From: Cohaesibacter sp.
Lineage (GTDB): Bacteria > Pseudomonadota > Alphaproteobacteria > Rhizobiales > Cohaesibacteraceae
DNA: 64,000 bases
Direction: 5' to 3'
NCBI GenBank assembly: GCA_025800145.1
Contig: JAOXSH010000065.1
Coordinates: 1 to 64,000 of the forward strand
Shown: one piece after another, positions 1 through 64,000 of the stretch
Position numbering within the stretch: the first letter of the stretch is position 1
How the letters are laid out: each line of letters begins with the position of its first letter
The notes under the pieces: generated by a model
Seen by the model: only the letters and a program-made list of their open reading frames with translations
The model's database searches: none
What the model was told of the DNA's origin: nothing
Made by a program: the position numbers and the translations under genes

Positions 1-469
1 CCAAATTTTCGGAAACAGTGCCAGACTGGATGCTCACAGCACCTTCTAAAACGATGAGTTGTTCCCGCGTTCCACGTGCATGGGGCTGGCTTTGCAGCGA
101 CCCATGGTCGGCCAATTGAATGTCATAAACTTCATGCCCACCCGCTTCTTCGGGCGGAGATAAAATCAAAATCCGACAGCCTTTCCCCATATTGTCAATG
201 GCCGGAACATCACTCACACGCAGAATATCGATTTGATCCTGCTCGTTGGTTTCATCCAGTAAACCCGCAAAATCAATCTGCAAAGCCCGCATCAAATTCC
301 AAAGGGTAGAAATGGTTGGGCTGCTCTCTCCGCGCTCAATTTGACTCACCATAGACCGCGACACACCGCTCAACTTGGCAATGGCATCCAAGGAAAGCCC
401 TTTTTTACGCCGGGCTTCTTTCAACCTCGCAGGGAGGCGTGTCAGTATATCGTCAAATGGTTCCGTCAT
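1..469 (-). CDS. XRE-family regulator with cupin domain, 3' end outside window
   Basis: Reading leftwards from the ATG at 469, an open frame runs off the left edge, so the C-terminus is missing and the ORF track omits it. I translate MTEPFDDILTRLPARLKEAR, followed by an HTH_3 domain (about residues 10-65) with the typical SxxxIxxIExGxxxPT pattern (SMVSQIERGESSPT). A linker and then the start of a cupin-like beta domain follow (ISPPEEAGGHEV, then LIVLEGAVSIQ). Family knowledge: XRE-cupin proteins are cytoplasmic repressors or activators whose cupin part senses a small ligand. The ligand cannot be told, and the neighbouring HxlR/SnoaL genes give no firm clue. Confidence 0.85.
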   Translation of the reverse strand, partial: MTEPFDDILTRLPARLKEARRKKGLSLDAIAKLSGVSRSMVSQIERGESSPTISTLWNLMRALQIDFAGLLDETNEQDQIDILRVSDVPAIDNMGKGCRILILSPPEEAGGHEVYDIQLADHGSLQSQPHARGTREQLIVLEGAVSIQSGTVSENL

Positions 470-561
470 AACGGATATTTAAGACAGAGCGCAAACCATG
501 TCAACTTTTAGGTTGAGGACGCAAACTCATAAATCTGATGCATCTTTTCGTCTCGCAGGCC

Positions 562-939
562 TCAATCCTGCAAAGCGCGGTCGTAAGTCAGGCGGGCTTC
601 TTTGACCACGTTCATTTGCTCGTGCGACCAATAGACCAGGGGCTTGAGGTTACAGAGCAAATCACGGCCCAGAGGCGTTAAGCCATAAGAGACGGCAACA
701 GGCGGCCCCGGATCCACGTCACGGGTGAGATAGCCATCACGCTGAAGCGCGCGCAAATTCTCAGTCAGCACGCTTTGGGTCACATCGCCAATACAGCGCT
801 TTAAATCGCCAAAGCGCTTTGGCTCATCTTCCAAAGCCAAAATAATAATCATCCGCCATTTGCCCGTCACATTGGACAACACAGAGCGAATACAACAATT
901 TGACGCTTCGGCCTTATTGGCCACACCGATGGGCAACAT
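562..939 (-). CDS. HxlR-family winged-helix transcriptional regulator
   Basis: The 125-residue protein has the HxlR layout. It has an N-terminal Cys pair (NCCIRSVL), a winged helix (VTGKWRMIIILAL, KRFGDLKRCIGDVTQSVLTENLRALQRDGYL) and the wing Y-x-LTPLGRDL. The double Cys near residue 15 suits redox or electrophile sensing, as in HypR or QorR, but that is inference. It is divergent from the SnoaL-like gene at 1159, the usual arrangement for HxlR proteins that repress a neighbouring detoxification or oxidoreductase gene. The length is normal for the family. Confidence 0.9.
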   Translation of the reverse strand: MLPIGVANKAEASNCCIRSVLSNVTGKWRMIIILALEDEPKRFGDLKRCIGDVTQSVLTENLRALQRDGYLTRDVDPGPPVAVSYGLTPLGRDLLCNLKPLVYWSHEQMNVVKEARLTYDRALQD

Positions 940-985
940 GAGAGAATCCAGTAGCTAATCAATACTTATTCCACAGTAGCAACTG

Positions 986-1065
986 ATATCAATTCTGACA
1001 AGTATTTGATTTTCAATAGAGTATCTTTGACCATACCAAGTTATTTTAAAGTACGTAATTGATAT
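986..1065. promoter_or_regulatory. Divergent control region with 9-bp inverted repeat (candidate)
   Basis: Between the HxlR gene and the SnoaL-like gene, ATATCAATT (986-994) and AATTGATAT (1057-1065) form an exact inverted pair in an AT-rich spacer. It may be a pair of half-sites for the HxlR protein, but nine bases in AT-rich DNA is weak evidence. Confidence 0.25.
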
Positions 1066-1158
1066 GTGGTAGCAAATTCATACTATATAGCCAAACGCAA
1101 CCAACGACAGCTTTAAACAGCAGCGCTAAAAAAGTATGGCTTAAAGAAGGATAATATT

Positions 1159-1929
1159 ATGACACCCAAAGAACTGGTTTTAGCCCTTTTCATGGCAGCC
1201 TTTGTGGACCATGACCCGCAAGCAGCAAAAGAGATGGTCAGCCCTGGCTATATCCAGCATAACCCACAGATACAGACCGGAGCAGACGGCCTTGCCACCT
1301 TAATTCCCATTGTCGAAAAATCAGGCATGCGCGTGACAACCCACCGCGTCATTACAGAAGGCGACATGGTGGTGCTGCATAACACTTATGAAAATGCTGA
1401 TGCTTTTGGTGCGCCCTCCCTCGCCGCTTTTGATATTTTTCGCGTCAAGGATGGCAAAGTCGTAGAACATTGGGACAATCTGCAAGCAGTGCCAGACAAA
1501 ACCATGTCCGGTCGCGGCATGACAGATGGCGCAACAAAAATCATCGACCGCGATAAAACAGAAGAAAACAAAGAGCTTGTGCTGGGCTTTGTCCGTGATG
1601 TGCTGGGCGGTGCCGCCCCGCAAAATGTCACCAAATATATGGACCCCAAAGTCTATATGCAGCATAACCCCTCTATTGCCGATGGACTGGCCGGGCTACA
1701 AGCCGCCATCAAAGCCTTTGCCGATCAAGGGCAGGTCATCACCAAATTCGAGCCACAATTTGCTGTGGCAGAGGGCAATTTCGTCTTCGTGGCCACCGAC
1801 GCCACAATGGGCGGCAAACCTTGGGCCTTTTTCGACCTCTGGCGCGTAGAAAAGGGGAAAATCGTCGAACATTGGGACGTAGTCTCCCCCATCCCCGCCC
1901 AAATGGCCCATAAAAACGGCAAATTCTAA
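1159..1929 (+). CDS. Tandem SnoaL/NTF2-like domain protein
   Basis: The 256 residues are two SnoaL-like (ester-cyclase-type) halves, about 1-120 and 135-250. Each half carries the same signatures: YIQHNPQI and MQHNPSI for the HNP segment, and FDIFRVKDGKVVEHWD and FDLWRVEKGKIVEHWD for the core strand and EHWD end. The fold is a small cone-shaped pocket used by polyketide cyclases and many uncharacterised proteins, so the substrate is unknown. A good ribosome-binding site (AAGAAGG) precedes the ATG. Divergence from an HxlR regulator suggests inducible expression. The duplication within one chain is clear, and no signal peptide is seen. Confidence 0.85.
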   Translation: MTPKELVLALFMAAFVDHDPQAAKEMVSPGYIQHNPQIQTGADGLATLIPIVEKSGMRVTTHRVITEGDMVVLHNTYENADAFGAPSLAAFDIFRVKDGKVVEHWDNLQAVPDKTMSGRGMTDGATKIIDRDKTEENKELVLGFVRDVLGGAAPQNVTKYMDPKVYMQHNPSIADGLAGLQAAIKAFADQGQVITKFEPQFAVAEGNFVFVATDATMGGKPWAFFDLWRVEKGKIVEHWDVVSPIPAQMAHKNGKF

Positions 1930-2040
1930 TACCAACGGCATGAAAGATTAACCCGCGCCCATCCCATCAGCTCACAAGTCCCCTCAAAAAAGCGACTGGT
2001 GGGGTGGGCACGCAAAAGCTTAATGCCAACGGCATGAAAC
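1929..2040. repeat. Interspersed repeat, family B (ATACCAACGGCATGAAAGATTAACC)
   Basis: The repeat starts inside the TAA stop of the SnoaL-like gene with ATACCAACGGCATGAAAGAT and continues to a second copy of CCAACGGCATGAAA near 2026-2040. The same sequence recurs at 3069, 7858, 9778, 20760, 36062, 40138 and 43662. In several places it pairs with its inverse ATGCCGTTGGTAT, so the intact unit is a small palindromic element. Confidence 0.8.
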
Positions 2041-2160
2041 CCGCCGCCCCTGTTTTTCATTGCATTTTTCTTTTCGCCCCCTGCTTCTTTCCCGTAAGAA
2101 ATCTTTGTAAGATATACAGCCAAAGACACTTGGAAGACTGGAAAAGAAACTGGACAATTG

Positions 2161-3108
2161 ATGGGCAAAATAACCATTCTTGATGGCGGCTTGGGCCGTG
2201 AATTAACGCGCTTTGGGGCAGAAGTAAAACAGCCTCACTGGTCAGCTGAGGCTTTAATGACCAAGCCAGACGCGGTCAAGCGCACCCATCAGGCCTTTTT
2301 TGAGGCAGGAGCCAGCATTGCAACGACGGCCAATTATGCCGTCATTCCGTTCCATATCGGGCAAGAATTATTCGATACAAGAGGGGCAGAGCTGGCCGCT
2401 CTCTCTGGCAAGCTGGCACGCGAGGCAGCAAACGATGCCAACACAAAAAGCGCAGGGTCAAAGACAGCCCAAGGAAAAGAGGTCAAAGTGGCAGGCTGCC
2501 TGCCCCCTGCCTGCGGCTCTTACCTGCCAGAGCGTTTCGAGCCAGAGGCCGCCCGTCATATTTTGAGTATTTTGGTCAAAAGCCTGGAACCCTATGTCGA
2601 TATCTGGCTGGCAGAAACCATGAGCAGCCTTGAAGAAATGCGCATAACGGCGCAAGCTGTCGCCCAAAGTGACAAACCCCTTTGGATATCCTGTAGCCTG
2701 CGTGATGAAGGCCACCCCCCCAACCCTCAATTGCGCTCTGGCGAAAGCGTGAAAGAGGCAAGCGAGCTTGCAGCAACGCTGGGAGCCAACGCCCTTTTGT
2801 TCAATTGCTCCCTGCCAGAAGTGATGGAAGACGCCATCCTCACAGCCCGCAAAAGCCTTGCCCAAAGCAACTCTTCCATTCCGCTGGGGGTCTATGCCAA
2901 TGGCTTTGCGCCAAAACCACGCGAGGGAGCGGCCAATGAAAGCCTTGCCCAAATCCGAGAAGAGCTGGACGCCCCATCCTATCTGAAATGGGCAGAAATC
3001 TGGGTCAAAGCAGGGGCAAGCCTCATTGGCGGATGCTGCGGCATCGGCACCGAGCATATCCAGCACTTATACCAATGGCATGAAAGATTAACCAGATCAT
3101 CATCATAA
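2161..3108 (+). CDS. mmuM: Homocysteine S-methyltransferase family protein
   Basis: This 315-residue protein has the homocysteine-binding barrel of the MmuM/BHMT family: DGGLGRELTRFG at the N-terminus, TTANYA, and the zinc-binding Cys pair in IGGCCGIGTEHI near residue 295, with a further Cys in LLFNCSLPE. Family members move a methyl group from S-methylmethionine or a betaine to homocysteine to make methionine in the cytoplasm. The donor here is not shown by sequence, so the symbol is tentative. I use the ATG at 2161 rather than the overlapping TTG at 2158. The last residues (YQWHERLT) are encoded by a family-B interspersed repeat, so the native C-terminus has been replaced or extended. Confidence 0.88.
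   Translation: MGKITILDGGLGRELTRFGAEVKQPHWSAEALMTKPDAVKRTHQAFFEAGASIATTANYAVIPFHIGQELFDTRGAELAALSGKLAREAANDANTKSAGSKTAQGKEVKVAGCLPPACGSYLPERFEPEAARHILSILVKSLEPYVDIWLAETMSSLEEMRITAQAVAQSDKPLWISCSLRDEGHPPNPQLRSGESVKEASELAATLGANALLFNCSLPEVMEDAILTARKSLAQSNSSIPLGVYANGFAPKPREGAANESLAQIREELDAPSYLKWAEIWVKAGASLIGGCCGIGTEHIQHLYQWHERLTRSSS
3069..3093. repeat. Family B repeat forming the 3' end of a gene
   Basis: ATACCAATGGCATGAAAGAT (first bases of the copy) matches the intergenic family-B repeat with one change and lies in frame inside the homocysteine methyltransferase gene. It supplies the C-terminal residues YQWHERLT. Confidence 0.75.
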
Positions 3109-3120
3109 GGGGAAGGCACC

Positions 3121-3741
3121 TTGCTTGAATTATATTTTGCGCCAAACACCATTTCCATCGCAATTGCCATCGCGCTGGAAGAAAGCGGCTTGGACTATTG
3201 CACCAAACCCGTCAATTTTGCCGCATCCGAGCAAATGAGCGAGCCTTATGCCAGCCTCAATCCCAAAGGGCGCGTTCCCACATTGGTGACCGAGCATGGC
3301 CCCTTGACGGAAACTGGCGCTATTTTGGACTATATCCATAGCCTTGCCCCACAAAAAGGCCTTGTGCCATCTGACGTGCTTGCCAGCGCCAAAATGCGCG
3401 AAGCCATGTTCTATTTTGCTTCCACCATGCATGTGAACCACGCCCACAAATTGCGCGGCTCCCGATGGGCCGATAAAGAGGCAAGCTGGGAAGATATGCG
3501 CGCCAAAGTCTCCCAAACCATGACAGCCTCTTGCGACTATGTAGAGAAAAACCTCATCAAAGGCCCCTTTATATTGGGAGAGACTTTCTCCCTCGCAGAC
3601 CCTTATCTTTATATGATCTCAACATGGGCAACAGGCGATGGGGTGGATCTTTCGCGCTTTCCCAAATTGCTGACCCTGATGGCAGAAATGGAAAAACGCC
3701 CTTCAGTGCAAGCCGTTAAAGCCGCCAAAATGCTCTTTTAA
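3121..3741 (+). CDS. Glutathione S-transferase
   Basis: The 206 residues show a GST N-terminal thioredoxin-like domain (LELYFAPNTIS, PKGRVPTLV, then ETGAILDYI for glutathione binding) and an all-helical C-terminal domain with LADPYLYMISTW. The start is TTG at 3121, behind a GGGGAAGG ribosome-binding site. It begins 12 bases after the homocysteine methyltransferase stop, so the two may be co-transcribed. Bacterial GSTs conjugate or reduce electrophiles with glutathione in the cytoplasm, but this sequence does not reveal the substrate. A family-A repeat begins directly after its stop codon. Confidence 0.92.
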   Translation: MLELYFAPNTISIAIAIALEESGLDYCTKPVNFAASEQMSEPYASLNPKGRVPTLVTEHGPLTETGAILDYIHSLAPQKGLVPSDVLASAKMREAMFYFASTMHVNHAHKLRGSRWADKEASWEDMRAKVSQTMTASCDYVEKNLIKGPFILGETFSLADPYLYMISTWATGDGVDLSRFPKLLTLMAEMEKRPSVQAVKAAKMLF

Positions 3742-3878
3742 GAGCCTGACTTAAGCGTCCTTGGCCTAGCCCTCTCCCCCACCCAACCACCGGTCATGGT
3801 ACCCTAGTGGGTGGTTGGGTGGGGGAGAGGGCTGGAAATGTAGCCTAAAAGCCTCATTCCGAGGCTTTTAAATCGGAC
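3742..3878. repeat. Interspersed palindromic element, family A copy 1
   Basis: The element opens with GAGCCTGACTTAAG and closes with GGCTTTTAAATCGG, roughly inverted ends. Its core (3768-3833) has perfect 24-bp arms, AGCCCTCTCCCCCACCCAAC.. paired with ..GTTGGGTGGGGGAGAGGGCT. Related cores lie at 18495-18566 and 60757-60828, and isolated ends at 20038, 31370, 36077, 38613 and 62217. As RNA it would form a very stable hairpin and could protect or end the upstream transcript. Confidence 0.85.
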
Positions 3879-3904
3879 AAGTGATACAAAACCGGAGACT
3901 GACC

Positions 3905-4777
3905 ATGACCATGAAATCAGAAGTGGCGGGACAAGGCATTGTGCGCCTTATTGCCAAAAAGAAAGGGCCAGTCATTGGCCCAGTGATTGGCATAGTCTGC
4001 AATGTGCATGGCAACGAATTATGTGGCCGCAAGGCGGTGCATCGCGTCTTGTCAAATTATGAGATAGAGCGCGGAACCCTTGTGCTGATTGATGGCAACC
4101 CCAATGCAGCCTTGCTTGGCAGACGTTATGTGAGCGCGGACATGAACCGCATGTTCACAACCAAACAATTGAACAAGAAAAACCCCAAGCAAGATTTGAA
4201 ACGCGCTCAATATCTCGCCCAAAAGCTGCCCAAACTCGGCCTTGATCAGGTGATTGACTTTCACTCCACCACCAGTGAAACGCCCCATCCCTTCACGGTG
4301 AGCTTTCCTGGAACAAAGGAAATGACCTCACTCTGTCCCATGCCCCAAATCTTTGGCTGGAGCGGCATTGTCAAAGGCACTTTAATCGAATGGCTCTGCA
4401 ACCAAGGCATCCCCGCCGTGGTGGTCGAAGCCGGACGGCATGAAGCCCAAAGCTCCATCGACATGGCCGAACAAACACTGCTCTCCATCCTCTCTCACTT
4501 TGGCCTGATCACCCCCAAAAAGCCGATCAAATTCAAAAAACCACCGCAATATAAAGTGCTGGAACGAGTCATGGTCGGCGATCATGCATCTTTCAAATTC
4601 AAAAAAGACTATTCAAGCTTTGAAGCCCTCAAACCGGGCGAAACAATCGCCAAAGACAAAACCCAAATCTACAAAGCCCCCAATAAGAAGGGGCTGATGA
4701 TGCTCATGCCCAGCACACAAGCCCACATAGACAAAAAAATCTCCAGAGGCGCTTATTACCTAATGCAAAAGATCTGA
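3905..4777 (+). CDS. Succinylglutamate desuccinylase/aspartoacylase family zinc hydrolase
   Basis: The 290-residue protein is an M14-type (AstE/AspA) deacylase. It has the zinc ligands HGNE (NVHGNELCG, near residue 34), the substrate loop DGNPNA, the arginine region ADMNRMF and the third zinc ligand in DFHSTTSETPHPF, with a later VVEAGRHE segment. Such enzymes cleave N-acyl amino acids (N-acetylaspartate, N-succinylglutamate). Which acyl amino acid is used here cannot be told. I chose the ATG at 3905 because GGAG sits seven bases upstream. The track starts at an upstream GTG (3881), inside repeat DNA. No arginine-succinyltransferase genes are nearby, so it is unlikely to be AstE proper. Confidence 0.85.
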   Translation: MTMKSEVAGQGIVRLIAKKKGPVIGPVIGIVCNVHGNELCGRKAVHRVLSNYEIERGTLVLIDGNPNAALLGRRYVSADMNRMFTTKQLNKKNPKQDLKRAQYLAQKLPKLGLDQVIDFHSTTSETPHPFTVSFPGTKEMTSLCPMPQIFGWSGIVKGTLIEWLCNQGIPAVVVEAGRHEAQSSIDMAEQTLLSILSHFGLITPKKPIKFKKPPQYKVLERVMVGDHASFKFKKDYSSFEALKPGETIAKDKTQIYKAPNKKGLMMLMPSTQAHIDKKISRGAYYLMQKI

Positions 4778-4811
4778 GCCGGGGAGCTGTAAACAGCACA
4801 AAACAAACAAA

Positions 4812-5012
4812 AAGGCCGGTCAAAACCCGGCCTTGGCGCTGGGGGATGCTGGTAGAGATACTGAGTTTATTTATGGCCTCAAGGCACAGACCAACCAATC
4901 CAGCCGCCATCACCAATCGTAAGATAGAGCATATTTTTCGAAAAGTGTGTGCGGTTTTCGGACAAAAATATGCTTAGAAACAAAGACTAAAGCATAATAC
5001 CAACAGCATAAA
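4812..5012. repeat. Gap with hairpin, family C repeat and a family B half-site
   Basis: This gap holds three things. A perfect 8-bp hairpin (AAGGCCGG/CCGGCCTT, 4812-4834) follows an A-rich run, so its T-tail is on the minus strand. A family-C element starts AGAGCATATTTTTCGAAAAG at 4927 and folds on ACAAAAATATGCT. A degenerate family-B end, ATACCAACAGCAT, lies near 4998. No coding region is seen. Confidence 0.65.
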
Positions 5013-5046
5013 CACAGCCTCACATCCTTATAAGGGTGGCTTGCCC

Positions 5047-6375
5047 ATGTCAGATAAAAGCATGTCAGATAAAAACATGCCAGATAAAAGCATGCCAGAT
5101 AAAAGCATGCCAGATAAAAGCTTTCTTTCTTTGCCTCGATATGCGCTTTTTGCCGGCGCTGTGGCGCTGTGTGGTTTGCCTTTATATATCCACCTGCCCG
5201 CCTTTTTGGCGCTGGACTATGGCATAAGCTTACAAGCTTTGGGTGGGCTGTTGCTGGCCTTACGATTGCTCGATTTTGTGCAAGACCCCTTGCTCGGCTG
5301 GCTCTTGTCCCGACAAACCAAAAGGCTGAATGCGCTTGCTCTTAGCGCTTGCTTGGTGCTGGCAATCGGCATGGTGGGGTTATTTGCCATCCCCGCACCA
5401 ACCGCGCCATTGCTCTGGATTGCCACATGTCTGGCTTTGGCCTTTACCGGTTTTTCGCTTTTATCGATCCTGATTTACGCCGATGGGGTCGAGCGTGGGG
5501 CCTCTGATGGCCATGTGCGTGTGGCCACATGGCGCGAATTGGGCACGCTTTTGGGCATCAGCCTTGCTTGCCTTTTGCCTTTTTTGCTGCCGGGCAATGG
5601 CTATCGGGGCTTTGCAATTTTCGTCGCAATCGCTCTTACTCTGGCTGCTCTTTCCATGCGCGGGCAATGGCAGCCCGTGCGCTTTGTCATGCCGTCCCTT
5701 GCCCCTCTTTTTCGCCAACGGCAAATGCGCGTCTTTTTGCTGTTGGCTTTTTTAAATGCCCTGCCGGTTGCGGTCACCTCAACCCTTTTTGTGTTCTTTG
5801 TGCAATTCCGCTTGCAAGCACCAGACCATGCGGGGCTTTTTCTGGTGCTGTTTTTTGTCTGCGCAGCCCTTTCCACCCCGCTTTGGCGGCTTGCAGCAAA
5901 ACACTTTGGCGCACGCAAAACATTGGCCGCAGGCATGGGTCTGGCTATGCTCAGCTTCATTTGGGCATTCAGCTTAAGCACTGGCGATCTTGCGTATTTT
6001 GCGCTGGTTTGCATTGCATCAGGGGCCGCATTGGGGGCAGATATGATGCTCCTGCCAGCCCTTTTTTCACGCTATCAAAGCCATGCCAAAATCAGCCCCG
6101 CTCTTGCCTTTGGCTTTTGGAATTTCTGCGGCAAAGCCTCTCTCGCCCTTGCCGCCGGGCTGGTTTTGCCCATGCTGGCTTGGGCAGGCTTTGCCATTGA
6201 TGGGCCCAAAACTGAGAGCGCCCTGACAGCTTTGAGCTTTCTCTATGCCATTGTGCCTTGTGCACTAAAACTCGCCGCCCTTGCACTGCTGCTCTTTGCC
6301 ATAGAAGACAAGGCCAGCGCTGATCCAGCCCCGATTAGCATGCGTAAGGAAAACATGAAGGCGCACACAAAATGA
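5047..6375 (+). CDS. MFS (GPH-like) transporter with repetitive N-terminus
   Basis: This is a 12-helix major-facilitator protein of about 440 residues in the glycoside-pentoside-hexuronide style. It has FVQDPLLGWLL in the helix 2-3 region, where GPH carriers have D-PLxG, and long Leu/Ala-rich helices to the end. The N-terminus is five copies of a 15-base unit, ATGCCAGATAAAAGC with small changes, giving repeated MPDKS. Each copy supplies an ATG, so the exact start is uncertain; I use the first, 5047. It lies 13 bases from a chalcone-isomerase-like gene. Family knowledge: this MFS type and that protein often sit in a cluster with cyclopropane-fatty-acid synthase and DUF1365 genes, which are absent here. 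Confidence 0.85.
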   Translation: MSDKSMSDKNMPDKSMPDKSMPDKSFLSLPRYALFAGAVALCGLPLYIHLPAFLALDYGISLQALGGLLLALRLLDFVQDPLLGWLLSRQTKRLNALALSACLVLAIGMVGLFAIPAPTAPLLWIATCLALAFTGFSLLSILIYADGVERGASDGHVRVATWRELGTLLGISLACLLPFLLPGNGYRGFAIFVAIALTLAALSMRGQWQPVRFVMPSLAPLFRQRQMRVFLLLAFLNALPVAVTSTLFVFFVQFRLQAPDHAGLFLVLFFVCAALSTPLWRLAAKHFGARKTLAAGMGLAMLSFIWAFSLSTGDLAYFALVCIASGAALGADMMLLPALFSRYQSHAKISPALAFGFWNFCGKASLALAAGLVLPMLAWAGFAIDGPKTESALTALSFLYAIVPCALKLAALALLLFAIEDKASADPAPISMRKENMKAHTK

Positions 6376-6388
6376 ATGAGGCGGGAGC

Positions 6389-6943
6389 ATGACAAACATA
6401 GCAACCAAAGCACAACATCTTATCTTGCTCATGGCGCTCATCCTCTCACCCCTTATCATCAGCAAGGAAAGCCACGCCAGCTCAATCGCACCAGACATTC
6501 AGGCCCGCCTCTCTGCGCCTGATAAAATTGGCCAAGTGGATGCCCGCTTTTTGGGCTTGCGGCTTTATTCAGCCGCTCTGTTCACCGAAAAGGGCACGCC
6601 CTTTCGCTGGCAACGCCCTTTTGCGCTGGAGCTGACCTACAAACGCAGCTTTAGCCGCAAGCGTCTGGTCAGCGCCTCTCTTTCCGAATTAGAGCGAGTG
6701 GAAGGCAAACAAGCGGACCATAAAAGCATAGAAACCAAACTGAATGGCTGTTTTAAAGCGGTCAAAGCCCGTGATCGGTTTGTCGCCATACCGCAGGGCA
6801 AAAACAGCGTTAGCTTTTTGCTCAATGGCCGCCAAACCTGCCGCATCAATCATAGCAACATTCGTAAGCGGCTTCTTGGCATCTGGCTGTCAGATACATC
6901 GCGCGACAAACAGGCAAGCCGACGGTTAAGAGGTCTAAATTAG
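6389..6943 (+). CDS. Chalcone-isomerase-like periplasmic protein
   Basis: The 184-residue protein has an N-terminal signal peptide (LILLMALILSPLIISKESHA) and a body matching the bacterial chalcone-isomerase-like fold: VDARFLGLRLYSAALFTEKG, FALELTYKRSFSRKRLVSASLSELERV, and IPQGKNSVSFLLNGR. Bacterial members are secreted or lipid-associated and have no proven isomerase activity. It follows the MFS gene by 13 bases, so an operon is likely. A role in membrane lipid or fatty-acid handling is inferred only from where the family usually occurs. Confidence 0.8.
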   Translation: MTNIATKAQHLILLMALILSPLIISKESHASSIAPDIQARLSAPDKIGQVDARFLGLRLYSAALFTEKGTPFRWQRPFALELTYKRSFSRKRLVSASLSELERVEGKQADHKSIETKLNGCFKAVKARDRFVAIPQGKNSVSFLLNGRQTCRINHSNIRKRLLGIWLSDTSRDKQASRRLRGLN

Positions 6944-6987
6944 GACATAGACTCATCAATGTGATGCATTTGCTAGAGCATATTTTT

Positions 6988-7821
6988 CTATAAAAAACGG
7001 ATATCGGTGACGTCGGCTATGAAGAAAGGAAAATAGGCGTCCGTTCCAATCAAATTGCCTGCCTCGACATGGCTCGGCAAAACAAAGCCATCAAAAGTGC
7101 GAAAGTCCGACATATATCCTCCAAAAGATTGAAGGCGATAGTCTTTATCTTTGTTGGCATTGCTCCAGCGTTGCATCCCGATTTGCACCGGGCGACCCTC
7201 TTTATCAATCCTCACATCAATGGATTGACGCATCCCATTATGCTCCACAGTAAGGCGTGCTGTCTGCGCATCGACCGCATCCCACACAATGCCCGGCCCG
7301 GGCAAAACAGCCGCAGGTGTCCAAAAAATAGCCTCCGCAAGATAACGAGCAAAGCCAGATCGGTTATGGTCCTTCGTTCCCCCCGCTCTGGCAACCGGAA
7401 CAATCCCGCCAAGCCAAAAGCGCGTCCAATTGGCGCTGTCAGATCCCGAAATTCTCTTGATCATGGACCCGCAAGACATCTTCCAGACAAAGCCTTCAGG
7501 CGCAGCCAAAACCTGCTCGGCCCTCATCGGCATATAAGCCGGGGCCTCTTTACTGCCTATTGAAAATTGACCGCGCATGGAAATCTCAGCAACCCTATGA
7601 AGAGGCGTTCCCTCTTTGATTGTGAAACAAAAATACCGTCTTGCTGGCTCCGGCAACTCTTCGACCATCACCTTTGAAAAAACTGCTGGCCGCACGGATC
7701 CCAGCGCCAGCAATCTCTCCTTTTCCGCACGATCCACACGATGATCCATCATACGCCAAAAGAAGAGCGCGGAAAGGATCAACAGGATCAGAATGAAAAA
7801 TATCAGCACGGCAATCTTCAT
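6988..7821 (-). CDS. DUF6544-family membrane-anchored protein
   Basis: The 277 residues begin with one transmembrane helix (IAVLIFFILILLILSALFFW). A soluble domain of the DUF6544/DUF6920 type follows: LPEPARRYF, VAEISMRGQF, LAEAIFWTPAAVLPG, FDGFVLPSHVEAGNLIGTD. The function is unknown. The position after the chalcone-isomerase-like gene is convergent, with only about 45 bases between. The stop codon lies at the edge of a truncated family-C repeat (GAGCATATTTTTC at about 6976-6988). Confidence 0.8.
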   Translation of the reverse strand: MKIAVLIFFILILLILSALFFWRMMDHRVDRAEKERLLALGSVRPAVFSKVMVEELPEPARRYFCFTIKEGTPLHRVAEISMRGQFSIGSKEAPAYMPMRAEQVLAAPEGFVWKMSCGSMIKRISGSDSANWTRFWLGGIVPVARAGGTKDHNRSGFARYLAEAIFWTPAAVLPGPGIVWDAVDAQTARLTVEHNGMRQSIDVRIDKEGRPVQIGMQRWSNANKDKDYRLQSFGGYMSDFRTFDGFVLPSHVEAGNLIGTDAYFPFFIADVTDIRFL

Positions 7822-7857
7822 AGCCTTTCATTTCAATCCATCAATGGATCACATTCA

Positions 7858-7934
7858 TACCAACAGCATGAAAGATACCTTCTCAGTAAACCATTTCAAG
7901 GCATCCTATGGGTCAATTTTAATGCCGTTGGTAT
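7858..7934. repeat. Interspersed repeat, family B (complete palindrome)
   Basis: ATACCAACAGCATGAAAGAT at the left and ATGCCGTTGGTAT at the right are inverted copies about 60 bases apart. The copy lies between the start of the DUF6544 gene and the 3' end of rtcR. Confidence 0.75.
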
Positions 7935-7969
7935 AAAACCGCCTTCCTGCACCCCAAAGCCCCACATAG

Positions 7970-9547
7970 TCACGCCAAATCGCTCCAGCTCAAGCCATGG
8001 CGGGATAGGTATTTTTTTAGGCGGTCAGCGTCGTTTTGGCTGGCTTTGGTTTTGCGCGATACGGCAAACAATGTACGGCCTGCGGCGCTGAGTGTTGGGC
8101 TTGTCTGGCAAGTGCGAATGACAAATGCCAGTTGCGCTTTGTCGAATGGATCAATCTCCTCTGCCCGTTTCCCAAGCAAGGCGCGCAACAGCAAATCATC
8201 TTCATCACGATGCGCACCCTGCCATTGCTGGGTTAGGGTCTTAATTTCCTGCTCCACCATGCTTTGTGTAATGCGCGCCCGTGGAGCAAGGGTGCAAAGG
8301 CGCTGGATTGAGGCACCCAAATCCCTAAAATTGCCTGGCCATGGGGTTGCGGGGGATATAGCAAAATCCAGATAAGTCTTTCGCGCATCGGCATTAAAGC
8401 CATAGCGGGTGCCCAGCAATTGCTCGGTCCGACCCAGCTCATAATCCATATTGGGTTCAATATCATCGCGCCGATCAACAAGGGATGGCAAACAGAAGGT
8501 CCAAAGATTGAGCCTTGCATAAAGATCGGGGCGAAACTTGCCCTCTGACACCAATTTGCCGGGATCTTCATTCATGCCTGCAATCAAGTGAAAGCGGCTG
8601 GAAATCTCATAGTCCGAACCCAGTGGCCAAAATTGGCCCGTCTCAACAGCATGCAAGATCATGGCCTGTTCATCCAGCCCCAGCTCGTTGATCTCGTCAA
8701 GAAAGAGAACGCCTCCATCGGCCTCTCGCAGCAGCCCGCGTCGCTCTGAACTGCCCTGCCCCATTGCCCCGCGCCTGTGGCCAAACAGGCTAGAAAGCGC
8801 CCGATCACCACGCAAGGTAGAGCAATTGACATGAACCAAACGCCCCTTGACCCGCCTATTTTGCAGTTTGAGCTGATAAATGCGCTTGGCAAGCTCACTT
8901 TTGCCTGTGCCCGTGGCCCCCAAAAGCAGCATCGGCGCATCGGAATGGATGGAAACCAGCTCTATACGGTCTATCAAGCCATTAAAGGCATCATTCTTGG
9001 TCTCGATACCAGCTTTGAGCAAGGCAGTATGCTCATCACTGACAAGGTCAAAGCGTTGCTGGAGCGCGTTATAGCGCGATAGGTCCAGATCAACGATGGT
9101 GTAATCGCCATCAATATGCGTATCGTCCCGACGGGGCGGCAATGTCTGGATCAATCTGGCTGGAATATGGCGGGATTCAGCAAGCAAAAACCAGCAAATC
9201 TGGGCAACATGAGTGCCAGTGGTCAAATGAATGTGATAATCCTCACGCTCTTCATCAAAGCCATAATTGCGCGAAAAGTCAAAAAGCGCCCCATAAACCT
9301 CCTGAAAATCCCAAGGGTCTTTCAGATTGACCTCTTGCAGCCACACCTCTGTGGCCGGGCTTGCCTCCTCAATGTCGCATTTCACACGCTCTGCCAGCCG
9401 GGACCAACCTTCATCATGGAGCAGCTCAACCCGGTGAACAGGGAAGCTGCCATGCTGGGTAACGGCAACAGAGGGCCGCCAACGGTGCTTTTTGCCTGCA
9501 TCCAGCTGCGTGCCCAAAAAGCCAATAACGACATTCTTTTTCATCAT
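7970..9547 (-). CDS. rtcR: RtcR, sigma54-type activator of RNA repair, with altered GAFTGA loop
   Basis: The 525 residues match RtcR throughout. There is an N-terminal CARF-type sensing domain (VVIGFLGTQLD, HLTTGTHVAQICWFLLAESR, IVDLDLSRYN), then an AAA+ domain with Walker A GATGTGKSELAKRI and Walker B GGVLFLDEINELG, then a C-terminal HTH (SAAGRTLFAVSRKTKASQND). RtcR senses RNA fragments or cyclic-phosphate signals and turns on rtcB with sigma54. The loop that normally reads GAFTGA and contacts sigma54 reads GAMGQG here (HRRGAMGQGSS). I checked this from the DNA. No good ribosome-binding site is visible, and either of the paired ATGs may be the start. It is divergent from rtcB. Confidence 0.95.
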   Translation of the reverse strand: MMKKNVVIGFLGTQLDAGKKHRWRPSVAVTQHGSFPVHRVELLHDEGWSRLAERVKCDIEEASPATEVWLQEVNLKDPWDFQEVYGALFDFSRNYGFDEEREDYHIHLTTGTHVAQICWFLLAESRHIPARLIQTLPPRRDDTHIDGDYTIVDLDLSRYNALQQRFDLVSDEHTALLKAGIETKNDAFNGLIDRIELVSIHSDAPMLLLGATGTGKSELAKRIYQLKLQNRRVKGRLVHVNCSTLRGDRALSSLFGHRRGAMGQGSSERRGLLREADGGVLFLDEINELGLDEQAMILHAVETGQFWPLGSDYEISSRFHLIAGMNEDPGKLVSEGKFRPDLYARLNLWTFCLPSLVDRRDDIEPNMDYELGRTEQLLGTRYGFNADARKTYLDFAISPATPWPGNFRDLGASIQRLCTLAPRARITQSMVEQEIKTLTQQWQGAHRDEDDLLLRALLGKRAEEIDPFDKAQLAFVIRTCQTSPTLSAAGRTLFAVSRKTKASQNDADRLKKYLSRHGLSWSDLA

Positions 9548-9990
9548 ATTATCTAAATCTATAAAATCTTATCTATAAATATAGAATATTAAGGAGACAA
9601 AAAAGTCAAATCTTTAAATTTATCAATATATTCAACCAGATAATGAATTTTCACATTTTCCTTTTTTTCCCCTGCACTGTCAATCAAACTAAGCGCCAAA
9701 TACATCACATTTATGAGTTTACATCCTAGCAGACAGGCGAATGCCAAAGGAGCTTTGTTGCCTATACCAGATGATTTATACCAACGGCATGAAAGATTAC
9801 CCCATATGACCGGATTTTATGCCGTTGGTATTAGAGCATATTTTCCGAAAAGTGTGTGCGATTTTCGAACAAATTATACTTAGAAAAAAGACTGAAGCAT
9901 TTTGAATAACGACGTGTTTATTCAAAATACTCTAGACACGGGCAAGATCATCCAAGCTTCTTCACCCTTGCCACCTGTCTGCAAACACAT
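9548..9990. promoter_or_regulatory. rtcR-rtcB divergent intergenic region
   Basis: This 440-base gap separates divergent rtcR and rtcB and must hold both promoters. The rtcR-proximal 200 bases are AT-rich. I looked on the plus strand for a -24/-12 element (GG, ten bases, GC) and found none with exact spacing; the nearest, GGAGCTTTGTTGC at about 9749, is one base short. The right part is filled by repeat families B and C. Confidence 0.5.
9778..9934. repeat. Family B palindrome joined to family C element
   Basis: ATACCAACGGCAT (9778) and ATGCCGTTGGTAT (to 9831) are perfect 13-bp inverted repeats around CCATATGACCGG. Directly after comes a family-C element, from GAGCATATTTTCCGAAAAGT to TTCAAAATACTCTAG. 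The pair lies in the rtcB leader and may affect its expression. Confidence 0.8.
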
Positions 9991-10005
9991 TTGAAAGACC
10001 ACAAA

Positions 10006-11409
10006 ATGAGCAAGATGGAACCGCAAAAATTAACCAGCGATCTTTTGAAATCCTGGGGGCATGTGCCCGGCGAGGCATTTGGCGCGGCCCTTCGCCATGG
10101 ACAAAAGGCTCTGGAAGAAGGCCAGACATTGCAAGCCGTGCAGGCATTACTCGATCGCTACAAACCAGCCCCCGCTATTGCGTTGGATGCGTTAGGGGCC
10201 AAGGCTTTTCACATCAATATTGATGCTGAAAACAAAGATGAACTTGCAAATCTTGACGCCGTAAAACACCATATGGCCGAGCTGATGCGCACACCCACCA
10301 TTGAAGCGGGCGCGATTATGCCCGATGCATGCCCCGCCGGGCCGCTGGGCACCATTCCCGTTGGCGGTGTTGTGGCTGCACGCAATGCCATCCATCCGGG
10401 TATGCATAGCGCAGATATTTGCTGCTCTGTTATGATGTCTGAGTTTGACGATGCAGACCCCAAAGAGGTGCTGGATAGCGCTCATTTGGCCACTCATTTT
10501 GGGAATGGAGGCCGTGAAAATGGCAAGCGCTTCACCATGCCTTTGGATTTGTATGATCAGTTTCGCGGCAATCTCTTTTTGAGCAATCCAAAAATTTTGC
10601 GCGCCGCGCAAGAGCATTTGGGAACCCAAGGCGATGGCAATCATTTCCTATTTGTCGGTGTATCGCGCAAAACCGGAAAAACAGCCATGGTTACCCACCA
10701 CGGCTCGCGCGGCCCCGGTGCACTGCTCTATAAGGCGGGGATGCAGATGGCAGAGAAGTTTCGCAAAAACCTCTCTCCCCAGACGCTGAAGCAAAATGCA
10801 TGGATTCCCATGGATAGCGAAGAAGGAGACGCCTATTGGCAGGCATTGCAGCTCATTCGTCAATGGACAAAAGTCAATCATAGCGTCATCCATCAAGCAA
10901 CAACAGATGCTCTGGGCGCAACACTAAACCGCCGTTTCTGGAATGAGCATAATTTTGTCTTTGAACGAAATGGCCTCTTTTATCATGGCAAAGGCGCAAC
11001 CCCGGCTTGGGATGCCTATGCCGATGATGCAACAGGCTTGACCCTTATTCCGCTCAATATGGTAGAACCGGTTTTGGTGGTTCGTGGCAAAGACAATGCC
11101 AATGCCCTTGGCTTCTCACCCCATGGTGCAGGGCGCAATTATTCGCGCTCCGAGCATAAGCGCCGCAATGCAACCAAAAATCCAGAGCATTTGTTAGCAG
11201 AAGAAACCAAAGGGCTTGATATCCGCTTTTTTGAAAACAAAATCGATATCTCGGAACTGCCCTCCAGCTACAAAAAAGCATCCCTCGTTGTTGAGCAAAT
11301 CAAAAAATATGACCTTGCCAAGATCGAAGATTATATTGATCCCTATGGATGCATCATGGCTGGATATATCGAACCATTCTGGAAAAAAGCCAAGGATGCA
11401 AAGAAGTGA
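10006..11409 (+). CDS. rtcB: RtcB-family 3'-phosphate RNA ligase
   Basis: This is an RtcB-family enzyme of about 467 residues. It has the metal-site region HPGMHSADICCSV, GDGNHFLFVGVS, HHGSRGPG, and the SPHGAGRNYSR segment holding the histidine that takes GMP. RtcB seals RNA with 2',3'-cyclic phosphate or 3'-phosphate ends to 5'-OH ends using GTP and Mn2+, repairing tRNA or rRNA. The canonical DxGCG metal motif reads DICCS, so the Cys ligand is kept but its surroundings differ. The chain is longer than E. coli RtcB. rtcR is divergent upstream, and no rtcA (cyclase) follows. I prefer ATG 10006 over the track's TTG at 9991; 10015 is another option. Confidence 0.92.
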   Translation: MSKMEPQKLTSDLLKSWGHVPGEAFGAALRHGQKALEEGQTLQAVQALLDRYKPAPAIALDALGAKAFHINIDAENKDELANLDAVKHHMAELMRTPTIEAGAIMPDACPAGPLGTIPVGGVVAARNAIHPGMHSADICCSVMMSEFDDADPKEVLDSAHLATHFGNGGRENGKRFTMPLDLYDQFRGNLFLSNPKILRAAQEHLGTQGDGNHFLFVGVSRKTGKTAMVTHHGSRGPGALLYKAGMQMAEKFRKNLSPQTLKQNAWIPMDSEEGDAYWQALQLIRQWTKVNHSVIHQATTDALGATLNRRFWNEHNFVFERNGLFYHGKGATPAWDAYADDATGLTLIPLNMVEPVLVVRGKDNANALGFSPHGAGRNYSRSEHKRRNATKNPEHLLAEETKGLDIRFFENKIDISELPSSYKKASLVVEQIKKYDLAKIEDYIDPYGCIMAGYIEPFWKKAKDAKK

Positions 11410-11460
11410 AACAGCGAGGCAGTAGCACTGCCTTGCCACACACTGGACATGCATTCAAAT

Positions 11461-11503
11461 AGAACATTTTCAATAAACACGTCGTTATTCAAAATGCTCT
11501 AGC
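11461..11503. repeat. Family C repeat end
   Basis: AGAACATTTTCAATAAACAC followed by GTCGTTATTCAAAATGCTCTAG forms an inverted repeat of the family-C end. It lies between convergent rtcB and the DUF2892 gene and could act as a two-way terminator-like hairpin. Confidence 0.65.
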
Positions 11504-11504
11504 T

Positions 11505-11702
11505 CTATGCATCATCTTTTGCAGGGCAAGTATTAAGCCCCAGCAAGGGATAGAATGGGCAGAATTTGAACAAACCCGTTGCCAATGGCACAACACCAAT
11601 CCAGCCCCAAGGGGTCTGTGGCCCAACAAATACCAGCGTAATCAGAATAAGACCAACAGCGATACGAAGAATGCGGTCAAGACCACCAACATTTGCAACC
11701 AT
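11505..11702 (-). CDS. DUF2892 (YgaP-type) inner-membrane protein
   Basis: This small 65-residue protein has two membrane helices and the DUF2892 pattern: NVGGLDRILRIAVGLILI, then GWIGVVPLATGLFKFCPFYPLLGLNTC. The track's longer start adds residues with no support. AAGGAG lies seven bases before the ATG at 11702 (another ATG at 11705 is adjacent). The fold is the C-terminal membrane part of rhodanese YgaP and often occurs alone near sulfur or stress genes. A Crp/Fnr regulator is encoded upstream on the same strand, a common pairing. The function is unknown. Confidence 0.85.
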   Translation of the reverse strand: MVANVGGLDRILRIAVGLILITLVFVGPQTPWGWIGVVPLATGLFKFCPFYPLLGLNTCPAKDDA

Positions 11703-11839
11703 CATAAAACTCCTTTTATGGCTATCGCACATGACGGTAAAATCTCTAAACCCCAGCATGAAAGACAGCACGAAACACTAAAAGGAAGATAAAACAGACA
11801 GGAACAAAAGTCCGGTGATCAAGTCACAAAAGAGCAAAG

Positions 11840-12502
11840 TTACGGCTGGCACTGGCGTTGCAAAAAATCCCTATCCAGAATCTGCACCACACCGCGGCTG
11901 GTTTTCACAATGCCTTTATGGGACAAGCGCTCCAAATGGCGCGAGACAACTTCACGCGCTGTCCCCAAATCGCGTGCCAAATCCAGATGCGTGGCTTGCA
12001 CCCGCCCAGCCTCATTTTGCCGCATCAACAAAACATCCGCCAAACGCACATCAATCGGTTCAAAAGCAATCCGCTCAACGGTTTGGGTCATATCCTTCAA
12101 ACGCTTGGAAATCGAAGAAAAGACAAATTTGCGAAAGATAGCTGACAGCGCCAAGAGATGATCAAACCCTATCGGGTCAAGCACAATCCCTTCAATCTCT
12201 TCTTCGGCAATCGCCTCGGCAGAATAACTCTCTTCGCCAAGCAAGCTAAGGCTGGTCTGAATGCAGATTTCACCGGGAGAGACACGATAGAGCAAAGCCT
12301 CCCTGCCCTCACGAGACACCGATTGCACACGCACAAGTCCACGGCTCAACAACAAATAGCCCCGGCATTGTTGACCGGGCGCAAAAATCTCGCTGCCCTT
12401 TTCAATCACAAAAGACAAAGAATGGGCAGAGAGGAGAGCCTTTGCCTCTGGCTCCAATTTGGACAAGGCAGGATATAAGTGTTCCAAACAGGCCTGCACC
12501 AT
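11840..12502 (-). CDS. Crp/Fnr-family transcriptional regulator
   Basis: This protein of about 220 residues has a cyclic-nucleotide-binding-like sensor domain (GSEIFAPGQQCRGYLLLSRGLVRVQ) and a C-terminal Crp-type HTH (THLDLARDLGTAREVVSRHLERLSHKGIV). It lacks the four N-terminal cysteines of oxygen-sensing Fnr, although a few Cys are scattered through it. I take the ATG at 12502 because GGGGG lies seven bases upstream; 12508 is the alternative. The neighbouring DUF2892 gene on the same strand, about 135 bases downstream, is a likely target or co-transcribed partner. The signal sensed is not evident. Confidence 0.9.
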   Translation of the reverse strand: MVQACLEHLYPALSKLEPEAKALLSAHSLSFVIEKGSEIFAPGQQCRGYLLLSRGLVRVQSVSREGREALLYRVSPGEICIQTSLSLLGEESYSAEAIAEEEIEGIVLDPIGFDHLLALSAIFRKFVFSSISKRLKDMTQTVERIAFEPIDVRLADVLLMRQNEAGRVQATHLDLARDLGTAREVVSRHLERLSHKGIVKTSRGVVQILDRDFLQRQCQP

Positions 12503-12525
12503 ATGCATTCCCCCTTTGCATTCAC

Positions 12526-12561
12526 ACCATCACTGGTACCATCACTGGCACCATCACTGGC
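12526..12561. repeat. 12-bp tandem repeat, three units
   Basis: ACCATCACTGGT followed by ACCATCACTGGC twice, in the short gap between the Crp/Fnr gene start and the apt stop codon. It is in the leader of the regulator gene, so its copy number could affect expression. Confidence 0.8.
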
Positions 12562-12574
12562 ACCCAGCGAAAGC

Positions 12575-13120
12575 CTACAAACCCTCAAAGGCAACCAGAC
12601 TATGCACCATCACACCCTTGCCCCGCAGCAGATCCGCCCCTTTTAGATCGGGCAAATCAATGACAAAAGCAGTGGCAACAAGCTGTGCGCCCACATGAGC
12701 GAGCAAATCAACACCCGCACTGGCCGTTCCCCCGGTGGCAATCAGATCATCAAGCAACAAAACACGCTCACCCGGCGCAATCGCATCCTTATGCAGCTCA
12801 ATCCGGTCTACCCCATATTCAAGCTCATAATCCTGACCGACAACCGCCCCCGGCAGCTTGCCCTGTTTGCGAATGGGCACAAAGCCAACCCCCAAAAGAT
12901 CCGCAACCGCGCCGCCAAAAATAAAGCCCCGGGCCTCAATGCCAACAATCTTATCAATCTTTTGATCAAGAAACGGCTCGGCTAATTGACGCACGGCCTG
13001 ACGAAAAGCGGGACCATTGGCAATCAAGGTCGAAATATCCCGAAAGATAATGCCTGTTTTGGGATAATCGGGAATGGAACGGATCGTTTCTTTCAAATCG
13101 ATCAAGGCAGCGTCACTCAT
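12575..13120 (-). CDS. apt: Adenine phosphoribosyltransferase
   Basis: The 181-residue enzyme salvages adenine to AMP with PRPP in the cytoplasm. Visible signatures are [18 protein letters not shown] at the N-terminus, [10 protein letters not shown], and the PRPP-binding loop [17 protein letters not shown] near residue 120. The length is normal for Apt. It lies downstream of petABC on the same strand but is separated from it by a clear terminator, so it probably has its own promoter. Confidence 0.97.
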
Positions 13121-13192
13121 AAGAGAGTCCTTTTCTTCTCATCGCAAAATCCAAACATGGATCAGCCAAAATCATGCCATGGTCATACCCAT

Positions 13193-13220
13193 AAAAAAAG
13201 GGCTCGCAAAGAGCCCTTTT
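13193..13220 (-). terminator. Rho-independent terminator after petABC
   Basis: AAAAGGGCTC and GAGCCCTTTT form a perfect 10-bp stem around GCAAA. On the minus strand it ends in a seven-T run, just downstream of petC. Confidence 0.85.
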
Positions 13221-13252
13221 CCTGTCTGTCACAATGATATAACCATCATATC

Positions 13253-14125
13253 CTAATGGTCAACATCAGACCAAACACGCTTCTTGGTGAAATACAGCAA
13301 GCCTGCAAAAATCGCCAAGAAGATCAGAGCATTAAGGCCAACGCGCTTGCGCTCTTCCAGCTTGGGCTCAGCTGCCCACATCAAGAAAGCAGAAACGTCT
13401 TTGGCATATTGCTCTGTGGTCATTGGAGAGCCATCGCTATATTCCACCAATTCATCATCCAATGGTGGCGCCATAGCCAAGGCATCGCCGCTCAGGAATT
13501 TCGGGTTATAATTGAGATCCCCAACATCAACCCCTTCTGGTGGCTCTTCATAGCCGGTCAACAGCGCATAAAGATAATCCGGGCCATATTCCTGATAGGC
13601 TGTAACCGTGTGCCAAACCATACGGACAAGATCCGTCAAAGGTTCGATACCGGTATCTGGCCCCATGGAACCAGCACGGGCCTTGGCAATCAAAGACAAA
13701 TCAGGTGGCAAAGCGCCGCCATTGGCAGATTTTGCCGCATTGTCATTTGGATAAGGCGATGGGAAGCGGTCAAATGGCTTGGCCGGACGGGTGAACATTT
13801 CCCCTTCATCATCCGGGCCATCTTCCACTTCATATTCCGCAGCCAAGGCTTTGATCTGATCAGCGCTATAGCCAAGCGCCCCTTCTTCACCCAAGTTACG
13901 GAAGGCAACATATTCCAAGGAATGACAGGAAGCACAAACTTCCTTGTAAACCTGAAAACCGCGCTGCAACTGCGCCTTGTCATATTTGCCCAAAGGACCA
14001 GAGAAAGACCAGTCCTGCTTGTCATAATGTTTGCCGCCACCCGCAGCCATGGCACCGCCAGCAGAAACTGCCAGTGCACAAGCTGCAACGAGCGCGCAAA
14101 CCGTATTTTTGGTCAGCGTAATCAT
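13253..14125 (-). CDS. petC: Cytochrome c1 of the bc1 complex
   Basis: The 290-residue precursor has a signal peptide (ALVAACALAVSAGGAMA), the haem c site CASCHSLEYVAFRNL near residue 65, and the distal Met ligand region LAMAPPL. A C-terminal membrane anchor follows (ALIFLAIFAGLLYFTKK). It is the electron-accepting subunit of ubiquinol:cytochrome c oxidoreductase and passes electrons to periplasmic cytochrome c. It is third in the petABC operon, 21 bases after petB, with a terminator behind it. Confidence 0.97.
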   Translation of the reverse strand: MITLTKNTVCALVAACALAVSAGGAMAAGGGKHYDKQDWSFSGPLGKYDKAQLQRGFQVYKEVCASCHSLEYVAFRNLGEEGALGYSADQIKALAAEYEVEDGPDDEGEMFTRPAKPFDRFPSPYPNDNAAKSANGGALPPDLSLIAKARAGSMGPDTGIEPLTDLVRMVWHTVTAYQEYGPDYLYALLTGYEEPPEGVDVGDLNYNPKFLSGDALAMAPPLDDELVEYSDGSPMTTEQYAKDVSAFLMWAAEPKLEERKRVGLNALIFLAIFAGLLYFTKKRVWSDVDH

Positions 14126-14146
14126 CGGTTTCCCTTTCCTCGCTCG

Positions 14147-15394
14147 TTATTCGGCCGCAGCGGCAGAACCGCCTTTTTTAGCCAAAACTGCCTCGGAAAT
14201 CGAATTTGGCAATGGCTTTGGCTTCTCGATCAGCCCAAGAACAGGCAGAATGACCAGGAAGTGAGCAAAATACCAAACGGTAGCGATACGAGACGCGATC
14301 ACATATCCGCCTTCGGCAGGCTTGGCACCAAGATAGCCCAAAGCAATACAAACAAAGACGAAAATCCAGAAGAATTGCTTACCCAATGGGCGATAGGTGT
14401 TGGAGCGCACCTTGGATGTATCCAGCCAAGGCAAAACGAACAACACAGCAATCGCACCAAACATCAGCAACACACCGCCCAGCTTGTCAGGCACCGCACG
14501 CAAAATGGCATAGAATGGCAGGAAGTACCATTCAGGCACAATATGCGCAGGGGTCACCAACGGATCAGCAGGGATATAATTGTCAGGGTGGCCAAGGAAG
14601 TTTGGCACCATGAACGCCATCCATACAAAGAAGATCATGAACAGCACAATCGCATACAGATCTTTGATGGTGTAATAAGGCGTGAAAGCAACGCTATCCT
14701 GCGCATCTTTTGGCTCAACACCGGTCGGGTTGTTGTTGCCTGCTTCATGGAAAGCCCAGATATGCAAGCCAACAATGGCAGCCAGCATGAAGGGAAGCAA
14801 ATAATGCAGCGAGAAGAAACGGTTCAAAGTTGGATTATCAACCGCAAACCCGCCCCACAACAATTCAACGATTGGATCCCCAACAATCGGGAAAGCCGAG
14901 AACAGGTTTGTAATCACGGTTGCACCCCAGAAGGACATCTGTCCCCAAGGCAGAACGTAACCCATAAAGCCGGTCGCCATCATCAACAGGAAGATGACAA
15001 CACCCAAAATCCACACAACCTCGCGAGGCTCCTTGTAGGAGCCATAATAAAGGCCGCGCATGATATGGATATAAACAGCGATAAAGAACATGGATGCGCC
15101 ATTGGCGTGCAAATAGCGCAGCATCCAGCCCCAGTTCACATCGCGCATGATATGCTCGACAGAAGCAAAGGCAATCGCCGTATTGGGGGCATAATGCATA
15201 ACCAGAACAATACCGGTGATGATCTGGGCCATCAGGCAAAAGGCCAGAATGCCACCAAAGGTCCACCAATAATTCAGGTTTTTAGGTACAGGATAGGCAA
15301 CAAAGGAAGAATGCGCCAAGCCAATGATTGGCAGGCGACGTTCCATCCATTTAACAATGCCATTTTGCGGCTGAAAAGTAGAATGTCCGCTCAT
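14147..15394 (-). CDS. petB: Cytochrome b of the bc1 complex
   Basis: The 415-residue integral membrane subunit carries two b haems and the quinol and quinone sites. Visible are the helix-B/D regions [41 protein letters not shown] and [17 protein letters not shown] with their paired histidines, and the Qo-site signature PEWYF. The N-terminus faces the cytoplasm. It lies between petA (30 bases upstream) and petC. The length fits alphaproteobacterial cytochrome b, not the split b6/subunit IV form. Confidence 0.97.
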
Positions 15395-15424
15395 GACTGG
15401 TCTCCTTAGAGGTCTTGTCGGACG

Positions 15425-15949
15425 TTAGCCGATTTTAATGACAGTATCGGAAATGAAATCGTAAGGCGGCAGCTCAAGATTCAATGGAGCCGGTCCCTTG
15501 CGAATACGTCCCGCAGTATCATAATGCGAGCCATGGCACGGACAGAACCAGCCATCATACTCGCCCGCTTCGCCCAGAGGCACACAACCAAGATGGGTAC
15601 AAATACCGATCTGAACAAGAAAATGTTCTTTACCAGGCTTGGTACGCTCTTCGTCGGTCTGCGGATCAATCAAGCTCGCAACATCGACGGCTTTCGCCTC
15701 TTCAATTTCTTTTGCTGTACGATACCGGATGAAAACCGGCTTGCCGCGCCATTTGGCGGTCATGCTCTGTCCTTCTTCCAAAGAAGAAAGGTCCACCTCA
15801 ATGGAAGCAAGCGCCAGTGCGGAAGCATCTGGATTCATCTGGTCGATAAATGGCCAAGCAAGCGCAGCTGCGCCAACGGCCCCAAACGCTCCAGTCGCAA
15901 TATACAAAAAGTCGCGACGGGTTGGTTCTGCCTTTTCGCTGGTAGCCAA
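15425..15949 (-). CDS. petA: Rieske iron-sulfur subunit of the bc1 complex
   Basis: The 174 residues begin with a twin-arginine anchor ([23 protein letters not shown]). They end with the Rieske cluster boxes CTHLGC and CPCHGSHYD, which bind the [2Fe-2S] centre through two Cys and two His. It takes the first electron from quinol at the Qo site of PetB. It is the first gene of petABC. Confidence 0.97.
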
Positions 15950-16370
15950 GGCTAGGTCCTCTCGAAACCAGTGTCCTATTCACAGCCCATCAACCTAATC
16001 TGCACACTTCTTGGAGGGAAGGTCACAGACCCCTCAATGGCAGACGAGCCAATTCAGTCAGTTCCATACAAGATGAAACTTTGCGGATCTCTTTTTGCAT
16101 TGAAAAGTGCGCTTGTCCAGCCTGACCATTGAAAGTTGGGCCATTTGTCGCAAAAAGAAGCTCACACAATGGTTGTAAGAGCACAAGAGCAAGCCATAAA
16201 CCAACAGTCTTGCACAGCCCAAAACCACCCCCCAGACGCCAAGACACATATTGCGCGAAGATCAAGACAAAAGACGCCGCCTTACGAGAGCAAAATCTTG
16301 CAGGCAAGGCGGCATCACAGAGAATGACAAGCAATAAACACAACCGAAGAGGATAAGGGAAAATCCTGAT
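15950..16370. other. Gene-free gap upstream of petA
   Basis: No convincing coding sequence. It must hold the petABC promoter, though I cannot point to one. At about 16273-16313, GCCGCCTT and AAGGCGGC can form an 8-bp hairpin with a long loop. Confidence 0.5.
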
Positions 16371-18197
16371 TTATCCAATGAATCCACCAGATTGACGCTG
16401 CCATAATGAGGCATAAAGCCCCCCTTGCGCCAGCAAATCTTCATGGCTTCCCTGCTCGATAATCTTGCCCTCTTCCATCACAATCAACCGATCCATGCTG
16501 GCAATGGTCGACAAACGATGGGCAATCGCCACAACCGTCTTGCCCTCCATCAGCTCATCCAAGCTGTCCTGAATGGCCGCTTCCACCTCTGAATCGAGCG
16601 CAGACGTTGCTTCATCCAAAATAAGGATTGGGGCATTTTTCAACAAGACACGGGCAATAGCGATTCGCTGCCGCTGACCGCCAGACAATTTTACCCCGCG
16701 CTCGCCCACTTGCGCCTCAAAGCCCTTATTGCCATGGGCATCAACCAGACCCTCAATGAAGTCAAGCGCCTGCGCCCGTTTGGCCGCTTCAATGGCTTGC
16801 TCCATATCCGCCCCTTCCCGACCATAGACAATATTGTCCAAAACCGAGCGATGCAAAAGCGAGGTATCCTGCGTCACCACCCCGATTTGCGAACGCAAGC
16901 TGTCTTGCCCAATGGCGCGCACCTCTTGGCCATCAACACAGATTTTGCCTTTGTCCAGATCATAAAAGCGCAACAAAAGATTGATCAAAGTCGATTTACC
17001 GGCCCCTGAGCGCCCAACAAGCCCAACCTTCTCGCCCGGCTTGATCGAGAGGCTCAAACCATCAATCACCGGCTCATCCTTGCCATAATTGAAAGAGACC
17101 TGATCAAAGACAATCTCGCCCTTGCTCACCGTAAGCTTTTTGGCATCAGCACGATCCAGAACAATTTGCGGCTGGGCAATGGTCTTAATCCCATCCTGGA
17201 CAGTGCCGACATTCTCGAACAAGCCGCCCACTTCCCACAAAATCCATTCCGACATGCCCCGCAAACGCAAAACCAGACCTGTGACAACCGCAATCTCGCC
17301 CGGCCCGACAACGTCCCCCTGCCAATAATGAATAGAAACAATGATGGTAGCAGCCAGCAGCAATTGATTGATTGTTTTCAAACAGATCTGCAATTTGGTC
17401 ACCAGACGCATCTGGCCATGAACCGTCCCCATAAAGCCGTCCATGGATCGACGGGCATAGGCCTCTTCGCGCTCGGCATGAGAGAAAAGCTTCACAACAG
17501 AAATGTTGGAATAGGCATCGACAATATTGCCCATCATGGTAGAGCGTGCATCGGCCTGTTTGCTGGAAATATCGCGCAATTTGGGCACAAAATAAAACAG
17601 GGTGCCCACATAGGCCACAAGCCACAGAGCCAAAGGAGCCGCCATCTGCCATTTTGTCTCGCCCACCAACACAAGCGCCGAGATAAAATAAACACCAACA
17701 AACACAAACACATCCGCAATGCGCGAAATAACCTCGCGCACAGCCAGAGCCGTTTGCATCAGCTTTTGCGCCACCCGACCGGCAAATTCATCCTGATAAA
17801 AGGTCATCGACTGACGCAACAAATAGCGATGCACCCGCCAACGAATGGACATGGGATAATTGCCAATGATGGTCTGATGAAACAAAAATTGCCAAACAAA
17901 TTCCAGCACAGGGAAAACCAGCAACAAAACAATGCCCATCCAGATCAGGTCTGAGCCATGGAGATCAAAAAATTGCGCCCGCTCCGTGGTCGAAATCCAG
18001 TCAATCAGATCTCCGACATAGCCATAGAGCGCAACCTCGATGATGGCGATAATCGCACTTAACAGCGACATAACCACCATATAGGGGGCCACTGGCTTGG
18101 TATAATGCCAACAAAAAGCCCAAAAGCGTGTGGGCGGTTGTTCCAAACCATCCTCGGCAAACGGGTTCACCAGTTTTTCAAAATAGGAAAACATCAC
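16371..18197 (-). CDS. ABC transporter, fused permease and ATPase
   Basis: The 608-residue half-exporter has six membrane helices in the first 330 residues. The ATPase follows with Walker A GRSGAGKSTL, signature LSGGQRQRIAIAR, Walker B ILILDEATSALD and H-loop AIAHRLSTI. It would act as a homodimer in the inner membrane. The family includes MsbA-like lipid exporters and drug exporters; the substrate cannot be told. It appears to be a single-gene unit. The start is one of two adjacent ATGs. Confidence 0.9.
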   Translation of the reverse strand: MMFSYFEKLVNPFAEDGLEQPPTRFWAFCWHYTKPVAPYMVVMSLLSAIIAIIEVALYGYVGDLIDWISTTERAQFFDLHGSDLIWMGIVLLLVFPVLEFVWQFLFHQTIIGNYPMSIRWRVHRYLLRQSMTFYQDEFAGRVAQKLMQTALAVREVISRIADVFVFVGVYFISALVLVGETKWQMAAPLALWLVAYVGTLFYFVPKLRDISSKQADARSTMMGNIVDAYSNISVVKLFSHAEREEAYARRSMDGFMGTVHGQMRLVTKLQICLKTINQLLLAATIIVSIHYWQGDVVGPGEIAVVTGLVLRLRGMSEWILWEVGGLFENVGTVQDGIKTIAQPQIVLDRADAKKLTVSKGEIVFDQVSFNYGKDEPVIDGLSLSIKPGEKVGLVGRSGAGKSTLINLLLRFYDLDKGKICVDGQEVRAIGQDSLRSQIGVVTQDTSLLHRSVLDNIVYGREGADMEQAIEAAKRAQALDFIEGLVDAHGNKGFEAQVGERGVKLSGGQRQRIAIARVLLKNAPILILDEATSALDSEVEAAIQDSLDELMEGKTVVAIAHRLSTIASMDRLIVMEEGKIIEQGSHEDLLAQGGLYASLWQRQSGGFIG

Positions 18198-18623
18198 TTG
18201 GATCCAGCATAGAAATTAAGAGAGAAAAACCAGAGCAGACAGAAAGCTGGCTTTGGTGCCATTTGGTCACACTGCAAGGAAAGAGACTCAAACAGCCGTT
18301 CAGATTATCACCATTGGCGAAAAAACAGACCAATGAAATGCAATCCGATCGTTTCTTCCCAAGCCTGTGATAAATTTGCACAAATAAAGAGCGCCATATA
18401 CGAGTGCAAAATTGTCATTGCCTTTGCCCACAAACTGGGCCACATCTTAGTGCCCGATTTATAAAGTCGCTGTTTGAGACTTTTAGGCGTATATCCGGCC
18501 CACTCCCCCTCCCAAACCGCCCACGAGGGGACCATGACGGGTGGTTTGGGAGGGGGAGTGGGCCGGCTCTGTACTTTTAAATCGGGCTCTTATGCCAACG
18601 AGCAGACATAATGAACGAAAAGC
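18198..18623. other. Divergent gap between ABC exporter and trmL
   Basis: No gene is seen. The only clear structure is the family-A palindrome near its right end. The gap must carry promoters for both divergent genes. Confidence 0.5.
18495..18566. repeat. Interspersed palindromic element, family A copy 2
   Basis: The arms are CCGGCCCACTCCCCCTCCCA.. and ..TGGGAGGGGGAGTGGGCCGG, 28 bp with one wobble mismatch, around ACGAGGGGACCATGAC. It is followed by TACTTTTAAATCGGGCTC, the family-A end, and preceded by GAGACTTTTAGGCG. Confidence 0.85.
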
Positions 18624-19109
18624 ATGACTGAGACAGCCTCCAAAAGCCAAATCGCAATCGCGCTTTACCAACCAGACATTCCCCAAAATACCGGCACCAT
18701 CCTGCGCATGGCCGCCTGCCTGAATTTGCATGTCCATATCATAGAGCCCTGCGGCTTTGCACTGAATGACCGCACGTTGCGGCGCGCTGGCATGGATTAT
18801 CTGGATCGCTCCACTTATACCAAACATCTCTCCTGGTCTCATTTTGTGAGCTGGGCAGAGCAGCAGGAAAAACGTCTGGTTCTGGCAACCACCAAGGCCA
18901 GCAAGCCTTTCTTGGACATCAGCTATCAGAGCAACGACATCCTTCTCTTTGGTCGAGAATCGGTTGGCGTGCCCGATGAAGTGCATGAACGGGCCGATGC
19001 TCGCATCACCATTCCCATGCGCGAAGGTGAACGCTCGCTTAATCTTGCCATTTCCACCGCAATGCTTGCCTCAGAAGCCTTGCGTCAATTGAAAGCCTTT
19101 CCCTCATGA
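18624..19109 (+). CDS. trmL: tRNA (cytidine(34)-2'-O)-methyltransferase
   Basis: This 161-residue SPOUT methylase methylates the wobble ribose of tRNA-Leu. Signatures are [22 protein letters not shown] at the N-terminus, [14 protein letters not shown] in the middle and [18 protein letters not shown] in the knot that binds S-adenosylmethionine. The length matches TrmL. Its stop overlaps the start of hemF by four bases, so the two are co-transcribed. Confidence 0.95.
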
Positions 19110-20026
19110 CCCAATCTTTCGGTCTTTACACCCTGCCCGATTGTCTGCCCGATCAGCTGGACGATAAAAAAGCCAAAGCCAGCGATTGGTTTGCGCATTT
19201 GCGCGATGATATTTGCCATGCATTTGAAACACTGGAGAATGAGCTAACCGGCCCCAACAGTGACCAGCAACCGGGCCGATTTGAGCGCACCCCGTGGGAG
19301 CGAACAGACCATAGCGGCGCAAAAGGCGGTGGCGGCGTCATGTCCCTGATGAAAGGCCGCGTCTTTGAAAAAGTCGGCGTGCATGTTTCAACCGTGCATG
19401 GAGAATTTTCACCGCAATTTCGCGACCAGATTCCCGGTGCCTCAGACGATCCACGTTTCTGGGCTTCGGGCATTTCTCTCATTGCCCATCCTTGCAACCC
19501 CAATGTCCCGGCTGTGCATATGAATACCCGCATGGTCGTCACCACCCGCCAATGGTTTGGCGGGGGGGCAGACCTAACACCCGTGCTGAATGCCCGCCGC
19601 ACGCAAGAAGATGCAGACAGCATCGCCTTTCACAAAGCCATGCAAGCCCCTTGTAATGCCCATGATGTGGCCGATTATTCCCATTATAAAGAGTGGTGCG
19701 ACCATTATTTTCATCTGCCCCATCGCGATGAACCAAGAGGCATTGGCGGCATCTTTTATGACCGCCACAATTCCGGCAATTGGGACGCCGATTTTGCCTT
19801 CACCCAAGATGTAGGACGCGCCTTTGCCGCCATCTATCCCGAACTGGTGCGCCGCAATGTCACAAAAGACTGGACACCAGAACAACGCGAAGAGCAGCTC
19901 ATTCGCAGAGGGCGCTATGTGGAGTTTAACCTGCTCCATGATCGCGGCACAATCTTTGGCCTGAAAACAGGCGGCAATGTTGCCTCCATCCTGTCTTCCA
20001 TGCCACCCGTGGTCAAATGGCCTTAA
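19106..20026 (+). CDS. hemF: Oxygen-dependent coproporphyrinogen III oxidase
   Basis: The 306-residue enzyme decarboxylates two propionates of coproporphyrinogen III in haem synthesis and needs O2. Family signatures seen are [43 protein letters not shown] and [18 protein letters not shown]. It overlaps trmL by four bases. An aerobic haem route suits the many cytochromes encoded in this window (petABC, SoxX, A, D, E). Confidence 0.97.
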
Positions 20027-20057
20027 AAATCTCGATACGAGACTTTTAAATCAAACC
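20027..20057. repeat. Family A end fragment between convergent genes
   Basis: CTCGATACGAGACTTTTAAATCAAACCC carries a short hairpin (CTCG..CGAG) and the family-A end GACTTTTAAATC. It lies in the 31-base gap between convergent hemF and the HAD gene. Confidence 0.5.
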
Positions 20058-20753
20058 CTAAAGACCCTCGATCAAGGGCAGGAGCTGCGCCATATCATCA
20101 AAAATATGCGCATCATGGGCGGTCAAGGCCGCCCCATTCCCCCCCTCATGACCACCATGGCCGGCAGGCACATATCCAAAACAGCGCATCCCGGCCCGCT
20201 TGGCCGCCAACACGCCATTCACGCTGTCTTCCACCACAATGCATTGATCGGGCTTTGCTCCCATATGTTGGGCGGCCAGCAAAAACAGATCCGGATCCGG
20301 CTTGGCCACACCAAGGCTATGGGCAGAAAATCGTTTGCCATCAAAACGCTCCCAAAGCCCATTCTGCCCCAGCGTAATCTTCATCTTGTCGTCAGAACCA
20401 TTGGAAGCCACACAATAGCCAATGCCAGCCGCGTCCAAATCATCCAGGAGCCAAGGGATGCCTGCAACCACGTCCACTCCCTGCTTCAAACGCGCATAGG
20501 TCTGGGCATAGACTTCATCAATCCACTGATCTGGCCGCTCATCAGGCAATTGCGCGCCCAAGTCACGGGCCTTGGCTTCCACCCCACCCATTGTGCCACC
20601 GACAAACAAATCCATTGCCTGTGTCAGATCCATCTCCAAGCCATAGCCTGCCAGATTGTCAATCAACACCTGATTGGACACAATCTCACTGTCCACCAGA
20701 ACCCCATCACAATCAAAAATCACCAAATCTGGCCGCATATTACAAATCCTCAA
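20058..20753 (-). CDS. HAD-superfamily phosphatase (beta-phosphoglucomutase-like)
   Basis: The 231-residue HAD hydrolase has motif I DCDGVLVDSE (nucleophile Asp), motif II VASNGSDD, the motif III lysine region LGVAKPDPD and motif IV VVEDSVNGV. The cap insert lies between about residues 20 and 90. Related proteins hydrolyse small sugar phosphates; the substrate here is unknown. Its start overlaps the CCA-enzyme stop by four bases, suggesting one transcript. Confidence 0.88.
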   Translation of the reverse strand: MRICNMRPDLVIFDCDGVLVDSEIVSNQVLIDNLAGYGLEMDLTQAMDLFVGGTMGGVEAKARDLGAQLPDERPDQWIDEVYAQTYARLKQGVDVVAGIPWLLDDLDAAGIGYCVASNGSDDKMKITLGQNGLWERFDGKRFSAHSLGVAKPDPDLFLLAAQHMGAKPDQCIVVEDSVNGVLAAKRAGMRCFGYVPAGHGGHEGGNGAALTAHDAHIFDDMAQLLPLIEGL

Positions 20754-21988
20754 ATGCTTATACCAACGGCATGAAGCAAATCACTTTTGCCAAGACGAAA
20801 CTCACTTTCAATCCAGCGCCTTTCACAATCAGATAAATATTGGCCCAATTGTGGCCCCGGCTTCACACCGGCTTTGATCAAATCTTTGCCTGTCAGCGCA
20901 AAAACAGGCCGCTCCCAACTTTGCAAGGCCTGAACCAAACCTGAGAAAGCCCCAACATCACGCCCCCCCTCATGCAGGCACAGACAATCCAGAACCACAT
21001 CCTTGCCATATAAATAGCTCCAACGCTTTAGGAGCGTCAGATCAGCATTGCCCAACGTCTTCGCATCCAATGCATCTGAAAATTGCATAGACTGGCGCAA
21101 GGCATCGCGCAGCCGGTTGGGCTGTCGCCATGCCAGCATCAAGGCATCCAGACTTTCCCGACTATGGCCAAAAAGCGCCATCAAACGCCCGACAAGCGAA
21201 GGCTCAACCCCCAAGGCTTTGGCCCTTTGCAAATAGAACGCAAAGCGCCTGACCATCGGCACAGCCAGCGATACATGGGGCAACAGCCCCCCATGCAGCA
21301 TGGCTGTGAGCGCTGGCACAGCATCATCACCTTGCACCAGCTTGATCATTTCCCCCCCAATGCGCTCTGCCGACAAGCTTTGCAAACCGCGTTGCAGGGC
21401 AATGCAGGCCTCATAATCGTCCTTGCCATAGCTGTGGCCATATTGGGCAAAAAACCGAAAGAAGCGCAAAATGCGCAAATAATCTTCTTCGATCCGCGCA
21501 TGGGCCTGACCAATGAACCGCACAGAACGCGCTTTAACATCACAAAGACCAGACCCCAAAGGATCATGAATCTGACCCTCGGCATCCAGATAAAGCGCAT
21601 TCATGGTAAAATCACGTCGGGCAGCATCCATCTGCCAATCCCGCCCAAAGGCAACCACAGCATGGCGACCATCCGTTTGCACATCAGCGCGCAAGCTGGT
21701 CACTTCAAAAGCCCGGCCCTCTTTGACCAAGGTAAGTGTGCCATGGTCCAAACCCGTTGCAATGACCCTGAAACCGGCTTGTGCGCCTCGCTCCATCGTC
21801 TGCTCGGGCAAAGCCGTGGTCGCGCAATCAATATCGCCAACCGCCAACCCCAACACAGAATTGCGAACCGCCCCTCCGACCACACGCATCTCGTCGCCAT
21901 CAACATTCAGCGCACAAAAAAGGGAAATCAAGCAAGGATCAAACCGCCAGGCAAAATGCTCATCCTGACGCACATCAACATCGGACAT
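20750..21988 (-). CDS. CCA-adding tRNA nucleotidyltransferase
   Basis: The family builds or repairs the 3' CCA of tRNAs. The head domain has VVGGAVRNSVLGLAVGDIDCAT (the GG-x-VR and DxD region), then RRDFTMNALYLD and the neck EEDYLRILRFFRFFAQYG. I moved the start from 22060 to the ATG at 21988, since the longer frame would run into the upstream DUF6111 gene; the protein is then 412 residues. Its last residues (LLHAVGISI) are encoded by a family-B repeat copy, so the C-terminus is secondarily altered. It ends a tightly packed operon with DUF1285, NUDIX and DUF6111 genes. Confidence 0.92.
   Translation of the reverse strand: MSDVDVRQDEHFAWRFDPCLISLFCALNVDGDEMRVVGGAVRNSVLGLAVGDIDCATTALPEQTMERGAQAGFRVIATGLDHGTLTLVKEGRAFEVTSLRADVQTDGRHAVVAFGRDWQMDAARRDFTMNALYLDAEGQIHDPLGSGLCDVKARSVRFIGQAHARIEEDYLRILRFFRFFAQYGHSYGKDDYEACIALQRGLQSLSAERIGGEMIKLVQGDDAVPALTAMLHGGLLPHVSLAVPMVRRFAFYLQRAKALGVEPSLVGRLMALFGHSRESLDALMLAWRQPNRLRDALRQSMQFSDALDAKTLGNADLTLLKRWSYLYGKDVVLDCLCLHEGGRDVGAFSGLVQALQSWERPVFALTGKDLIKAGVKPGPQLGQYLSDCERRWIESEFRLGKSDLLHAVGISI
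20760..20774. repeat. Family B repeat inside the 3' end of the CCA gene
   Basis: ATACCAACGGCATGAAG on the plus strand lies in the last codons of the CCA-enzyme gene, which reads the inverse (HAVGI). Confidence 0.7.
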
Positions 21989-21998
21989 CATAAAAGCC

Positions 21999-22313
21999 TC
22001 ACTGAGTGTCAGACGTCTTTGCCTTGTCAGGCGCGGCAATCTCATCAACCGGCTTTTCAATGATCTGACCGGGAATCAGCTTACCATCTTTATAATGGGC
22101 AGGCACATAAACGCCCCCGGTTGGATTGTTATTGATCAGGGCCAGCACAGAAAAACCAATCAAACTGCACAAAAAACCCGCAACCACCAACCAATAACGC
22201 GGCGCATCAATCCAGACCTTGCGATGCAATCTCTTTGTCAAAAACAAATAGGCAGCATAAGCCAGAAAGGGCAGCAAAAAGAGCAAGATCTGGGTGATAA
22301 CAATGCGGATCAT
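21999..22313 (-). CDS. DUF6111-family small membrane protein
   Basis: The 104 residues have two membrane helices (VITQILLFLLPFLAYAAYLFL and YWLVVAGFLCSLIGFSVLAL), then a proline-rich tail with PTGGVYVPAHYKDGKLIPG. The function is unknown. It sits between NUDIX and CCA genes, a conserved alphaproteobacterial order, and overlaps the NUDIX stop by four bases. Confidence 0.85.
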   Translation of the reverse strand: MIRIVITQILLFLLPFLAYAAYLFLTKRLHRKVWIDAPRYWLVVAGFLCSLIGFSVLALINNNPTGGVYVPAHYKDGKLIPGQIIEKPVDEIAAPDKAKTSDTQ

Positions 22314-22987
22314 AAGCGATAAACCGTTTCATATAAATTGCGCAGAATACCTGCTGTTACGCCCCAGATATAGTATTGCTCATAAGGCATTGCAAAATAT
22401 CCGCGCATTTTTCCGCGCCATTCTGCACTTTTTTGCAAATGATTGGCCGGATCCATCAAAAAGTGCAAAGGCACTTCAAAAATATCCGACACTTCTCCTG
22501 GATTGGGACGAGGCGTAAAGCCTGGCCGGACAACAGACAAGACAGGAAAAATCCGATAGCCCGTCGAAGAAATATAAGGCCGCAATTGCCCAAAAGGCTC
22601 GATAAACTCTTCTGATATACCCGTTTCCTCGTCCGTCTCTCGCAGGGCCGTGCTGATCACACTGCTATCGCCCTCATCCACTTTGCCACCGGGAAAAGCA
22701 ATTTGTCCGGCGTGAGAGGGCAAATGATTGGTGCGCTGGGTCAGCAAAATGGTTGCATCCTCTCCCCGATCCACCACCCCAATCAGAACAGCGGCATCCT
22801 TTAACTGCAAAACCTCGCCTTCATGCCAAGCCAGATCCTTGATCGGTGCCTGATCTTGCCCCGACACTCCCCCCTCTTGATCGGCTGTTTGGGGCAAGAC
22901 CGCCTGTGCCAAATCCCGAAATCCATTGGCAGAAAAAAGCGGGTGACGGGTTCTGTTTTGCAAATCGGACAAAAGGGCAGAGCTCAT
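22310..22987 (-). CDS. CoA pyrophosphatase-type NUDIX hydrolase
   Basis: The 225 residues carry the UPF0035/NudL pattern LLTQRTNHLPSHAGQIAFPGGKVD just before the Nudix box (GGKVDEGDSSV..ALRETDEETGI). Such enzymes cleave CoA or acyl-CoA to 3',5'-ADP and phosphopantetheine. It overlaps the DUF1285 gene upstream and the DUF6111 gene downstream by four bases each, so the genes form one operon. Confidence 0.9.
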   Translation of the reverse strand: MSSALLSDLQNRTRHPLFSANGFRDLAQAVLPQTADQEGGVSGQDQAPIKDLAWHEGEVLQLKDAAVLIGVVDRGEDATILLTQRTNHLPSHAGQIAFPGGKVDEGDSSVISTALRETDEETGISEEFIEPFGQLRPYISSTGYRIFPVLSVVRPGFTPRPNPGEVSDIFEVPLHFLMDPANHLQKSAEWRGKMRGYFAMPYEQYYIWGVTAGILRNLYETVYRL

Positions 22988-23622
22988 GCAAGCGCCGCCT
23001 CAAAGGCATTCAGCGCCTCCATCGAACAAATGGGATAGAAAAGCCCGGCGCTCATCACCCCAAACTGCCCTTGATGCGCGCCCGTCCCCTCGTTTGCCAG
23101 CTCCACCAAATCATACATCAAGGCCCGCGTCAGACGCGCTTCCAGATTGCCCCGCACAGAGATATAGGCTTTCAGACCAGCCGTGCCGTCTTCCAGCTCA
23201 AAACGAAAGGGATGGTCCTGATCAACCAAAACCAAATCACCCACATTGGTTCGAAAGGTCAAAATATCCCCGGCATCTGATGGCTTGCTGGCCATTTCCA
23301 CAGCCTGAAAATGTGCATCTTCAACAATGATACCGATTTTCTCCACCGGCGTCACCAGATAGGTCTTGCCATCGTCATCTTTGCGCAAAACAGAAGCAAA
23401 CAAACGCACCAAGGCCTCGCGGCCAATGGGAGAACCCAGATAAAACCATGTCCCGTCAGAGGCAATGCGCATATCCAGATCCCCGCAAAAATCAGGATTC
23501 CACAAATGCACCGGCGGCATACCCTTCTCCTTACCCGCCCGGCTCATCAAGGCCTTCAGCCCATCTGGCATGTCTGTCATAGGGGCGGAATCCAAAGATC
23601 CCTGCTTGTCTGTCTCACTCAT
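22984..23622 (-). CDS. DUF1285-family protein
   Basis: The protein is about 212 residues. The DUF1285 core is visible: PPVHLWNPDFCGDLDMRIASDGTWFYLGSPIGR, YLVTPVEKIGI, and the C-terminal ISVRGNLEARLTRALMYDLVELA. The function is unknown. It heads the operon with NUDIX, DUF6111 and CCA genes, an order frequent in Alphaproteobacteria. The start is uncertain: ATG 23622 begins MSETDKQ, while the track uses 23652. Confidence 0.88.
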   Translation of the reverse strand: MSETDKQGSLDSAPMTDMPDGLKALMSRAGKEKGMPPVHLWNPDFCGDLDMRIASDGTWFYLGSPIGREALVRLFASVLRKDDDGKTYLVTPVEKIGIIVEDAHFQAVEMASKPSDAGDILTFRTNVGDLVLVDQDHPFRFELEDGTAGLKAYISVRGNLEARLTRALMYDLVELANEGTGAHQGQFGVMSAGLFYPICSMEALNAFEAALA

Positions 23623-23692
23623 AAAATCTCGTCCCGGATTAATCTTGTCCAATCACTATAGGAAACACCAACCCGGCAAACAAGCCATTGCC

Positions 23693-24202
23693 TTATCCCA
23701 AGGCGGATGGATCCGCTCGCACAAGACCCTTGCAAGCCTCAACCTCTTCCCTCAAAGGCAAAAGCAGCAAACGCGCCGGATCAACAGGGCCGGGCAAACT
23801 CATGCTGCCCATTGGCACCCGCTCAAACCCAAAACGCTTATAATAATCATAATCCCCAACCAACAAAATGGCGCAAAAGGGCAGGTTTTTCGCAGTCTCT
23901 ATGGCCTTTTTCATCAACAATCCGCCCGCACCCTTATGTTTGAAAGCCGGATGCACTGCCAAAGGCCCCAAAAGCAAGGCTTTGCAAGCCCCAATGCGCA
24001 CAGGAGACAAACGCACCGATCCCGCCAAATGCCCTTGGTTGAGCGCCACAAAGCTCAATTGTGGCAAAGAACCAACCGACTCGCGCACACGAAAGGCTGT
24101 GCGGGCAAAGCGACCGGGACCAAATGCCTCCTCATGCAAATGTTCAATGGCATCAAAATGAAGCGGCAATTCAGGCTGTAGCTGAAACTCTGGCTGGCAC
24201 AT
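23693..24202 (-). CDS. GNAT N-acetyltransferase (YhbS-like)
   Basis: The 169 residues have the acetyl-CoA-binding motif LLLGPLAVHPAFKHKGAGGLLMKKAI (R/QxxGxG/A type) and VGDYDYYKRFGFERV at the end, matching the YhbS group. The acceptor is unknown. The gene stands alone, upstream of the DUF1285 operon on the same strand. Confidence 0.88.
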   Translation of the reverse strand: MCQPEFQLQPELPLHFDAIEHLHEEAFGPGRFARTAFRVRESVGSLPQLSFVALNQGHLAGSVRLSPVRIGACKALLLGPLAVHPAFKHKGAGGLLMKKAIETAKNLPFCAILLVGDYDYYKRFGFERVPMGSMSLPGPVDPARLLLLPLREEVEACKGLVRADPSALG

Positions 24203-24510
24203 GACAAGATCTCAAACCCTGCAAGCGGGCATCATGATAGAAGATAAAAGGAAAAAGGCTCTCAATCGAGAAGAGAAGATGTCGCACAACAATCAGACCC
24301 TATCACACAAGACAGTGATAAGCCCCCCGATCATTGGGACAAACAGACTGGATATATCTTTATCGTCGCAACATGCGCATGACCTGACTAATAAGAACAA
24401 AATCCCCTAACACAAAGAGTCAGAAACTGTCTATGTAATATTTTATAATATTCAAATTTATTTTTCAAAATATTATGCTGTTATAATGACTTTAAAAGCA
24501 GAATACACCA
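24203..24510. other. Gene-free gap
   Basis: No coding sequence or clear structure is seen. The right half is very AT-rich (TATAATATTCAAATTTATTT), which would suit promoter DNA, but both neighbours read leftwards, so only the GNAT promoter is expected here. Confidence 0.4.
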
Positions 24511-25044
24511 TCACCAATGATCTGCACGTCCTCGCGTCCCCATCAATTCCTCAAGCCGGTTTTGTGTGGCAACGCTGATCCCTTCAGGCAAAGCGCGCAA
24601 ATCAAAAAAGCCACTTTCCGCAATCTCACCATCTTGCAAATCCACGCCATCCCGCCCACGCCGCCAATGCGCAATACGATAACACAGAATATAATCGCGA
24701 ATATTGGCGCGATTGCTCAAATAACATCCAAACAAGTCAGGCATACTCAACGCCTCAATGCCCGTCTCTTCCAGCAATTCGCGTTTTGCCGCCTGCATCG
24801 GCGCCTCCCCGGGCGTGACACCGCCACCGGGCAAAAACCAGCCTTTGACATAGCTGTGACGCACCAACAAAATGCGCCCTGCTTCATCTTGAACAATCAG
24901 CCGCACCCCAAGGCTCACGCCATTGAACCGCGCCCGCAGCCAGATACCAAGCCGCAACAAGCGTGTTGGCAGTGGCAAAGACCACCCTTTTCGAGCCAAG
25001 TGTCTTAAAATCATTATATGTTTTGACCTATGCAATTTCAGCAT
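24511..25044 (-). CDS. NUDIX hydrolase
   Basis: The 177 residues have a complete Nudix box GGGVTPGEAPMQAAKRELLEETGI near residue 75 and a typical preceding strand (GRILLVRHSYVKGWFLPGG). The substrate cannot be inferred. A basic N-terminal stretch (HLARKGWSLPLPTRLLRLGIWLRA) precedes the domain. The start is uncertain, with 25014 as the alternative ATG; no strong ribosome-binding site is seen at either. Confidence 0.85.
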   Translation of the reverse strand: MLKLHRSKHIMILRHLARKGWSLPLPTRLLRLGIWLRARFNGVSLGVRLIVQDEAGRILLVRHSYVKGWFLPGGGVTPGEAPMQAAKRELLEETGIEALSMPDLFGCYLSNRANIRDYILCYRIAHWRRGRDGVDLQDGEIAESGFFDLRALPEGISVATQNRLEELMGTRGRADHW

Positions 25045-25160
25045 GAAAGCTTTGCGAAATTAGCACTACACAATTTGTTGAAAATTGGGAATAAGACACC
25101 AACTTTTTTCAATATGCCGACACACTCATCGGCACGGTCCTGATAGCAGGAGATGCGGTT

Positions 25161-25271
25161 ATGATGAAATTTTTTAAAAAAGCACGCAAAGCAGAACGGT
25201 TCCATTGGCGCCCAGCGATTGACATGACCGACCGTCGTGTCGTCAACACTTTGTTGAACCCAATGAACTAA
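25161..25271 (+). CDS. Possible 36-residue basic peptide
   Basis: This ORF is too short for the track. AGGAG sits eight bases before an ATG pair, and the frame reads MMKFFKKARKAERFHWRPAI and on to a TAA at 25271. The peptide is strongly basic at the N-terminus. I recognise no family. It lies in a 640-base gene-free gap just upstream of a run of hairpins, so it could be a leader peptide or part of an RNA gene rather than a functional protein. Confidence 0.35.
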   Translation: MMKFFKKARKAERFHWRPAIDMTDRRVVNTLLNPMN

Positions 25272-25282
25272 ACCATATCGCG

Positions 25283-25496
25283 GTGGCAGATAGCCACTGG
25301 ATAAGGTGACAAGAATTTTGGCCGGAAAACGTGGTGTAACCGGCCAGAAGAGGAAGCTTGGCCCTTTTCGAAAAGATGCAGACTTTTTAAAAAGACGCGC
25401 CTTGTATTCCTTAAGATGTGGAGCCCTCCACATCACGAAATGATGACCAGTTGGACAGATTTTAGGGCCATCCTCCCCCAAACAATGGCCCTGTCC
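25283..25496. other. Run of stable hairpins, possible structured RNA
   Basis: Within 214 bases there are four exact stems: GTGGC/GCCAC (25283-25297), TGGCCGG/CCGGCCA (25319-25346), GATGTGGAG/CTCCACATC with a two-base loop (25415-25434), and AGGGCCAT/ATGGCCCT (25464-25492), the last extended by GGACA/TGTCC. There is no long reading frame across them. I do not recognise a known RNA family (not 6S, SRP, tmRNA or RNase P by motif). The transcribed strand is unknown. Confidence 0.4.
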
Positions 25497-25685
25497 CATC
25501 CAGCTTTTGGGACCTGGACACGATTATGATCCTCCCAGCATAATCTGCCTCTCTGCCAACTGGTCACCATCTTCTAAAAATCCAGCTATAAAACCCCCGG
25601 CAAATTGAGCCGCATCTCCCTGTAAATGTGCAACCCGGCAAAAGAAAACTGGACGCATTGGCCCCAAAAGGGTAATCGCAGAACC

Positions 25686-26579
25686 ATGTTTACGCTTGCT
25701 CATATATCCGACCCCCATTTAGGCCCTTTACCAGAGCCATCTGGCCTGCAATTGGCCAACAAACGTATCTTTGGTTATGTCAATTGGCGCAGAAACCGAA
25801 AAGGGGTCATGACCACATCTGTTCTGGATGACTTGATCGCAGATTTAAAGGCCAAACAGCCAGATCATCTCGCAATCACCGGCGATTTGGTCAATCTGGC
25901 GCTGCCACAGGAAATTCTCAATGCTCAAAAATGGCTGCAAAGCCTTGGAGCGGCAGACTGGATATCCGTTGTACAGGGCAATCATGATGCCTATGTGCCC
26001 GGCTCTCGCTTAAAGGCCGAACAAAGCTGGCTGGATTATATGGCATCAGACCAGCATCTGGCCAACCACATCAATTTTCCCACCATGCGCACACGCGGCC
26101 CCCTTGCCCTGATCGGCGTCAATTCTGCCCGTGCAACCATGCCCTTGATGGCAACGGGCTATTTCCGCAGCAACCAGGCGCAACGATTGGCAGAGCAGCT
26201 CATTCATGCAAAAAATCAGGGATTATTCCGCGTGGTGATGATCCATCATCCCCCCGCGCCCAAAGCAACCCACTGGCACAAACGCCTGATTGGGGCATCC
26301 CTGTTCAGACGCGTGATACAGCAACATGGGGCAGACTTGATTTTGCACGGCCACACCCATTTGAACACCCGCACCACCATCAAAGGGCCTGAGACAGAGG
26401 TGCCGGTCATTTGCGTGCCCAGTGCCTCACAAAATCCGGGTGGTCATAAACCAGCTTCTGCCTATAATCTCTTTCATATTTCAGGCGAGGCTGGCAACTG
26501 GCACTGCGTGATGCAACAGCGCGGGTTTAGCAAACCGGGAGACCCAATCAAAGACCTGCTGCATGTCTCATTGCTATGA
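25686..26579 (+). CDS. Calcineurin-like metallophosphoesterase
   Basis: The 297-residue protein has all motifs of the two-metal phosphoesterase fold: ISDPHLG, ITGDLVNLA, VQGNHDAYVPG, MIHHPP and LHGHTHLN. It resembles the CpdA-type cyclic-nucleotide phosphodiesterase group, but the substrate is not proven. The track start at 25626 adds 20 residues without support; the ATG at 25686 starts directly on the first strand (MFTLAHISDPH). It converges with the gene at 26582, with two bases between. Confidence 0.88.
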   Translation: MFTLAHISDPHLGPLPEPSGLQLANKRIFGYVNWRRNRKGVMTTSVLDDLIADLKAKQPDHLAITGDLVNLALPQEILNAQKWLQSLGAADWISVVQGNHDAYVPGSRLKAEQSWLDYMASDQHLANHINFPTMRTRGPLALIGVNSARATMPLMATGYFRSNQAQRLAEQLIHAKNQGLFRVVMIHHPPAPKATHWHKRLIGASLFRRVIQQHGADLILHGHTHLNTRTTIKGPETEVPVICVPSASQNPGGHKPASAYNLFHISGEAGNWHCVMQQRGFSKPGDPIKDLLHVSLL

Positions 26580-26581
26580 CA

Positions 26582-27211
26582 TCAAAATGGCGATGGCGCA
26601 TACCAGGCATAAGCCAGCAACCCGGCAACACCGAACAAAACACCAATCAAAAATGTCAGCAATCCACTGCCGCCATTTTTACGGACCTCAGCCCCAGCCC
26701 CAGCCCCAGCCCCAGTCCCAGTCCCAGCCCCAGTCCCAGCCTGTGAGGCAACAAGATCTGCCGCAGGTTCCGCTGCCACATTTCCAAGCTTGTCCATCAA
26801 ATCGTCACTCTCAAGCGCTTTTTCCCGCTCAATGATCCGACGGGCCAAATAATGCGTCACACAATCGGCCATGATCTCAACATCATGGCTCTCTTTGATC
26901 AGCACTCGGCCCATGCGTGTATCTTTGACAAAGCGATAATGGCGTTTGTCCCGCCCCATTTCGACAAAGCCAAGAAGATCGACCCAAAAGCGCGGCTTGG
27001 ACCCCGGCACAATGCGCAAAAGCGCCTGTTCCATATCCTCCGGCAATTCGGCACGCACCTCTTCCAACGCCTCATCAAGAAGCTCAAGTCTGGCCCGTTC
27101 CGTATCTCCCAGCTCAACCACAACGCTGTCCTGATCCACATCTTTCAGGCGCACCTCACGAACAGCCCGCTTCAAGCTACGCTTTGGCGAGGCTTTTTTC
27201 TGCTCTTCCAT
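26582..27211 (-). CDS. Unrecognised protein with repeat linker and C-terminal membrane anchor
   Basis: I do not recognise this gene of about 209 residues. A charged N-terminal part (EEQKKASPKRSLKRAVREVRL) is followed by an alpha/beta-looking region (VVVELGDTERARLELLDEAL, FWVDLLGFVEMGRDKRHYRFVKDTRMGRVLI). A Gly-Ala-Thr linker from a six-base repeat and one C-terminal helix (GLLTFLIGVLFGVAGLLAYAWY) complete it, so it is probably tail-anchored with the bulk in the cytoplasm. AGAGG before the ATG at 27211 supports that start over 27277. No homology-based function is offered. Confidence 0.7.
   Translation of the reverse strand: MEEQKKASPKRSLKRAVREVRLKDVDQDSVVVELGDTERARLELLDEALEEVRAELPEDMEQALLRIVPGSKPRFWVDLLGFVEMGRDKRHYRFVKDTRMGRVLIKESHDVEIMADCVTHYLARRIIEREKALESDDLMDKLGNVAAEPAADLVASQAGTGAGTGTGAGAGAGAEVRKNGGSGLLTFLIGVLFGVAGLLAYAWYAPSPF
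26689..26741. repeat. Six-base tandem repeat (CAGCCC/CAGTCC)
   Basis: About nine units of CAGCCC, some changed to CAGTCC, encode the Gly-Ala-Thr linker of the tail-anchored protein. All are in frame, so unit gain or loss changes linker length without a frameshift. Confidence 0.85.
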
Positions 27212-27714
27212 GATCGACACCTCTTTACCTGTCTCTAAAATCCACTCGTCAAGCCGCACACCATACAAGGATCCCAATCAGGGTCTGGGCTCAGGACACA
27301 TTCATGTATAAGTCTATGCTCTAGTCTGTTTGTCTTGAAATATTCAGATAGAAGAAACAAGAGCGAAATAAGGGTAGCTCCCGGCTTAACACTCTTGGTT
27401 CGATAGATAGATGCTTCAAGACAAACCCGAAGGGCGAAGCAGTTTTGTGCAAGGAAATGCATCGTAAAATCTTGAAAATGAACCACATTGTCGCAATTTT
27501 CCTCCTTGTCCTTGCACAAAATTGCACGCGCAGAATAGGCCAAATGAATGGGGCCTGAGCCTAACAACCCAAAAGACAATCCAAAGACAGCTCAGCAAAA
27601 GCCAAACAAAGTCTTAACATCATTTAAGGCAAAAAGCAGGCAAAATGTCTCAAATCAAAACAGTAAGAGCGTAATATCCTGCAAAACCGACTTTCACAAT
27701 TAACAATCTCTTAA
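27212..27714. other. Gene-free gap with exact 13-bp inverted repeat
   Basis: TTTTGTGCAAGGA (27443-27455) and TCCTTGCACAAAA (27509-27521) are exact inverse copies 53 bases apart. The 114-residue ORF in the track here has no recognisable protein features. The gap lies upstream of the tail-anchored protein gene and downstream of the alpha/beta hydrolase gene, both leftward. Confidence 0.5.
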
Positions 27715-28488
27715 TCATTGACCAGCCGCAACATTTTGCCGGATCAGCGCCAACACCTCGCGCGCGCATTCAAGATGGGGCATATGCCCAACCCCTTCAA
27801 ACACATGGGTTGCAACCAAACCCGGCAATTTATGGCTTTGGCGTGTCGGCAAAACCCGGTCCTGTGTGCCCCAAATCACTTTCACCGGACAGGAAAAACT
27901 CGCCAATTGCGCCGTTGGCAAACATTTTTGACCCTTTCCATCCAAAATAGCGTCCGCCGTTGCCTGAACCGCTTCCAAAGCCCCCGGCGTCTGACGAAAA
28001 GTCGCCACATGCTCGGCCAGACTTTTGGGCACATCAAAGTCCCAACCAAAAAATTGTTCCAACAAAATATGGATCTGCTCAACATCCCGCGCCTTTGCAT
28101 AATGGCGCAGCAAAGTATGGTTGATTTCGGGCCCAAATCCCCCCGGTGCCAACAAGGTCAGGGAGGCCACAAGCTCCGGCTGTTTAAAGCCCATCAATGT
28201 TGCAACCGCGCCGCCTAAAGAATGGCCGACCAAATGCACCCGCCGCTCTCCCAAAGCCTCAAGATCTGCCAAAATCGCCTTGGCCGCCACCATGGCATTG
28301 CACTCATGCGGATAGGCAAGCGAGCCACCATGACCGGGCAAATCAAAAGCAACAGAGCGAAGGGAAGAAGACAGCCCAACCTGTAAATTGCCCCAGCCGG
28401 TCAAATCCCCCGCAAAGCCATGAATGAACACCACCAAGTCGCCAGTTTTGGGCCCCATTTGAACAAAATTAAGCTGTGTCTGCGCCAT
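27715..28488 (-). CDS. Alpha/beta-fold hydrolase
   Basis: The 257 residues show the alpha/beta hydrolase core: VVFIHGFAGDLTGWGNL (oxyanion HG), the nucleophile elbow VGHSLGGAVA, the Asp region VIWGTQDRVLP and the catalytic His GVGHMPHLE. The substrate is unknown. Some relatives resemble the hydrolase-like domain fused to acetoin dehydrogenase E2. I use the ATG at 28488, which has AAGGAAACC upstream; the track start at 28584 lies in a long palindrome. Confidence 0.88.
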   Translation of the reverse strand: MAQTQLNFVQMGPKTGDLVVFIHGFAGDLTGWGNLQVGLSSSLRSVAFDLPGHGGSLAYPHECNAMVAAKAILADLEALGERRVHLVGHSLGGAVATLMGFKQPELVASLTLLAPGGFGPEINHTLLRHYAKARDVEQIHILLEQFFGWDFDVPKSLAEHVATFRQTPGALEAVQATADAILDGKGQKCLPTAQLASFSCPVKVIWGTQDRVLPTRQSHKLPGLVATHVFEGVGHMPHLECAREVLALIRQNVAAGQ

Positions 28489-28520
28489 AATCCGGTTTCC
28501 TTTTCTCACGCCCGCCGCCA

Positions 28521-28681
28521 TAGGTTGAGGACTCATATTCTTTTCGCTTTCGGTCTTTCTGTGCTGTTTGAGTTCAAGGCGCAAAACTGCCGGAAATCTG
28601 GTTGATTTTCAAAGTTTTGCAACGCTGAAATTGAGCAGCACAGAAAGACCGAAAGCGAAAAAAATATGAACTCTCAACCTA
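28521..28681. mobile_element. 161-bp near-perfect palindrome, MITE-like
   Basis: The left arm (28521-28587) opens TAGGTTGAGGACTCATATTC and the right arm (28614-28681) is its inverse with few changes. A central 26-bp run (TTTTCGCTTTCGGTCTTTCT..) is exact. The ends are TAGGTTGAG..CTCAACCTA around a loop of about 26 bases. Long terminal inverse arms, no coding capacity and TA at both edges suggest a miniature inverted-repeat element of the IS630/Tc1 type; this is inference. Similar ends occur at about 507 and 63101. It separates the divergent hydrolase and flippase genes. Confidence 0.6.
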
Positions 28682-28757
28682 GCATAAATCTGCATATCAT
28701 GCCCGACCATAAAACAACCAGACATTAAAGCTTTGCTGTTAAAATCAGGATAGCAAA

Positions 28758-30227
28758 ATGAATGGGCCCAAAGACAACCAACATCATCCAATCAGCATGA
28801 CATCACACAAAGCCAAGAAAAATGCGCCACCCAACCGGGACAAGGCACAGGACAAGGCCCAGAACAAGGCCCAGAACAAGGCCCAGAACAAGGCAATGAA
28901 GCAGCAAGCCATGCTGGCCTTTGCCATTCGTCTGGCCGGGGCTGGTTTGCTCTATCTTGTGCAAATCCTGTTGGCCCGGCTCTTGGGGCAAAAAGAGTAT
29001 GGCCTTTATGCCTTGGTATGGGTTTGGGTCATCATGCTCAGCCAATGTGCCTGTATGGGCTTCAACACAGCCATTTTGCGTTTTCTGCCCGGCTATAGCA
29101 TCAAGGCACAGACAGAAACAGCCCGCACCTTTGTGATCACGGCCCGCGATACAGCCCTTGGCTTTGCCTCTCTTTTTGCCATCCTTGGCCTGTCTGGTAC
29201 CTATCTCTTCTCAAACTGGCTGGACCAAACGCAGCTTTGGCCCATCTATCTTGGCATGGCCTGCTTGCCGCTTTTCGCCTTGGGAGAAATTTACGAAGGG
29301 GCCGCCTTGGCCCGCTCGCGCATTTTGACCGCGCTTTTGCCCTCCTTCATTCTGCGCCCTTTGCTGGTGGCGCTTGGCCTTATCATCGCCAGCATATCCG
29401 GCTTGCCAACAACAGCCACCACCGCCATGCAAGCGGCCTTGCTTGCCACAGCTCTGGCAACCATCATACAAGTGATTGGGGCAAACAAGGCCCTGAAAGC
29501 AGAATGGGGCCCTGAAACAAAGATCAAAAAAGCCCGCCCTGAACAGGCAAGGCATTGGTTCAAAACAGCAGGACCCTTGGTGCTACTGGATGGATTTTAT
29601 CTCATCACCATCAATGCCGATATCATCTTGCTGGGCCTTTTGCTCGGCCCAGAACCAATCGCCATCTATTATGCCTCGGTCAAAACACTGGCATTGGTCG
29701 CCTATATCCATTTTGCCACCAGTCTGGTCGCCGCCCGCCCCTTTGCCGATTTGTTCGCCACCCAAACGGATATAGCGCAGATCAATGCCCTTTATCGCAA
29801 AATGACCCACTGGACCCTCTGGCCCTCACTGGCAACAGCCGCATTGATCATAATAGCAGCACCCTATATTCTGGCTTTGTTTGGCCCCGATTATGATCAC
29901 GGCCTGCCGGTCATCGCCATTCTATCCGTTGGATTGGTCATACAGGGCGCGGCTGGCCCCGTTCAAAATCTGCTCAACATGGCGGGAGAAGAAAAATCAT
30001 CCGCCAAATCAGCCTTCATCGCCATGGCCGTCAATATCAGTTTCAATCTGTTGCTCATCCCGATCTGGGGCATATATGGCGCAGCCCTTGCCACCACCAT
30101 TGGCACCACCACACAAGCTATGATGATGCTCACACAAGCCCATAAAAAACTGGGCTTACGGCCAGCCTTTCTGCCACAAACAAAGCCACACCTCACGCAG
30201 CGCCAGAAGATTTACCAAGCCCATTGA
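28758..30227 (+). CDS. Oligosaccharide flippase / polysaccharide biosynthesis membrane protein
   Basis: This 489-residue protein has about 12-14 membrane helices of the Wzx/MVF type: LAGAGLLYLVQILLARLLGQKEYGLYALVWVW at the N-terminus, and IWGIYGAALATTIGTTTQAMM near the end, typical of flippases. It would move a lipid-linked glycan across the inner membrane. No glycosyltransferases are near, so the glycan is unknown. The N-terminal tail has five copies of a 12-base unit giving KAQN/KAQD. The start is 28758 or the ATG at 28797. The 3' end overlaps the convergent TetR gene by 35 bases. Confidence 0.85.
   Translation: MNGPKDNQHHPISMTSHKAKKNAPPNRDKAQDKAQNKAQNKAQNKAMKQQAMLAFAIRLAGAGLLYLVQILLARLLGQKEYGLYALVWVWVIMLSQCACMGFNTAILRFLPGYSIKAQTETARTFVITARDTALGFASLFAILGLSGTYLFSNWLDQTQLWPIYLGMACLPLFALGEIYEGAALARSRILTALLPSFILRPLLVALGLIIASISGLPTTATTAMQAALLATALATIIQVIGANKALKAEWGPETKIKKARPEQARHWFKTAGPLVLLDGFYLITINADIILLGLLLGPEPIAIYYASVKTLALVAYIHFATSLVAARPFADLFATQTDIAQINALYRKMTHWTLWPSLATAALIIIAAPYILALFGPDYDHGLPVIAILSVGLVIQGAAGPVQNLLNMAGEEKSSAKSAFIAMAVNISFNLLLIPIWGIYGAALATTIGTTTQAMMMLTQAHKKLGLRPAFLPQTKPHLTQRQKIYQAH
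28839..28898. repeat. 12-bp in-frame tandem repeat, five units
   Basis: Units of GACAAGGCCCAG or AACAAGGCCCAG, five in a row with small changes, encode the hydrophilic N-terminal tail of the flippase. Confidence 0.85.
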
Positions 30228-30798
30228 AAACAATCTCGGTATAAATGTCGACCATTTCTTCAATGGAATATTGGCCATCAGGATTATACCAGCCACAGAC
30301 ACCGCTTAACATGGCAATCAAGGCCCGCGCCGAGATCCTGCTATCGGGCATGGACCAGCAACCTTGCTCAATCCCTTGATCAATAATGTCTTTCAAACGC
30401 AATTCATAGCGGCGGCGCAAGGCCACAATCTTGGTATAATTCTCCGCCTTCAAGCTGCGCAATTCCATATTGCCAATAAAGACTTTTTGCTTGCGCGCCG
30501 TATACCAGGTGATGTGATAGCGCACAAAAGCACGCATCGCCTCTTCCGGGTCGTCAATATCGGCCAACGCCTCATCCAACTGCTCATTCAGCTCCAGCAC
30601 AATGGAATGCAGCAACTTGAACAAAAGATCCTGCTTGGAGGCAATATGATTATAAAGAGACCCAGCCTGTATCCCCACTGCCCCCGCCAATTGCCGCAAG
30701 GAAACCGCCTCATATCCATGCTGGTAAATCAGCTCAATCCCGGCTTCATAAATGGCTTTAAGGGTTTTCTCCCCGCTCGATCCCGGTGCTCTGGACAT
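30193..30798 (-). CDS. TetR/AcrR-family regulator
   Basis: The 201-residue protein has a TetR HTH (TLKAIYEAGIELIYQHGYEAVSLRQLAGAVGIQAGSLYNHIASKQDLL) and an all-helical ligand domain ending in ALIAMLSGVCGWYNPDG, a pattern common in TetR regulators of fatty-acid or acyl-CoA genes. No acyl-CoA genes are adjacent, so the target is unknown. I take the ATG at 30798; the track's 30816 has no spacing for a ribosome-binding site. Its end overlaps the convergent flippase gene. Confidence 0.9.
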   Translation of the reverse strand: MSRAPGSSGEKTLKAIYEAGIELIYQHGYEAVSLRQLAGAVGIQAGSLYNHIASKQDLLFKLLHSIVLELNEQLDEALADIDDPEEAMRAFVRYHITWYTARKQKVFIGNMELRSLKAENYTKIVALRRRYELRLKDIIDQGIEQGCWSMPDSRISARALIAMLSGVCGWYNPDGQYSIEEMVDIYTEIVFNGLGKSSGAA

Positions 30799-31075
30799 AT
30801 AGTCGTTTCCCTTCAATGGCCCCTATGCCAAAGATGACAGTCAAACAATCACAATCATGGCTTACCCCAGATCACAACATTTGTCAGCCCCTGCATAAAA
30901 TCACAACACCAAGACAATCGGGGCAACCACTTCAGCCCAACAAAATCCTTCATGCTTTTGGTATTATTCACAAAGCGGTGGATTCTCACAGCCCCACCCA
31001 AACCTCGCTTGACAGACAGGATAGGGAACCCTATAAGCCACATCAGCCTCGCTCAAGAGAGCGCATATATGGTCT

Positions 31076-31152
31076 GGCGGAGTAGCTCAGTTGGTTAGAG
31101 CAGCGGAATCATAATCCGCGTGTCGGGGGTTCAAGTCCCTCCTCCGCTACCA
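31076..31152 (+). tRNA. tRNA-Met (CAU), elongator type
   Basis: This is a full cloverleaf of 77 nt. Acceptor GGCGGAG/CTCCGCT, D-loop AGCTCAGTTGGTTAGAGC, anticodon stem GCGGA/TCCGC with loop ATCATAA (anticodon CAT), T-arm GGGGGTTCAAGTCCCTC, and encoded CCA. A1-type initiator features are absent, so it is the elongator. The type III restriction island begins about 220 bases downstream. Confidence 0.96.
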
Positions 31153-31396
31153 AAATTTCCAATAAAATCAACAAGTTACAATACAGACCCTGCGCAAGCA
31201 TTTTGTGTTTTTACGCTTTTGCAGTTATTTTTTACAAAAATAGCAGAAGCGCAAATGTGGCGTGGTCTCAGCTTTGACACAGATTTGGATTGCCTTTGGC
31301 ACACCAAATTTGATTTTCTAACGCTTTTGATTTTCTAACACTATGGCAAGATGGGTTTGTCTGTCAGTACCTGACTTAAAAATCCTGAGCTGGCCC

Positions 31397-31609
31397 TCTC
31401 GCCAAAGAGAGGGGATTGCCAAGAGCAAGAGCAAGAGCAAGAGCAAGGCCAAGACCAAGGCTGCGGGCAAATACAAGCGACGCGCTCCGGTTTCCCAAGA
31501 CAGAGTGGATCAGTTATTCGCGCTAAAGTCACAGGGGGTAAAACCGCCTGATACAGCAAAACAGCTTTCTTTGGGTCGTTCAACGGTTTATCGATTGATA
31601 AAAGAATAA
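31397..31609 (+). pseudogene. 3' remnant of a serine recombinase (resolvase/invertase)
   Basis: The frame from 31397 reads RQREGIAK, then a run of KSKSKS, then AAGKYKRRAPVSQDRV and a C-terminal HTH (PDTAKQLSLGRSTVYRLIKE) before TAA. This is the end of a Hin/resolvase-type protein. The catalytic N-terminal domain is missing, replaced by a family-A repeat end just upstream. A six-base repeat (AAGAGC) has expanded the normally short AKAKAAGKY linker. It is probably non-functional as a recombinase. Confidence 0.8.
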
Positions 31610-31652
31610 GTGATTTGACCCCGGTTCATAAAGGGGTGAAGGGCAGGATGAC

Positions 31653-33446
31653 GTGACAGAGCTGAACTTTAAAGGCAAAGAATTTGTCTACAACCACCAT
31701 TTGTCTGTTCCAATCCGCCCGCTGGAAATGCATGGCGATAAAGGCATTGGCGACCCTTCGCTTGATAGCAACCTGATCATTCAGGGCGACAATTTGCACG
31801 CGCTCAAGGCGCTGTTGCCTATGTATGCGGGCAAGGTGGACTGCATTTTCATCGACCCACCCTATAACACCGGCAATGAAGGCTGGGCCTATAACGACAA
31901 CGTCAACGCCCCGATGATCAAGGAGTGGCTGGCCGCAAACCCTATTGGGATCGATGACGGCCTGCGCCACGACAAATGGTGCGCAATGATGTGGCCAAGG
32001 CTGAAGTTGCTGCATGAGTTGTTGGCTGAGGATGGCATGCTATGCGTTTCCATCGACGACAACGAGACCCACCGGCTTAGGCATTTGCTAGAGGACATAT
32101 TTGGTGTTGACGGTTTCTTGGCAGAGGTAGTTTGGCGATCCGCGGATAGTTCGAACAACGACGCTAAACGGTTCTCGGTGGATCACAACACACTCTACTT
32201 CTTTTCAAAAGATGCCGATTGGATTTCGGCTAAGTTAGATCGGAGGGAAGAGAACAACGCCCACTACACCAACCCTGACGACGACCCCAAGGGGCCTTGG
32301 TTCCCCGGCAACCTGAGCTCACCAAACCCAAGGGATAACCTCCGTTATACCATCCAGCATCCAGACGGCAGAACGCTGGAGCCGCCGTCGAATGGTTGGC
32401 GCTGGAGCGAAGCGCTGATGGATGAAAAACTTGAAAGCGGAGAAGTCACCTTCTCTGAGAGCGAACGGGGCATTCTTCGAAAGACATACCTAGCTGATCA
32501 GGATGGCTTGTCGCCCTCCACGCTTTGGATCGACTTGGACGAAACCGGGCACAATCGAAACGCCAAGTATGAGTTGAAACGATTGTTCCCAGAGTTGCAA
32601 ACCTCTGAGCTATTCCCAACTCCCAAGCCTTCAAAGTTGATCTCCAAAATCTTGCGTGTCCAAGGCAAGCAAGATGCGGTGGTCTTAGATAGCTTCGCTG
32701 GATCAGCAACCACAGCACACGCTGTGCTTCAAGAGAATGCAATAGACGGAGGCAACCGACGCTTCATCCTTGTTGAGATGGAGGACTATGCTCCCAGTGT
32801 CACTTCAGAACGTGTCCGCCGTGTCATCAATGGCTATGACTTCCAAGGTACGCAAAAGACTGAGTTGCTGCGTGAAAAGCTCTCTTGGTCCAAGATCGAC
32901 AAGGCGGACAAGCTGCGCGATCAGGTGACCGCGATTGAAAACCTGCATGGCCATGAGTTCGACAGAATAGCCAAGGCGGTCAAAGACGATCATCTGGTTG
33001 TGACCGGTGAAAAGAAGGTGGCCAACCGCGCCGAGGGGCTGGGTGGTAGCTTCACCTATTGCACCCTTGGTGACCCGATAGAGCTGGACGCAATCCTGAC
33101 CGGCGAAAGCCTGCCGGACTGGAAAGCATTGGGCCGCATCCTCTTCCACATGGCCACCAGCCAGCCGCTGGATGCAGGCACGATGGAGGAAGGGCGGTTT
33201 TATCTCGGCACTCATGCGGGCACCCATGTCTGGCTGATCTACAAGCCCGATCTGGATTGGCTCAAATCGCCCGAGGCAGCACTGAACCTGTCCTTCGCCC
33301 GTGCTGTGGCCAAAGGTGCCCCCGATGACCGGCACATTGTCTTTGCCCCGGCCCGTCATGTCAGCCAGAAGATGCTGGCCGATCAAGGCCTTCCAGTTGA
33401 GTTTGCTCCTCTTCCCTTCGCCCTCTATCGATTGGAGCGTGATTAA
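31653..33446 (+). CDS. mod: Type III restriction system methyltransferase (Mod)
   Basis: The 597 residues form a beta-class N6-adenine/N4-cytosine methyltransferase. The catalytic motif DPPYNTGN lies near residue 73 and the S-adenosylmethionine motif LDSFAGSATTAHAVL near residue 345. A target-recognition region lies between and after. It starts with GTG at 31653 behind GGGCAGG. Mod sets the recognition sequence and protects host DNA, and also guides Res. It overlaps res (TAATG). The recognition site cannot be read from the sequence. Codon use differs from the flanks, consistent with transfer. Confidence 0.93.
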   Translation: MTELNFKGKEFVYNHHLSVPIRPLEMHGDKGIGDPSLDSNLIIQGDNLHALKALLPMYAGKVDCIFIDPPYNTGNEGWAYNDNVNAPMIKEWLAANPIGIDDGLRHDKWCAMMWPRLKLLHELLAEDGMLCVSIDDNETHRLRHLLEDIFGVDGFLAEVVWRSADSSNNDAKRFSVDHNTLYFFSKDADWISAKLDRREENNAHYTNPDDDPKGPWFPGNLSSPNPRDNLRYTIQHPDGRTLEPPSNGWRWSEALMDEKLESGEVTFSESERGILRKTYLADQDGLSPSTLWIDLDETGHNRNAKYELKRLFPELQTSELFPTPKPSKLISKILRVQGKQDAVVLDSFAGSATTAHAVLQENAIDGGNRRFILVEMEDYAPSVTSERVRRVINGYDFQGTQKTELLREKLSWSKIDKADKLRDQVTAIENLHGHEFDRIAKAVKDDHLVVTGEKKVANRAEGLGGSFTYCTLGDPIELDAILTGESLPDWKALGRILFHMATSQPLDAGTMEEGRFYLGTHAGTHVWLIYKPDLDWLKSPEAALNLSFARAVAKGAPDDRHIVFAPARHVSQKMLADQGLPVEFAPLPFALYRLERD

Positions 33447-36034
33447 TGCGCCAGCTTGACTATCAGGCCCGCGTTCTCGACACGCTGGACACCTATCTGA
33501 AAGAGCTTGCCGACGCCAAAGCCCTTGCAGACCAACAGGAAACGGCGCTAAAGACCTTGGGCGATGCCGCCAAGGGCATGGTCATTCCCGATTTTGCCGA
33601 GGCAGCATGGGGCAAAATGCAGACGGCAGGCAAGCTGCCCGCGTCACGGGCTGATATACCCTTCTCGCCGCGTCATGATGGAACGGGCCGCGTGGTGCCC
33701 AATGTCACGTTGAAGGTGCCCACGGGCGGTGGCAAGACCTATCTGGCAACCAATGGCGTCTCCAAAGTGCTTGCCAAATATCTGGGGCATAACACGGGCT
33801 TTGTCCTGTGGATCGTGCCGAATGAAGCGATCTACACGCAGACGCTCAAGCACCTGAAAGACCGCGAACACCCCTATCGGCAGGTGCTGGACCGCGCATC
33901 GGCCTTTCGCACCAGGATCATGGAAAAGGGTGACCGTCTGAATGCCGTGGATGTAGAGACACATCTTTGCGTCATGGTGTTGATGCTGCAATCGGGCAAC
34001 CGTGAGAACAAGGAAACCCTGCGCATGTTCCGCGACCGGGGCGATGTGCACGGGTTCTTCCCACCAGAAGGCGAGCAACAGGCGCACAGGAAAGCGTTTA
34101 AGCAGACGCCCAACTTGGACGGCTACAAGGACGATCTTTACCCGATGGTAAAGGATAGCCTTGGCAATGCCCTTCGCGTGATCCGGCCTGTGGTGGTGAT
34201 GGATGAAGGGCAGAAAGCAACCTCGCAACTGGCCTATGACACGCTTTACGGTTTCAATCCGTGCTTTGTTCTGGAACTGACGGCAACCCCCAAGGATGTG
34301 AAGGCGACCAATACGAAACCCGCACGGTTCGCCAATCTGTTGGTCGAGGTCATGGGCCGCGAACTTCATCAAGAAGAGATGATCAAGATGCCCCTGAACC
34401 TTGACCCAAGGCAGGGCACTGATTGGCGCACAACGCTGACAGCAGGCTTGGACAAGCTCAATGAGCTGGACGCTACGGCACGCGCCTTCACCGCCGAGAA
34501 AGGCCCCACGCGATACATACGACCCATCATGCTGGTGCAGGTGGAGCGAACCGGCAAAGAACAACGCGACGGTGAACATATCCACTCTGAGGATGTGAAA
34601 GAATGGTTGCTGACGGCGGGGCTGGATGAAGCCGAGATAGCGATTAAGACCGCAGAAAAGAACGACCTTAACCAGCCTGAGAACCTGGACCTTCTGAGTG
34701 ACAAGAACCGCGTGCGCGTGATTGTCACCAAGTCCGCGCTTCAGGAAGGCTGGGACTGCCCGTTTGCCTATGTCCTGTGTTCCCTGTCGGCGTCTTCCAA
34801 TCTGTCGGCCATGACCCAACTTGTTGGCCGCATCCTGCGCCAGCCACATGCGCTCAAGACTGGCGTTGATCCGCTGGATGAATGCTATGTCATCACCCAC
34901 CATGCGGACACCGCCGTCGTTGTGGCATCCATCAAGAAGGGATTAGAGGCCGATGGCCTAGGGGACATGGTTCTGGCCGTCTCAGGCGATACAGGGGCCA
35001 CTCCGCGCGTCGCGCGGGCTATCAAACGCCGTCCAGAGTTCGAGAAGCTGGACATCTTCTTGCCCAAAGTGCTTTGGCTGGGCGATGGAGAGCCGCGCGA
35101 GTTTGAATATGAAACCGACCTGTTGGCGCGGCTTGACTGGCGTGGCTACGATCCAACCCCCACCGCCCGGCGCGTTCCTGAGAACCCGATAGCCGCCATA
35201 TCGCAGCTTCAACGGATCAGTTTGGCCAATGATGGTGATGAGTTGCTTGAGAACAAGCCGGTTGCAGCAAGCCACGAGGCCGTCACCTTTGATCCATCCT
35301 ACGTTGCACGGGTGATATCAGACCTTGTGCCAAACCCGTTCGTCGCACGGTCCATCGTGGCCGATCTGTTGACGGCCTTGCAGGCCCGTGGCTTCGATGA
35401 CGCCAAAATAGGCACCGCGACCGGCATCATCATCAGCTTGTTACGTGAAGACTTGGACAAAGAGCGTCTGGCACGCTCTGAGGCGCAGTTTAAAGATGAT
35501 CTATCCAGCGGCCTGATCCACTTCCGCCTTCGTATCGATGGCCAGAACTGGCATATGCCCAAGACGATCACAACAACCGAACCAGAAGGCGCTGACATGC
35601 TGGCAAACAAGAACGGTCTACCACTTGAGCGGAACCTATTTGCCCCGGTCTACAAGGCGGAACTGAACGAAGATGAGCAGCGGGTTGCGGTTATGCTGGA
35701 TGACGCATCCACGCTCAAATGGTGGCACCGCAACGCGGTCGGGGCCTATGGCCTTCAGGGCTGGCGGCGTGGGCGGATTTATCCTGACTTCCTGTTCGCC
35801 GTTAAACGTGCCGGTGAAGATGGTGAGGTCATCGCTTTGGAGACCAAGGGTGATCACCTTCAGAATGAAGACACAGACTATAAAAGTGCTTTGCTGCAAG
35901 CTTTGACGGATGGTTTCGCGTGGGACAACACGACGCCCGTGGGCCAGTTAGAGCTGACCAACACAGGGGAAACCATGCGCTGCGACCTGATATTGATGAA
36001 AGACATCAAGGCCGATCTGCCGGGCCTACTATAG
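33446..36034 (+). CDS. res: Type III restriction endonuclease subunit (Res)
   Basis: This 862-residue protein has an SF2 helicase core: Walker A VPTGGGKTYLA near residue 95, a motif II-like VVMDEGQK, SALQEGWDCPFAYVLC and the motif VI region QLVGRILRQPH. At the C-terminus a PD-(D/E)xK nuclease is seen (IYPDFLFAV..VIALETKG). Res with Mod moves along DNA and cuts unmodified inverted sites using ATP. The length is near the family norm and all catalytic parts are present, so the system looks intact. It shares one base with the mod stop. Confidence 0.93.
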   Translation: MRQLDYQARVLDTLDTYLKELADAKALADQQETALKTLGDAAKGMVIPDFAEAAWGKMQTAGKLPASRADIPFSPRHDGTGRVVPNVTLKVPTGGGKTYLATNGVSKVLAKYLGHNTGFVLWIVPNEAIYTQTLKHLKDREHPYRQVLDRASAFRTRIMEKGDRLNAVDVETHLCVMVLMLQSGNRENKETLRMFRDRGDVHGFFPPEGEQQAHRKAFKQTPNLDGYKDDLYPMVKDSLGNALRVIRPVVVMDEGQKATSQLAYDTLYGFNPCFVLELTATPKDVKATNTKPARFANLLVEVMGRELHQEEMIKMPLNLDPRQGTDWRTTLTAGLDKLNELDATARAFTAEKGPTRYIRPIMLVQVERTGKEQRDGEHIHSEDVKEWLLTAGLDEAEIAIKTAEKNDLNQPENLDLLSDKNRVRVIVTKSALQEGWDCPFAYVLCSLSASSNLSAMTQLVGRILRQPHALKTGVDPLDECYVITHHADTAVVVASIKKGLEADGLGDMVLAVSGDTGATPRVARAIKRRPEFEKLDIFLPKVLWLGDGEPREFEYETDLLARLDWRGYDPTPTARRVPENPIAAISQLQRISLANDGDELLENKPVAASHEAVTFDPSYVARVISDLVPNPFVARSIVADLLTALQARGFDDAKIGTATGIIISLLREDLDKERLARSEAQFKDDLSSGLIHFRLRIDGQNWHMPKTITTTEPEGADMLANKNGLPLERNLFAPVYKAELNEDEQRVAVMLDDASTLKWWHRNAVGAYGLQGWRRGRIYPDFLFAVKRAGEDGEVIALETKGDHLQNEDTDYKSALLQALTDGFAWDNTTPVGQLELTNTGETMRCDLILMKDIKADLPGLL

Positions 36035-36061
36035 GGATAGTATGGAGAGCGCACCAAACTT

Positions 36062-36105
36062 ATACCGTTGGTATTAGAGCCTGATGTAAAAGTCCTGAGC
36101 CAGCT
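36062..36105. repeat. Family B half palindrome and family A end at right edge of island
   Basis: ATACCGTTGGTAT (a deleted family-B unit) is followed by GAGCCTGATGTAAAAGTCCT (family-A end), directly after the res gene. Confidence 0.7.
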
Positions 36106-36138
36106 ATCACACTTGCATAGCATTAGGACATAAACAAA

Positions 36139-38418
36139 TCAGGCAATGCGCAGGCCATTGGGAGCGGATTTGGGCACAAGGTGATGGGCCTCAACAGGCT
36201 TGGAGAAATAATAGCCCTGAATGTCATCACATCCAAGATTGGACAACAACTCAAGCTGTTCCTTGGTTTCCACCCCTTCTGCCAAAACTTTCAGGCCAAG
36301 GCTGTGCCCCATGGCAATAATAGCAGAAATAATGGCCGTCGCGCTTTTATCGCTCAGAATATCCCGGATGAAACTGCGATCAATCTTGAGCGTATCAATG
36401 GGGAAATGGCGCAGATAATTCATAGAGGAATAAGCAACCCCAAAATCATCAATAGACAAAGAAAAGCCAAGCTCTTTTAACCGTGTTAGCAATTTGGCTG
36501 AATAAGCCGGATCTTCCATCAGCCATGTCTCGGTAATTTCAAATTCAATCCGTTTCGGATCAACACCACTGACTTGCAGCAAATTTTCCAGATCATACAT
36601 AAAGCCAGCCGCCATCAACTGACGCCCGGACAAATTGATCGAAACAATTTCTGGTGCCTGATCCACTGACTGCCAGATAGAGAGTTGCTGAAACACCGAT
36701 TTCAGAACAAAATGACCCAATTCACAAATCTGACCGGTTTCTTCTGCAATGGGAATGAATTGTGCAGGACTGATAACGGTCTCACCATCCAGACGCCAGC
36801 GCAACAAGGCCTCCGCTCCCACCATCTGACCATCGCGAGCAGAATGCTTGGATTGATAGACCATGAAAAATTGGTCTTTCTTCAATCCCTTATTCATCAG
36901 CATCATCAAGGTTGCTTCATTGTCAGCCTTTTCGCACAAGGCATCATGGAAAAATTCAAAGCGATTTCGACCCTGCGCTTTCGCATGATAAGTCGCCAAA
37001 TCAGCATTGCGCAAAAGCCCTTTGATATCCTCTCCATGCTCAGGATAAAGCGCAATCCCAACTGAAGCGGAAATCGAAATCGTCTGCCCCTCAATATCGT
37101 AAGGCTTGGCAAGAGAGGATAAAATATCGCGCGCAATCTCGCTCGATTGAGCAACAACATCGACATCTATGCCTTTGGGCTGAAACACAACAGCAAATTC
37201 GTCTCCCCCCAAACGGGCGGCATAAGCCTTACCTCCCGTGCAAATGCGCAAACGATCCGCCGTCATACGCAGCAAAATATCCCCCGATGCATGACCCATA
37301 CGATCATTGACAGCCTTAAAGCCGTCCAGATCCATGAATAAAAGAGCAAAGCGGGCGTCTTGATCGCGCTGCTCACTCAAAACCTGCTTCAGCTTATCCT
37401 GAAAATGCGTACGGTTGGGCAAATCCGTGCCCATATCATAATAAGCAAGGCGCTTGATACGCTGCTCGGCATATTTGCGTTCGGAAATATCCGAAAAGAT
37501 CATAATATAATGCTTATTCTCGCCGGTTGCCGGATCAACAACCCCTTTGAGCGTGCAATCGACGGGAAAGACATTGCCATTTTTGGGTTTGACCAACAAT
37601 TCCCCGGACCAAAAGCCCGTTTTCAAAAGTTCAATCGTCAATTTCCGATAAAAGTCATCGGCTTCCCAATCAGAACGAAGCAAAAAAATATGCTGACCAC
37701 GGGCTTCCTCTTCCGTCCAGCCTGTCATTGTCTCAAATGTGCGATTGGCTTTGATAATATGCCAGTCATTGCGCACAATCAGCACGATATCATGGCTATT
37801 TTGAAAAACACTCGAAGACAGCCGCAATTCCTGCTCAATCAAAGAGCGCTCCAATTCATGGGAAATACGATCCGCAAAAAGCTGCAAAAGAGGATAATTC
37901 CAGTCATCAAGCTCCATAGGCTCGGTGTCGCAAATCACCACAAGCCCAATAGCCTCTCCTTTGCTGTTTTTGAGAACCGACCCATAATAGCTTTGCAGGC
38001 CCATCTCGACCAGCAAGTCATCGTCAGGATATTGATGCAGCAACCCGGAGGCAACATAAAGCTCACCCCTTTTGAGCACCTGCTGGCAGGGCGAGCCACA
38101 GAGCGGATACACCATATTGTCGCTCATCTGCCCATCCGCAAAGCACGAAATGGTCTGAATATGGCTCATGCCGCTCATATCCTGCAACATACCAATAAAG
38201 GCATAGCGACTGCCATAAGCTGTTGAAATCTGTTCAATACAGCGACGAAGGAAAACATCTTTTGTCTGACTGGGGACGGAAATGGCCAACAAGGCCTGAA
38301 AAGCCCGCTGAAATTTGTCATTCTTAACCAGAAGCGAGCGATCCGATGCCAAAAGCTCAGACATGGGAAATATCCGCTCTGATGCTGGTTTTGAATCGTC
38401 AAATGCCATTCTGATCAC
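36139..38418 (-). CDS. GAF-PAS-GGDEF-EAL cyclic-di-GMP enzyme
   Basis: The 759 residues form four domains: GAF (about 30-200), PAS (205-330), GGDEF (335-500, with ARLGGDEFAVVF) and EAL (505-755). The EAL residues needed for hydrolysis are all present: GAEALLRW, INLSGRQL, EITETWLM, DDFGVAYSS, TLKIDRSF, EGVETKEQ. The GGDEF motif is intact, but no RxxD inhibitory site precedes it. It could make and break cyclic-di-GMP in the cytoplasm in response to GAF/PAS signals. No membrane segment is seen. It is divergent from pyrC. Confidence 0.95.
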   Translation of the reverse strand: MIRMAFDDSKPASERIFPMSELLASDRSLLVKNDKFQRAFQALLAISVPSQTKDVFLRRCIEQISTAYGSRYAFIGMLQDMSGMSHIQTISCFADGQMSDNMVYPLCGSPCQQVLKRGELYVASGLLHQYPDDDLLVEMGLQSYYGSVLKNSKGEAIGLVVICDTEPMELDDWNYPLLQLFADRISHELERSLIEQELRLSSSVFQNSHDIVLIVRNDWHIIKANRTFETMTGWTEEEARGQHIFLLRSDWEADDFYRKLTIELLKTGFWSGELLVKPKNGNVFPVDCTLKGVVDPATGENKHYIMIFSDISERKYAEQRIKRLAYYDMGTDLPNRTHFQDKLKQVLSEQRDQDARFALLFMDLDGFKAVNDRMGHASGDILLRMTADRLRICTGGKAYAARLGGDEFAVVFQPKGIDVDVVAQSSEIARDILSSLAKPYDIEGQTISISASVGIALYPEHGEDIKGLLRNADLATYHAKAQGRNRFEFFHDALCEKADNEATLMMLMNKGLKKDQFFMVYQSKHSARDGQMVGAEALLRWRLDGETVISPAQFIPIAEETGQICELGHFVLKSVFQQLSIWQSVDQAPEIVSINLSGRQLMAAGFMYDLENLLQVSGVDPKRIEFEITETWLMEDPAYSAKLLTRLKELGFSLSIDDFGVAYSSMNYLRHFPIDTLKIDRSFIRDILSDKSATAIISAIIAMGHSLGLKVLAEGVETKEQLELLSNLGCDDIQGYYFSKPVEAHHLVPKSAPNGLRIA

Positions 38419-38803
38419 TCACCCGAATATAGCTAGGCTCAGGTCTCATTCATGTCAAATAAACTACAAGGTCTTGCGCGCTACAGTGAAGAGAAAATCT
38501 TAAAAAACCGGAACTCAGACGAAATTAAAACGAAATTTGGTCCAAAATCAGGTGAAATTGTTCAAGATCAGTCAAAATAAACCATAAATAATACAAAACC
38601 GATCAAACTCCTCTTGGTGCCTGATTTACAATCTTGATAAGACTTTTAAATCAGGCACCAAGAATCATCATCTTCCTGCATTCTTTCGCAAAGAACCAAG
38701 CAAGCCAACAAAACCAGCCTCTGGCGCATTTGCCGGTTGTTTTTCACTGCCACTCGCCGTAAGAAAAACAAACATTTCAGGACCATTTCACAGGAGTAGC
38801 ACA
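38419..38803. other. Divergent gap between the GGDEF/EAL gene and pyrC
   Basis: No gene is seen. It contains the family-A-type palindrome at 38613-38662, and must hold promoters for both neighbours. Confidence 0.5.
38613..38662. repeat. Short palindrome made of two family A ends
   Basis: CTTGGTGCCTGATTTA and TAAATCAGGCACCAAG are perfect 16-bp inverse arms around an 18-base loop that includes AAGACTTT. It looks like a family-A element reduced to its two ends. Confidence 0.75.
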
Positions 38804-39853
38804 ATGGTGAGCGAGCTAACAATCCAACGCCCAAACGACATGCATCTGCATTTGCGCGATGGCGATATGCTCAAGGCTGTTACCCCGCACACCAGCGCCG
38901 ATTTTGGTCGCGCCATCATCATGCCCAATCTGGTGCCTCCGGTCACCCGAACAGACCATGCCCGCGCCTATCATCAGCGCATTATGGCAGCAGTGCCCAA
39001 AGGCCATGCCTTTGACCCAATGATGACCCTTTATCTGACAGAAACAACAGATATAGACGATCTCGTCAATGGCGTGAAAGAAGGGCTGATCAAGGCCGTG
39101 AAACTCTATCCGGCAGGGGCAACGACGAATTCCGACAGCGGCGTGCGGGACGTAACAAAGATTATGCCCGTTCTGGAAAAAATGGCCGAAATCAACTTGC
39201 CCTTGCTGGTACATGGTGAAGTCACCACCCATGAAATCGATATTTTTGATCGGGAAAAAGTCTTTATCGAAACGGTACTGGATCCCCTGCGCCAGGCATT
39301 GCCAGACTTGCGCGTGGTCATGGAACATATCACCACAAAAGACGGGGCAGACTATGCCGCAGCGGGCAATGAAAATCTCGCCGCCACCATCACAACCCAT
39401 CATTTGATCATCAACCGCAATCACATTCTGGTCGGCGGCATCAAGCCCCATTATTATTGCCTGCCGGTTGCCAAGCGCGAAGAGCATCGCCTTGCCTTGC
39501 GCAAAGCCGCAACCTCTGGCGATCCTCGCTTTTTCCTTGGCACAGATTCCGCCCCCCACACCACATCAACCAAGGAAAATGCCTGCGGTTGCGCCGGTAT
39601 CTATTCCTCACTCAATACCATGAGCTGCCTGACGGAAGTCTTTGAACAGGAAAAAGCCCTCGACAAACTCGAAGCTTTTGCGTCCCTCAATGGGGCCGCT
39701 TTCTATGGCCTAGCCCCCAATCCTCAAAAAATGCGCCTTGTCAAACAGCAAGAACCGGTCTCATATCCCGCCACCATTGAAGTCGGCAATGAGACTGTCA
39801 CAACCTTCGACCCCGGCTACCCCCTGCACTGGCGCGTGGAAAATCTCGATTAG
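38804..39853 (+). CDS. pyrC: Dihydroorotase (class II)
   Basis: The 349-residue enzyme closes carbamoyl-aspartate to dihydroorotate in pyrimidine synthesis. Seen are the metal ligands [12 protein letters not shown], the lysine region [29 protein letters not shown] and LGTDSAPH. The size and motifs match the E. coli PyrC class. CAGGAG before the start supports ATG 38804. It seems to be a single-gene unit followed by a family-C repeat end. Confidence 0.96.
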
Positions 39854-39861
39854 CACTACAG

Positions 39862-39889
39862 TTGCGTATTTATTCAAAATGCTCTAGGA
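39862..39889. repeat. Family C repeat end
   Basis: GTATTTATTCAAAATGCTCTAG, the right end of family C, lies just after pyrC. Confidence 0.6.
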
Positions 39890-39991
39890 CGCAGGCTGAT
39901 AACCTGCCAATAAAATAAAAAACAGATTGAAATACAGGGCCGAGATTCGTACAAGAAAGCTCGGCATATCAAATCACATATGCCAAAGGCT

Positions 39992-40068
39992 GGCCCCTTA
40001 GCTCAGTTGGATAGAGCAGCTGACTTCTAATCAGCAGGTCGAGGGTTCGAATCCTTCAGGGGTCGCCA
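39992..40068 (+). tRNA. tRNA-Arg (UCU)
   Basis: This is a 77-nt cloverleaf: acceptor GGCCCCT/AGGGGTC, D-arm GCTCAGTTGGATAGAGC, anticodon stem GCTGA/TCAGC with loop CTTCTAA (anticodon TCT), T-arm GAGGGTTCGAATCCTTC, discriminator G and encoded CCA. Confidence 0.96.
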
Positions 40069-40137
40069 TTTTTGCACAATTCGCATCTGCACAATCAAAA
40101 GGCAGCCCATTGATATGAGCCGCCTTTGTTATCTTTT

Positions 40138-40150
40138 ATGCCGTTGGTAT
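40138..40150. repeat. Family B half palindrome at a stop codon
   Basis: ATGCCGTTGGTAT ends on the first base of the reverse-strand stop codon of the acyltransferase fusion gene. Confidence 0.65.
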
Positions 40151-43100
40151 CAATCCTCAGACAAGATCTCTTCAATTCGCGCCTTGGCTCCGGCAAAATC
40201 CAGCTTACCTGATCCCAAGACGGGAACAGTGCTGTGAAAAATTTCTGACGGTACCATCAAATCACTGGCTTTGCGCGATTTGGCAAAGGCAACAAAAGCA
40301 GAGCGTTGAGCGCCGGGATGATCGGTGATCATAACCAGCCGTTCGCCTTTACGGGCATCGGGAACAGAGGCAACAACAGACAGATAGCCGGGCCACAATT
40401 CTTCGGCCAAAGCCTCAACCGCAGCAAGCGAAACCATTTCACCGCCAATTTTTGCAAAGCGTTTGGCGCGGCCACGAATGAAAACAAAATCATCCTCATC
40501 CACTTCCACAATATCACCAGTATCGTGCCAGCCATCTTGTGGTGGCTCAAGCTGGCCCGGTGTTTCAGAGCGTAAATAGCCAGCCATCACATTGGCACCG
40601 CGCACCCAAAGACGCCCGCCTTTTTCAATCCCCGGCACAGGCTCCAATTTATGCTCCACTCCGGGCATCAATTTACCGACAGAGCCGGTGCGGCTATACA
40701 TCGGCGTATTGACCGCCAAAATAGGAGCGGTTTCTGTGACGCCATAGCCTTCCAGAATACGCAGGCCAAACAATTCCATATAAACATGACGGGTGCTTGG
40801 CTTGACCGGTTCCGCCCCTGCAAAACAATAGCGAATAGAGCGAAAATCAAACGGATTGGCTGTGCGGGCATACCCTTGCAAAAACGTATCCGTTCCAAAC
40901 AAAATGGTGGCATTGCTGCCATAAATCAGCTCTGGAATTTCCTTATAATGCAAAGGCGATGGATAGAGATAAACCGGAACACCAGACAAAAGGGGAAGCA
41001 ATGTGCCCACAGTCAAACCAAAGGAATGGAACATCGGCAAGACATTGAACAATTTGTCAGAGGCATTGAAATCAATCCGGGCAGCGGCTTGCGCGGCATT
41101 GGCCAACATATTGCGATGGGTCAGCACAACCCCCTTGGGCAGTCCTTCAGACCCGGAGGTGAACAGGATCACACCCGCATCCTCTGCCTTGCTTTTGACT
41201 TTGGGCGCGCCACGGCCAATCAAGCCTGCAATCTTGTCACCGATCGTGAAAGTTTCACGCATTTCATCTACCCAGACAAAGCGCACAGCATTTGATACAT
41301 CTGCAACAACCTGCTCCAAGCCTGCCTGCTCAACAAAAGCTTTGGAACTGACAATGCTGGTCACCTCCGCCGCCTTGCAAGCCGCCAGAATATTGGCGGA
41401 ACCGGCAGTGAAATTGATCATGGCCGGCACTTTGCCCGCTGACATCAAGCCCAGCATCACCGCAACAGAGCCATTGGCATTGGGCAACATGAAGCCCACA
41501 TGCGCCTGATCGGCAAAATCCCTGGAAAATCGATTGGCCAAAACGCGCACACCGGTCAAAAGCCGACCATAAGTCAGGCTCCCGGTCAGCGGATCCTCAC
41601 AGGCCACCCGGCCAAATCCAAGCCCTTTGCCTGCCTTGATCACCTTTTCAAGCACAGTGATCTCGGTATTGGTGGTGCGAAAGGCAAGCTCTGACATGAC
41701 CTGATAGAGCATATTGCCCGCTTTTTGGCGGCGCTCCTTGCCGCTCAAATCATCCTCAAGCGTCAGTTCAACCGGCTCCAGAATTTTGACTTTCAGTTTG
41801 GGAAACAGCTTGCGCTTGACAAAATGAGAGGTCAGACGGGAAAAATAACTGCGCTCCAAACCATCAATACGGATCGGCGCCACCTTGGCCCCGGTCTTGT
41901 CCGCAATCATCGCCGCCCCATCATAGACCTTCATCAAACGTCCGGTAACGGTGATCCGCCCTTCAGGAAAAATCACCAGAGGCTTGCCCCGCTGCATGGC
42001 TTTGATCAAGGTGCGCGTTGCCATGGGCTTGGTGGGATCAAGGCTCAAAAAATCACAAAAAGACAGGAAAGGCCGCACCCACCAGCGTTGGGCCATCGTG
42101 TGATCAACCGCAAAAATCGGATCCTCATCTCCCAAAGCAAGCGCCAACGCACCATCCAGAAAACTAACATGGTTCAAGGCCAAAATAGGAGCAGGACCGG
42201 CCTTGGCCAAATTCTCACGCCCCTCCACTTCCAAACGAAAGACAATGCGATAGCAAAGCAACAAAAAGTCACGCAAAATATTGGTGGGCAGATAAACCAG
42301 AGACAAAAGCGCAACCACAGCATTGGCAACAGCCAGCCCCAAGAGAATATTGGCAAGGGTCAAACCATAAGCCTGCCCAAAAGCCACAAGACCACCGGCC
42401 CCGACCATGAAGGCAGAATTAAGCACATTCACCGCAGCAATCACCCGCGCCCGATGATCGACTTTTGCCCAAGCCTGCACCGCAGTAAAAGCAGGCACCA
42501 CAAGAAAAGCCCCGGCAAAAGCCAGCCCGGCCAAATCAAGCGCCACATGTTGGGGCAGAGCATGAGCAAAAAACTCCCAAACATTGGCGGCAGCCAACGG
42601 CTCTTGAATGCCAGAGAGGGTCACATAAAGATCAAAACCGAAAACAGCCATTAGCAAGGCCCCAAAAGGCGCAGGCAACAAAACAATCCGCGCCCCGCAA
42701 AGCCAAGCAGCAACCGCAGACCCCAACCCAATGAACAAAGCAAAGATCGCGAGATAGACCGTAATGGCCAGCTCATCGCCCCCCATCATCTGTTTGACCA
42801 TAGTCGGCAACACAGACAATACAATCGCACCAACCAGCCAAAACCATGACACAATCAAACTGGCCCGCCAGATCCGGCGTTCACTTTTCAGCTCTTTGAG
42901 CAACAGCCAAGTGGAGGCGAGAAAATTGCGATGCACATGCAACTGCGCATCCCCCGAACCGGTATTGGGAATAGAGCGTGAAAAATGCCAGGCAAGAAGC
43001 GAAAACAGCATCATCAAAGGGCCAAAGAGCATAATATTGACACCACCAACCGACGCCAACCCACCAACAATGGTGCCACCAAGAATGGCAACAAATGTTG

Positions 43101-43539
43101 CAGCCTCAATCCACGCATTGGCGCGGGGCAAATCCTGTTTTTCCAGATGATCGGGCAAAATGCCATATTTGATCGGCCCAAACAAAGCCGAGATGACACC
43201 AAACAGAAACAAAGCCCCCATCATCACCCAAACCGATGACAGTGCCAGACCAACAATCGAGATCAGCGCCGCCCCCATTTCAAAAAGCTTGAGCTTTTCA
43301 GCCATTCGCCCCTTGTCATATTTATCGGCCAGCTCCCCGCCAAGGGCCGAAAACAGCAAAAAGGGCAACATGAAAATGGCCCCCGCCAGCGTCACCATTG
43401 AGGCCGCTTCTTGAGTAGTTAGCGTCGCAAGGATCAGAAAAATCAGAGAATTTTTGAGAAAATTATCATTGAACGCAGACAAAAACTGCGTCCAGAATAA
43501 AGGTGCAAAGCGATCCGACTGTAACAAATGAATGCGCAT
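40150..43539 (-). CDS. LplT-PlsC-Aas fusion: lysophospholipid transporter and acyltransferase/acyl-ACP synthetase
   Basis: This chain of about 1129 residues has three parts. An MFS domain (1-415) starts QFLSAFNDNFLKNSLIFLIL. A PlsC acyltransferase (about 430-630) has NHVSFLDG and FPEGRITVTG. An AMP-forming acyl synthetase (about 660-1129) has LFTSGSEGLPKGVVLTHRN and the late YGVTETAP and HDTGDIVEVDEDDFV. In E. coli the same activities are LplT and Aas, which import lysophospholipids and re-acylate them in the inner membrane. I start at ATG 43539 (AAAGAGAGACA upstream). The divergent TetR gene and operators point to repression. Confidence 0.93.
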   Translation of the reverse strand: MRIHLLQSDRFAPLFWTQFLSAFNDNFLKNSLIFLILATLTTQEAASMVTLAGAIFMLPFLLFSALGGELADKYDKGRMAEKLKLFEMGAALISIVGLALSSVWVMMGALFLFGVISALFGPIKYGILPDHLEKQDLPRANAWIEAATFVAILGGTIVGGLASVGGVNIMLFGPLMMLFSLLAWHFSRSIPNTGSGDAQLHVHRNFLASTWLLLKELKSERRIWRASLIVSWFWLVGAIVLSVLPTMVKQMMGGDELAITVYLAIFALFIGLGSAVAAWLCGARIVLLPAPFGALLMAVFGFDLYVTLSGIQEPLAAANVWEFFAHALPQHVALDLAGLAFAGAFLVVPAFTAVQAWAKVDHRARVIAAVNVLNSAFMVGAGGLVAFGQAYGLTLANILLGLAVANAVVALLSLVYLPTNILRDFLLLCYRIVFRLEVEGRENLAKAGPAPILALNHVSFLDGALALALGDEDPIFAVDHTMAQRWWVRPFLSFCDFLSLDPTKPMATRTLIKAMQRGKPLVIFPEGRITVTGRLMKVYDGAAMIADKTGAKVAPIRIDGLERSYFSRLTSHFVKRKLFPKLKVKILEPVELTLEDDLSGKERRQKAGNMLYQVMSELAFRTTNTEITVLEKVIKAGKGLGFGRVACEDPLTGSLTYGRLLTGVRVLANRFSRDFADQAHVGFMLPNANGSVAVMLGLMSAGKVPAMINFTAGSANILAACKAAEVTSIVSSKAFVEQAGLEQVVADVSNAVRFVWVDEMRETFTIGDKIAGLIGRGAPKVKSKAEDAGVILFTSGSEGLPKGVVLTHRNMLANAAQAAARIDFNASDKLFNVLPMFHSFGLTVGTLLPLLSGVPVYLYPSPLHYKEIPELIYGSNATILFGTDTFLQGYARTANPFDFRSIRYCFAGAEPVKPSTRHVYMELFGLRILEGYGVTETAPILAVNTPMYSRTGSVGKLMPGVEHKLEPVPGIEKGGRLWVRGANVMAGYLRSETPGQLEPPQDGWHDTGDIVEVDEDDFVFIRGRAKRFAKIGGEMVSLAAVEALAEELWPGYLSVVASVPDARKGERLVMITDHPGAQRSAFVAFAKSRKASDLMVPSEIFHSTVPVLGSGKLDFAGAKARIEEILSED

Positions 43540-43661
43540 TGTCTCTCTTTCTTTATAAAACCACCACTGCCCTGACATTGGCTCTCAATAGGCGCATTTG
43601 TATGGCTGCACTTTGAGACTTGACAAATGCTGACAAGAAAAGCGTCTTTATCGCCCTTGTT

Positions 43662-43705
43662 ATACCAACGGCACGAAAGATTAACCCATATGACCGGATT
43701 TTATT
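43662..43705. repeat. Family B repeat, partial
   Basis: ATACCAACGGCACGAAAGAT continues into CCATATGACCGGATTTTAT, but the right inverse arm is lost. Confidence 0.7.
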
Positions 43706-43802
43706 GGCCAGATTGAGTCAAAATGCCAGAAGCATCAAAATTATTCACCTCCCACCCGATGAAAAACAGCAAGCGCACTTGCTTTCCCCCCAAAGCAGGA
43801 AT

Positions 43803-43873
43803 ATGAACAACGTTCATAGACTTCAATAAACAAAAATTGAACATTGTTCAATAGAAAAATGAACAATGTTCAT
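43803..43873. promoter_or_regulatory. Three palindromic operators for the adjacent TetR regulator
   Basis: ATGAACAACGTTCAT (43803-43817), TTGAACATTGTTCAA (43837-43851) and ATGAACAATGTTCAT (43859-43873) share the frame TGAACNNNGTTCA. They lie between the divergent acyltransferase fusion and tetR genes, 41 bases from the latter. This is a typical TetR/AcrR operator form. Confidence 0.85.
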
Positions 43874-43914
43874 AAATTTATATCAGATCCAAAGATCAAA
43901 CAGGACAGATCACA

Positions 43915-44532
43915 ATGAGCGACAAACGCGAGGCGAAAAAAGCAGCATTGCGCACACACCTGTTAGAGGCCACAACACAGCAAATCTGCCAAAAAGGGGT
44001 GGAAGAGATCCGCGCCCGCGATATCGCCAAGCATGTTGGCTGCGCTGTTGGCTCTCTGTACACCGCCTTTGAAGACCTTGACGATCTGATTTTGCACGTC
44101 AATTCCCAAACCTTGCAAAAGCTCGACGAAGCCCTGACAAAAGGCAGGCCAGATCAGGCCTCGCCGCAAACATGCATGGAAAAACTCGCCTGCGACTATC
44201 TGGATTTTGCCAGCACCCATTATCGCCTCTGGACAGCCCTCTTCGATCATAAATGGCCAGAAGGAAAAGCGGTTCCCCAATGGCATTTGGACAATCAGCA
44301 AAAGCTTTTCCTGCAAATTGCAGGCCCGCTTAAAGAGCTGTTGCCAAAAGCAGATCAGGATCATTTGTTGCTGGAAGCCAGAACATTCTTTGCGGCCATT
44401 CACGGCATCATCACATTAAGCCTGCAAGAACGCTATGCCGCCGTCGACAAAACCATACTGAAACAGCAAATCATCAAATTCACACATTTGATCTTGTCAG
44501 GCTTGCAAACGCAAGAAGACCTAAAACCCTGA
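43915..44532 (+). CDS. TetR/AcrR-family regulator of the acyltransferase fusion (predicted)
   Basis: The 205 residues have a TetR HTH (LRTHLLEATTQQICQKGVEEIRARDIAKHVGCAVGSLYTAFEDLDDLI) and a helical ligand domain (YLDFASTHYRLWTALFDHKW, ARTFFAAIHGIITLSL) of the TetR_C WHG type. Three matching palindromes in its leader and its divergence from the LplT-PlsC-Aas gene suggest that it represses both. The ligand may be a fatty acyl compound (inference). Confidence 0.92.
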   Translation: MSDKREAKKAALRTHLLEATTQQICQKGVEEIRARDIAKHVGCAVGSLYTAFEDLDDLILHVNSQTLQKLDEALTKGRPDQASPQTCMEKLACDYLDFASTHYRLWTALFDHKWPEGKAVPQWHLDNQQKLFLQIAGPLKELLPKADQDHLLLEARTFFAAIHGIITLSLQERYAAVDKTILKQQIIKFTHLILSGLQTQEDLKP

Positions 44533-44561
44533 TTCAAAAGTCTTGGACCAAAGCCCTAGGC

Positions 44562-45168
44562 TCAAACCTCATCCACCAACCACTTGCGCAACTCTGTCTT
44601 TAAAATCTTGCCATAAGACCAACGGCCTGAAAGATTGCCGCAAGAAATCATCACCCCCTTGGGCGTGCCTGTGGTGCCAGACGTATAAAACAGCCAAGCC
44701 ATATCATCAGCTGTCAGGGAAACAGGAGCCTCCAGCCCCTGCCCCTCTTTCATCTGGGAAAAAGCGCTCTGTTCAACAAAAATAAGAGCGCAAGCCCGTT
44801 CATCCATCAAGTCTTCCAGACCCTTGGCAATATCTTGCGAAACAAAGGCAAAATCGGCACCAGAATTGTCCAAGATCCATGCAGCTTCGCGAATATGCAA
44901 TTTGCTATTGATCGCCACCGCCACCGCCCGGCATACCAAATGCCATAAAGCGCAATCAGATAATCAGGCCGGTTGCTCATAAACACACCAACCCGGTCCC
45001 CTTGCCGAACACCGCGCTGACGCAAAGCACGCCCCACAGCACAGGCGGCTTTGTCAAACTGCGCATAATCGGCAATCAGGGCGTCCCCCAAAAACAAAGA
45101 CTGGAGCTTTTTCCTTCCTCACGAAAGCATAATTTCCAAGCCGTTTCAAAGGATCAAATCAACATTGC
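44562..45168 (-). pseudogene. Broken AMP-dependent acyl-CoA synthetase gene
   Basis: Two overlapping frames carry one ligase. The first gives FLGDALIADYAQFDKAA and GVFMSNRPDYLIALYGIWYAG. After a frameshift near 44920-44935, AVAVAINSKLHIREAAWIL and the AMP-binding motif LFYTSGTTGTPKGVMIS follow. Right after that the sequence jumps to GKILKTELRKWL, which is the extreme C-terminus of such ligases, so some 300 codons are deleted. A stop also interrupts the frame near the start. It is a dead gene. Confidence 0.85.
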
Positions 45169-45237
45169 CAAAGACAGCGACTTTGCAATATATTAACATA
45201 AATGAATATGTGAACATAAAGACTGGGGGATGCAGAG

Positions 45238-46155
45238 ATGGACCGGCGGGACTTTCTGAAATCAACAGCGGCACTGACAGGTGGGCTTGCGCTAAACGCG
45301 CTCGCCCCTAGCTTTGCCAAAGCCAGTCTGACTATTGGCTCTGCCACACTCTCAACTTTGAGCGATGGCTTTCTAACGCTTCCCGGCACCATGGCCTATA
45401 ACCATTTGCCAGAAAAAGAGCTGCAAACCATCATCAAAACCTACAAACTGGATCGAACACGCATCACGCCAGACTGCAACATCACCTTGCTTCAGGATGG
45501 CCCCAGAAATATCCTCTTTGATGTCGGTGCCGGGCCAAATTTCATGCCCAGCGCAGGAAAATTGCTACAAACATTGCAAACCACATCCCTGACCCCCGAC
45601 GATATCACCCATGTTATTTTTACCCACGCCCATCCCGACCATCTCTGGGGATTGCTGGATGACTTTGACGATCCGCTCTTTCCAAATGCCACCTATCTGA
45701 TGGGAAAAAGTGAGTGGGACTATTGGATGCACCCGCAAACGGTCAATAGCATCATCCCCTCGCGCCAATCTTTTGCCGTTGGTGCCAAAAACCGACTTGA
45801 AACATTGCAAGACAGCATTCTTCTTTTCAAAGATGGAGAGGAAATTCTGCCCAATATTGCCGCCCATGCCTGTTTTGGCCACACGCCGGGCCATATGGCC
45901 TTTGAAATACGCCAAAATGCACAATCAGCCATGATTGTCGGCGATGCCATTGGCAATCATCATATCGCTTTCGAAAAACCGGACTGGCATTCTGGCTCCG
46001 ATCAAGACCGTGACATGGGGGCCAAAAGCCGCACAAGGCTTTTGGACAAAATCGCAACAGACAACAGCCATTTGGTCGGCTTTCATCTGCCCAACGGCGG
46101 CATAGGCCGTTGCCAGCGCAAAAATAACAGCTATCACTTCATTTCAAAGGCTTGA
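45238..46155 (+). CDS. Tat-exported metallo-beta-lactamase-fold hydrolase (SoxG-like by position)
   Basis: The 305 residues begin with a twin-arginine signal (MDRRDFLKSTAALTGGLALN). The MBL core has the complete zinc motif FTHAHPDHLWG, plus GHTPGHMAFEI and MIVGDAIGNHH. It would act in the periplasm. The next gene, two bases on, is a second MBL-fold protein. Paracoccus sox clusters end with soxG and soxH, both encoding such proteins, so the pair may be their counterparts; this rests on position and fold, not on measured similarity. Confidence 0.85.
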   Translation: MDRRDFLKSTAALTGGLALNALAPSFAKASLTIGSATLSTLSDGFLTLPGTMAYNHLPEKELQTIIKTYKLDRTRITPDCNITLLQDGPRNILFDVGAGPNFMPSAGKLLQTLQTTSLTPDDITHVIFTHAHPDHLWGLLDDFDDPLFPNATYLMGKSEWDYWMHPQTVNSIIPSRQSFAVGAKNRLETLQDSILLFKDGEEILPNIAAHACFGHTPGHMAFEIRQNAQSAMIVGDAIGNHHIAFEKPDWHSGSDQDRDMGAKSRTRLLDKIATDNSHLVGFHLPNGGIGRCQRKNNSYHFISKA

Positions 46156-46157
46156 TC

Positions 46158-47108
46158 ATGAAACATCTGCTCTTAACTGCCACCTTTGCCCTATGCACCA
46201 CCGCTCTTCAGGCAAGCGAGGATATTGCCGATCAATATCCCGGTTCCATACTCTATTCAAAACCGGTAGAAGTCATTCCCCATGTCTTTTCTGCCATTGG
46301 TGCCACAGCTCCACCCACATATGACAATAGCGGCCATAACAACAATCTCAGCTTCATCATCACCGGTGAGGGCGTGGTCGTGGTCAATAGCGGCGGGGCC
46401 TATAGCATCGCCAAAGCCTTGCATGACGAAATCAAAACCCAAACCAGACAACCGGTCAAACTGGTAATCAACGAAAACGGCCAAGGCCATGCCATGCTCG
46501 GCAACGCCTATTGGGCAGAACAAGGGGTAAAAATCATCGCCCATAGCGATGCCGCAAGCGAATTTGAAGATTATGGCCAGCAAGCACTGGATGCCATGAA
46601 GCGCATCAACAAAGAAAAAGCAGAAAACACCAGCCTTGTCGGCCCCACAGAAGTCTTTGATCAGGCATATAACATCACCATGGGCGCATTTGAAATAGAA
46701 GCCCGCTATCTCGGCCCGGCCCATAGTCCCGGTGACATTGTTGTCTGGCTACCCAAACAAAGCCTTGTGATTTCCGGGGATGTTGCCTTTCATGAACGGA
46801 TGCTACCCATATTCGACCATACCATGACGGCTGATTGGCTGGAGACATGGGACAATGAATTTGAAAAGCTCAACGCCACTTATGTCATTCCCGGTCATGG
46901 TCACCCCACCAATATGGCGCAGGTCCGCCGCTATACAAAAGACTATCTGAAATATTTACGCGGCAAAATCGGCACCCATCTGGAAAATGGCGGCTCGCTC
47001 AAAGACGCCTATTATATTGACCAAAGCCCCTATAAACATCTCGATACATTTGAAGAATTGGCCACAAAAAATGCTGGCCGCGTCTATGAGCAAATGGAAT
47101 TTGAGTGA
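46158..47108 (+). CDS. Secreted MBL-fold protein with altered zinc motif (SoxH-like by position)
   Basis: The 316 residues have a Sec signal peptide (KHLLLTATFALCTTALQA). An MBL fold follows with LSFIITGEGVVVVNSGGA, YLGPAHSPGDIVVWLPKQSLVISGDV and VIPGHGHPTN. Where HxHxDH is expected the sequence is INENGQGHAMLGN, so most first-site zinc ligands are missing. I start at ATG 46158, seven bases after AAAGG, two bases past the previous stop. It is probably co-transcribed with the first MBL gene. A soxH role is possible by context. Confidence 0.82.
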   Translation: MKHLLLTATFALCTTALQASEDIADQYPGSILYSKPVEVIPHVFSAIGATAPPTYDNSGHNNNLSFIITGEGVVVVNSGGAYSIAKALHDEIKTQTRQPVKLVINENGQGHAMLGNAYWAEQGVKIIAHSDAASEFEDYGQQALDAMKRINKEKAENTSLVGPTEVFDQAYNITMGAFEIEARYLGPAHSPGDIVVWLPKQSLVISGDVAFHERMLPIFDHTMTADWLETWDNEFEKLNATYVIPGHGHPTNMAQVRRYTKDYLKYLRGKIGTHLENGGSLKDAYYIDQSPYKHLDTFEELATKNAGRVYEQMEFE

Positions 47109-47153
47109 ATAAAACCGATAATGGTTGATCAGCCCTCAAGTCTAAATCAGACA

Positions 47154-48203
47154 CTAAGCAGCGGGCTGATCAACAAGCCACTGGGTAAGCAAACCACCAA
47201 CCCACATGGAAAAAATAGCCACCCAAGCGGTGATGGCAAAGATTGATCCGCCAGTCACACCCGCTCCCACAGCGCAGCCCCCGGCCAGCATCGAGCCAAA
47301 GCCCATCAAAAAAGCGCCAAGAAAATACCGCTCCATTCTGGTCTCCGGCCCAAAGCGCTGGATCTCAAATTCCCCGCTCAAAACAGCCATCAAACCAGAT
47401 CCCAAAAACACACCGGGCACCAGACCAAGCCCAAAACTCAGTCCAATATCACGCTCATTGACCAACGCCATCAGGGTATCGGTTGACGGACCTGTAAAGC
47501 TGACAGATTGCACGCTGATCGGCTCAAAGGAAATTTGCGAAATCTGATAGCTCAACACCCAACCAAAAGCGACGGCAAACCCAACCAGCCCCGCCCCCAA
47601 GCCATGGCTCAGTCTCACATTGCGATATCTGGCCAATCCAAAGGCAAGCACCAAAACCAGCAAAGCGACCAAAGCCGCCCCCCCGTTGGACAGAGAGACA
47701 ATATGCAGCAAATTTCGGCCCTCTCCCCCATCCACCAGCCATAAGCCACCAATCCATTCGCGCGCCGGGGCCAAAATTCCGCGCAAGGAAGCCTGCGCCA
47801 CAAGGGTTAAAATCAAACCGGTAACAATGGCGCGCAAATTCCCCGTCGCCGCCAACACCAAAAGGCGACTGGCACAACCACGCGCCAGCACCATGCCAAT
47901 GCCAAACATCACACCGCCAACAATGGCCCCAGACATGGACCCGGTCGCGGACAATTGACGCGCATCACTCACATCAAGAATTTCAAAGAAAAGCGCGGTC
48001 TGCACAAAGAAAACAGCAGCAGAAAAAGCCAGCAGCCAAAGACCCAACTTTGCGCCCATCACACGGCCCGCAGTCTCAATGATCGCTGCCCGCAAACAAA
48101 ATCTGGAATGCTGTGCTGCCGCTCCAAACAACAGCCCAACCAGCAATCCGCTTAGCATCATGACAGTATCATCACCAAGCGCATCAATCATGGCTTCCAA
48201 CAT
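47154..48203 (-). CDS. YeeE/YedE-family sulfur-compound permease
   Basis: The 349-residue membrane protein has the duplicated YeeE/YedE (sulphur_transp) signatures: AAAQHSRFCLRAAI, GMVLARGCASRLLV and MGFGSMLAGGCAVGAGVTGGS. The conserved Cys residues are those used by TsuA-type thiosulfate importers. I use the ATG at 48203, behind GAAGGATGG, instead of the track's 48272. It ends the leftward sox gene set, after the DUF302 gene, and a second member of the family (soxT) lies at 59665. It probably moves a sulfur species across the inner membrane. Confidence 0.88.
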   Translation of the reverse strand: MLEAMIDALGDDTVMMLSGLLVGLLFGAAAQHSRFCLRAAIIETAGRVMGAKLGLWLLAFSAAVFFVQTALFFEILDVSDARQLSATGSMSGAIVGGVMFGIGMVLARGCASRLLVLAATGNLRAIVTGLILTLVAQASLRGILAPAREWIGGLWLVDGGEGRNLLHIVSLSNGGAALVALLVLVLAFGLARYRNVRLSHGLGAGLVGFAVAFGWVLSYQISQISFEPISVQSVSFTGPSTDTLMALVNERDIGLSFGLGLVPGVFLGSGLMAVLSGEFEIQRFGPETRMERYFLGAFLMGFGSMLAGGCAVGAGVTGGSIFAITAWVAIFSMWVGGLLTQWLVDQPAA

Positions 48204-48346
48204 CAGCCCATCCTTCACACTCTTTATGTCCTGAGCCAAGCCCACAATCACAAAGAGAACAGCACAGCGCACTCACCCCTCAACAAGCGCGCCATACAAA
48301 GCGTAAACAGCCAAATCCGGGATTCGGAGACAAGCACACAAATGCG

Positions 48347-48802
48347 CTAATCCTTGATGGCCTGATTGGCAATATCAGCCAGCAAAGCCTCGACCTCTTT
48401 CATCGGCCCCGCCGGATAGACAGGATGGCCAATCTCAACCTTGCCCTCTCGCTTGGTGACAAACACCTTATAAGGGCAATAAGCAATATTGGCCGGATCC
48501 GCTTCCATCACTTTGCGCGACAAAACAGCAGAGCAAAACAAATAGATGTCGGCCTTTTCAAACAATGGCTTGGTTGAGCCAACATCTTTGCCCGTCCGGT
48601 TCAGCATATCCCCTGTATGGCTGACATAATCAATCACCAGCCCTTTATCGACAATCGCACTTTCCACGCCAAAGGCAGCATCTTCAAATGCACCATCAAA
48701 CGCATAGGTCTTGGCAATGGCACCCCCTGCATGGGCGGCACCCGCAGTCAAAGCCAACCCCAAGGCAGCCCCGATCAAAACCCGTTTTTGTGATTGTGTC
48801 AT
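48347..48802 (-). CDS. DUF302-family periplasmic protein
   Basis: The 151-residue precursor has a signal peptide (LIGAALGLALTAGAAHA) and a DUF302 domain with LVIDYVSHTGDMLNRTGKDVG, KADIYLFCSAVLSRKVMEADPANIAYCPYKVFV. The strong AAGGAGG site sets the start at 48802. The function is unknown. DUF302 genes often accompany soxF or fcc-like genes, and this one follows soxF by about 100 bases on the same strand, so a role in sulfide or thiosulfate oxidation is likely but unproven. Confidence 0.85.
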   Translation of the reverse strand: MTQSQKRVLIGAALGLALTAGAAHAGGAIAKTYAFDGAFEDAAFGVESAIVDKGLVIDYVSHTGDMLNRTGKDVGSTKPLFEKADIYLFCSAVLSRKVMEADPANIAYCPYKVFVTKREGKVEIGHPVYPAGPMKEVEALLADIANQAIKD

Positions 48803-48905
48803 TGTTCCATTCCTCCTTATTGTTATCTTTGTAACATCACAGAACCACGGCATGGCAGAGCGTTTGCCCCACTCTGCCCGCCATGGCCTCGAAACCACCT
48901 TTCAG

Positions 48906-50174
48906 TCATCCAAACATGTCTTTGGTGATGCCTGCATACCAGCCTTCCGATTCCTTGTAATTGTTCGCCCGTGTCGCTGCATCTTCACCCGTCTTGGAAA
49001 TGAAGCCCGAAACCTTGGCAATTTTTTCATCGGTCGCCTTATAGCTGGCCCCAACCTTGACCCCATCATCATCGTCAATCAACGACCAACAAGTATTGGA
49101 AAATTTCGCAGGAAAGATCTTCGACCCCGTCAATGCCCCACGAATGGCATTGGCACAAACTTTTGCCTGACTATTGGCCGCAAAGCCGGACTTTGGCATA
49201 TCCCCTTGTAAGGCTGCATCGCCCAGCACATGAATATCCTTATCCGCCTTTGACGACATATCCCTTGCATGGACAGGGGCCCAGCGCCCATCGGACACAT
49301 CGGCAACTTCAGCAATGCGCCCTGCTTTCATCGCCGGTATCACATTACAAACATCAACCTTGGTCACCTCGCCATCAATGCTCAACGTCATCTCATCTGG
49401 ATTGACAACGACATTGTCACCACCAAAATCTGGCCCAATCCAATCAATCATGCCATCATAATGCGTGCCCCATCCCTCTTGAAACAAAGCCATTTTAGAA
49501 AATTTCGGCTTGGGATCCGCCACCAGAATTTTAGCAGTTGGATTATGGGTTTTCAGCAAATACGCCACCATCGAAATCCGCTCATATGGCCCCGGAGGAC
49601 AGCGAAACGGATTGGGCGGCGCAACCATGGCAAACACCCCACCAGCAGGCATTGCCATGACTTGGGCTTTGAGCAATTCGGTTTGCGAGCCAGCCTTATA
49701 GGCATGGGGCATTTTATTCTGGGCCAGAATATCCCAGCCAGCCACCGAACCCTCCACGAAATCAATACCCGGCGACAGGATCAATTTGTCATAAGGCACC
49801 CGCGCGCCCCCTGCCAGCCTCACATATTTCTTGTCGCGATCCACGCCAACAGCCCAATCATGCACCACATTGACGCCATAGCCAGAGGCAAGCGTGCCGT
49901 AGGAATGGGCCAGATCATCCAGATTTTTGAACCCACCAAGATAAAGATTGGAGAAGAAACAGGTATAATAGCTTCGGCTTGGCTCGATCAGGGTAACATC
50001 CAGCGCCCCTTTGCTGTCTTTGGCAAGATAACGCGCCGCCGTTGCCCCGCCAGCTCCACCGCCAATCACCACCACTTTGGGCGTCCCATTGCCTTTGGCA
50101 AAACCATACGGCATAGCAAGGCTGGACGCAGCAACAGCTGCCCCACCCATAAAGACCCGTCTATCCAATCCCAT
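48906..50174 (-). CDS. soxF: SoxF / FccB-type sulfide dehydrogenase flavoprotein
   Basis: The 422 residues start with a twin-arginine signal (GLDRRVFMGGAAVAASSLAM). The FAD-binding GxGxxG (VVVIGGGAGGATAARYL) follows, then CFFSNLYLGG and LGDAALQGDMPKSGF. The C-terminal FCSD domain is recognisable (CWSLIDDDDGVKVGASYK). Family members oxidise sulfide and pass electrons to a cytochrome partner, here the diheme SoxE encoded 27 bases upstream. GGAGGAGATGAG fixes the start at 50174. It is periplasmic. Confidence 0.93.
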   Translation of the reverse strand: MGLDRRVFMGGAAVAASSLAMPYGFAKGNGTPKVVVIGGGAGGATAARYLAKDSKGALDVTLIEPSRSYYTCFFSNLYLGGFKNLDDLAHSYGTLASGYGVNVVHDWAVGVDRDKKYVRLAGGARVPYDKLILSPGIDFVEGSVAGWDILAQNKMPHAYKAGSQTELLKAQVMAMPAGGVFAMVAPPNPFRCPPGPYERISMVAYLLKTHNPTAKILVADPKPKFSKMALFQEGWGTHYDGMIDWIGPDFGGDNVVVNPDEMTLSIDGEVTKVDVCNVIPAMKAGRIAEVADVSDGRWAPVHARDMSSKADKDIHVLGDAALQGDMPKSGFAANSQAKVCANAIRGALTGSKIFPAKFSNTCWSLIDDDDGVKVGASYKATDEKIAKVSGFISKTGEDAATRANNYKESEGWYAGITKDMFG

Positions 50175-50201
50175 CTCATCTCCTCCTATAAAGTTATGCA
50201 A

Positions 50202-50927
50202 TTATTCCTTTATATTGGCGAAAAAGGCGGCCAGAGAGGCAATTTCATCATCTGATAGACGCCCGGCAATCATCTGCATCACCGGATGCTGGCGCACCTG
50301 TTTTTTATAAGCATGCATCGCCCTGACAAAATCATCTTCCGGCCAAGCAACAATTGATGGCACCCCATCATCCTGACCACTGGTCTGATGACAGGCAGTG
50401 CATTCGCCAGAAAGATAGTCCCCATAATCAGGATCACCTTTCAGCGCCAAAATGGCAGGATCCAGATCATGCCCCGCATCCGATACGGTCGGATCCGCTT
50501 CAGGAATATCAGCAGGATTGTCAGAGAAAAGGCGCAAATAGGCGATCAAATCCATACGCTGATCCAGATCCTTCATACCGACAAAATTCATCCGTGTGCC
50601 TGAAACCAGATTTTTCGGATTTTCAAGATAGGCCGATAGAGTATCCGCGTGCCATTCCAGCCCGCCAGCTGCTGCCCGTTTGATGCCCTTGGAATAGCGA
50701 AAGCCATCAATGGACGCCGCCTTGCGCCCAAATAAAAGGTTTAAATGTGGGCCAATGCGGTTTTTGGCCCCTTGGCCAATCTGATGGCAATGTTTGCAAA
50801 GCTTAAAGAGCTTGCGTCCTTTTTCCTTATCCCCCAGGTCAACCGCAAAGGCAGCTTGCCCCAAAAGAAAAAGACCAAACCATATCCCGGTCGCAGTCAT
50901 CAGAAAAAGACGCAAGCCGCTCACCAT
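50202..50927 (-). CDS. soxE: SoxE-type diheme cytochrome c
   Basis: The 241-residue precursor has a signal sequence (MTATGIWFGLFLLGQAAFA) and two haem c sites, CKHCHQ near residue 45 and CTACHQ in the second half. It also has the Met-type region SGTRMNFVGMKDLDQRMDLIAYL typical of class I cytochromes. It is the likely electron acceptor of SoxF. The start is placed at ATG 50927; the track's 50996 adds an unlikely Cys-rich stretch. It lies between soxD and soxF. Confidence 0.9.
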   Translation of the reverse strand: MVSGLRLFLMTATGIWFGLFLLGQAAFAVDLGDKEKGRKLFKLCKHCHQIGQGAKNRIGPHLNLLFGRKAASIDGFRYSKGIKRAAAGGLEWHADTLSAYLENPKNLVSGTRMNFVGMKDLDQRMDLIAYLRLFSDNPADIPEADPTVSDAGHDLDPAILALKGDPDYGDYLSGECTACHQTSGQDDGVPSIVAWPEDDFVRAMHAYKKQVRQHPVMQMIAGRLSDDEIASLAAFFANIKE

Positions 50928-51004
50928 AATCCCATATCCCATCAGGTAACAGGCCCATGCCCCAAGGACAGGCGCGCACCTATCACATCTCAACACATTA
51001 AATC

Positions 51005-51658
51005 CTAATCCAGAGACCCTCCGACCTCTCCCCCTTCTTCAGGGGTGACATCAACAATGACTGCACGCTTGGTAATCTCTACCTTTGCTTTACATGCGCT
51101 CATGCAAGGCTCCCCAACAAATTCTTTCAGCTCTTTCTCGGCCCGATCATCCATGAAGAAATTGGCTTCATTTTCCAATTTGATGGTTTTGAAATTCTCA
51201 TGGCTTAATTCAAAATCATCATCCACCACATCATTCATATTCAAAAGATAGGCCGTGATGGCATAGATCTCGTCTGCCTCAAGCGTTTGGGCTGCACCAA
51301 ATGGCATGGCCCGACGGATATAATCAAACAGGGTTGAGGCATAAGGCCAATAAGAGCCAATGGTTTTTACCGGGCGCTCATCGGTGAGCGATCCATGCCC
51401 GCCAGAGAGAACCGGCCAGCGATCCACCCCCTCGCCAAAATCACCATGACAAGAGGCACAATTGTCAACAAACAGCTCTTCGCCGTCTTCAACCGTTCCC
51501 TTGCCTTTGGGAAGCCCCACCCCATCGGGACGCACATCAATGTCCCATGCCTTCACCTCATCAGCGGTTGCAACACGTCCAAGGCCATATTTTCCCGCTG
51601 CAAGCGCAGGGCTGGCAAGCATAGAGGCCACAAGAAAGGCTTTAAGAAATTTCGACAT
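51005..51658 (-). CDS. soxD: SoxD cytochrome subunit of sulfane dehydrogenase, short form
   Basis: This precursor of about 217 residues has a signal peptide (FLKAFLVASMLASPALA), one haem c motif CASCHGDFGEG and the class I Met region RRAMPFGAAQTL. The track's 299-residue frame is extended back into soxC and is not credible. SoxD pairs with molybdenum protein SoxC to take six electrons from SoxY-bound sulfane. Paracoccus SoxD is about 380 residues and diheme, so this is a short, single-haem form. It overlaps soxC by 17 bases. Confidence 0.9.
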   Translation of the reverse strand: MSKFLKAFLVASMLASPALAAGKYGLGRVATADEVKAWDIDVRPDGVGLPKGKGTVEDGEELFVDNCASCHGDFGEGVDRWPVLSGGHGSLTDERPVKTIGSYWPYASTLFDYIRRAMPFGAAQTLEADEIYAITAYLLNMNDVVDDDFELSHENFKTIKLENEANFFMDDRAEKELKEFVGEPCMSACKAKVEITKRAVIVDVTPEEGGEVGGSLD

Positions 51659-52910
51659 TTTCCGCATTCCCTTCCGCGTCAATCGCCCAGGTTTGGATAC
51701 CGTTATTGTGATAAATCGAATTGACCCCGCGATGCTTGCGCAACTGGTCTTTGGTCGGCTGCACATAGCCTGTGCTGTCATGAGCACGGCTTTGCAGCAA
51801 CAAGGGTTTGCCATCCCAATCAAATTCGAAATAGAAACGATGCATGGATTTATCCAAAGACGGGCCGGAAATCCGCGCTTTATGCCATGTAATGCCACCA
51901 TCAATGGTCACATCCACACGCGGAATGGTGCCCCGCCCAGACCATGCCAGGCCGGTCAGAACCGTTGGCCCTTTTTTATGGGTCAAAGGCGCTTGCGGAC
52001 TGGGATTGGTAATCACCGATTTGGCATCCATCTCCCATGTAAAGCGCCGCGCCTGTCCATTTTCCAGCAAATCCGTATATTTGGACGTCTCTTCGCGATG
52101 GTGCCAAGGCTGGTCGCCCACTTCCAGACGGCGCAGCCATTTCACCCACATATTGCCTTCCCAGCCGGGCACCACAAGGCGCACCGGATAGCCCTGTTCC
52201 GGCCGCAAGGCTTCACCATTCATCTTGAACGCAACAAGACAATCATCCAGCGCTTTTTCCATCGGAATAGAGCGGGTCATACCAGAGGAATCCGCCCCTT
52301 CCGCCAACAGCCATTTGCCGGAGGCTTTCACCCCAGCCTCTTCCAAAAGCGTGCGCAATTTGACGCCGGTATACATCACATTATGGATCATGCCATGGGT
52401 GAACTGACACCCATTGAGCTGGGCACCGCGCCATTCCATGCCCGAATTGGCCGCACATTCCAAAAAATAAACATGATTTTCCCGCGGGAAGCGCATCAAA
52501 TCTTCCATCCTAAAGACCAATTGCCGCTCCACCAAACCATTGATCATCAAACGATGCTCTTTGGGGTCAATATGCGCTGTGCCCCCATGATGGCGCTCAA
52601 AAGCCAGACCATTGGGCGTCATGATCCCGTCCAATTCATGCAAAGGCGTAAAATTGATTGAGGAAACCGGATCTGCTGTCAGCCATTCCACGGTCCGCCG
52701 CTTGACATGCGCTTCAAATTCCGACGGCTGGCCATAGGGCATCGCATCCACACCATCGCCCAGCTCGCTGTTCCATGGCTGAACTTCGGTAATCACCTTT
52801 TCCCCGGCAGCAAGCGCTGCCCCACCGGACAGAGCGCCGGCACTGGTTGCCAGCGCCCCTTTTAGAAAGGCACGACGGGACGGCTTTTTGCCTTTAAACA
52901 TGATCGACAT
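51642..52910 (-). CDS. soxC: SoxC molybdenum sulfane dehydrogenase subunit
   Basis: The 422-residue protein has a twin-arginine signal (SRRAFLKGALATSAGALSGG). The sulfite-oxidase fold follows, with the molybdopterin Cys in YFLECAANSGMEW, and RLVVPGWEGNMWVKWLRRLEV, plus the dimer domain VTIDGGITWHKARI near the C-terminus. With SoxD it oxidises the outer sulfur of SoxY-cysteine persulfide in the periplasm. GGAG nine bases before ATG 52910 sets the start. Its presence means thiosulfate can be taken fully to sulfate. Confidence 0.95.
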   Translation of the reverse strand: MSIMFKGKKPSRRAFLKGALATSAGALSGGAALAAGEKVITEVQPWNSELGDGVDAMPYGQPSEFEAHVKRRTVEWLTADPVSSINFTPLHELDGIMTPNGLAFERHHGGTAHIDPKEHRLMINGLVERQLVFRMEDLMRFPRENHVYFLECAANSGMEWRGAQLNGCQFTHGMIHNVMYTGVKLRTLLEEAGVKASGKWLLAEGADSSGMTRSIPMEKALDDCLVAFKMNGEALRPEQGYPVRLVVPGWEGNMWVKWLRRLEVGDQPWHHREETSKYTDLLENGQARRFTWEMDAKSVITNPSPQAPLTHKKGPTVLTGLAWSGRGTIPRVDVTIDGGITWHKARISGPSLDKSMHRFYFEFDWDGKPLLLQSRAHDSTGYVQPTKDQLRKHRGVNSIYHNNGIQTWAIDAEGNAENVEIS

Positions 52911-52933
52911 AAACGATGTCTCCTTCCTCATCC

Positions 52934-54631
52934 TCACACGCCAACAACCTTGACGTTGCTCTCACCTGAGACACTCACAGTTCCTTTTTTGCGGATGAAG
53001 CTCTCCACAACATCCCAGATTTGCGGACCCTCGGTTCCCTCATTCACACTGGCCCAGCCAGCCACCCAATAATCCTTTGAGGCTTCGAGTTTCTCACCTG
53101 TCCTTGCCAAAGTCAGATCACTGATCCGCTGGCCCTGCGGCTTGGAAATATCGCAAGTAAAGCGCAAGCCCCCGGTGCGCACCATGTCACCGCCTTGCTG
53201 ATAATAAGGATCAGGATTGAAAATATTGTCGGCAACATCTTCCAAAATCACATGAATGAATTCGCCGCTCATTTTGGTGCGATAAGCCTGCCCGTAAGAC
53301 ATAGAGGTGACATTGAAGATATCCTCACGGGTAATATCCTGCCCCGGCAACAGGCTTGGTCCCCAGCGCACACCCGGCGACATGGAAAGATCCGCGTCCC
53401 GCTCTTCAATCAGCGCCTCACAAATCAAATCATCCCAAGTGCCGGAAAAATTGCCCCGGCGATAAAGCAGGCTATCAGTCTTGCCGACCACCATTTCCAG
53501 CTCTTGCTGATAGGGCGCTCTTTGCGCCTCAATCAGCGTGCGAATAGCGGGATCTGGCGCAATCACATCAGAAAAGACCGGAATAAGCTTGTGCTTGATG
53601 CCCATCATTTTGCCATTGCGAATATCGAGATCCACACGGCTGACAAATTTGCCATTGGAACCGGACGCAACAATATAGGTCTTTTCAATCAGGACAGGCT
53701 CTGGCAGGGCATCATGGGTATGGCCAGAGAGAATGACATCAATCCCTTTGACGCGAGTGGCCATTTTTTTGTCGACATCAAAGCCGTTATGCGACAGGCA
53801 AACCACACATTCGGCCCCAGCCGCGCGCACTTCATCAACCATTTCCTGCATATGCTGATCGCGAATGCCAAAGCTATATTCAGGGAACATCCAGCGCGGA
53901 TTGGCAATGGGCATATAAGGAAAAGCCTGTCCAATGACCGCAACCTTCACCCCGCCCCGCTCGAAAAATTCATAGGGCTTGAACAATTCCGCCGGTTCAT
54001 CCCATTCCGCATCAAAAATATTCTGTCCCAAAGCCGCAAAGGGCAGCCCTTCTACAATCTCATTCACACGATCCGAGCCAAGGGTAAATTCCCAATGGAA
54101 GGTCATGGCATCAGGCTTTAGCGCATTCATGACATTGACCATATCTTGACCTTGCGTCTTATAGCAGGTCAGAGATCCATGCCATGTATCCCCCCCATCC
54201 AGCAGCAAAGCATCAGGCCGGTCAGCCCGAATAGACTTGATAATGGTCGAGACCCGATCCAGCCCCCCAACCCGGCCATAGCTTTTGGCCAGAGAGGAAA
54301 AATCCTCATAGCTCAAGGCATATTGCGCAGGCGTACCATCCGCCACCCCATAGGCTTTGCGAAAAGCGGCCCCCGTCAAATGGGGCACATGGCCTTTGTT
54401 GCTACCAACCCCGATATTAATCTCCGGCTCGCGAAAATAAATCGGCATCAATTGGGCATGAATATCCGTCACATGAATGAGGGAAACATTGCCAAATGTT
54501 TCAAAATCCAAGAGCTGATCTTGGGTCAAAGCCTGCTGCGCAGCAACCTTGCTCCAAGCCCCAAACCCGGACAAACCATAAAGCGAAGCCGCAGCCATAC
54601 CAACTTGGAGAAAATCACGACGGGAAATCAT
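52934..54631 (-). CDS. soxB: SoxB thiosulfohydrolase
   Basis: The 565-residue protein has a twin-arginine signal (ISRRDFLQVGMAAASLYGLSG). The 5'-nucleotidase-like fold has two metal sites: LIHVTDIHAQLMP, LLDGGDTWHGS, FHWEFTLG, VCLSHNGFDVD and VILSGHTHD. SoxB removes sulfate from SoxY-bound sulfonate groups. It lies 102 bases after soxA with a terminator-like hairpin in between, and is followed by soxC on the same strand. Confidence 0.97.
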   Translation of the reverse strand: MISRRDFLQVGMAAASLYGLSGFGAWSKVAAQQALTQDQLLDFETFGNVSLIHVTDIHAQLMPIYFREPEINIGVGSNKGHVPHLTGAAFRKAYGVADGTPAQYALSYEDFSSLAKSYGRVGGLDRVSTIIKSIRADRPDALLLDGGDTWHGSLTCYKTQGQDMVNVMNALKPDAMTFHWEFTLGSDRVNEIVEGLPFAALGQNIFDAEWDEPAELFKPYEFFERGGVKVAVIGQAFPYMPIANPRWMFPEYSFGIRDQHMQEMVDEVRAAGAECVVCLSHNGFDVDKKMATRVKGIDVILSGHTHDALPEPVLIEKTYIVASGSNGKFVSRVDLDIRNGKMMGIKHKLIPVFSDVIAPDPAIRTLIEAQRAPYQQELEMVVGKTDSLLYRRGNFSGTWDDLICEALIEERDADLSMSPGVRWGPSLLPGQDITREDIFNVTSMSYGQAYRTKMSGEFIHVILEDVADNIFNPDPYYQQGGDMVRTGGLRFTCDISKPQGQRISDLTLARTGEKLEASKDYWVAGWASVNEGTEGPQIWDVVESFIRKKGTVSVSGESNVKVVGV

Positions 54632-54686
54632 CGGGTCATCTTCCTGATCTTAATGCAACATATGCGCATTTTTGAATTTGTTTAAG

Positions 54687-54720
54687 ACAAAAAACCCCGC
54701 ATTGACAAAGACAATACGGG
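54687..54720 (-). terminator. Terminator-like hairpin between soxA and soxB
   Basis: Read leftwards, CCCGTATTG and CAATGCGGG form a 9-bp stem (one G-T pair) around TCTTTGT, followed by a six-T run. It fits a Rho-independent terminator or attenuator. Confidence 0.75.
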
Positions 54721-54733
54721 ATCTTTCATGATG

Positions 54734-55576
54734 TTAATTGCGCACAGACGGCGTTTCGACAGACAAACCATTGGCGCGCGAGGACACATACAATTCCAGC
54801 GCTTTCAGCTCATCAGATCCCACTTTATACGGCTCGGCCCGCACATCGCGGATACAGCCAAACAAGCGCGAATGCACTGCATTGAGCTTGGCATTTTTCA
54901 AGCGATATGTCGGAAAACCATTCAACTGTCCCTGACTGAGATGGTCGGCGCGAATATTGTTGCCATAATTATCTTCATGACAATTGGAGCAGGCCATATC
55001 CAGTTGGCCATGACGGGTATAATAAATCTCCTTGCCCTTCTCCCAGAAAGGCTTGGCCTCGCCATCAATCTTGATATTCATCGCCATACCGCGCGACTGA
55101 AAACCGATCAGAGCAGACATTGCCGTCATGTCAGAGCCGGTATATTTCCACGCCTCAGCGCCCATCTGCTCGGTCCGGCATTTATTGATCTGGTCTTCCA
55201 TCGTCTGGACTTTGCCATCAACAATGCGGGGCATCTGGGTGCGCAAGCCTTTAAACTCCTCAACATCTTCATGGCAGGACTGGCAGGACTTGTCAGCACT
55301 GCCCTCAACCTGCTGATATTGATCCATAGCCGCATCGATGAACACAAAGGCTGGATTATCAAAATCATCCAATTGCAACGCTTGTGTCTCATTGGAGCGA
55401 AACACCCAGCCGGAATAAATCTCATCCAGATTGTCTTGCAAATGTGCTGGCGCGGCTGCTTTGGTCACCAAAGTCTCGCCTTCAATCACCAATTGCGCAG
55501 TCTCATCAGCCCCGGCCATGCCAACAGCAAAGCCGGACACCAATAAAGCACGGAAAAAAACAGCACGTTTTTTCAT
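54734..55576 (-). CDS. soxA: SoxA diheme cytochrome c
   Basis: The 280-residue precursor has a signal peptide (FFRALLVSGFAVGMAGA), two haem sites (CQSCHEDVEEF and CSNCHEDNYG) and the active-site Cys that carries the persulfide in SRLFGCIRDVRAEP. With SoxX it joins thiosulfate to the SoxY cysteine, the first step of the pathway. The diheme form matches Paracoccus-type SoxA. It follows soxZ by 168 bases containing hairpins. Confidence 0.96.
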   Translation of the reverse strand: MKKRAVFFRALLVSGFAVGMAGADETAQLVIEGETLVTKAAAPAHLQDNLDEIYSGWVFRSNETQALQLDDFDNPAFVFIDAAMDQYQQVEGSADKSCQSCHEDVEEFKGLRTQMPRIVDGKVQTMEDQINKCRTEQMGAEAWKYTGSDMTAMSALIGFQSRGMAMNIKIDGEAKPFWEKGKEIYYTRHGQLDMACSNCHEDNYGNNIRADHLSQGQLNGFPTYRLKNAKLNAVHSRLFGCIRDVRAEPYKVGSDELKALELYVSSRANGLSVETPSVRN

Positions 55577-55595
55577 GAAATGGTCCTCCCTTGAG

Positions 55596-55704
55596 ACCGA
55601 AAATCCGAGCCAAGCCCCCGCTCTGCATCAAGACGTTTCGGTCCTTTTTATTTGTTTGAAGACCTTGCGCTCCCTCCTAAAAAGGGTCCTCACAGGAGCG
55701 CAAG
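55596..55704. other. Paired hairpins in the soxZ-soxA gap
   Basis: GACCGAAA/TTTCGGTC and the exact 10-bp pair CTTGCGCTCC (55664) / GGAGCGCAAG (to 55704) fill the gap between soxZ and soxA. They may shape or protect the sox mRNA. Confidence 0.6.
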
Positions 55705-55744
55705 TCAGGCTTTCATCAGCTCATGTCAAAGACACATATGCCAA

Positions 55745-56074
55745 TCAGGCAATTTTGATCTTTTTCTTGGTCTCATAGACAGAACCATCATCATCATGCC
55801 AAGCAAACTGGAACTCACCAGCCTCCGGCACAATGGCTTCAAATTGAAAATAAGGATTGGTCGAGATCGCAGGTTCCAACTGAACATCAATCACATTCTC
55901 ACCATTAAAGGCGCAGGTAAAACGATTGATGATAGAGCGCGGAATCAAATTGCCATCTTTGCCTTTGCGTTGCCCCGATTCCATCTTGTGGCTGATCAAA
56001 GCCTTGATGGTGATGACATCGCCAGCAGCGGCTTTTTTCGGAACTTTGACGCGCGGTTTGACACCCTTAGCCAT
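55745..56074 (-). CDS. soxZ: SoxZ carrier subunit
   Basis: This 109-residue immunoglobulin-like partner of SoxY has KVPKKAAAGDVITIKALISHKMESGQRKGKDG and the C-terminal FQFAWHDDDGSVYETKKKI. It has no signal peptide and travels with SoxY by the Tat route. A family-C repeat lies in the gap before it, and soxY is upstream. Confidence 0.97.
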   Translation of the reverse strand: MAKGVKPRVKVPKKAAAGDVITIKALISHKMESGQRKGKDGNLIPRSIINRFTCAFNGENVIDVQLEPAISTNPYFQFEAIVPEAGEFQFAWHDDDGSVYETKKKIKIA

Positions 56075-56093
56075 AATAAAATTCTCCTCTTCC

Positions 56094-56198
56094 TAAAGCA
56101 TATTCCCCAAAAACAGAGGCGCATATCACGCCAGAATATGCTTCAAAGCAAAAGCGTGACCCTTTTGAGGAACCACGGTTTTGCTCAAAATGCTCTAG
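56094..56198. repeat. Family C repeat between soxY and soxZ
   Basis: The element runs from AAAGCATATTCCCCAAAAAC to GCTCAAAATGCTCTAG with internal hairpins (AGCATATTC../..GAATATGCT). Its last bases provide the TAG stop of soxY on the minus strand. Confidence 0.7.
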
Positions 56199-56617
56199 CC
56201 GCCGCAGCCGCCAATGGTAACCTTGACAATGGCCGATGCCCGACGAAAGGATCCATCTTTCATCTTGGCAATCGCAACCACATCCTGCGTTTTGGCAAGA
56301 CGAATACGGGTTGCTGCTGTCTGGGATGGGTTCAGGGGACCAAAGTGAAAGGTCGCCACGTCTGGCGTCGGATTGCCAGCGGCAAAAATCGTAATGCTTG
56401 TGGCTCCTTCTGCACTGACTTCAACCGGAACAGTATTGCCATTTTCAGCAATTTCAGGCGCGGATAAATCCAAATCACCCTCGGTGACAGAAGCACCACC
56501 GGTCAATTCCTTGATTTTGTCATCGACAACAGATGCAAAAGCTGGCATCGCCATTATACTGGCACTCACAAAAGCGCCAGAACCGAGAACAAGCACATCC
56601 CTGCGGGTAAGTGTCAT
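56195..56617 (-). CDS. soxY: SoxY sulfur-carrying protein
   Basis: The 140-residue precursor has a twin-arginine signal (TLTRRDVLVLGSGAFVSASIM) and ends in the swinging arm VTIGGCGG, whose Cys carries the sulfur chain through the whole cycle. It lies between soxX and soxZ. The stop codon is inside a family-C repeat, directly after the GGCGG end. Confidence 0.97.
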   Translation of the reverse strand: MTLTRRDVLVLGSGAFVSASIMAMPAFASVVDDKIKELTGGASVTEGDLDLSAPEIAENGNTVPVEVSAEGATSITIFAAGNPTPDVATFHFGPLNPSQTAATRIRLAKTQDVVAIAKMKDGSFRRASAIVKVTIGGCGG

Positions 56618-56737
56618 ATTTCTTCTCCAGATTAGCGGAACAATGTTTTTGTCTTTTCAAGACACATCAAAACGAAAAATCGGCCCCAAAGTCACTCTCA
56701 TCAGCCTGTCACTTAGGGGTGCAGCAAGAAGGCTTCC

Positions 56738-57193
56738 TCACTGCTCTTTCAGGGTGACCAGATAGGCGAGCACATCTTCCAACTGTTGCGCACTCAAAAT
56801 AGTCTTGCCCTTGAACTTTTCCTTGGTGCGCGCAAAACCGCCATCCACGTAAAAAGCGGGCATGATGGTGCCTTCAAATGTCTCTTTGGAATTGATCAGG
56901 ATGCCACGCAATTGCGCCTCATCCCAACGGTCCGCAACCCCATCAAGAGAGGGCCCCACTTCTCCGTGAAATTGTTGCTTGGCCATGTCTTCATTGGCAT
57001 GACAGGCCAGACAATTGCCGAGCTTGCGGCTGATAAAGACCTTACGCCCTTCCTGCACATTGCCTGCCGCTCCAGTCAGCGAAGCCGCAACCGCCCCATC
57101 CGAAAATTGCACATCAGCTGGTTTGATCGTACCAGCGCCCCCTGCACTGGTCCCAACCAAAAGGCAAAAAAGCGCCAAAACTGGTCTATTCAT
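56738..57193 (-). CDS. soxX: SoxX monoheme cytochrome c
   Basis: The 151-residue precursor has a signal peptide (VLALFCLLVGTSAGGAGT), one haem site CLACHANEDM and the Met-type region GTIMPAFYVDGG. The end LSAQQLEDVLAYLVTL is typical. It is the small subunit of SoxXA. It heads the leftward soxXYZABCD genes, with a 115-base leader holding the predicted SoxR site. Confidence 0.96.
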   Translation of the reverse strand: MNRPVLALFCLLVGTSAGGAGTIKPADVQFSDGAVAASLTGAAGNVQEGRKVFISRKLGNCLACHANEDMAKQQFHGEVGPSLDGVADRWDEAQLRGILINSKETFEGTIMPAFYVDGGFARTKEKFKGKTILSAQQLEDVLAYLVTLKEQ

Positions 57194-57260
57194 CCTGGTC
57201 CTCCCTCATAATTATTTTGAAAATGCCGCAGGTCTTTTTGGTCTTATCACCCATCAACAA

Positions 57261-57276
57261 ATTCAATTAATTGAAT
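57261..57276. promoter_or_regulatory. Predicted SoxR operator in the soxW-soxX gap
   Basis: ATTCAATTAATTGAAT is a perfect 16-bp palindrome 67 bases before the soxX start. The soxW-soxX gap is one of the two places where Paracoccus SoxR binds (known for that species). Confidence 0.65.
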
Positions 57277-57308
57277 GTTATAATGTGTGAGATGCGACAT
57301 TTTGGCAA

Positions 57309-57890
57309 TTATTTTTTTCGGTCCGCAATCATTCGGGCATGATATTTCTGGAAAGGCTCGTCACTTTCATAGCCTTTTTCAACAACCCAATGCAGCATGT
57401 CCTCAGTCGTCATTTTGCCAAAGGCACCAGGCATTTGCGCCACACTGACCAGATGTCCAGACTTGCTTTCTGGCTCCTTTTCTCCAAAAAACAAAACAGT
57501 CGGCGTAAAAAGCACCCCCCACTTTTTTACAATGTCTTTTTCAGACAAACTTTCTCCGTCAAAGTCTGTCACCTCGACATCTCCAAACATATTGATTTGC
57601 ACAACAAAATAATTGTCATCGATAAAGCGGGTAATCTCGGGAACCGGATAAATCTCTTCATGCATCTTTTTGCAATAGATGCAGCCGCGCTGCTCAATCA
57701 TCACCATCAGCCGCTTGCCTTCAGCATTGGCCTCCTGCCAATCTTCTCGCAAATCCTTAAATGTCTCTCGCATCCAGCTTTGCTTATGCAGGCCATCATC
57801 ACCAAGGCGTCCCGCCAAGGCACCAGACACCCCACCTAGAACCATCACCCAGATGACCATACCCAAAAAGGCAATTGTGAGTTTTTTCAT
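57309..57890 (-). CDS. soxW: SoxW periplasmic thioredoxin
   Basis: The 193-residue precursor has a signal anchor (MKKLTIAFLGMVIWVMVLGG) and a thioredoxin fold with CIYCKKMHEEIYP (CxxC). SoxW receives reductant from membrane protein SoxV and keeps the Sox proteins reduced. GGGAGGAGACATC sets the start at 57890 rather than 57911. It lies just downstream of soxV. Confidence 0.92.
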   Translation of the reverse strand: MKKLTIAFLGMVIWVMVLGGVSGALAGRLGDDGLHKQSWMRETFKDLREDWQEANAEGKRLMVMIEQRGCIYCKKMHEEIYPVPEITRFIDDNYFVVQINMFGDVEVTDFDGESLSEKDIVKKWGVLFTPTVLFFGEKEPESKSGHLVSVAQMPGAFGKMTTEDMLHWVVEKGYESDEPFQKYHARMIADRKK

Positions 57891-57928
57891 GATGTCTCCT
57901 CCCAAAGACAAAATTCATTTGAAATCCA

Positions 57929-58669
57929 TCAACCAAAGCTCATGAAACCCGGCATCACCTCCAGCATCCATTGAGCGATAAAACGGACAGAATTGGTCGC
58001 AATCAAAAGGGCAAACAGGATGAGCAAAAGACCCATCGCTTTTTCAATGCTGGCCAAATGCTTGCGAAAGCGCATCATCCAACCCATGAAAGGCCCAACA
58101 AAAAACGCAGCCAAAACAAAAGGCGCAGTCATGCCAATGCCATAGACAGACAGCAAGATCATACCGTGCCCCGCGGTCTCGCTGCCTGCCGCCATGAACA
58201 AAATAGCCGCAAGAACCGGCCCCACACAGGGCGTCCAGCCAAAGGCAAAAGCCAGACCAAGACCATAGGCCCCCAAATAGCCGACTTGTTTGACATGCCC
58301 CGTCTCAACCCGCAACTGCCGATAGAGAAAGCCAATCCGCAAAACGCCAAGAAAATGAAGCCCCATAGCCAGAATGATTGCCGCAGCCACAAAGCGCAAA
58401 TAATCAAAATAATCGCGCAGCATTTGGCCAAAGCCCGATGCAACAGCCCCAAGGCCGACAAAAATCGTCAAAATTCCCGCAGAAAAACAAAAAGCTGCCA
58501 AAACAGCCCTGCGACGCACAAGACCATCAATCGGTGCTTCTTGCGAGATTTGCTGCATGCCAACCCCTGCCAGATAGGACAGATAAAACGGCACAATCGG
58601 CAAAATACAGGGCGAGAGAAACGATAACAAACCGGCAACCATCGCCCCGAAAAGTGTGATATCAAGCAC
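57929..58669 (-). CDS. soxV: SoxV (CcdA-type) thiol electron transporter
   Basis: The 246-residue six-helix protein is of the CcdA/DsbD-beta type. It has LSPCILPIVPFYLSYLAGVG in the first pair of helices and FGWTPCVGPVLAAIL in the fourth, each with the redox Cys. It moves electrons from cytoplasmic thioredoxin to periplasmic SoxW and SoxS. It is divergent from soxS, as in Paracoccus. Confidence 0.94.
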   Translation of the reverse strand: MLDITLFGAMVAGLLSFLSPCILPIVPFYLSYLAGVGMQQISQEAPIDGLVRRRAVLAAFCFSAGILTIFVGLGAVASGFGQMLRDYFDYLRFVAAAIILAMGLHFLGVLRIGFLYRQLRVETGHVKQVGYLGAYGLGLAFAFGWTPCVGPVLAAILFMAAGSETAGHGMILLSVYGIGMTAPFVLAAFFVGPFMGWMMRFRKHLASIEKAMGLLLILFALLIATNSVRFIAQWMLEVMPGFMSFG

Positions 58670-58702
58670 AAAGATCTCCCGGACAACTTGTATAATTCAC
58701 AC

Positions 58703-58715
58703 ATTCAAATTAGAT
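58703..58715. promoter_or_regulatory. Possible SoxR site in the soxV-soxS gap
   Basis: ATTCAAATTAGAT resembles one arm of the palindrome in the soxW-soxX gap and lies in the other gap known to bind SoxR in Paracoccus. The second arm is imperfect. Confidence 0.35.
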
Positions 58716-58782
58716 TATACGTAAGAGAAGCGTCAAGATGAGGCCTCTTGATCGATAGCCAAAATCAAAGCCGGATCGCACA

Positions 58783-59181
58783 ATGACCCACATCTTATCC
58801 CGTCTTTTGATGCTTGCCATTCTCTCTGTGTCAGCGCTGACCAACAGCACACACGCAAAAGATGAGCAAACACTGGAATTGGTCATGGTCGAAGAAGCGG
58901 GTTGTCTTTGGTGCGAACGCTGGCTGGAGGAAATCGGGCCAATTTACCCCAAGACAGACGAAGGCAAACGTGCGCCCTTGCGTCGCATCGACATCTCGGA
59001 CCCATTGCCGAAGAATATGCAAATTTCCCGTCGCTTTCTCTACACCCCCACATTCATTCTTATGCAAAATGGGCAGGAAAAGGGACGCATAGAAGGCTAT
59101 CCCGGAGACCATTTCTTCTGGGGGTTACTCGCGCAAATGCTTGCATCTGTCGACAAAAAGCAGGCATCTAGCGAAAATTGA
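58783..59181 (+). CDS. soxS: SoxS periplasmic thioredoxin
   Basis: The 132-residue precursor has a signal peptide (ILSRLLMLAILSVSALTNSTHA) and a thioredoxin-like fold with CLWCERWLEEIGPIYP (CxxC) and the cis-Pro region YTPTFILMQNG. SoxS keeps SoxY active by reducing it. It is 32 bases before soxR, so both are likely one transcript. Confidence 0.92.
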   Translation: MTHILSRLLMLAILSVSALTNSTHAKDEQTLELVMVEEAGCLWCERWLEEIGPIYPKTDEGKRAPLRRIDISDPLPKNMQISRRFLYTPTFILMQNGQEKGRIEGYPGDHFFWGLLAQMLASVDKKQASSEN

Positions 59182-59213
59182 CAAGGCTCTGATAAAGGGA
59201 TTGAGGATTGCCC

Positions 59214-59546
59214 ATGGCACTGCCGGTCTTTACCGAAAATATGAGCGAAAGCGATATGGAAAAAATGGAGCGCAACGCAACCCGCGCCTCCAATTTCCTG
59301 AAAGCCATTGGCCATGAAGGCAGAATGATGATCCTGTGCCACTTGGTTACCGGCGAGAAATCGGTCACCGAACTGGAAGATCTGCTCTCCGCCCGTCAAG
59401 CCGCCGTCTCCCAACAGCTCTCCCGCCTGCGTCTGGAAGGCCTGATCACACCCCGCCGGGAAGGCAAATCTATCTATTATCGCTTGACCGATGACCGTTC
59501 CAAACAAATAATGGAAGTCGTCTATGACTTGTTCTGCAAGGATTAG
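59214..59546 (+). CDS. soxR: SoxR, ArsR-type repressor of sox genes
   Basis: The 110-residue ArsR-family protein has ATRASNFLKAIGHEGRMMILCHLV and the HTH ELEDLLSARQAAVSQQLSRLRLEGLI, then a wing GKSIYYRL. The Cys pair expected for persulfide sensing is partly visible (one in ILCHL, one in the LFCKD tail). ATG 59214 follows GAGG by seven bases. SoxR represses sox genes until sulfane sulfur is present. It lies between soxS and soxT. Confidence 0.93.
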   Translation: MALPVFTENMSESDMEKMERNATRASNFLKAIGHEGRMMILCHLVTGEKSVTELEDLLSARQAAVSQQLSRLRLEGLITPRREGKSIYYRLTDDRSKQIMEVVYDLFCKD

Positions 59547-59664
59547 GCGCTGGACCGGCGCAGAAAAAAGACCATAAAAAGATCATCAAAGAGTGAGAAA
59601 ACTCACCAATGAATGATCAAAAAAGCCCGGTTTTCTCGAACATCGAGAGGGAGGAAATCTGGCA

Positions 59665-60723
59665 ATGCTTGAGCTGTTATCCAGCCACCAATTTCTATTG
59701 GCCTATGCCGGTCTTGGCGGCGGCATTCTGCTTGGACTGGCCGCCCGTCTGGGTCGCTTTTGCACCCTTGGCGCGATTGAAGATTATTTTTATTCCAGCT
59801 CTGATATCCGACTGCGCATGTGGGGCATCGCTATAGCGGTTGCGATCATCGGCACCTTCTCTCTTGTCCATTTTGAGGCATTGGAACTGGAAAAAACCGC
59901 CCATCTTCGCCAACAATGGAACCCATTGGAAAGCATCTTTGGCGGCCTGTTATTTGGCTATGGCATGGCCATTTGCGGCAATTGCGGCTATGGCGCATTG
60001 GCAAGACTGGGCGGTGGCGATCTGCGCGCTTTTGTCATCGTCATTGTCATGGGCATCAGCGCCTATATCACCATTTCCGGCCCTCTGGCCTATATCCGCA
60101 TCTGGCTGTTTCCAATGCGAGAGACAGAAGGCCCCCTCCCTTCTTTTGCCACCAGTCTGTCCAATCTGACGGGATTGGACCTGTCAATGGTTGGCATCAC
60201 AATAGGGCTTGTCATTCTCATTGCCACCATCGCGCCAAAACATGTTCGTCAACATCCCAAAGCCATTATCTGGGGCGCAATTGTCGGCCTTGCCATCATA
60301 TCAGGCTGGGCCAGCACACAATGGCTGCATACAGAAAGCTTTGAAGCCAACACCATCATTTCCCACACATTTTCCGGTCCCATTGGCGAAACCATCCTCT
60401 ATGCCATGACAGCCTCTGGCACCTCGCTCACCTTTGGCGTTGGCTCGGTCGCTGGCGTATGGATAGGGGCCTTTATTGGCAGTCTCATCAAAGGACATTT
60501 CCGCTGGGAGGCCTGCGAAGACCCTCGCGAATTGCGCCGACAAATCATCGGCGCAGGCTTGATGGGCGTTGGCGCAGTCTTTGCGGTGGGCTGTTCCATT
60601 GGTCAAGGCCTGTCGGCCATTTCCCTGCTGGCTTACAGCGGCCCGCTCACTTTGATATCACTGATTGCAGGCGCAGCTCTTGGCTTGCGTCAGCTCATGA
60701 TTGGCTTTACCAACCCCATATAA
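59665..60723 (+). CDS. soxT: SoxT, YeeE/YedE-type thiosulfate or sulfur transporter
   Basis: The 352 residues have about nine membrane helices and the paired Cys motifs of the family: LAARLGRFCTLGAIEDY, GYGMAICGNCGYGALARLGGG and GVGAVFAVGCSIGQGLS. Genes of this type next to soxSR are called soxT and take part in sulfur uptake or signalling to SoxR. GGGAGGAAATCTGGCA precedes the ATG. It probably shares a transcript with soxS and soxR. Confidence 0.9.
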   Translation: MLELLSSHQFLLAYAGLGGGILLGLAARLGRFCTLGAIEDYFYSSSDIRLRMWGIAIAVAIIGTFSLVHFEALELEKTAHLRQQWNPLESIFGGLLFGYGMAICGNCGYGALARLGGGDLRAFVIVIVMGISAYITISGPLAYIRIWLFPMRETEGPLPSFATSLSNLTGLDLSMVGITIGLVILIATIAPKHVRQHPKAIIWGAIVGLAIISGWASTQWLHTESFEANTIISHTFSGPIGETILYAMTASGTSLTFGVGSVAGVWIGAFIGSLIKGHFRWEACEDPRELRRQIIGAGLMGVGAVFAVGCSIGQGLSAISLLAYSGPLTLISLIAGAALGLRQLMIGFTNPI

Positions 60724-60756
60724 AAAGCATAAATGCACTGAGCCTAGGCTGCACCT

Positions 60757-60828
60757 CCAACCCTCTCCCCCTCCCAAACCGCCCATGAGGATACCATGAC
60801 GGGTGGCTTGGGAGGGGGAGAGGGTTGG
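60757..60828. repeat. Interspersed palindromic element, family A copy 3
   Basis: The arms CCAACCCTCTCCCCCTCCCA.. and ..GGGAGGGGGAGAGGGTTGG pair over 28 bp with two wobble mismatches, around ATGAGGATACCATGAC. It is preceded by GAGCCTAGGC. It lies between convergent soxT and the MFS gene and may end both transcripts. Confidence 0.85.
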
Positions 60829-60848
60829 CGAAGGAGTTCTAAAAAGCA

Positions 60849-62174
60849 TCAAGAGCGCGTCGGCCAGTGGGCGTGATAATCATCAACCACAAAGACATGA
60901 CTATGCACCATACCATGACTGTCTTTCAAATGCGGATGATCTGCTGGCAAATCCTCATGGCTATGCTCAATCACCCGCTCACTCCCAGACGGCCATAAAC
61001 GCCATGCAGTCAAGGCAGACAGCAAACCCAAAAAGGTCAAGGCAGCCATTGTCACTTCACTGCCAAACGCTGTTTGCAACCAGCCAGCCAGAGGATAGCA
61101 AAGCAGCCAACAGGCATGGGACAGCGCAAATTGCGCCGCATAAATAGCGGGCCGATCTTCCGCATGAGACGAGCGCTGCAACAAACGCCCCGAAGGCGTT
61201 AAAATGGTCGAATAGCCAATACCAACAAAAAACCAGCCAAGCAGCAAGGCCCCAAAGGAAAAGAGGCCTGAGAGCATCACAGCCAACAAGACAGCATGAG
61301 CCACAATCAAAAGCCCAGCCCCTGCCATCATCAGCTGGCGATCCGCCAAACGCTCCAAAAGACGAGGCAAGGACAGCGCCGCAACCATCGATCCCGCCCC
61401 AAAAGCGGCATAAGAATAGGCCACATGCACATCTTGCAGCCCCAAAACATCACGCACCAGCACAACATTATTGACCAGAACCATGGAGCCAATTGCTGAC
61501 ACAATCATACACAGCGCAAGCAATCCACGCAAACGCGGTGTGGCCAGATAAATCCACACGCCCCGTGTGGTGCGCTCATAAATTCCACGCGGCTTGGACA
61601 CTTTGGGATTGGGCAAAGCCACAGACAGGATCAGCAAAGCAGAGGCAACAAAACCAAAAATCGTCCCGACAAACAAAGCCTGATAGGCAAACATCAAAAG
61701 CACAAATCCGGCCATCATCGGCGTTAGCAAACTTTCCAGATCATAAGCCAGACGCGACAAGGACAATGCCTTGGTATACTCCTCCTCATCAGGCAAAATA
61801 TCGGGCAAACTGGCCTGAAAGGTGGGCGTGAAAGCAGCAGAAGCAGCTTGAAGGAAGAAAATAAGCGCAAAAATCTGCCAAACATCACTGACAAAGGGCA
61901 GCAACAAGGCCACCCCTGCCCGCACCAGATCCAGCATCACCAGCATCTTGCGCCGTGGCACACGATCTGCAAACGCCGCCGCAATTGGGGCAATGCCAAC
62001 ATAGGCCACCATTTTGATGGTAAAGACCAGCCCCAAAACCAACCCTGCCTCTTTGCCAGCCAGATCAAAGGCCAACAAACCCAGCGCCACTGTGGCAAGG
62101 CCCGTGCCAAACAAAGCCACAAGCTGCGCCACAAAGAGCGGTAAAAATTGACGATGTTTCAAAATTTGCAGCAT
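60849..62174 (-). CDS. MFS metal exporter with His-rich tail (NreB/NrsD-like)
   Basis: The 441-residue 12-helix protein starts LQILKHRQFLPLFVAQLVAL and has AFADRVPRRKMLV at the loop after helix 2, typical of MFS. It ends in a tail rich in His and Asp (HSHEDLPADHPHLKDSHGMV). Such tails mark NreB/NrsD nickel exporters. The next gene, 60 bases upstream on the same strand, encodes a CsoR/RcnR-type sensor with a G-tract operator. GAGG fixes ATG 62174. It probably exports Ni2+ or Co2+ from the cytoplasm. Confidence 0.85.
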   Translation of the reverse strand: MLQILKHRQFLPLFVAQLVALFGTGLATVALGLLAFDLAGKEAGLVLGLVFTIKMVAYVGIAPIAAAFADRVPRRKMLVMLDLVRAGVALLLPFVSDVWQIFALIFFLQAASAAFTPTFQASLPDILPDEEEYTKALSLSRLAYDLESLLTPMMAGFVLLMFAYQALFVGTIFGFVASALLILSVALPNPKVSKPRGIYERTTRGVWIYLATPRLRGLLALCMIVSAIGSMVLVNNVVLVRDVLGLQDVHVAYSYAAFGAGSMVAALSLPRLLERLADRQLMMAGAGLLIVAHAVLLAVMLSGLFSFGALLLGWFFVGIGYSTILTPSGRLLQRSSHAEDRPAIYAAQFALSHACWLLCYPLAGWLQTAFGSEVTMAALTFLGLLSALTAWRLWPSGSERVIEHSHEDLPADHPHLKDSHGMVHSHVFVVDDYHAHWPTRS

Positions 62175-62216
62175 CTGGTCCTCTTGCAAATCTGCGCCTT
62201 ATCGACAGGCACTCAG

Positions 62217-62234
62217 GACTTTTAAATCAGGCTC
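62217..62234. repeat. Family A end fragment
   Basis: GGACTTTTAAATCAGGCTC lies in the gap between the sensor stop and the MFS start. Confidence 0.6.
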
Positions 62235-62531
62235 TTAAAGATATTTCGTAATGGCTTTGAAATCTTCTAGTCCCGCCCTCAAATCATCCCCCACCTCCTC
62301 ATTGGATCGATGCAAGGCGGCTTCCAGACAATGATCAATATGATCCTGTATCAAGCTGCGTTTGGCATTGGCAATGGCCCGCTCCACCGCAAACAATTGC
62401 TGGGCAACATCATGACAAGGCTCTGCTTGATCAAGCATATCAATAACATGACGCAAATGCCCCTGTGCCCGTTTCAGCCGTTTGGCAATTTTGGGATGGT
62501 TAGGATGAAGATGAGAATGATCCTGTGACAT
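62235..62531 (-). CDS. CsoR/RcnR-family metal-sensing repressor, InrS-like ligand set
   Basis: The 98-residue all-helical repressor has a His-rich start (SQDHSHLHPNHPKIAKRLKRAQGHL), then AEPCHDVAQQLFAVERAI and LIQDHIDHCLEAALH. Ligand positions are His7, Cys39, His64 and Cys68. The spacings 32, 25 and 4 match the W-X-Y-Z fingerprint of the family, and H-C-H-C is the set of the nickel sensor InrS (CsoR has x-C-H-C and RcnR H-C-H-H). I start at ATG 62531; the track start at 62585 overlaps the operator. It probably represses itself and the exporter. Confidence 0.9.
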   Translation of the reverse strand: MSQDHSHLHPNHPKIAKRLKRAQGHLRHVIDMLDQAEPCHDVAQQLFAVERAIANAKRSLIQDHIDHCLEAALHRSNEEVGDDLRAGLEDFKAITKYL

Positions 62532-62541
62532 AAGCACAATA

Positions 62542-62560
62542 TATCCCCCCAGGGGGGATA
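62542..62560. promoter_or_regulatory. G-tract operator for the CsoR/RcnR-type repressor
   Basis: TATCCCCCCAGGGGGGATA is a perfect 19-bp palindrome with one central base. It lies 10 bases upstream of the repressor start. G/C tracts flanked by AT are the form bound by RcnR, InrS and CsoR. Confidence 0.88.
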
Positions 62561-62654
62561 GAGTCAAGAAACCACAAATAGCCAATCAAGCTTGCAATCG
62601 AGAGATAAAAACCTATGATCGGCTCCACCTCATCAAGCCGGAAATTCAAGACCT

Positions 62655-63104
62655 ATGCTGGAAATTTATGTCGATGCCGATGCCTGCCCGGTGAAAGAAG
62701 AAATCTATAAAGTGGCCGAAAGGCACGATGTCCCGATCCTTCTGGTTGCCAATCAATGGATGCGCTTTCCGCGCGATCTATCCATTCGCTTTATCAAAGT
62801 TGAAGACGGTGCAGACAGGGCCGACGATTATATTGCAGACCAATGCCACCCACATGCCATTGTCATCACGGCGGATATTTTATTAGCCCAGCGTTGCATC
62901 GAGAAAAAAGCCCATGTGCTGGCCCCAACCGGCAAAGCCTTTACAGAAAGCTCAATCGGCAACGCGGTTGCCACCCGCAATCTTATGGCCGATTTGCGCG
63001 AATGGGGCGAAGTTACAGGCGGCCCTGCCCCCTTTTCCAAACAGGATCGATCGCGATTTCTCTCCAGCTTGCATGAGGCAATCGTCAAGCTAAAACGTCT
63101 CTAG
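62655..63104 (+). CDS. YaiI/YqxD-family (DUF188) protein
   Basis: The 149 residues match the YaiI family: [57 protein letters not shown] and [18 protein letters not shown]. The PIN/NYN-like Asp cluster suggests a nuclease fold, but no function is proven. The gene stands alone, divergent from the metal sensor. Its stop lies at a TAGGCTGAAGACTCAT repeat end. Confidence 0.93.
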
Positions 63105-63119
63105 GCTGAAGACTCATAT

Positions 63120-63470
63120 TCTACCAGGCCGCCTGATAAATCGCCAAAGCATCCGCCTCGCTCACTGCCCTTGGATTATTGACCAGAAGCCGCGTCTATA
63201 GCATGGCGTCTTTTGCCATATGCGGCAAATCCTCTTGCCCAATGCCAACCTCGCGCAAGCGCGTTTCCAAGCCTAAATCCTGCGCCAGAGCGGCCAAGCG
63301 ATCAATCAGGGCCACACCGGCGCTCTTCTGGCACTTGCGCCAAATTGGCAAAAATCAACGGTGCCAAAGCCGCATAATCAGCCCCACAAACGGGCATATT
63401 GAAGCGCATCACATGGGGCACATGAAAAATCCCCCCTATGGGATAAGCCAACGCATGAAGCCACCCGATC
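63120..63470 (-). pseudogene. Remnant of an iron-containing alcohol dehydrogenase
   Basis: Read leftwards, one frame gives LHALAYPIGGIFHVPHVMRFN and ANLAQVPEERR. After a frameshift near 63310-63320, another gives VALIDRLAALAQDLGLE, EDLPHMAKDAML, a TAG stop, and TRLLVNNPRAVSEADALAIY. Both are pieces of the C-terminal domain of Fe-ADH proteins, where the TAG replaces a Gln codon and a segment after HVPH is deleted. The N-terminal two thirds are missing. Confidence 0.8.
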
Positions 63471-63583
63471 CAGTCCCAGACATTATCTCTCCATCACATG
63501 CAAGAAGATCTCAAATGTCTTCTCTCAAATCAAAAAGACAAATCTAGATAGAGGATCAAAGAAGCTCAAATCACCAAAAAGAA

Positions 63584-64000
63584 CTAGGGCGTAGACTCAG
63601 CCATGACTTTACTAGCCGCCTTGGTTTTTTGTATGGCCCGAATGAAGGCAAAGACAAACAAAAGGCTCATCAGCAAAACAATGGTCGGCGCAGGGGCACT
63701 GTCAATCCAGACACTCAGATAAACCCCGCCAAGACTGCATCCCACAGCCACAAGAGACGCAATCAGCAACATGGAGCGAAAGGTACGCGTAAACAAAAAG
63801 GCAATCGCCCCCGGCGCAATCAAATAGGCAATGGACAGGATCAGGCCAACGCTCGACAAAGCCCCCACAACCGAGAGAGAAAGAGCCGCCAACAAGCCAT
63901 AATGCAGCCAGCGCACCGGCAAGCCGATCGCCTTTGCATGTTGCTCATCAAAAGACAGCGCCAACAAATCCAGCCGTTTGATCAGCACAAAGCCGGCACA
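63584..64000 (-). CDS. Metal ABC transporter permease (ABC-3 family), 5' part outside window
   Basis: The open frame runs past the right edge; about 139 C-terminal residues are present. LIKRLDLLALSFDEQHAKAIGLPV and LSSVGLILSIAYLIAPGAIAFLFTR are the ABC-3 membrane signatures of ZnuB/MntB/SitD-type permeases for Zn, Mn or Fe. The C-terminal helix LLMSLLFVFAFIRAI is typical. Which metal is carried cannot be told. The stop codon lies within GAGTCTACGCCCTAG, which resembles the other repeat ends. Confidence 0.85.
   Translation of the reverse strand, partial: CAGFVLIKRLDLLALSFDEQHAKAIGLPVRWLHYGLLAALSLSVVGALSSVGLILSIAYLIAPGAIAFLFTRTFRSMLLIASLVAVGCSLGGVYLSVWIDSAPAPTIVLLMSLLFVFAFIRAIQKTKAASKVMAESTP

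Follow-up and report, generated by a model that had tools for sequence, protein, structure and literature searches.

RtcR is treated as an activator that works with sigma-54. In Salmonella, its CARF domain binds tRNA fragments that carry a terminal 2',3'-cyclic phosphate, RtcR then oligomerises, and induction requires RtcA (PMC7790460). In GAFTGA, the sigma-54 loop of enhancer-binding proteins (EBPs), changes at the F and T positions mostly abolish activity (PMC3162934). There are nevertheless EBPs without GAFTGA that act at sigma-70 promoters: NtrC of R. capsulatus and of Caulobacter, TyrR, DhaR and HupR (PMC10274813, PMC3162934). For the R. capsulatus NtrC, ATP hydrolysis has been reported to be dispensable (PMC10274813). 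TyrR, DhaR and VpsR have degenerate loops; they either depend on sigma-70 or are regarded as not depending on sigma-54 (PMC3162934).

The locus described here lies on a contig of Cohaesibacter sp. (JAOXSH010000065.1), of which a stretch of 64,000 nucleotides, the window, was analysed. Its RtcR resembles that of E. coli and Salmonella in the CARF–AAA+–HTH layout, in being divergent from the rtcB operon and in scoring best against RtcR in NCBIfam, beyond the equivalog cut-off; many relatives in its clade also share an rsr gene and a YrlA RNA nearby. The clade is unlike the E. coli and Salmonella systems in that it lacks the GAFTGA loop, the -24/-12 promoter and RtcA, its RtcB comes from another lineage, and the N-terminal part of its CARF domain has a short deletion. 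Set against sigma-54 enhancer-binding activators, the window RtcR has Walker A and B and a host with rpoN, but GAFTGA and a -24/-12 at the target are missing. The lost sigma-54 loop is what it has in common with sigma-70-acting EBP relatives of the R. capsulatus NtrC type. NtrC of R. capsulatus and Caulobacter, and HupR, are likewise EBPs of Alphaproteobacteria in which the sigma-54 loop is gone and sigma-70 is the partner. In these NtrC proteins, however, a receiver domain stands where RtcR has CARF, the targets are different, and the loop is deleted, whereas the loop of the clade RtcR is rewritten. HupR also has a receiver domain and not CARF. TyrR, DhaR and VpsR are similar in being EBP relatives with degenerate loops, but they have other sensors and regulons and no tie to RNA repair. 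A literature search that stopped short of most subscription papers found no paper describing a sigma-54-independent RtcR branch.

The RtcR of the window

The open reading frame is RtcR at the full-length equivalog level (NCBIfam NF038308, 703 bits; cut-off 650), with an N-terminal RtcR-type CARF domain (Pfam PF06956, 249 bits), and it adjoins rtcB in divergent orientation. NCBIfam thus names it an RtcR activator above a curated cut-off. The gene and its parts are as follows.

7970–9547, minus strand: rtcR, CARF–AAA+–HTH, start codon used at 9542–9544 (NF038308 703, PF06956 249, PF00158 135 bits)
9008–9541, minus strand: CARF domain, RtcR-type (PF06956 match)
8897–8920, minus strand: Walker A, GATGTGKS (GxTGxGK is invariant across the alignment)
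8753–8770, minus strand: L1 loop, GAMGQG replacing GAFTGA (gap-free alignment to E. coli RtcR; loop column counts)
8690–8707, minus strand: Walker B, LFLDEI (catalytic Glu present here, gone in 20 clade relatives)

The loop region of the window protein, LFGHRRGAMGQGSSERRG, aligns with that of E. coli RtcR, LFGHVKGAFTGARESREG, with zero gaps. The loop codons are GGG GCA ATG GGG CAG GGC (8753–8770, minus strand), and four of the six residues are substituted relative to E. coli (F>M, T>G, G>Q and A>G). Nothing is missing from Walker A, Walker B, the FRPDLYARL segment or the C-terminal region. The sequence-only reading had already claimed both that GAMGQG stands in place of GAFTGA and that the remaining parts are intact; the first is confirmed by the gap-free alignment and the second by finding the CARF domain, Walker A, Walker B and the C-terminal region. 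The loop is not the product of a sequencing error or a frameshift, since the frame is open and the change is common to relatives. The same genome encodes ten other proteins of the sigma-54-activator type with scores over 160 bits. Seven of these have GAFTGA or GAFSGA, and a simple pattern missed the loop in the other three.

A clade of RtcR without GAFTGA

RtcR sequences came from two sources: a family search of the window's order, positive in 33 of 398 genomes, and a collection of 84,980 species genomes, which was scanned with six aligned relatives and from which 80 loci were retained. The earlier reading had proposed aligning homologues to look for loop variants. In the resulting alignment of 111 RtcR, the motif is missing in 59 and GAFTGA is present in 52 (one of these as GSFTGA), counts that describe a sample by likeness and no census, the scan having retained the matches nearest the window protein. 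The 59 form a single clade with 100% branch support in the tree of the 111, and they stay together, again with 100% support, after the loop columns are removed. The tree implies that GAFTGA was lost once, in the branch of this clade, and a lone mutation in the window RtcR was ruled out by 59 members sharing the loss. Three additional RtcR of the order were read afterwards, two of them variant and one classic.

The loop itself has diversified. Averaged over its six positions, entropy is 0.02 bits in the classics and 2.08 bits in the clade, and a segment with variability near zero in the former belongs to the most variable stretches of the AAA+ domain in the latter. Variants include GAVGTG, GAGGNG, GAFGAS, QAVAGA, SYLGAA, SFTGQA and NVVGLA, as well as deletions, and a few members have GAFSGA or GAFAGA (L074/L080, L076), nearer the functional motif. 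A new loop pattern, GxAG[ST]ER, is so common among the Rhodobacterales that some new constraint may exist there. The CARF, Walker A and HTH segments are retained across the clade. The Walker-B Glu is lost in 20 of the 59, by at least three changes on the tree. For seven close pairs, dN/dS for rtcR is 0.04–0.10, which rules out a pseudogene. The loop is freed from constraint in the clade, with the rest of the gene under purifying selection.

Sigma-54 in the genomes of the clade

Sigma-54 is missing by PF04552 in 28 of 46 clade genomes, and the same 28 lack it by PF04963; the other 18 keep rpoN. It was found in all four classic control genomes. The window genome has one rpoN (PF04552), as does every genome tested in the sub-branch of the window (L077–L081 and L086 with rpoN present). 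Because the protein is kept under selection in cells that have no sigma-54, the clade RtcR would need none, and the clade appears to be an RtcR branch independent of it. With the loop lost clade-wide and many hosts without sigma-54, the branch must therefore switch genes by another route. For the window protein, with rpoN in its own genome, we infer the same independence from its loop, its promoter region and its kinship. The suggestion made from the sequence alone that this RtcR works without sigma-54 is thereby strengthened, by the clade-wide absence of the motif, the sigma-54-free genomes and the missing -24/-12 box.

A whole alphaproteobacterial branch of RtcR thus seems unable to act as a sigma-54 activator. 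It offers an example, placed on a tree, of an enhancer-binding protein leaving sigma-54, in graded states: the loop lost with rpoN kept, then rpoN lost too, then the hydrolysis residue lost in sub-branches.

Promoters and candidate operators

The region between rtcR and rtcB contains the following features.

9548–9567: proximal palindrome ATTTTATAGATTTAGATAAT, adjoining the rtcR start, candidate RtcR operator (motif search)
9568–9587: distal palindrome ATTCTATATTTATAGATAAG, 20 bp from the proximal one (motif search)
9581–9609, minus strand: sigma-70-like rtcR promoter, TTGACT-N17-TTCTAT, read by analogy with L077, L078 and L081, the -10 within the distal palindrome
9621–9633, plus strand: IHF-like site TATCAATATATTC, one mismatch to WATCAANNNNTTR
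9778–9931: repeat elements separating the operator region from rtcB (inverted repeats I2 and I3)
10006–11409, plus strand: rtcB, divergent type and divergently oriented from rtcR (PF01139 132 bits; alignment to E. coli RtcB)

Promoters of the -24/-12 type were scored toward the divergent rsr/rtcB against TGGCAC-N5-TTGCW, with a maximum of 11. The score is 9–11 in 19 of 21 classic loci; the two below 9 are E. coli, where the region was cut wrongly, and L147, which has the near-consensus TGGCACACTCCTTGAA. Among the 51 clade loci, a score of 9 occurs once, at chance level, the region in question being ~1.3 kb long. The window has none with three or fewer mismatches on the rtcB-facing strand between 9500 and 10020, so the earlier statement that no exact -24/-12 precedes rtcB holds; the sole nearby two-mismatch match (9683–9698) faces away from rtcB. 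For sigma-70, the clade loci as a group have a promoter-like signal toward rtcR above shuffles (z = 6.2), and its commonest -10 bin is the distal palindrome. Toward rsr/rtcB, a sigma-70-type promoter is not above shuffles in the group (z = 0.7). In the window, the highest sigma-70 score belongs to TTGACA-N17-GAAAAT at 9655–9683 and not to the match at 9581–9609.

The motif search on clade loci returned two palindromes beside rtcR, ~20 bp apart, with a signal far stronger than in shuffled controls; most classic loci also match the palindromic motif close to the start of rtcR. The IHF-like WATCAANNNNTTR, allowing up to one mismatch, is found in 35 of 55 clade loci and 27 of 52 classic loci, against ~12% and 7% in shuffles. 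In most clade loci that have rsr, the spacer from rtcR to rsr is 171–179 bp, and the palindromes lie at a conserved distance of some 130–170 bp from the start of rsr. The rtcB of the window starts ~460 bp from rtcR, with the repeats in between.

In the Rhodobacterales loci L089–L120, a CATGnCAAAAC box is conserved ~38 nt before the rsr start; it may be what remains of the -24 element, or else a new promoter element. In the same loci, the rsr ribosome-binding site may be enclosed by a leader hairpin.

RtcB, RtcA and rsr

The RtcB of the window is ~23–25% identical to E. coli RtcB and retains the GNHF, GSRG and HGAGR motifs. Clade loci have RtcB of this type, 57–77% identical to that of the window, and no rtcA at the locus; classic loci have the E. 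coli-type rtcB, often with rtcA alongside. RtcA (PF01137) was present in all four classic genomes and in none of the 26 clade genomes tested, the window genome (~90% complete) among them. Here, then, is an RNA-repair system without RtcA, whose signal and switch are open to testing.

In most clade loci, rsr lies between rtcR and rtcB. The window locus is without it, and a search of the rest of the window genome with one query protein, run without a positive control, gave no match. A short stretch resembling the rsr N-terminus is left before rtcB in L083 and L098, which suggests that rsr was deleted more than once. The locus L147 combines a GAFTGA RtcR with a window-type RtcB (47% identity), rsr and rtcA, and is likely an intermediate between the classic and clade systems.

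Mechanism and alternatives

We think it rather probable that this RtcR branch is independent of sigma-54, still binds its old sites and uses another RNA polymerase holoenzyme. By analogy, it most likely binds the palindromes, restrains rtcR and activates rsr/rtcB with that other holoenzyme. The CARF domain would still sense the ends of broken RNA. These are most likely 2',3'-cyclic phosphates left by nucleases, because the clade has no RtcA to make them. RtcR would then oligomerise on the tandem palindromes as candidate operators, restraining its own promoter, a sigma-70-type one with its -10 enclosed by the distal palindrome. It would activate rtcB, plus rsr where present, from a distance via the non-sigma-54 holoenzyme, assisted by the IHF-like site in mid-spacer. 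ATP hydrolysis is probably not a power stroke because several sub-branches have lost the Walker-B glutamate. The operator, the IHF-like site and the oligomerisation are predictions from sequence. It is possible, and we suggest it tentatively, that all of this belongs to one transition, in which a CARF-gated AAA+ ring passed from sigma-54 remodeller to RNA-end-sensing enhancer protein, with the old tandem sites, an IHF-like bend and another holoenzyme, not driven by ATP hydrolysis and with no RtcA.

The clade RtcR could instead be a plain ligand-gated repressor on the tandem palindromes, shutting rtcR and rsr/rtcB and released by RNA ends, with no activation step. The palindromes do overlap the -10 and start region of the rtcR promoter, TyrR and the Caulobacter NtrC, both EBPs without GAFTGA, repress sigma-70 promoters (PMC3162934, PMC10274813), and a scaffold role would be consistent with the missing Walker-B Glu. 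However, an IHF-like site lies between the palindromes and the rsr start ~130–170 bp away, with the spacing kept, an arrangement that suits distant action better than blocking, and no constitutive-looking sigma-70 promoter faces rsr/rtcB. We regard simple repression as unlikely, though it is the chief competing explanation, and prefer activation because the palindromes stay at that distance with the spacer length kept.

That the window RtcR is still sigma-54-dependent, thanks to compensation in the loop and to a -24/-12 promoter that escaped recognition, we consider quite improbable. It would fit the rpoN of the window genome and near relatives, the unchanged loop length and the intact Walker A and B. 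But the four altered residues include F and T, whose change mostly abolishes activity (PMC3162934), no -24/-12 within three mismatches faces rtcB, and equally changed loops occur in sister lineages that have no sigma-54. Decay of the clade, with RtcR losing function and rtcB become constitutive, would account for the losses of GAFTGA, RtcA, the Walker-B Glu and, in places, rsr, and for the repeat elements between operators and rtcB in the window. It is very improbable given the dN/dS of 0.04–0.10, the 59 sequences from several families that all retain an open reading frame, and the conservation of the palindromes.

RNA genes and repeats around the loci

At Rfam gathering scores, there is no Y RNA or tRNA between rtcR and rtcB of the window. 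Some clade loci have YrlA (Y RNA-like) RNAs and tRNA genes in the gap between rsr and rtcB (L080:2493–2806, L107:2328–3027, L089:2983–3120 and L096:2897–2970). Downstream of rtcR in L080 (7330–7570) is a cobalamin riboswitch, unrelated to the loop finding.

When up to three mismatches are allowed, the window contains 10 copies of a dispersed repeat, ATACCAACGGCATGAAAGAT, against 0 expected (at 1929, 3069, 7857, 7915, 9778, 20760, 30945, 40131, 43662 and 44616). At 9778–9831 it makes up an inverted repeat between rtcR and rtcB. Related palindromic elements, AGCATTTTGAATAACGACGTGTTTATTCAAAATACT, lie on either side of rtcB at 9896–9931 and 11464–11500, the second of these read by eye, beyond the stretch that the repeat search covered.

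Follow-up and report, generated by a model that had tools for sequence, protein, structure and literature searches.

How did a complete type III restriction-modification (RM) pair come to lie between two direct repeats beside a tRNA-Met gene in Cohaesibacter sp.? The window, the whole 64,000-nucleotide stretch analyzed here, had been read in the initial annotation as carrying an island that entered, or was trimmed, by recombination between those repeats, a route different from that of tRNA integrases. The evidence points instead, with high probability, to a decayed, horizontally acquired type III RM module that was gained after the split from the sister genome G005.

The locus opens with an intact tRNA-Met gene (CAT; 31076–31152, + strand; called by ARAGORN), an integration hotspot in G005, and its native 3' flank (31153–31243, +), which is common to the outside of attR in that genome. 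A degenerate half copy of a dispersed repeat, family A, follows 214 bp downstream of the tRNA (31366–31400, +; left end only), and then the C-terminal remnant of a serine resolvase (31400–31609, +), mod (31653–33446, +), and res (33446–36034, +). The right border (36062–36104, +) consists of a fragment of a second repeat, B, and a family A half copy (36076–36104), beyond which the gene for a PAS-GGDEF-EAL protein (36139–38418, − strand) forms the conserved right flank. The interval 31241–36138 is in all likelihood an acquired segment that holds the type III module in the order mod to res and, as first annotated, tRNA-Met adjoins it.

Gene content and composition of the mod-res pair

The genes are adjacent and co-oriented, with the start of res overlapping the stop of mod by 1 nt at 33446, and their order is the same in nearly all relatives. 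Both are complete, as the initial annotation held: they are full length when compared to 21 (Mod) and 36 (Res) relatives, and their catalytic motifs are intact. Mod, a 597-aa beta-class DNA methyltransferase, matches N6_N4_Mtase (PF01555) and PADLOC MTase_III (E = 2.5e-208). An alignment of 22 sequences places DPPYNTG near residue 68, LDSFAGSATT near residue 348, and a variable middle region (residues 160–320) between them, which is the type III arrangement of a DPPY motif N-terminal to the SAM motif with the target recognition domain between the two. Res, an 862-aa restriction subunit, matches ResIII (PF04851) and PADLOC REase_III (E = 3e-176) and carries VPTGGGKT, DEG, QEGWDCPFA, QLVGRILRQP, and YPDF...LETKG; the corresponding motifs (KVPT-GGKT, DEG, QEGWDCPFA, QL-GR-LRQP, YPDF...LETKG) are kept in at least 95% of 37 sequences. 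These supply the Walker A, DExx, helicase V/VI, and PD...ExK elements of an SF2 helicase/translocase joined to a PD-(D/E)XK nuclease.

Solved structures exist for related proteins, among them EcoP15I Mod and Res (4zcf) and the Mods of other type III systems. The likeness to EcoP15I and EcoP1I extends to a mod gene beside res, a Mod with DPPY before the SAM-binding FxG and a variable middle, a Res that combines helicase motifs with a PD...ExK nuclease at its C terminus, and matches to chains A and C of 4zcf and to phage P1 mod (29%), but the pair is distant in sequence and its Res is shorter (862 aa versus 970 in 4zcf). By every feature that can be tested in sequence, then, mod-res is a type III system. 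Systems of this class methylate one strand at a short asymmetric site, and their cleavage requires two sites and ATP. No promoter or terminator signal above chance was detected in scans of the sequence upstream of mod.

Codon use in the pair differs from that of the flanks, in agreement with the initial annotation. GC3 is 0.644 in mod and 0.674 in res versus 0.558 ± 0.030 in 29 long background ORFs, about 3–4 SD over the neighbors and the highest among the selected window ORFs. Within the genus (18 genomes, own included), only G007 has a further Mod match, a distant one (38%), and any match at all was found in 17 of the 199 genomes searched, again including the own genome. The Res tree groups the window protein with those of Marivita and Nioella (support 98/97) within a Rhodobacterales group. 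A horizontal origin appears well supported by this GC3 deviation, the lack of a close homologue in the other searched genus members, and the nesting of Res among Rhodobacterales, and the source pool was probably another, Rhodobacterales-like alphaproteobacterium. The best identities among full-length relatives are only about 60–71%, too low to name a donor. The nearest sequences in the Res tree, from Marivita sp. XM-24bin2 (L096) and Nioella ostreopsis (L102), share gene order and gene lengths with the window pair and have Res proteins about 67% identical to it.

A plasmid or phage origin was also considered and is unsupported, with best matches below 60% identity. Two full-length matches at 45% are 4-Mb Proteus records, evidently chromosomes, and phage matches to mod-res, such as P1 mod, are partial only.

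The tRNA-Met site and the route of entry

The sole close sister genome, G005 (64% complete), matches window positions 43779 to 36138 at 92% and, at 94%, the sequence that runs leftward from 31166; its EAL protein is 94% identical to that of the window. Only 147 bp separate the tRNA 3' flank from the EAL stop codon in G005, and this interval contains neither mod-res nor a family A copy. The initial annotation had expected a sister strain to show an empty site with one repeat copy; G005 provides the empty site and no repeat. Two patterns that it had named as contrary, the same genes at this place in a sister and two repeat copies at an island-free site, were not seen in G005 (zero copies). The outer spacers of the window (31244–31365 and 36035–36138) have no convincing homology to the 147-bp spacer, so the exact insertion edges are not fixed. 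In genomes G010, G017, and G018, the EAL homologue has no tRNA-Met nearby, and they therefore add no further empty site. Behind the same tRNA, G010 (L202) carries prophage-like sequence that includes a tail-collar gene and an IS5-type transposase.

G005 has an island of its own, 11.4 kb long, in the 3' end of tRNA-Met (L174 7755–14000 and L178 1–5301). An intact tRNA-Met is followed, in this order, by genes for a tyrosine integrase, a serine resolvase, a C5 methyltransferase, and an Eco29kI-family endonuclease, and the island closes with a repeat of the tRNA 3' end. The two loci share a chromosomal neighborhood and the combination of an RM system with a serine resolvase, but the G005 system is Type II, comes with a tyrosine integrase and an att duplication, and lies within the att site and not beyond it. 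Window positions 31130–31243, directly behind the tRNA, correspond to sequence outside attR in G005 (flank alone, E = 1.8e-4). Since native flank directly follows the tRNA, the att site in the window is unoccupied, with no visible entry of the type III pair there, and the pair lies beyond it. The tRNA 3' end is not repeated near 36.1 kb or elsewhere in the window, and no ORF between the tRNA and the EAL gene encodes a tyrosine integrase such as that of G005. The segment as it stands thus lacks the att duplication and the integrase of a tRNA-targeting island, and the initial annotation holds on this point, that the segment is at present no standard tRNA-att integrant.

It is possible, though a good deal less likely than not, that the module nevertheless arrived by the route seen in G005, integration into the 3' end of tRNA-Met, and that a later rearrangement removed the integrase and the att copy and moved the module past the native flank. 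In G005 this tRNA-Met does harbor an integrase island, whose RM system is a different one, and relatives of mod-res occur in tRNA islands, one of them at a tRNA-Met with an integrase (L095). After a simple att insertion, however, the RM genes should have the flank on their right, and in the window it lies immediately behind the tRNA; a second tRNA 3' copy is also missing near 36.1 kb.

The surroundings of related pairs bear on the vehicle. A tRNA is present in about half of 44 scanned loci with related mod-res, a figure that proves little alone and that counts a doubtful tRNA-Pyl call in L165. In L131 (tRNA-Leu) and L095 (tRNA-Met), an integrase lies just behind the tRNA and a tRNA-end copy of 15–21 bp lies beyond res. 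The two nearest relatives, L096 and L102, are near tRNA-Cys with genes for the antirestriction protein ArdC and a relaxase, which the window does not have. Type III systems are over-represented in ICEs and IMEs (Oliveira et al., PMC4176335). No element end, integrase, relaxase, or target duplication is visible at the window locus, and we therefore infer the vehicle from these relatives: the likeliest would be an integrative or mobilizable element, now decayed.

That mod-res was ancestral at this site and was deleted in G005 is improbable. A loss would agree with there being one close sister only, and that one 64% complete, and with intergenic sequence on either side that does not align to it. 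Against this, composition and the Res phylogeny indicate a foreign origin, and the other searched genus members have no close homologue, which favors a gain over a loss.

Repeat family A and the left junction

Family A is a MITE-like repeat: it is short (~144 bp), has 19-bp terminal inverted repeats around a strong internal palindrome, occurs in at least 55 copies, and has no coding capacity. Most copies have T-N-A at both junctions, and no clear direct target duplication was seen at them. Its 17-base core occurs 55 times in the own genome. Whole-element matches number 79 in the own genome, 68 in G005, 63 in G010, 2 in G017, and 0 in the other 14 genus members, counts that include internal-palindrome matches on the opposite strand and so exceed the true copy numbers. 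In the window, a family A copy lies at 3737–3881, and a 20-bp inverted repeat at 38612–38663 has arms like the family A ends and is possibly a very short derivative. Repeat B (ATACCAACGGCATGAAAGATTA) occurs at 1929–1950, 9778–9799, and 43662–43683, among other positions, and abuts family A in places.

Same-orientation family A ends do border the segment, as the initial annotation stated, and as a repeat match they are above chance (three matches to the 17-mer observed versus 0.19 expected). Both are left halves only, with different truncations, and they differ from the left-end consensus at 6 of 29 positions (31366–31394) and 1 of 29 positions (36076–36104). Pairs of this kind are ordinary in the genome. 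Same-orientation family A neighbors 3.8–7.3 kb apart occur in five more cases, one of which, 4.6 kb apart, encloses rpoD and dnaG (L204). Random placement predicts ~3.3 same-orientation pairs within 8 kb genome-wide, and a 64-kb window with five copies should hold ~0.65 such pairs within 4.8 kb, with at least one in 52% of windows. Because chance expects such pairs, the border pair is no evidence of a mobile unit. The copies are truncated, diverged, and absent in the sister, unlike those of a repeat-bounded (MITE or composite) mobile unit; the border repeats look like common genome litter, members of a high-copy family scattered over intergenic spacers in this lineage, and are very unlikely to have carried the genes.

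Entry by homologous recombination, in which a circle or fragment with one family A copy recombines with a chromosomal copy to leave an island between direct repeats, or trimming by the same means, is consequently very unlikely, and this part of the initial annotation fell. The same-orientation ends near the edges of a segment missing from G005, and the fusion of the left end to a truncated resolvase, had made it attractive. The sister site, however, has no family A copy, the two border copies share no full element, their homology spans only ~29 bp at roughly 80%, and an equal pair encloses housekeeping genes. The broader proposal that family A acts as portable homology, through which defense modules could enter, or be trimmed, in a spacer beside a tRNA with no integrase involved, is likewise very unlikely.

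The truncated resolvase noted at the left end in the initial annotation was recovered as ORF 31343–31609, which retains the C-terminal HTH (PF02796), lacks the catalytic domain, and can be aligned with the resolvase of G005 from residue 126 onward. The left family A half copy stops at CCCTCTC and continues in frame as RQREG..., where the C-terminal part of the resolvase begins. A deletion with one end in the repeat and the other in the resolvase gene would be the simplest reading of this junction, which has the look of an illegitimate join rather than of recombination between repeats. The junction suggests a decayed element and offers a weak foothold for trimming, by a path other than the two border repeats. 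A resolvase was rejected as a constant component of the mod-res module, since the relatives gave no match to the remnant at E ≤ 1e-3 and a resolvase similar to that of G005 occurs in only 5 of 80 loci.

A CAAGAG hexanucleotide array of 6.7 copies (31420–31459, +) lies in frame within the remnant. Tandem arrays of 6- or 12-nt units also lie within window ORFs at 26689–26741 and 28840–28894. The G005 orthologues at 26.6 and 28.8 kb are without most of the array, and such in-frame arrays seem to expand in the own lineage. Separately, a 56-nt inverted repeat (28521–28681; 86% complementary, 49-nt spacer) sits between an alpha/beta-hydrolase-like gene and a polysaccharide flippase gene, where the G005 alignment breaks (28523/28683).

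Defense-gene turnover at the tRNA-Met locus

On the reading we prefer, that of a decayed acquired module, mod-res would have been brought by a mobile element from an alphaproteobacterial, probably Rhodobacterales-like, pool and, once this lineage had parted from that of G005, would have become lodged in the spacer that separates the flank of tRNA-Met from the EAL gene. The element would then have decayed, losing its integrase, relaxase, and att duplication until the resolvase end alone was left, and a deletion would have joined the left family A half copy to that remnant. Judged from their families, Mod would methylate adenine at a short asymmetric site, and its complex with Res, an SF2 translocase joined to a PD-(D/E)XK nuclease, would cut incoming DNA that lacks this mark; the pair may be active.

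A comparable case is known from Pseudomonas syringae pv. actinidiae, in which an acquired 7-kb region that another strain lacks carries a type III system and, within the region, a copy of a 102-bp MITE that is present in high copy number (PMC6053426). There, too, the MITE is an insertion and not the means of entry. Abundant MITE-like repeats beside an island need not have moved it. In this close genome pair, one tRNA-Met neighborhood holds two unrelated RM systems, that of G005 still in an integrase island within the att site and that of the window decayed and beside it, making the tRNA-Met locus a small, clean case of defense-gene turnover at a hotspot.
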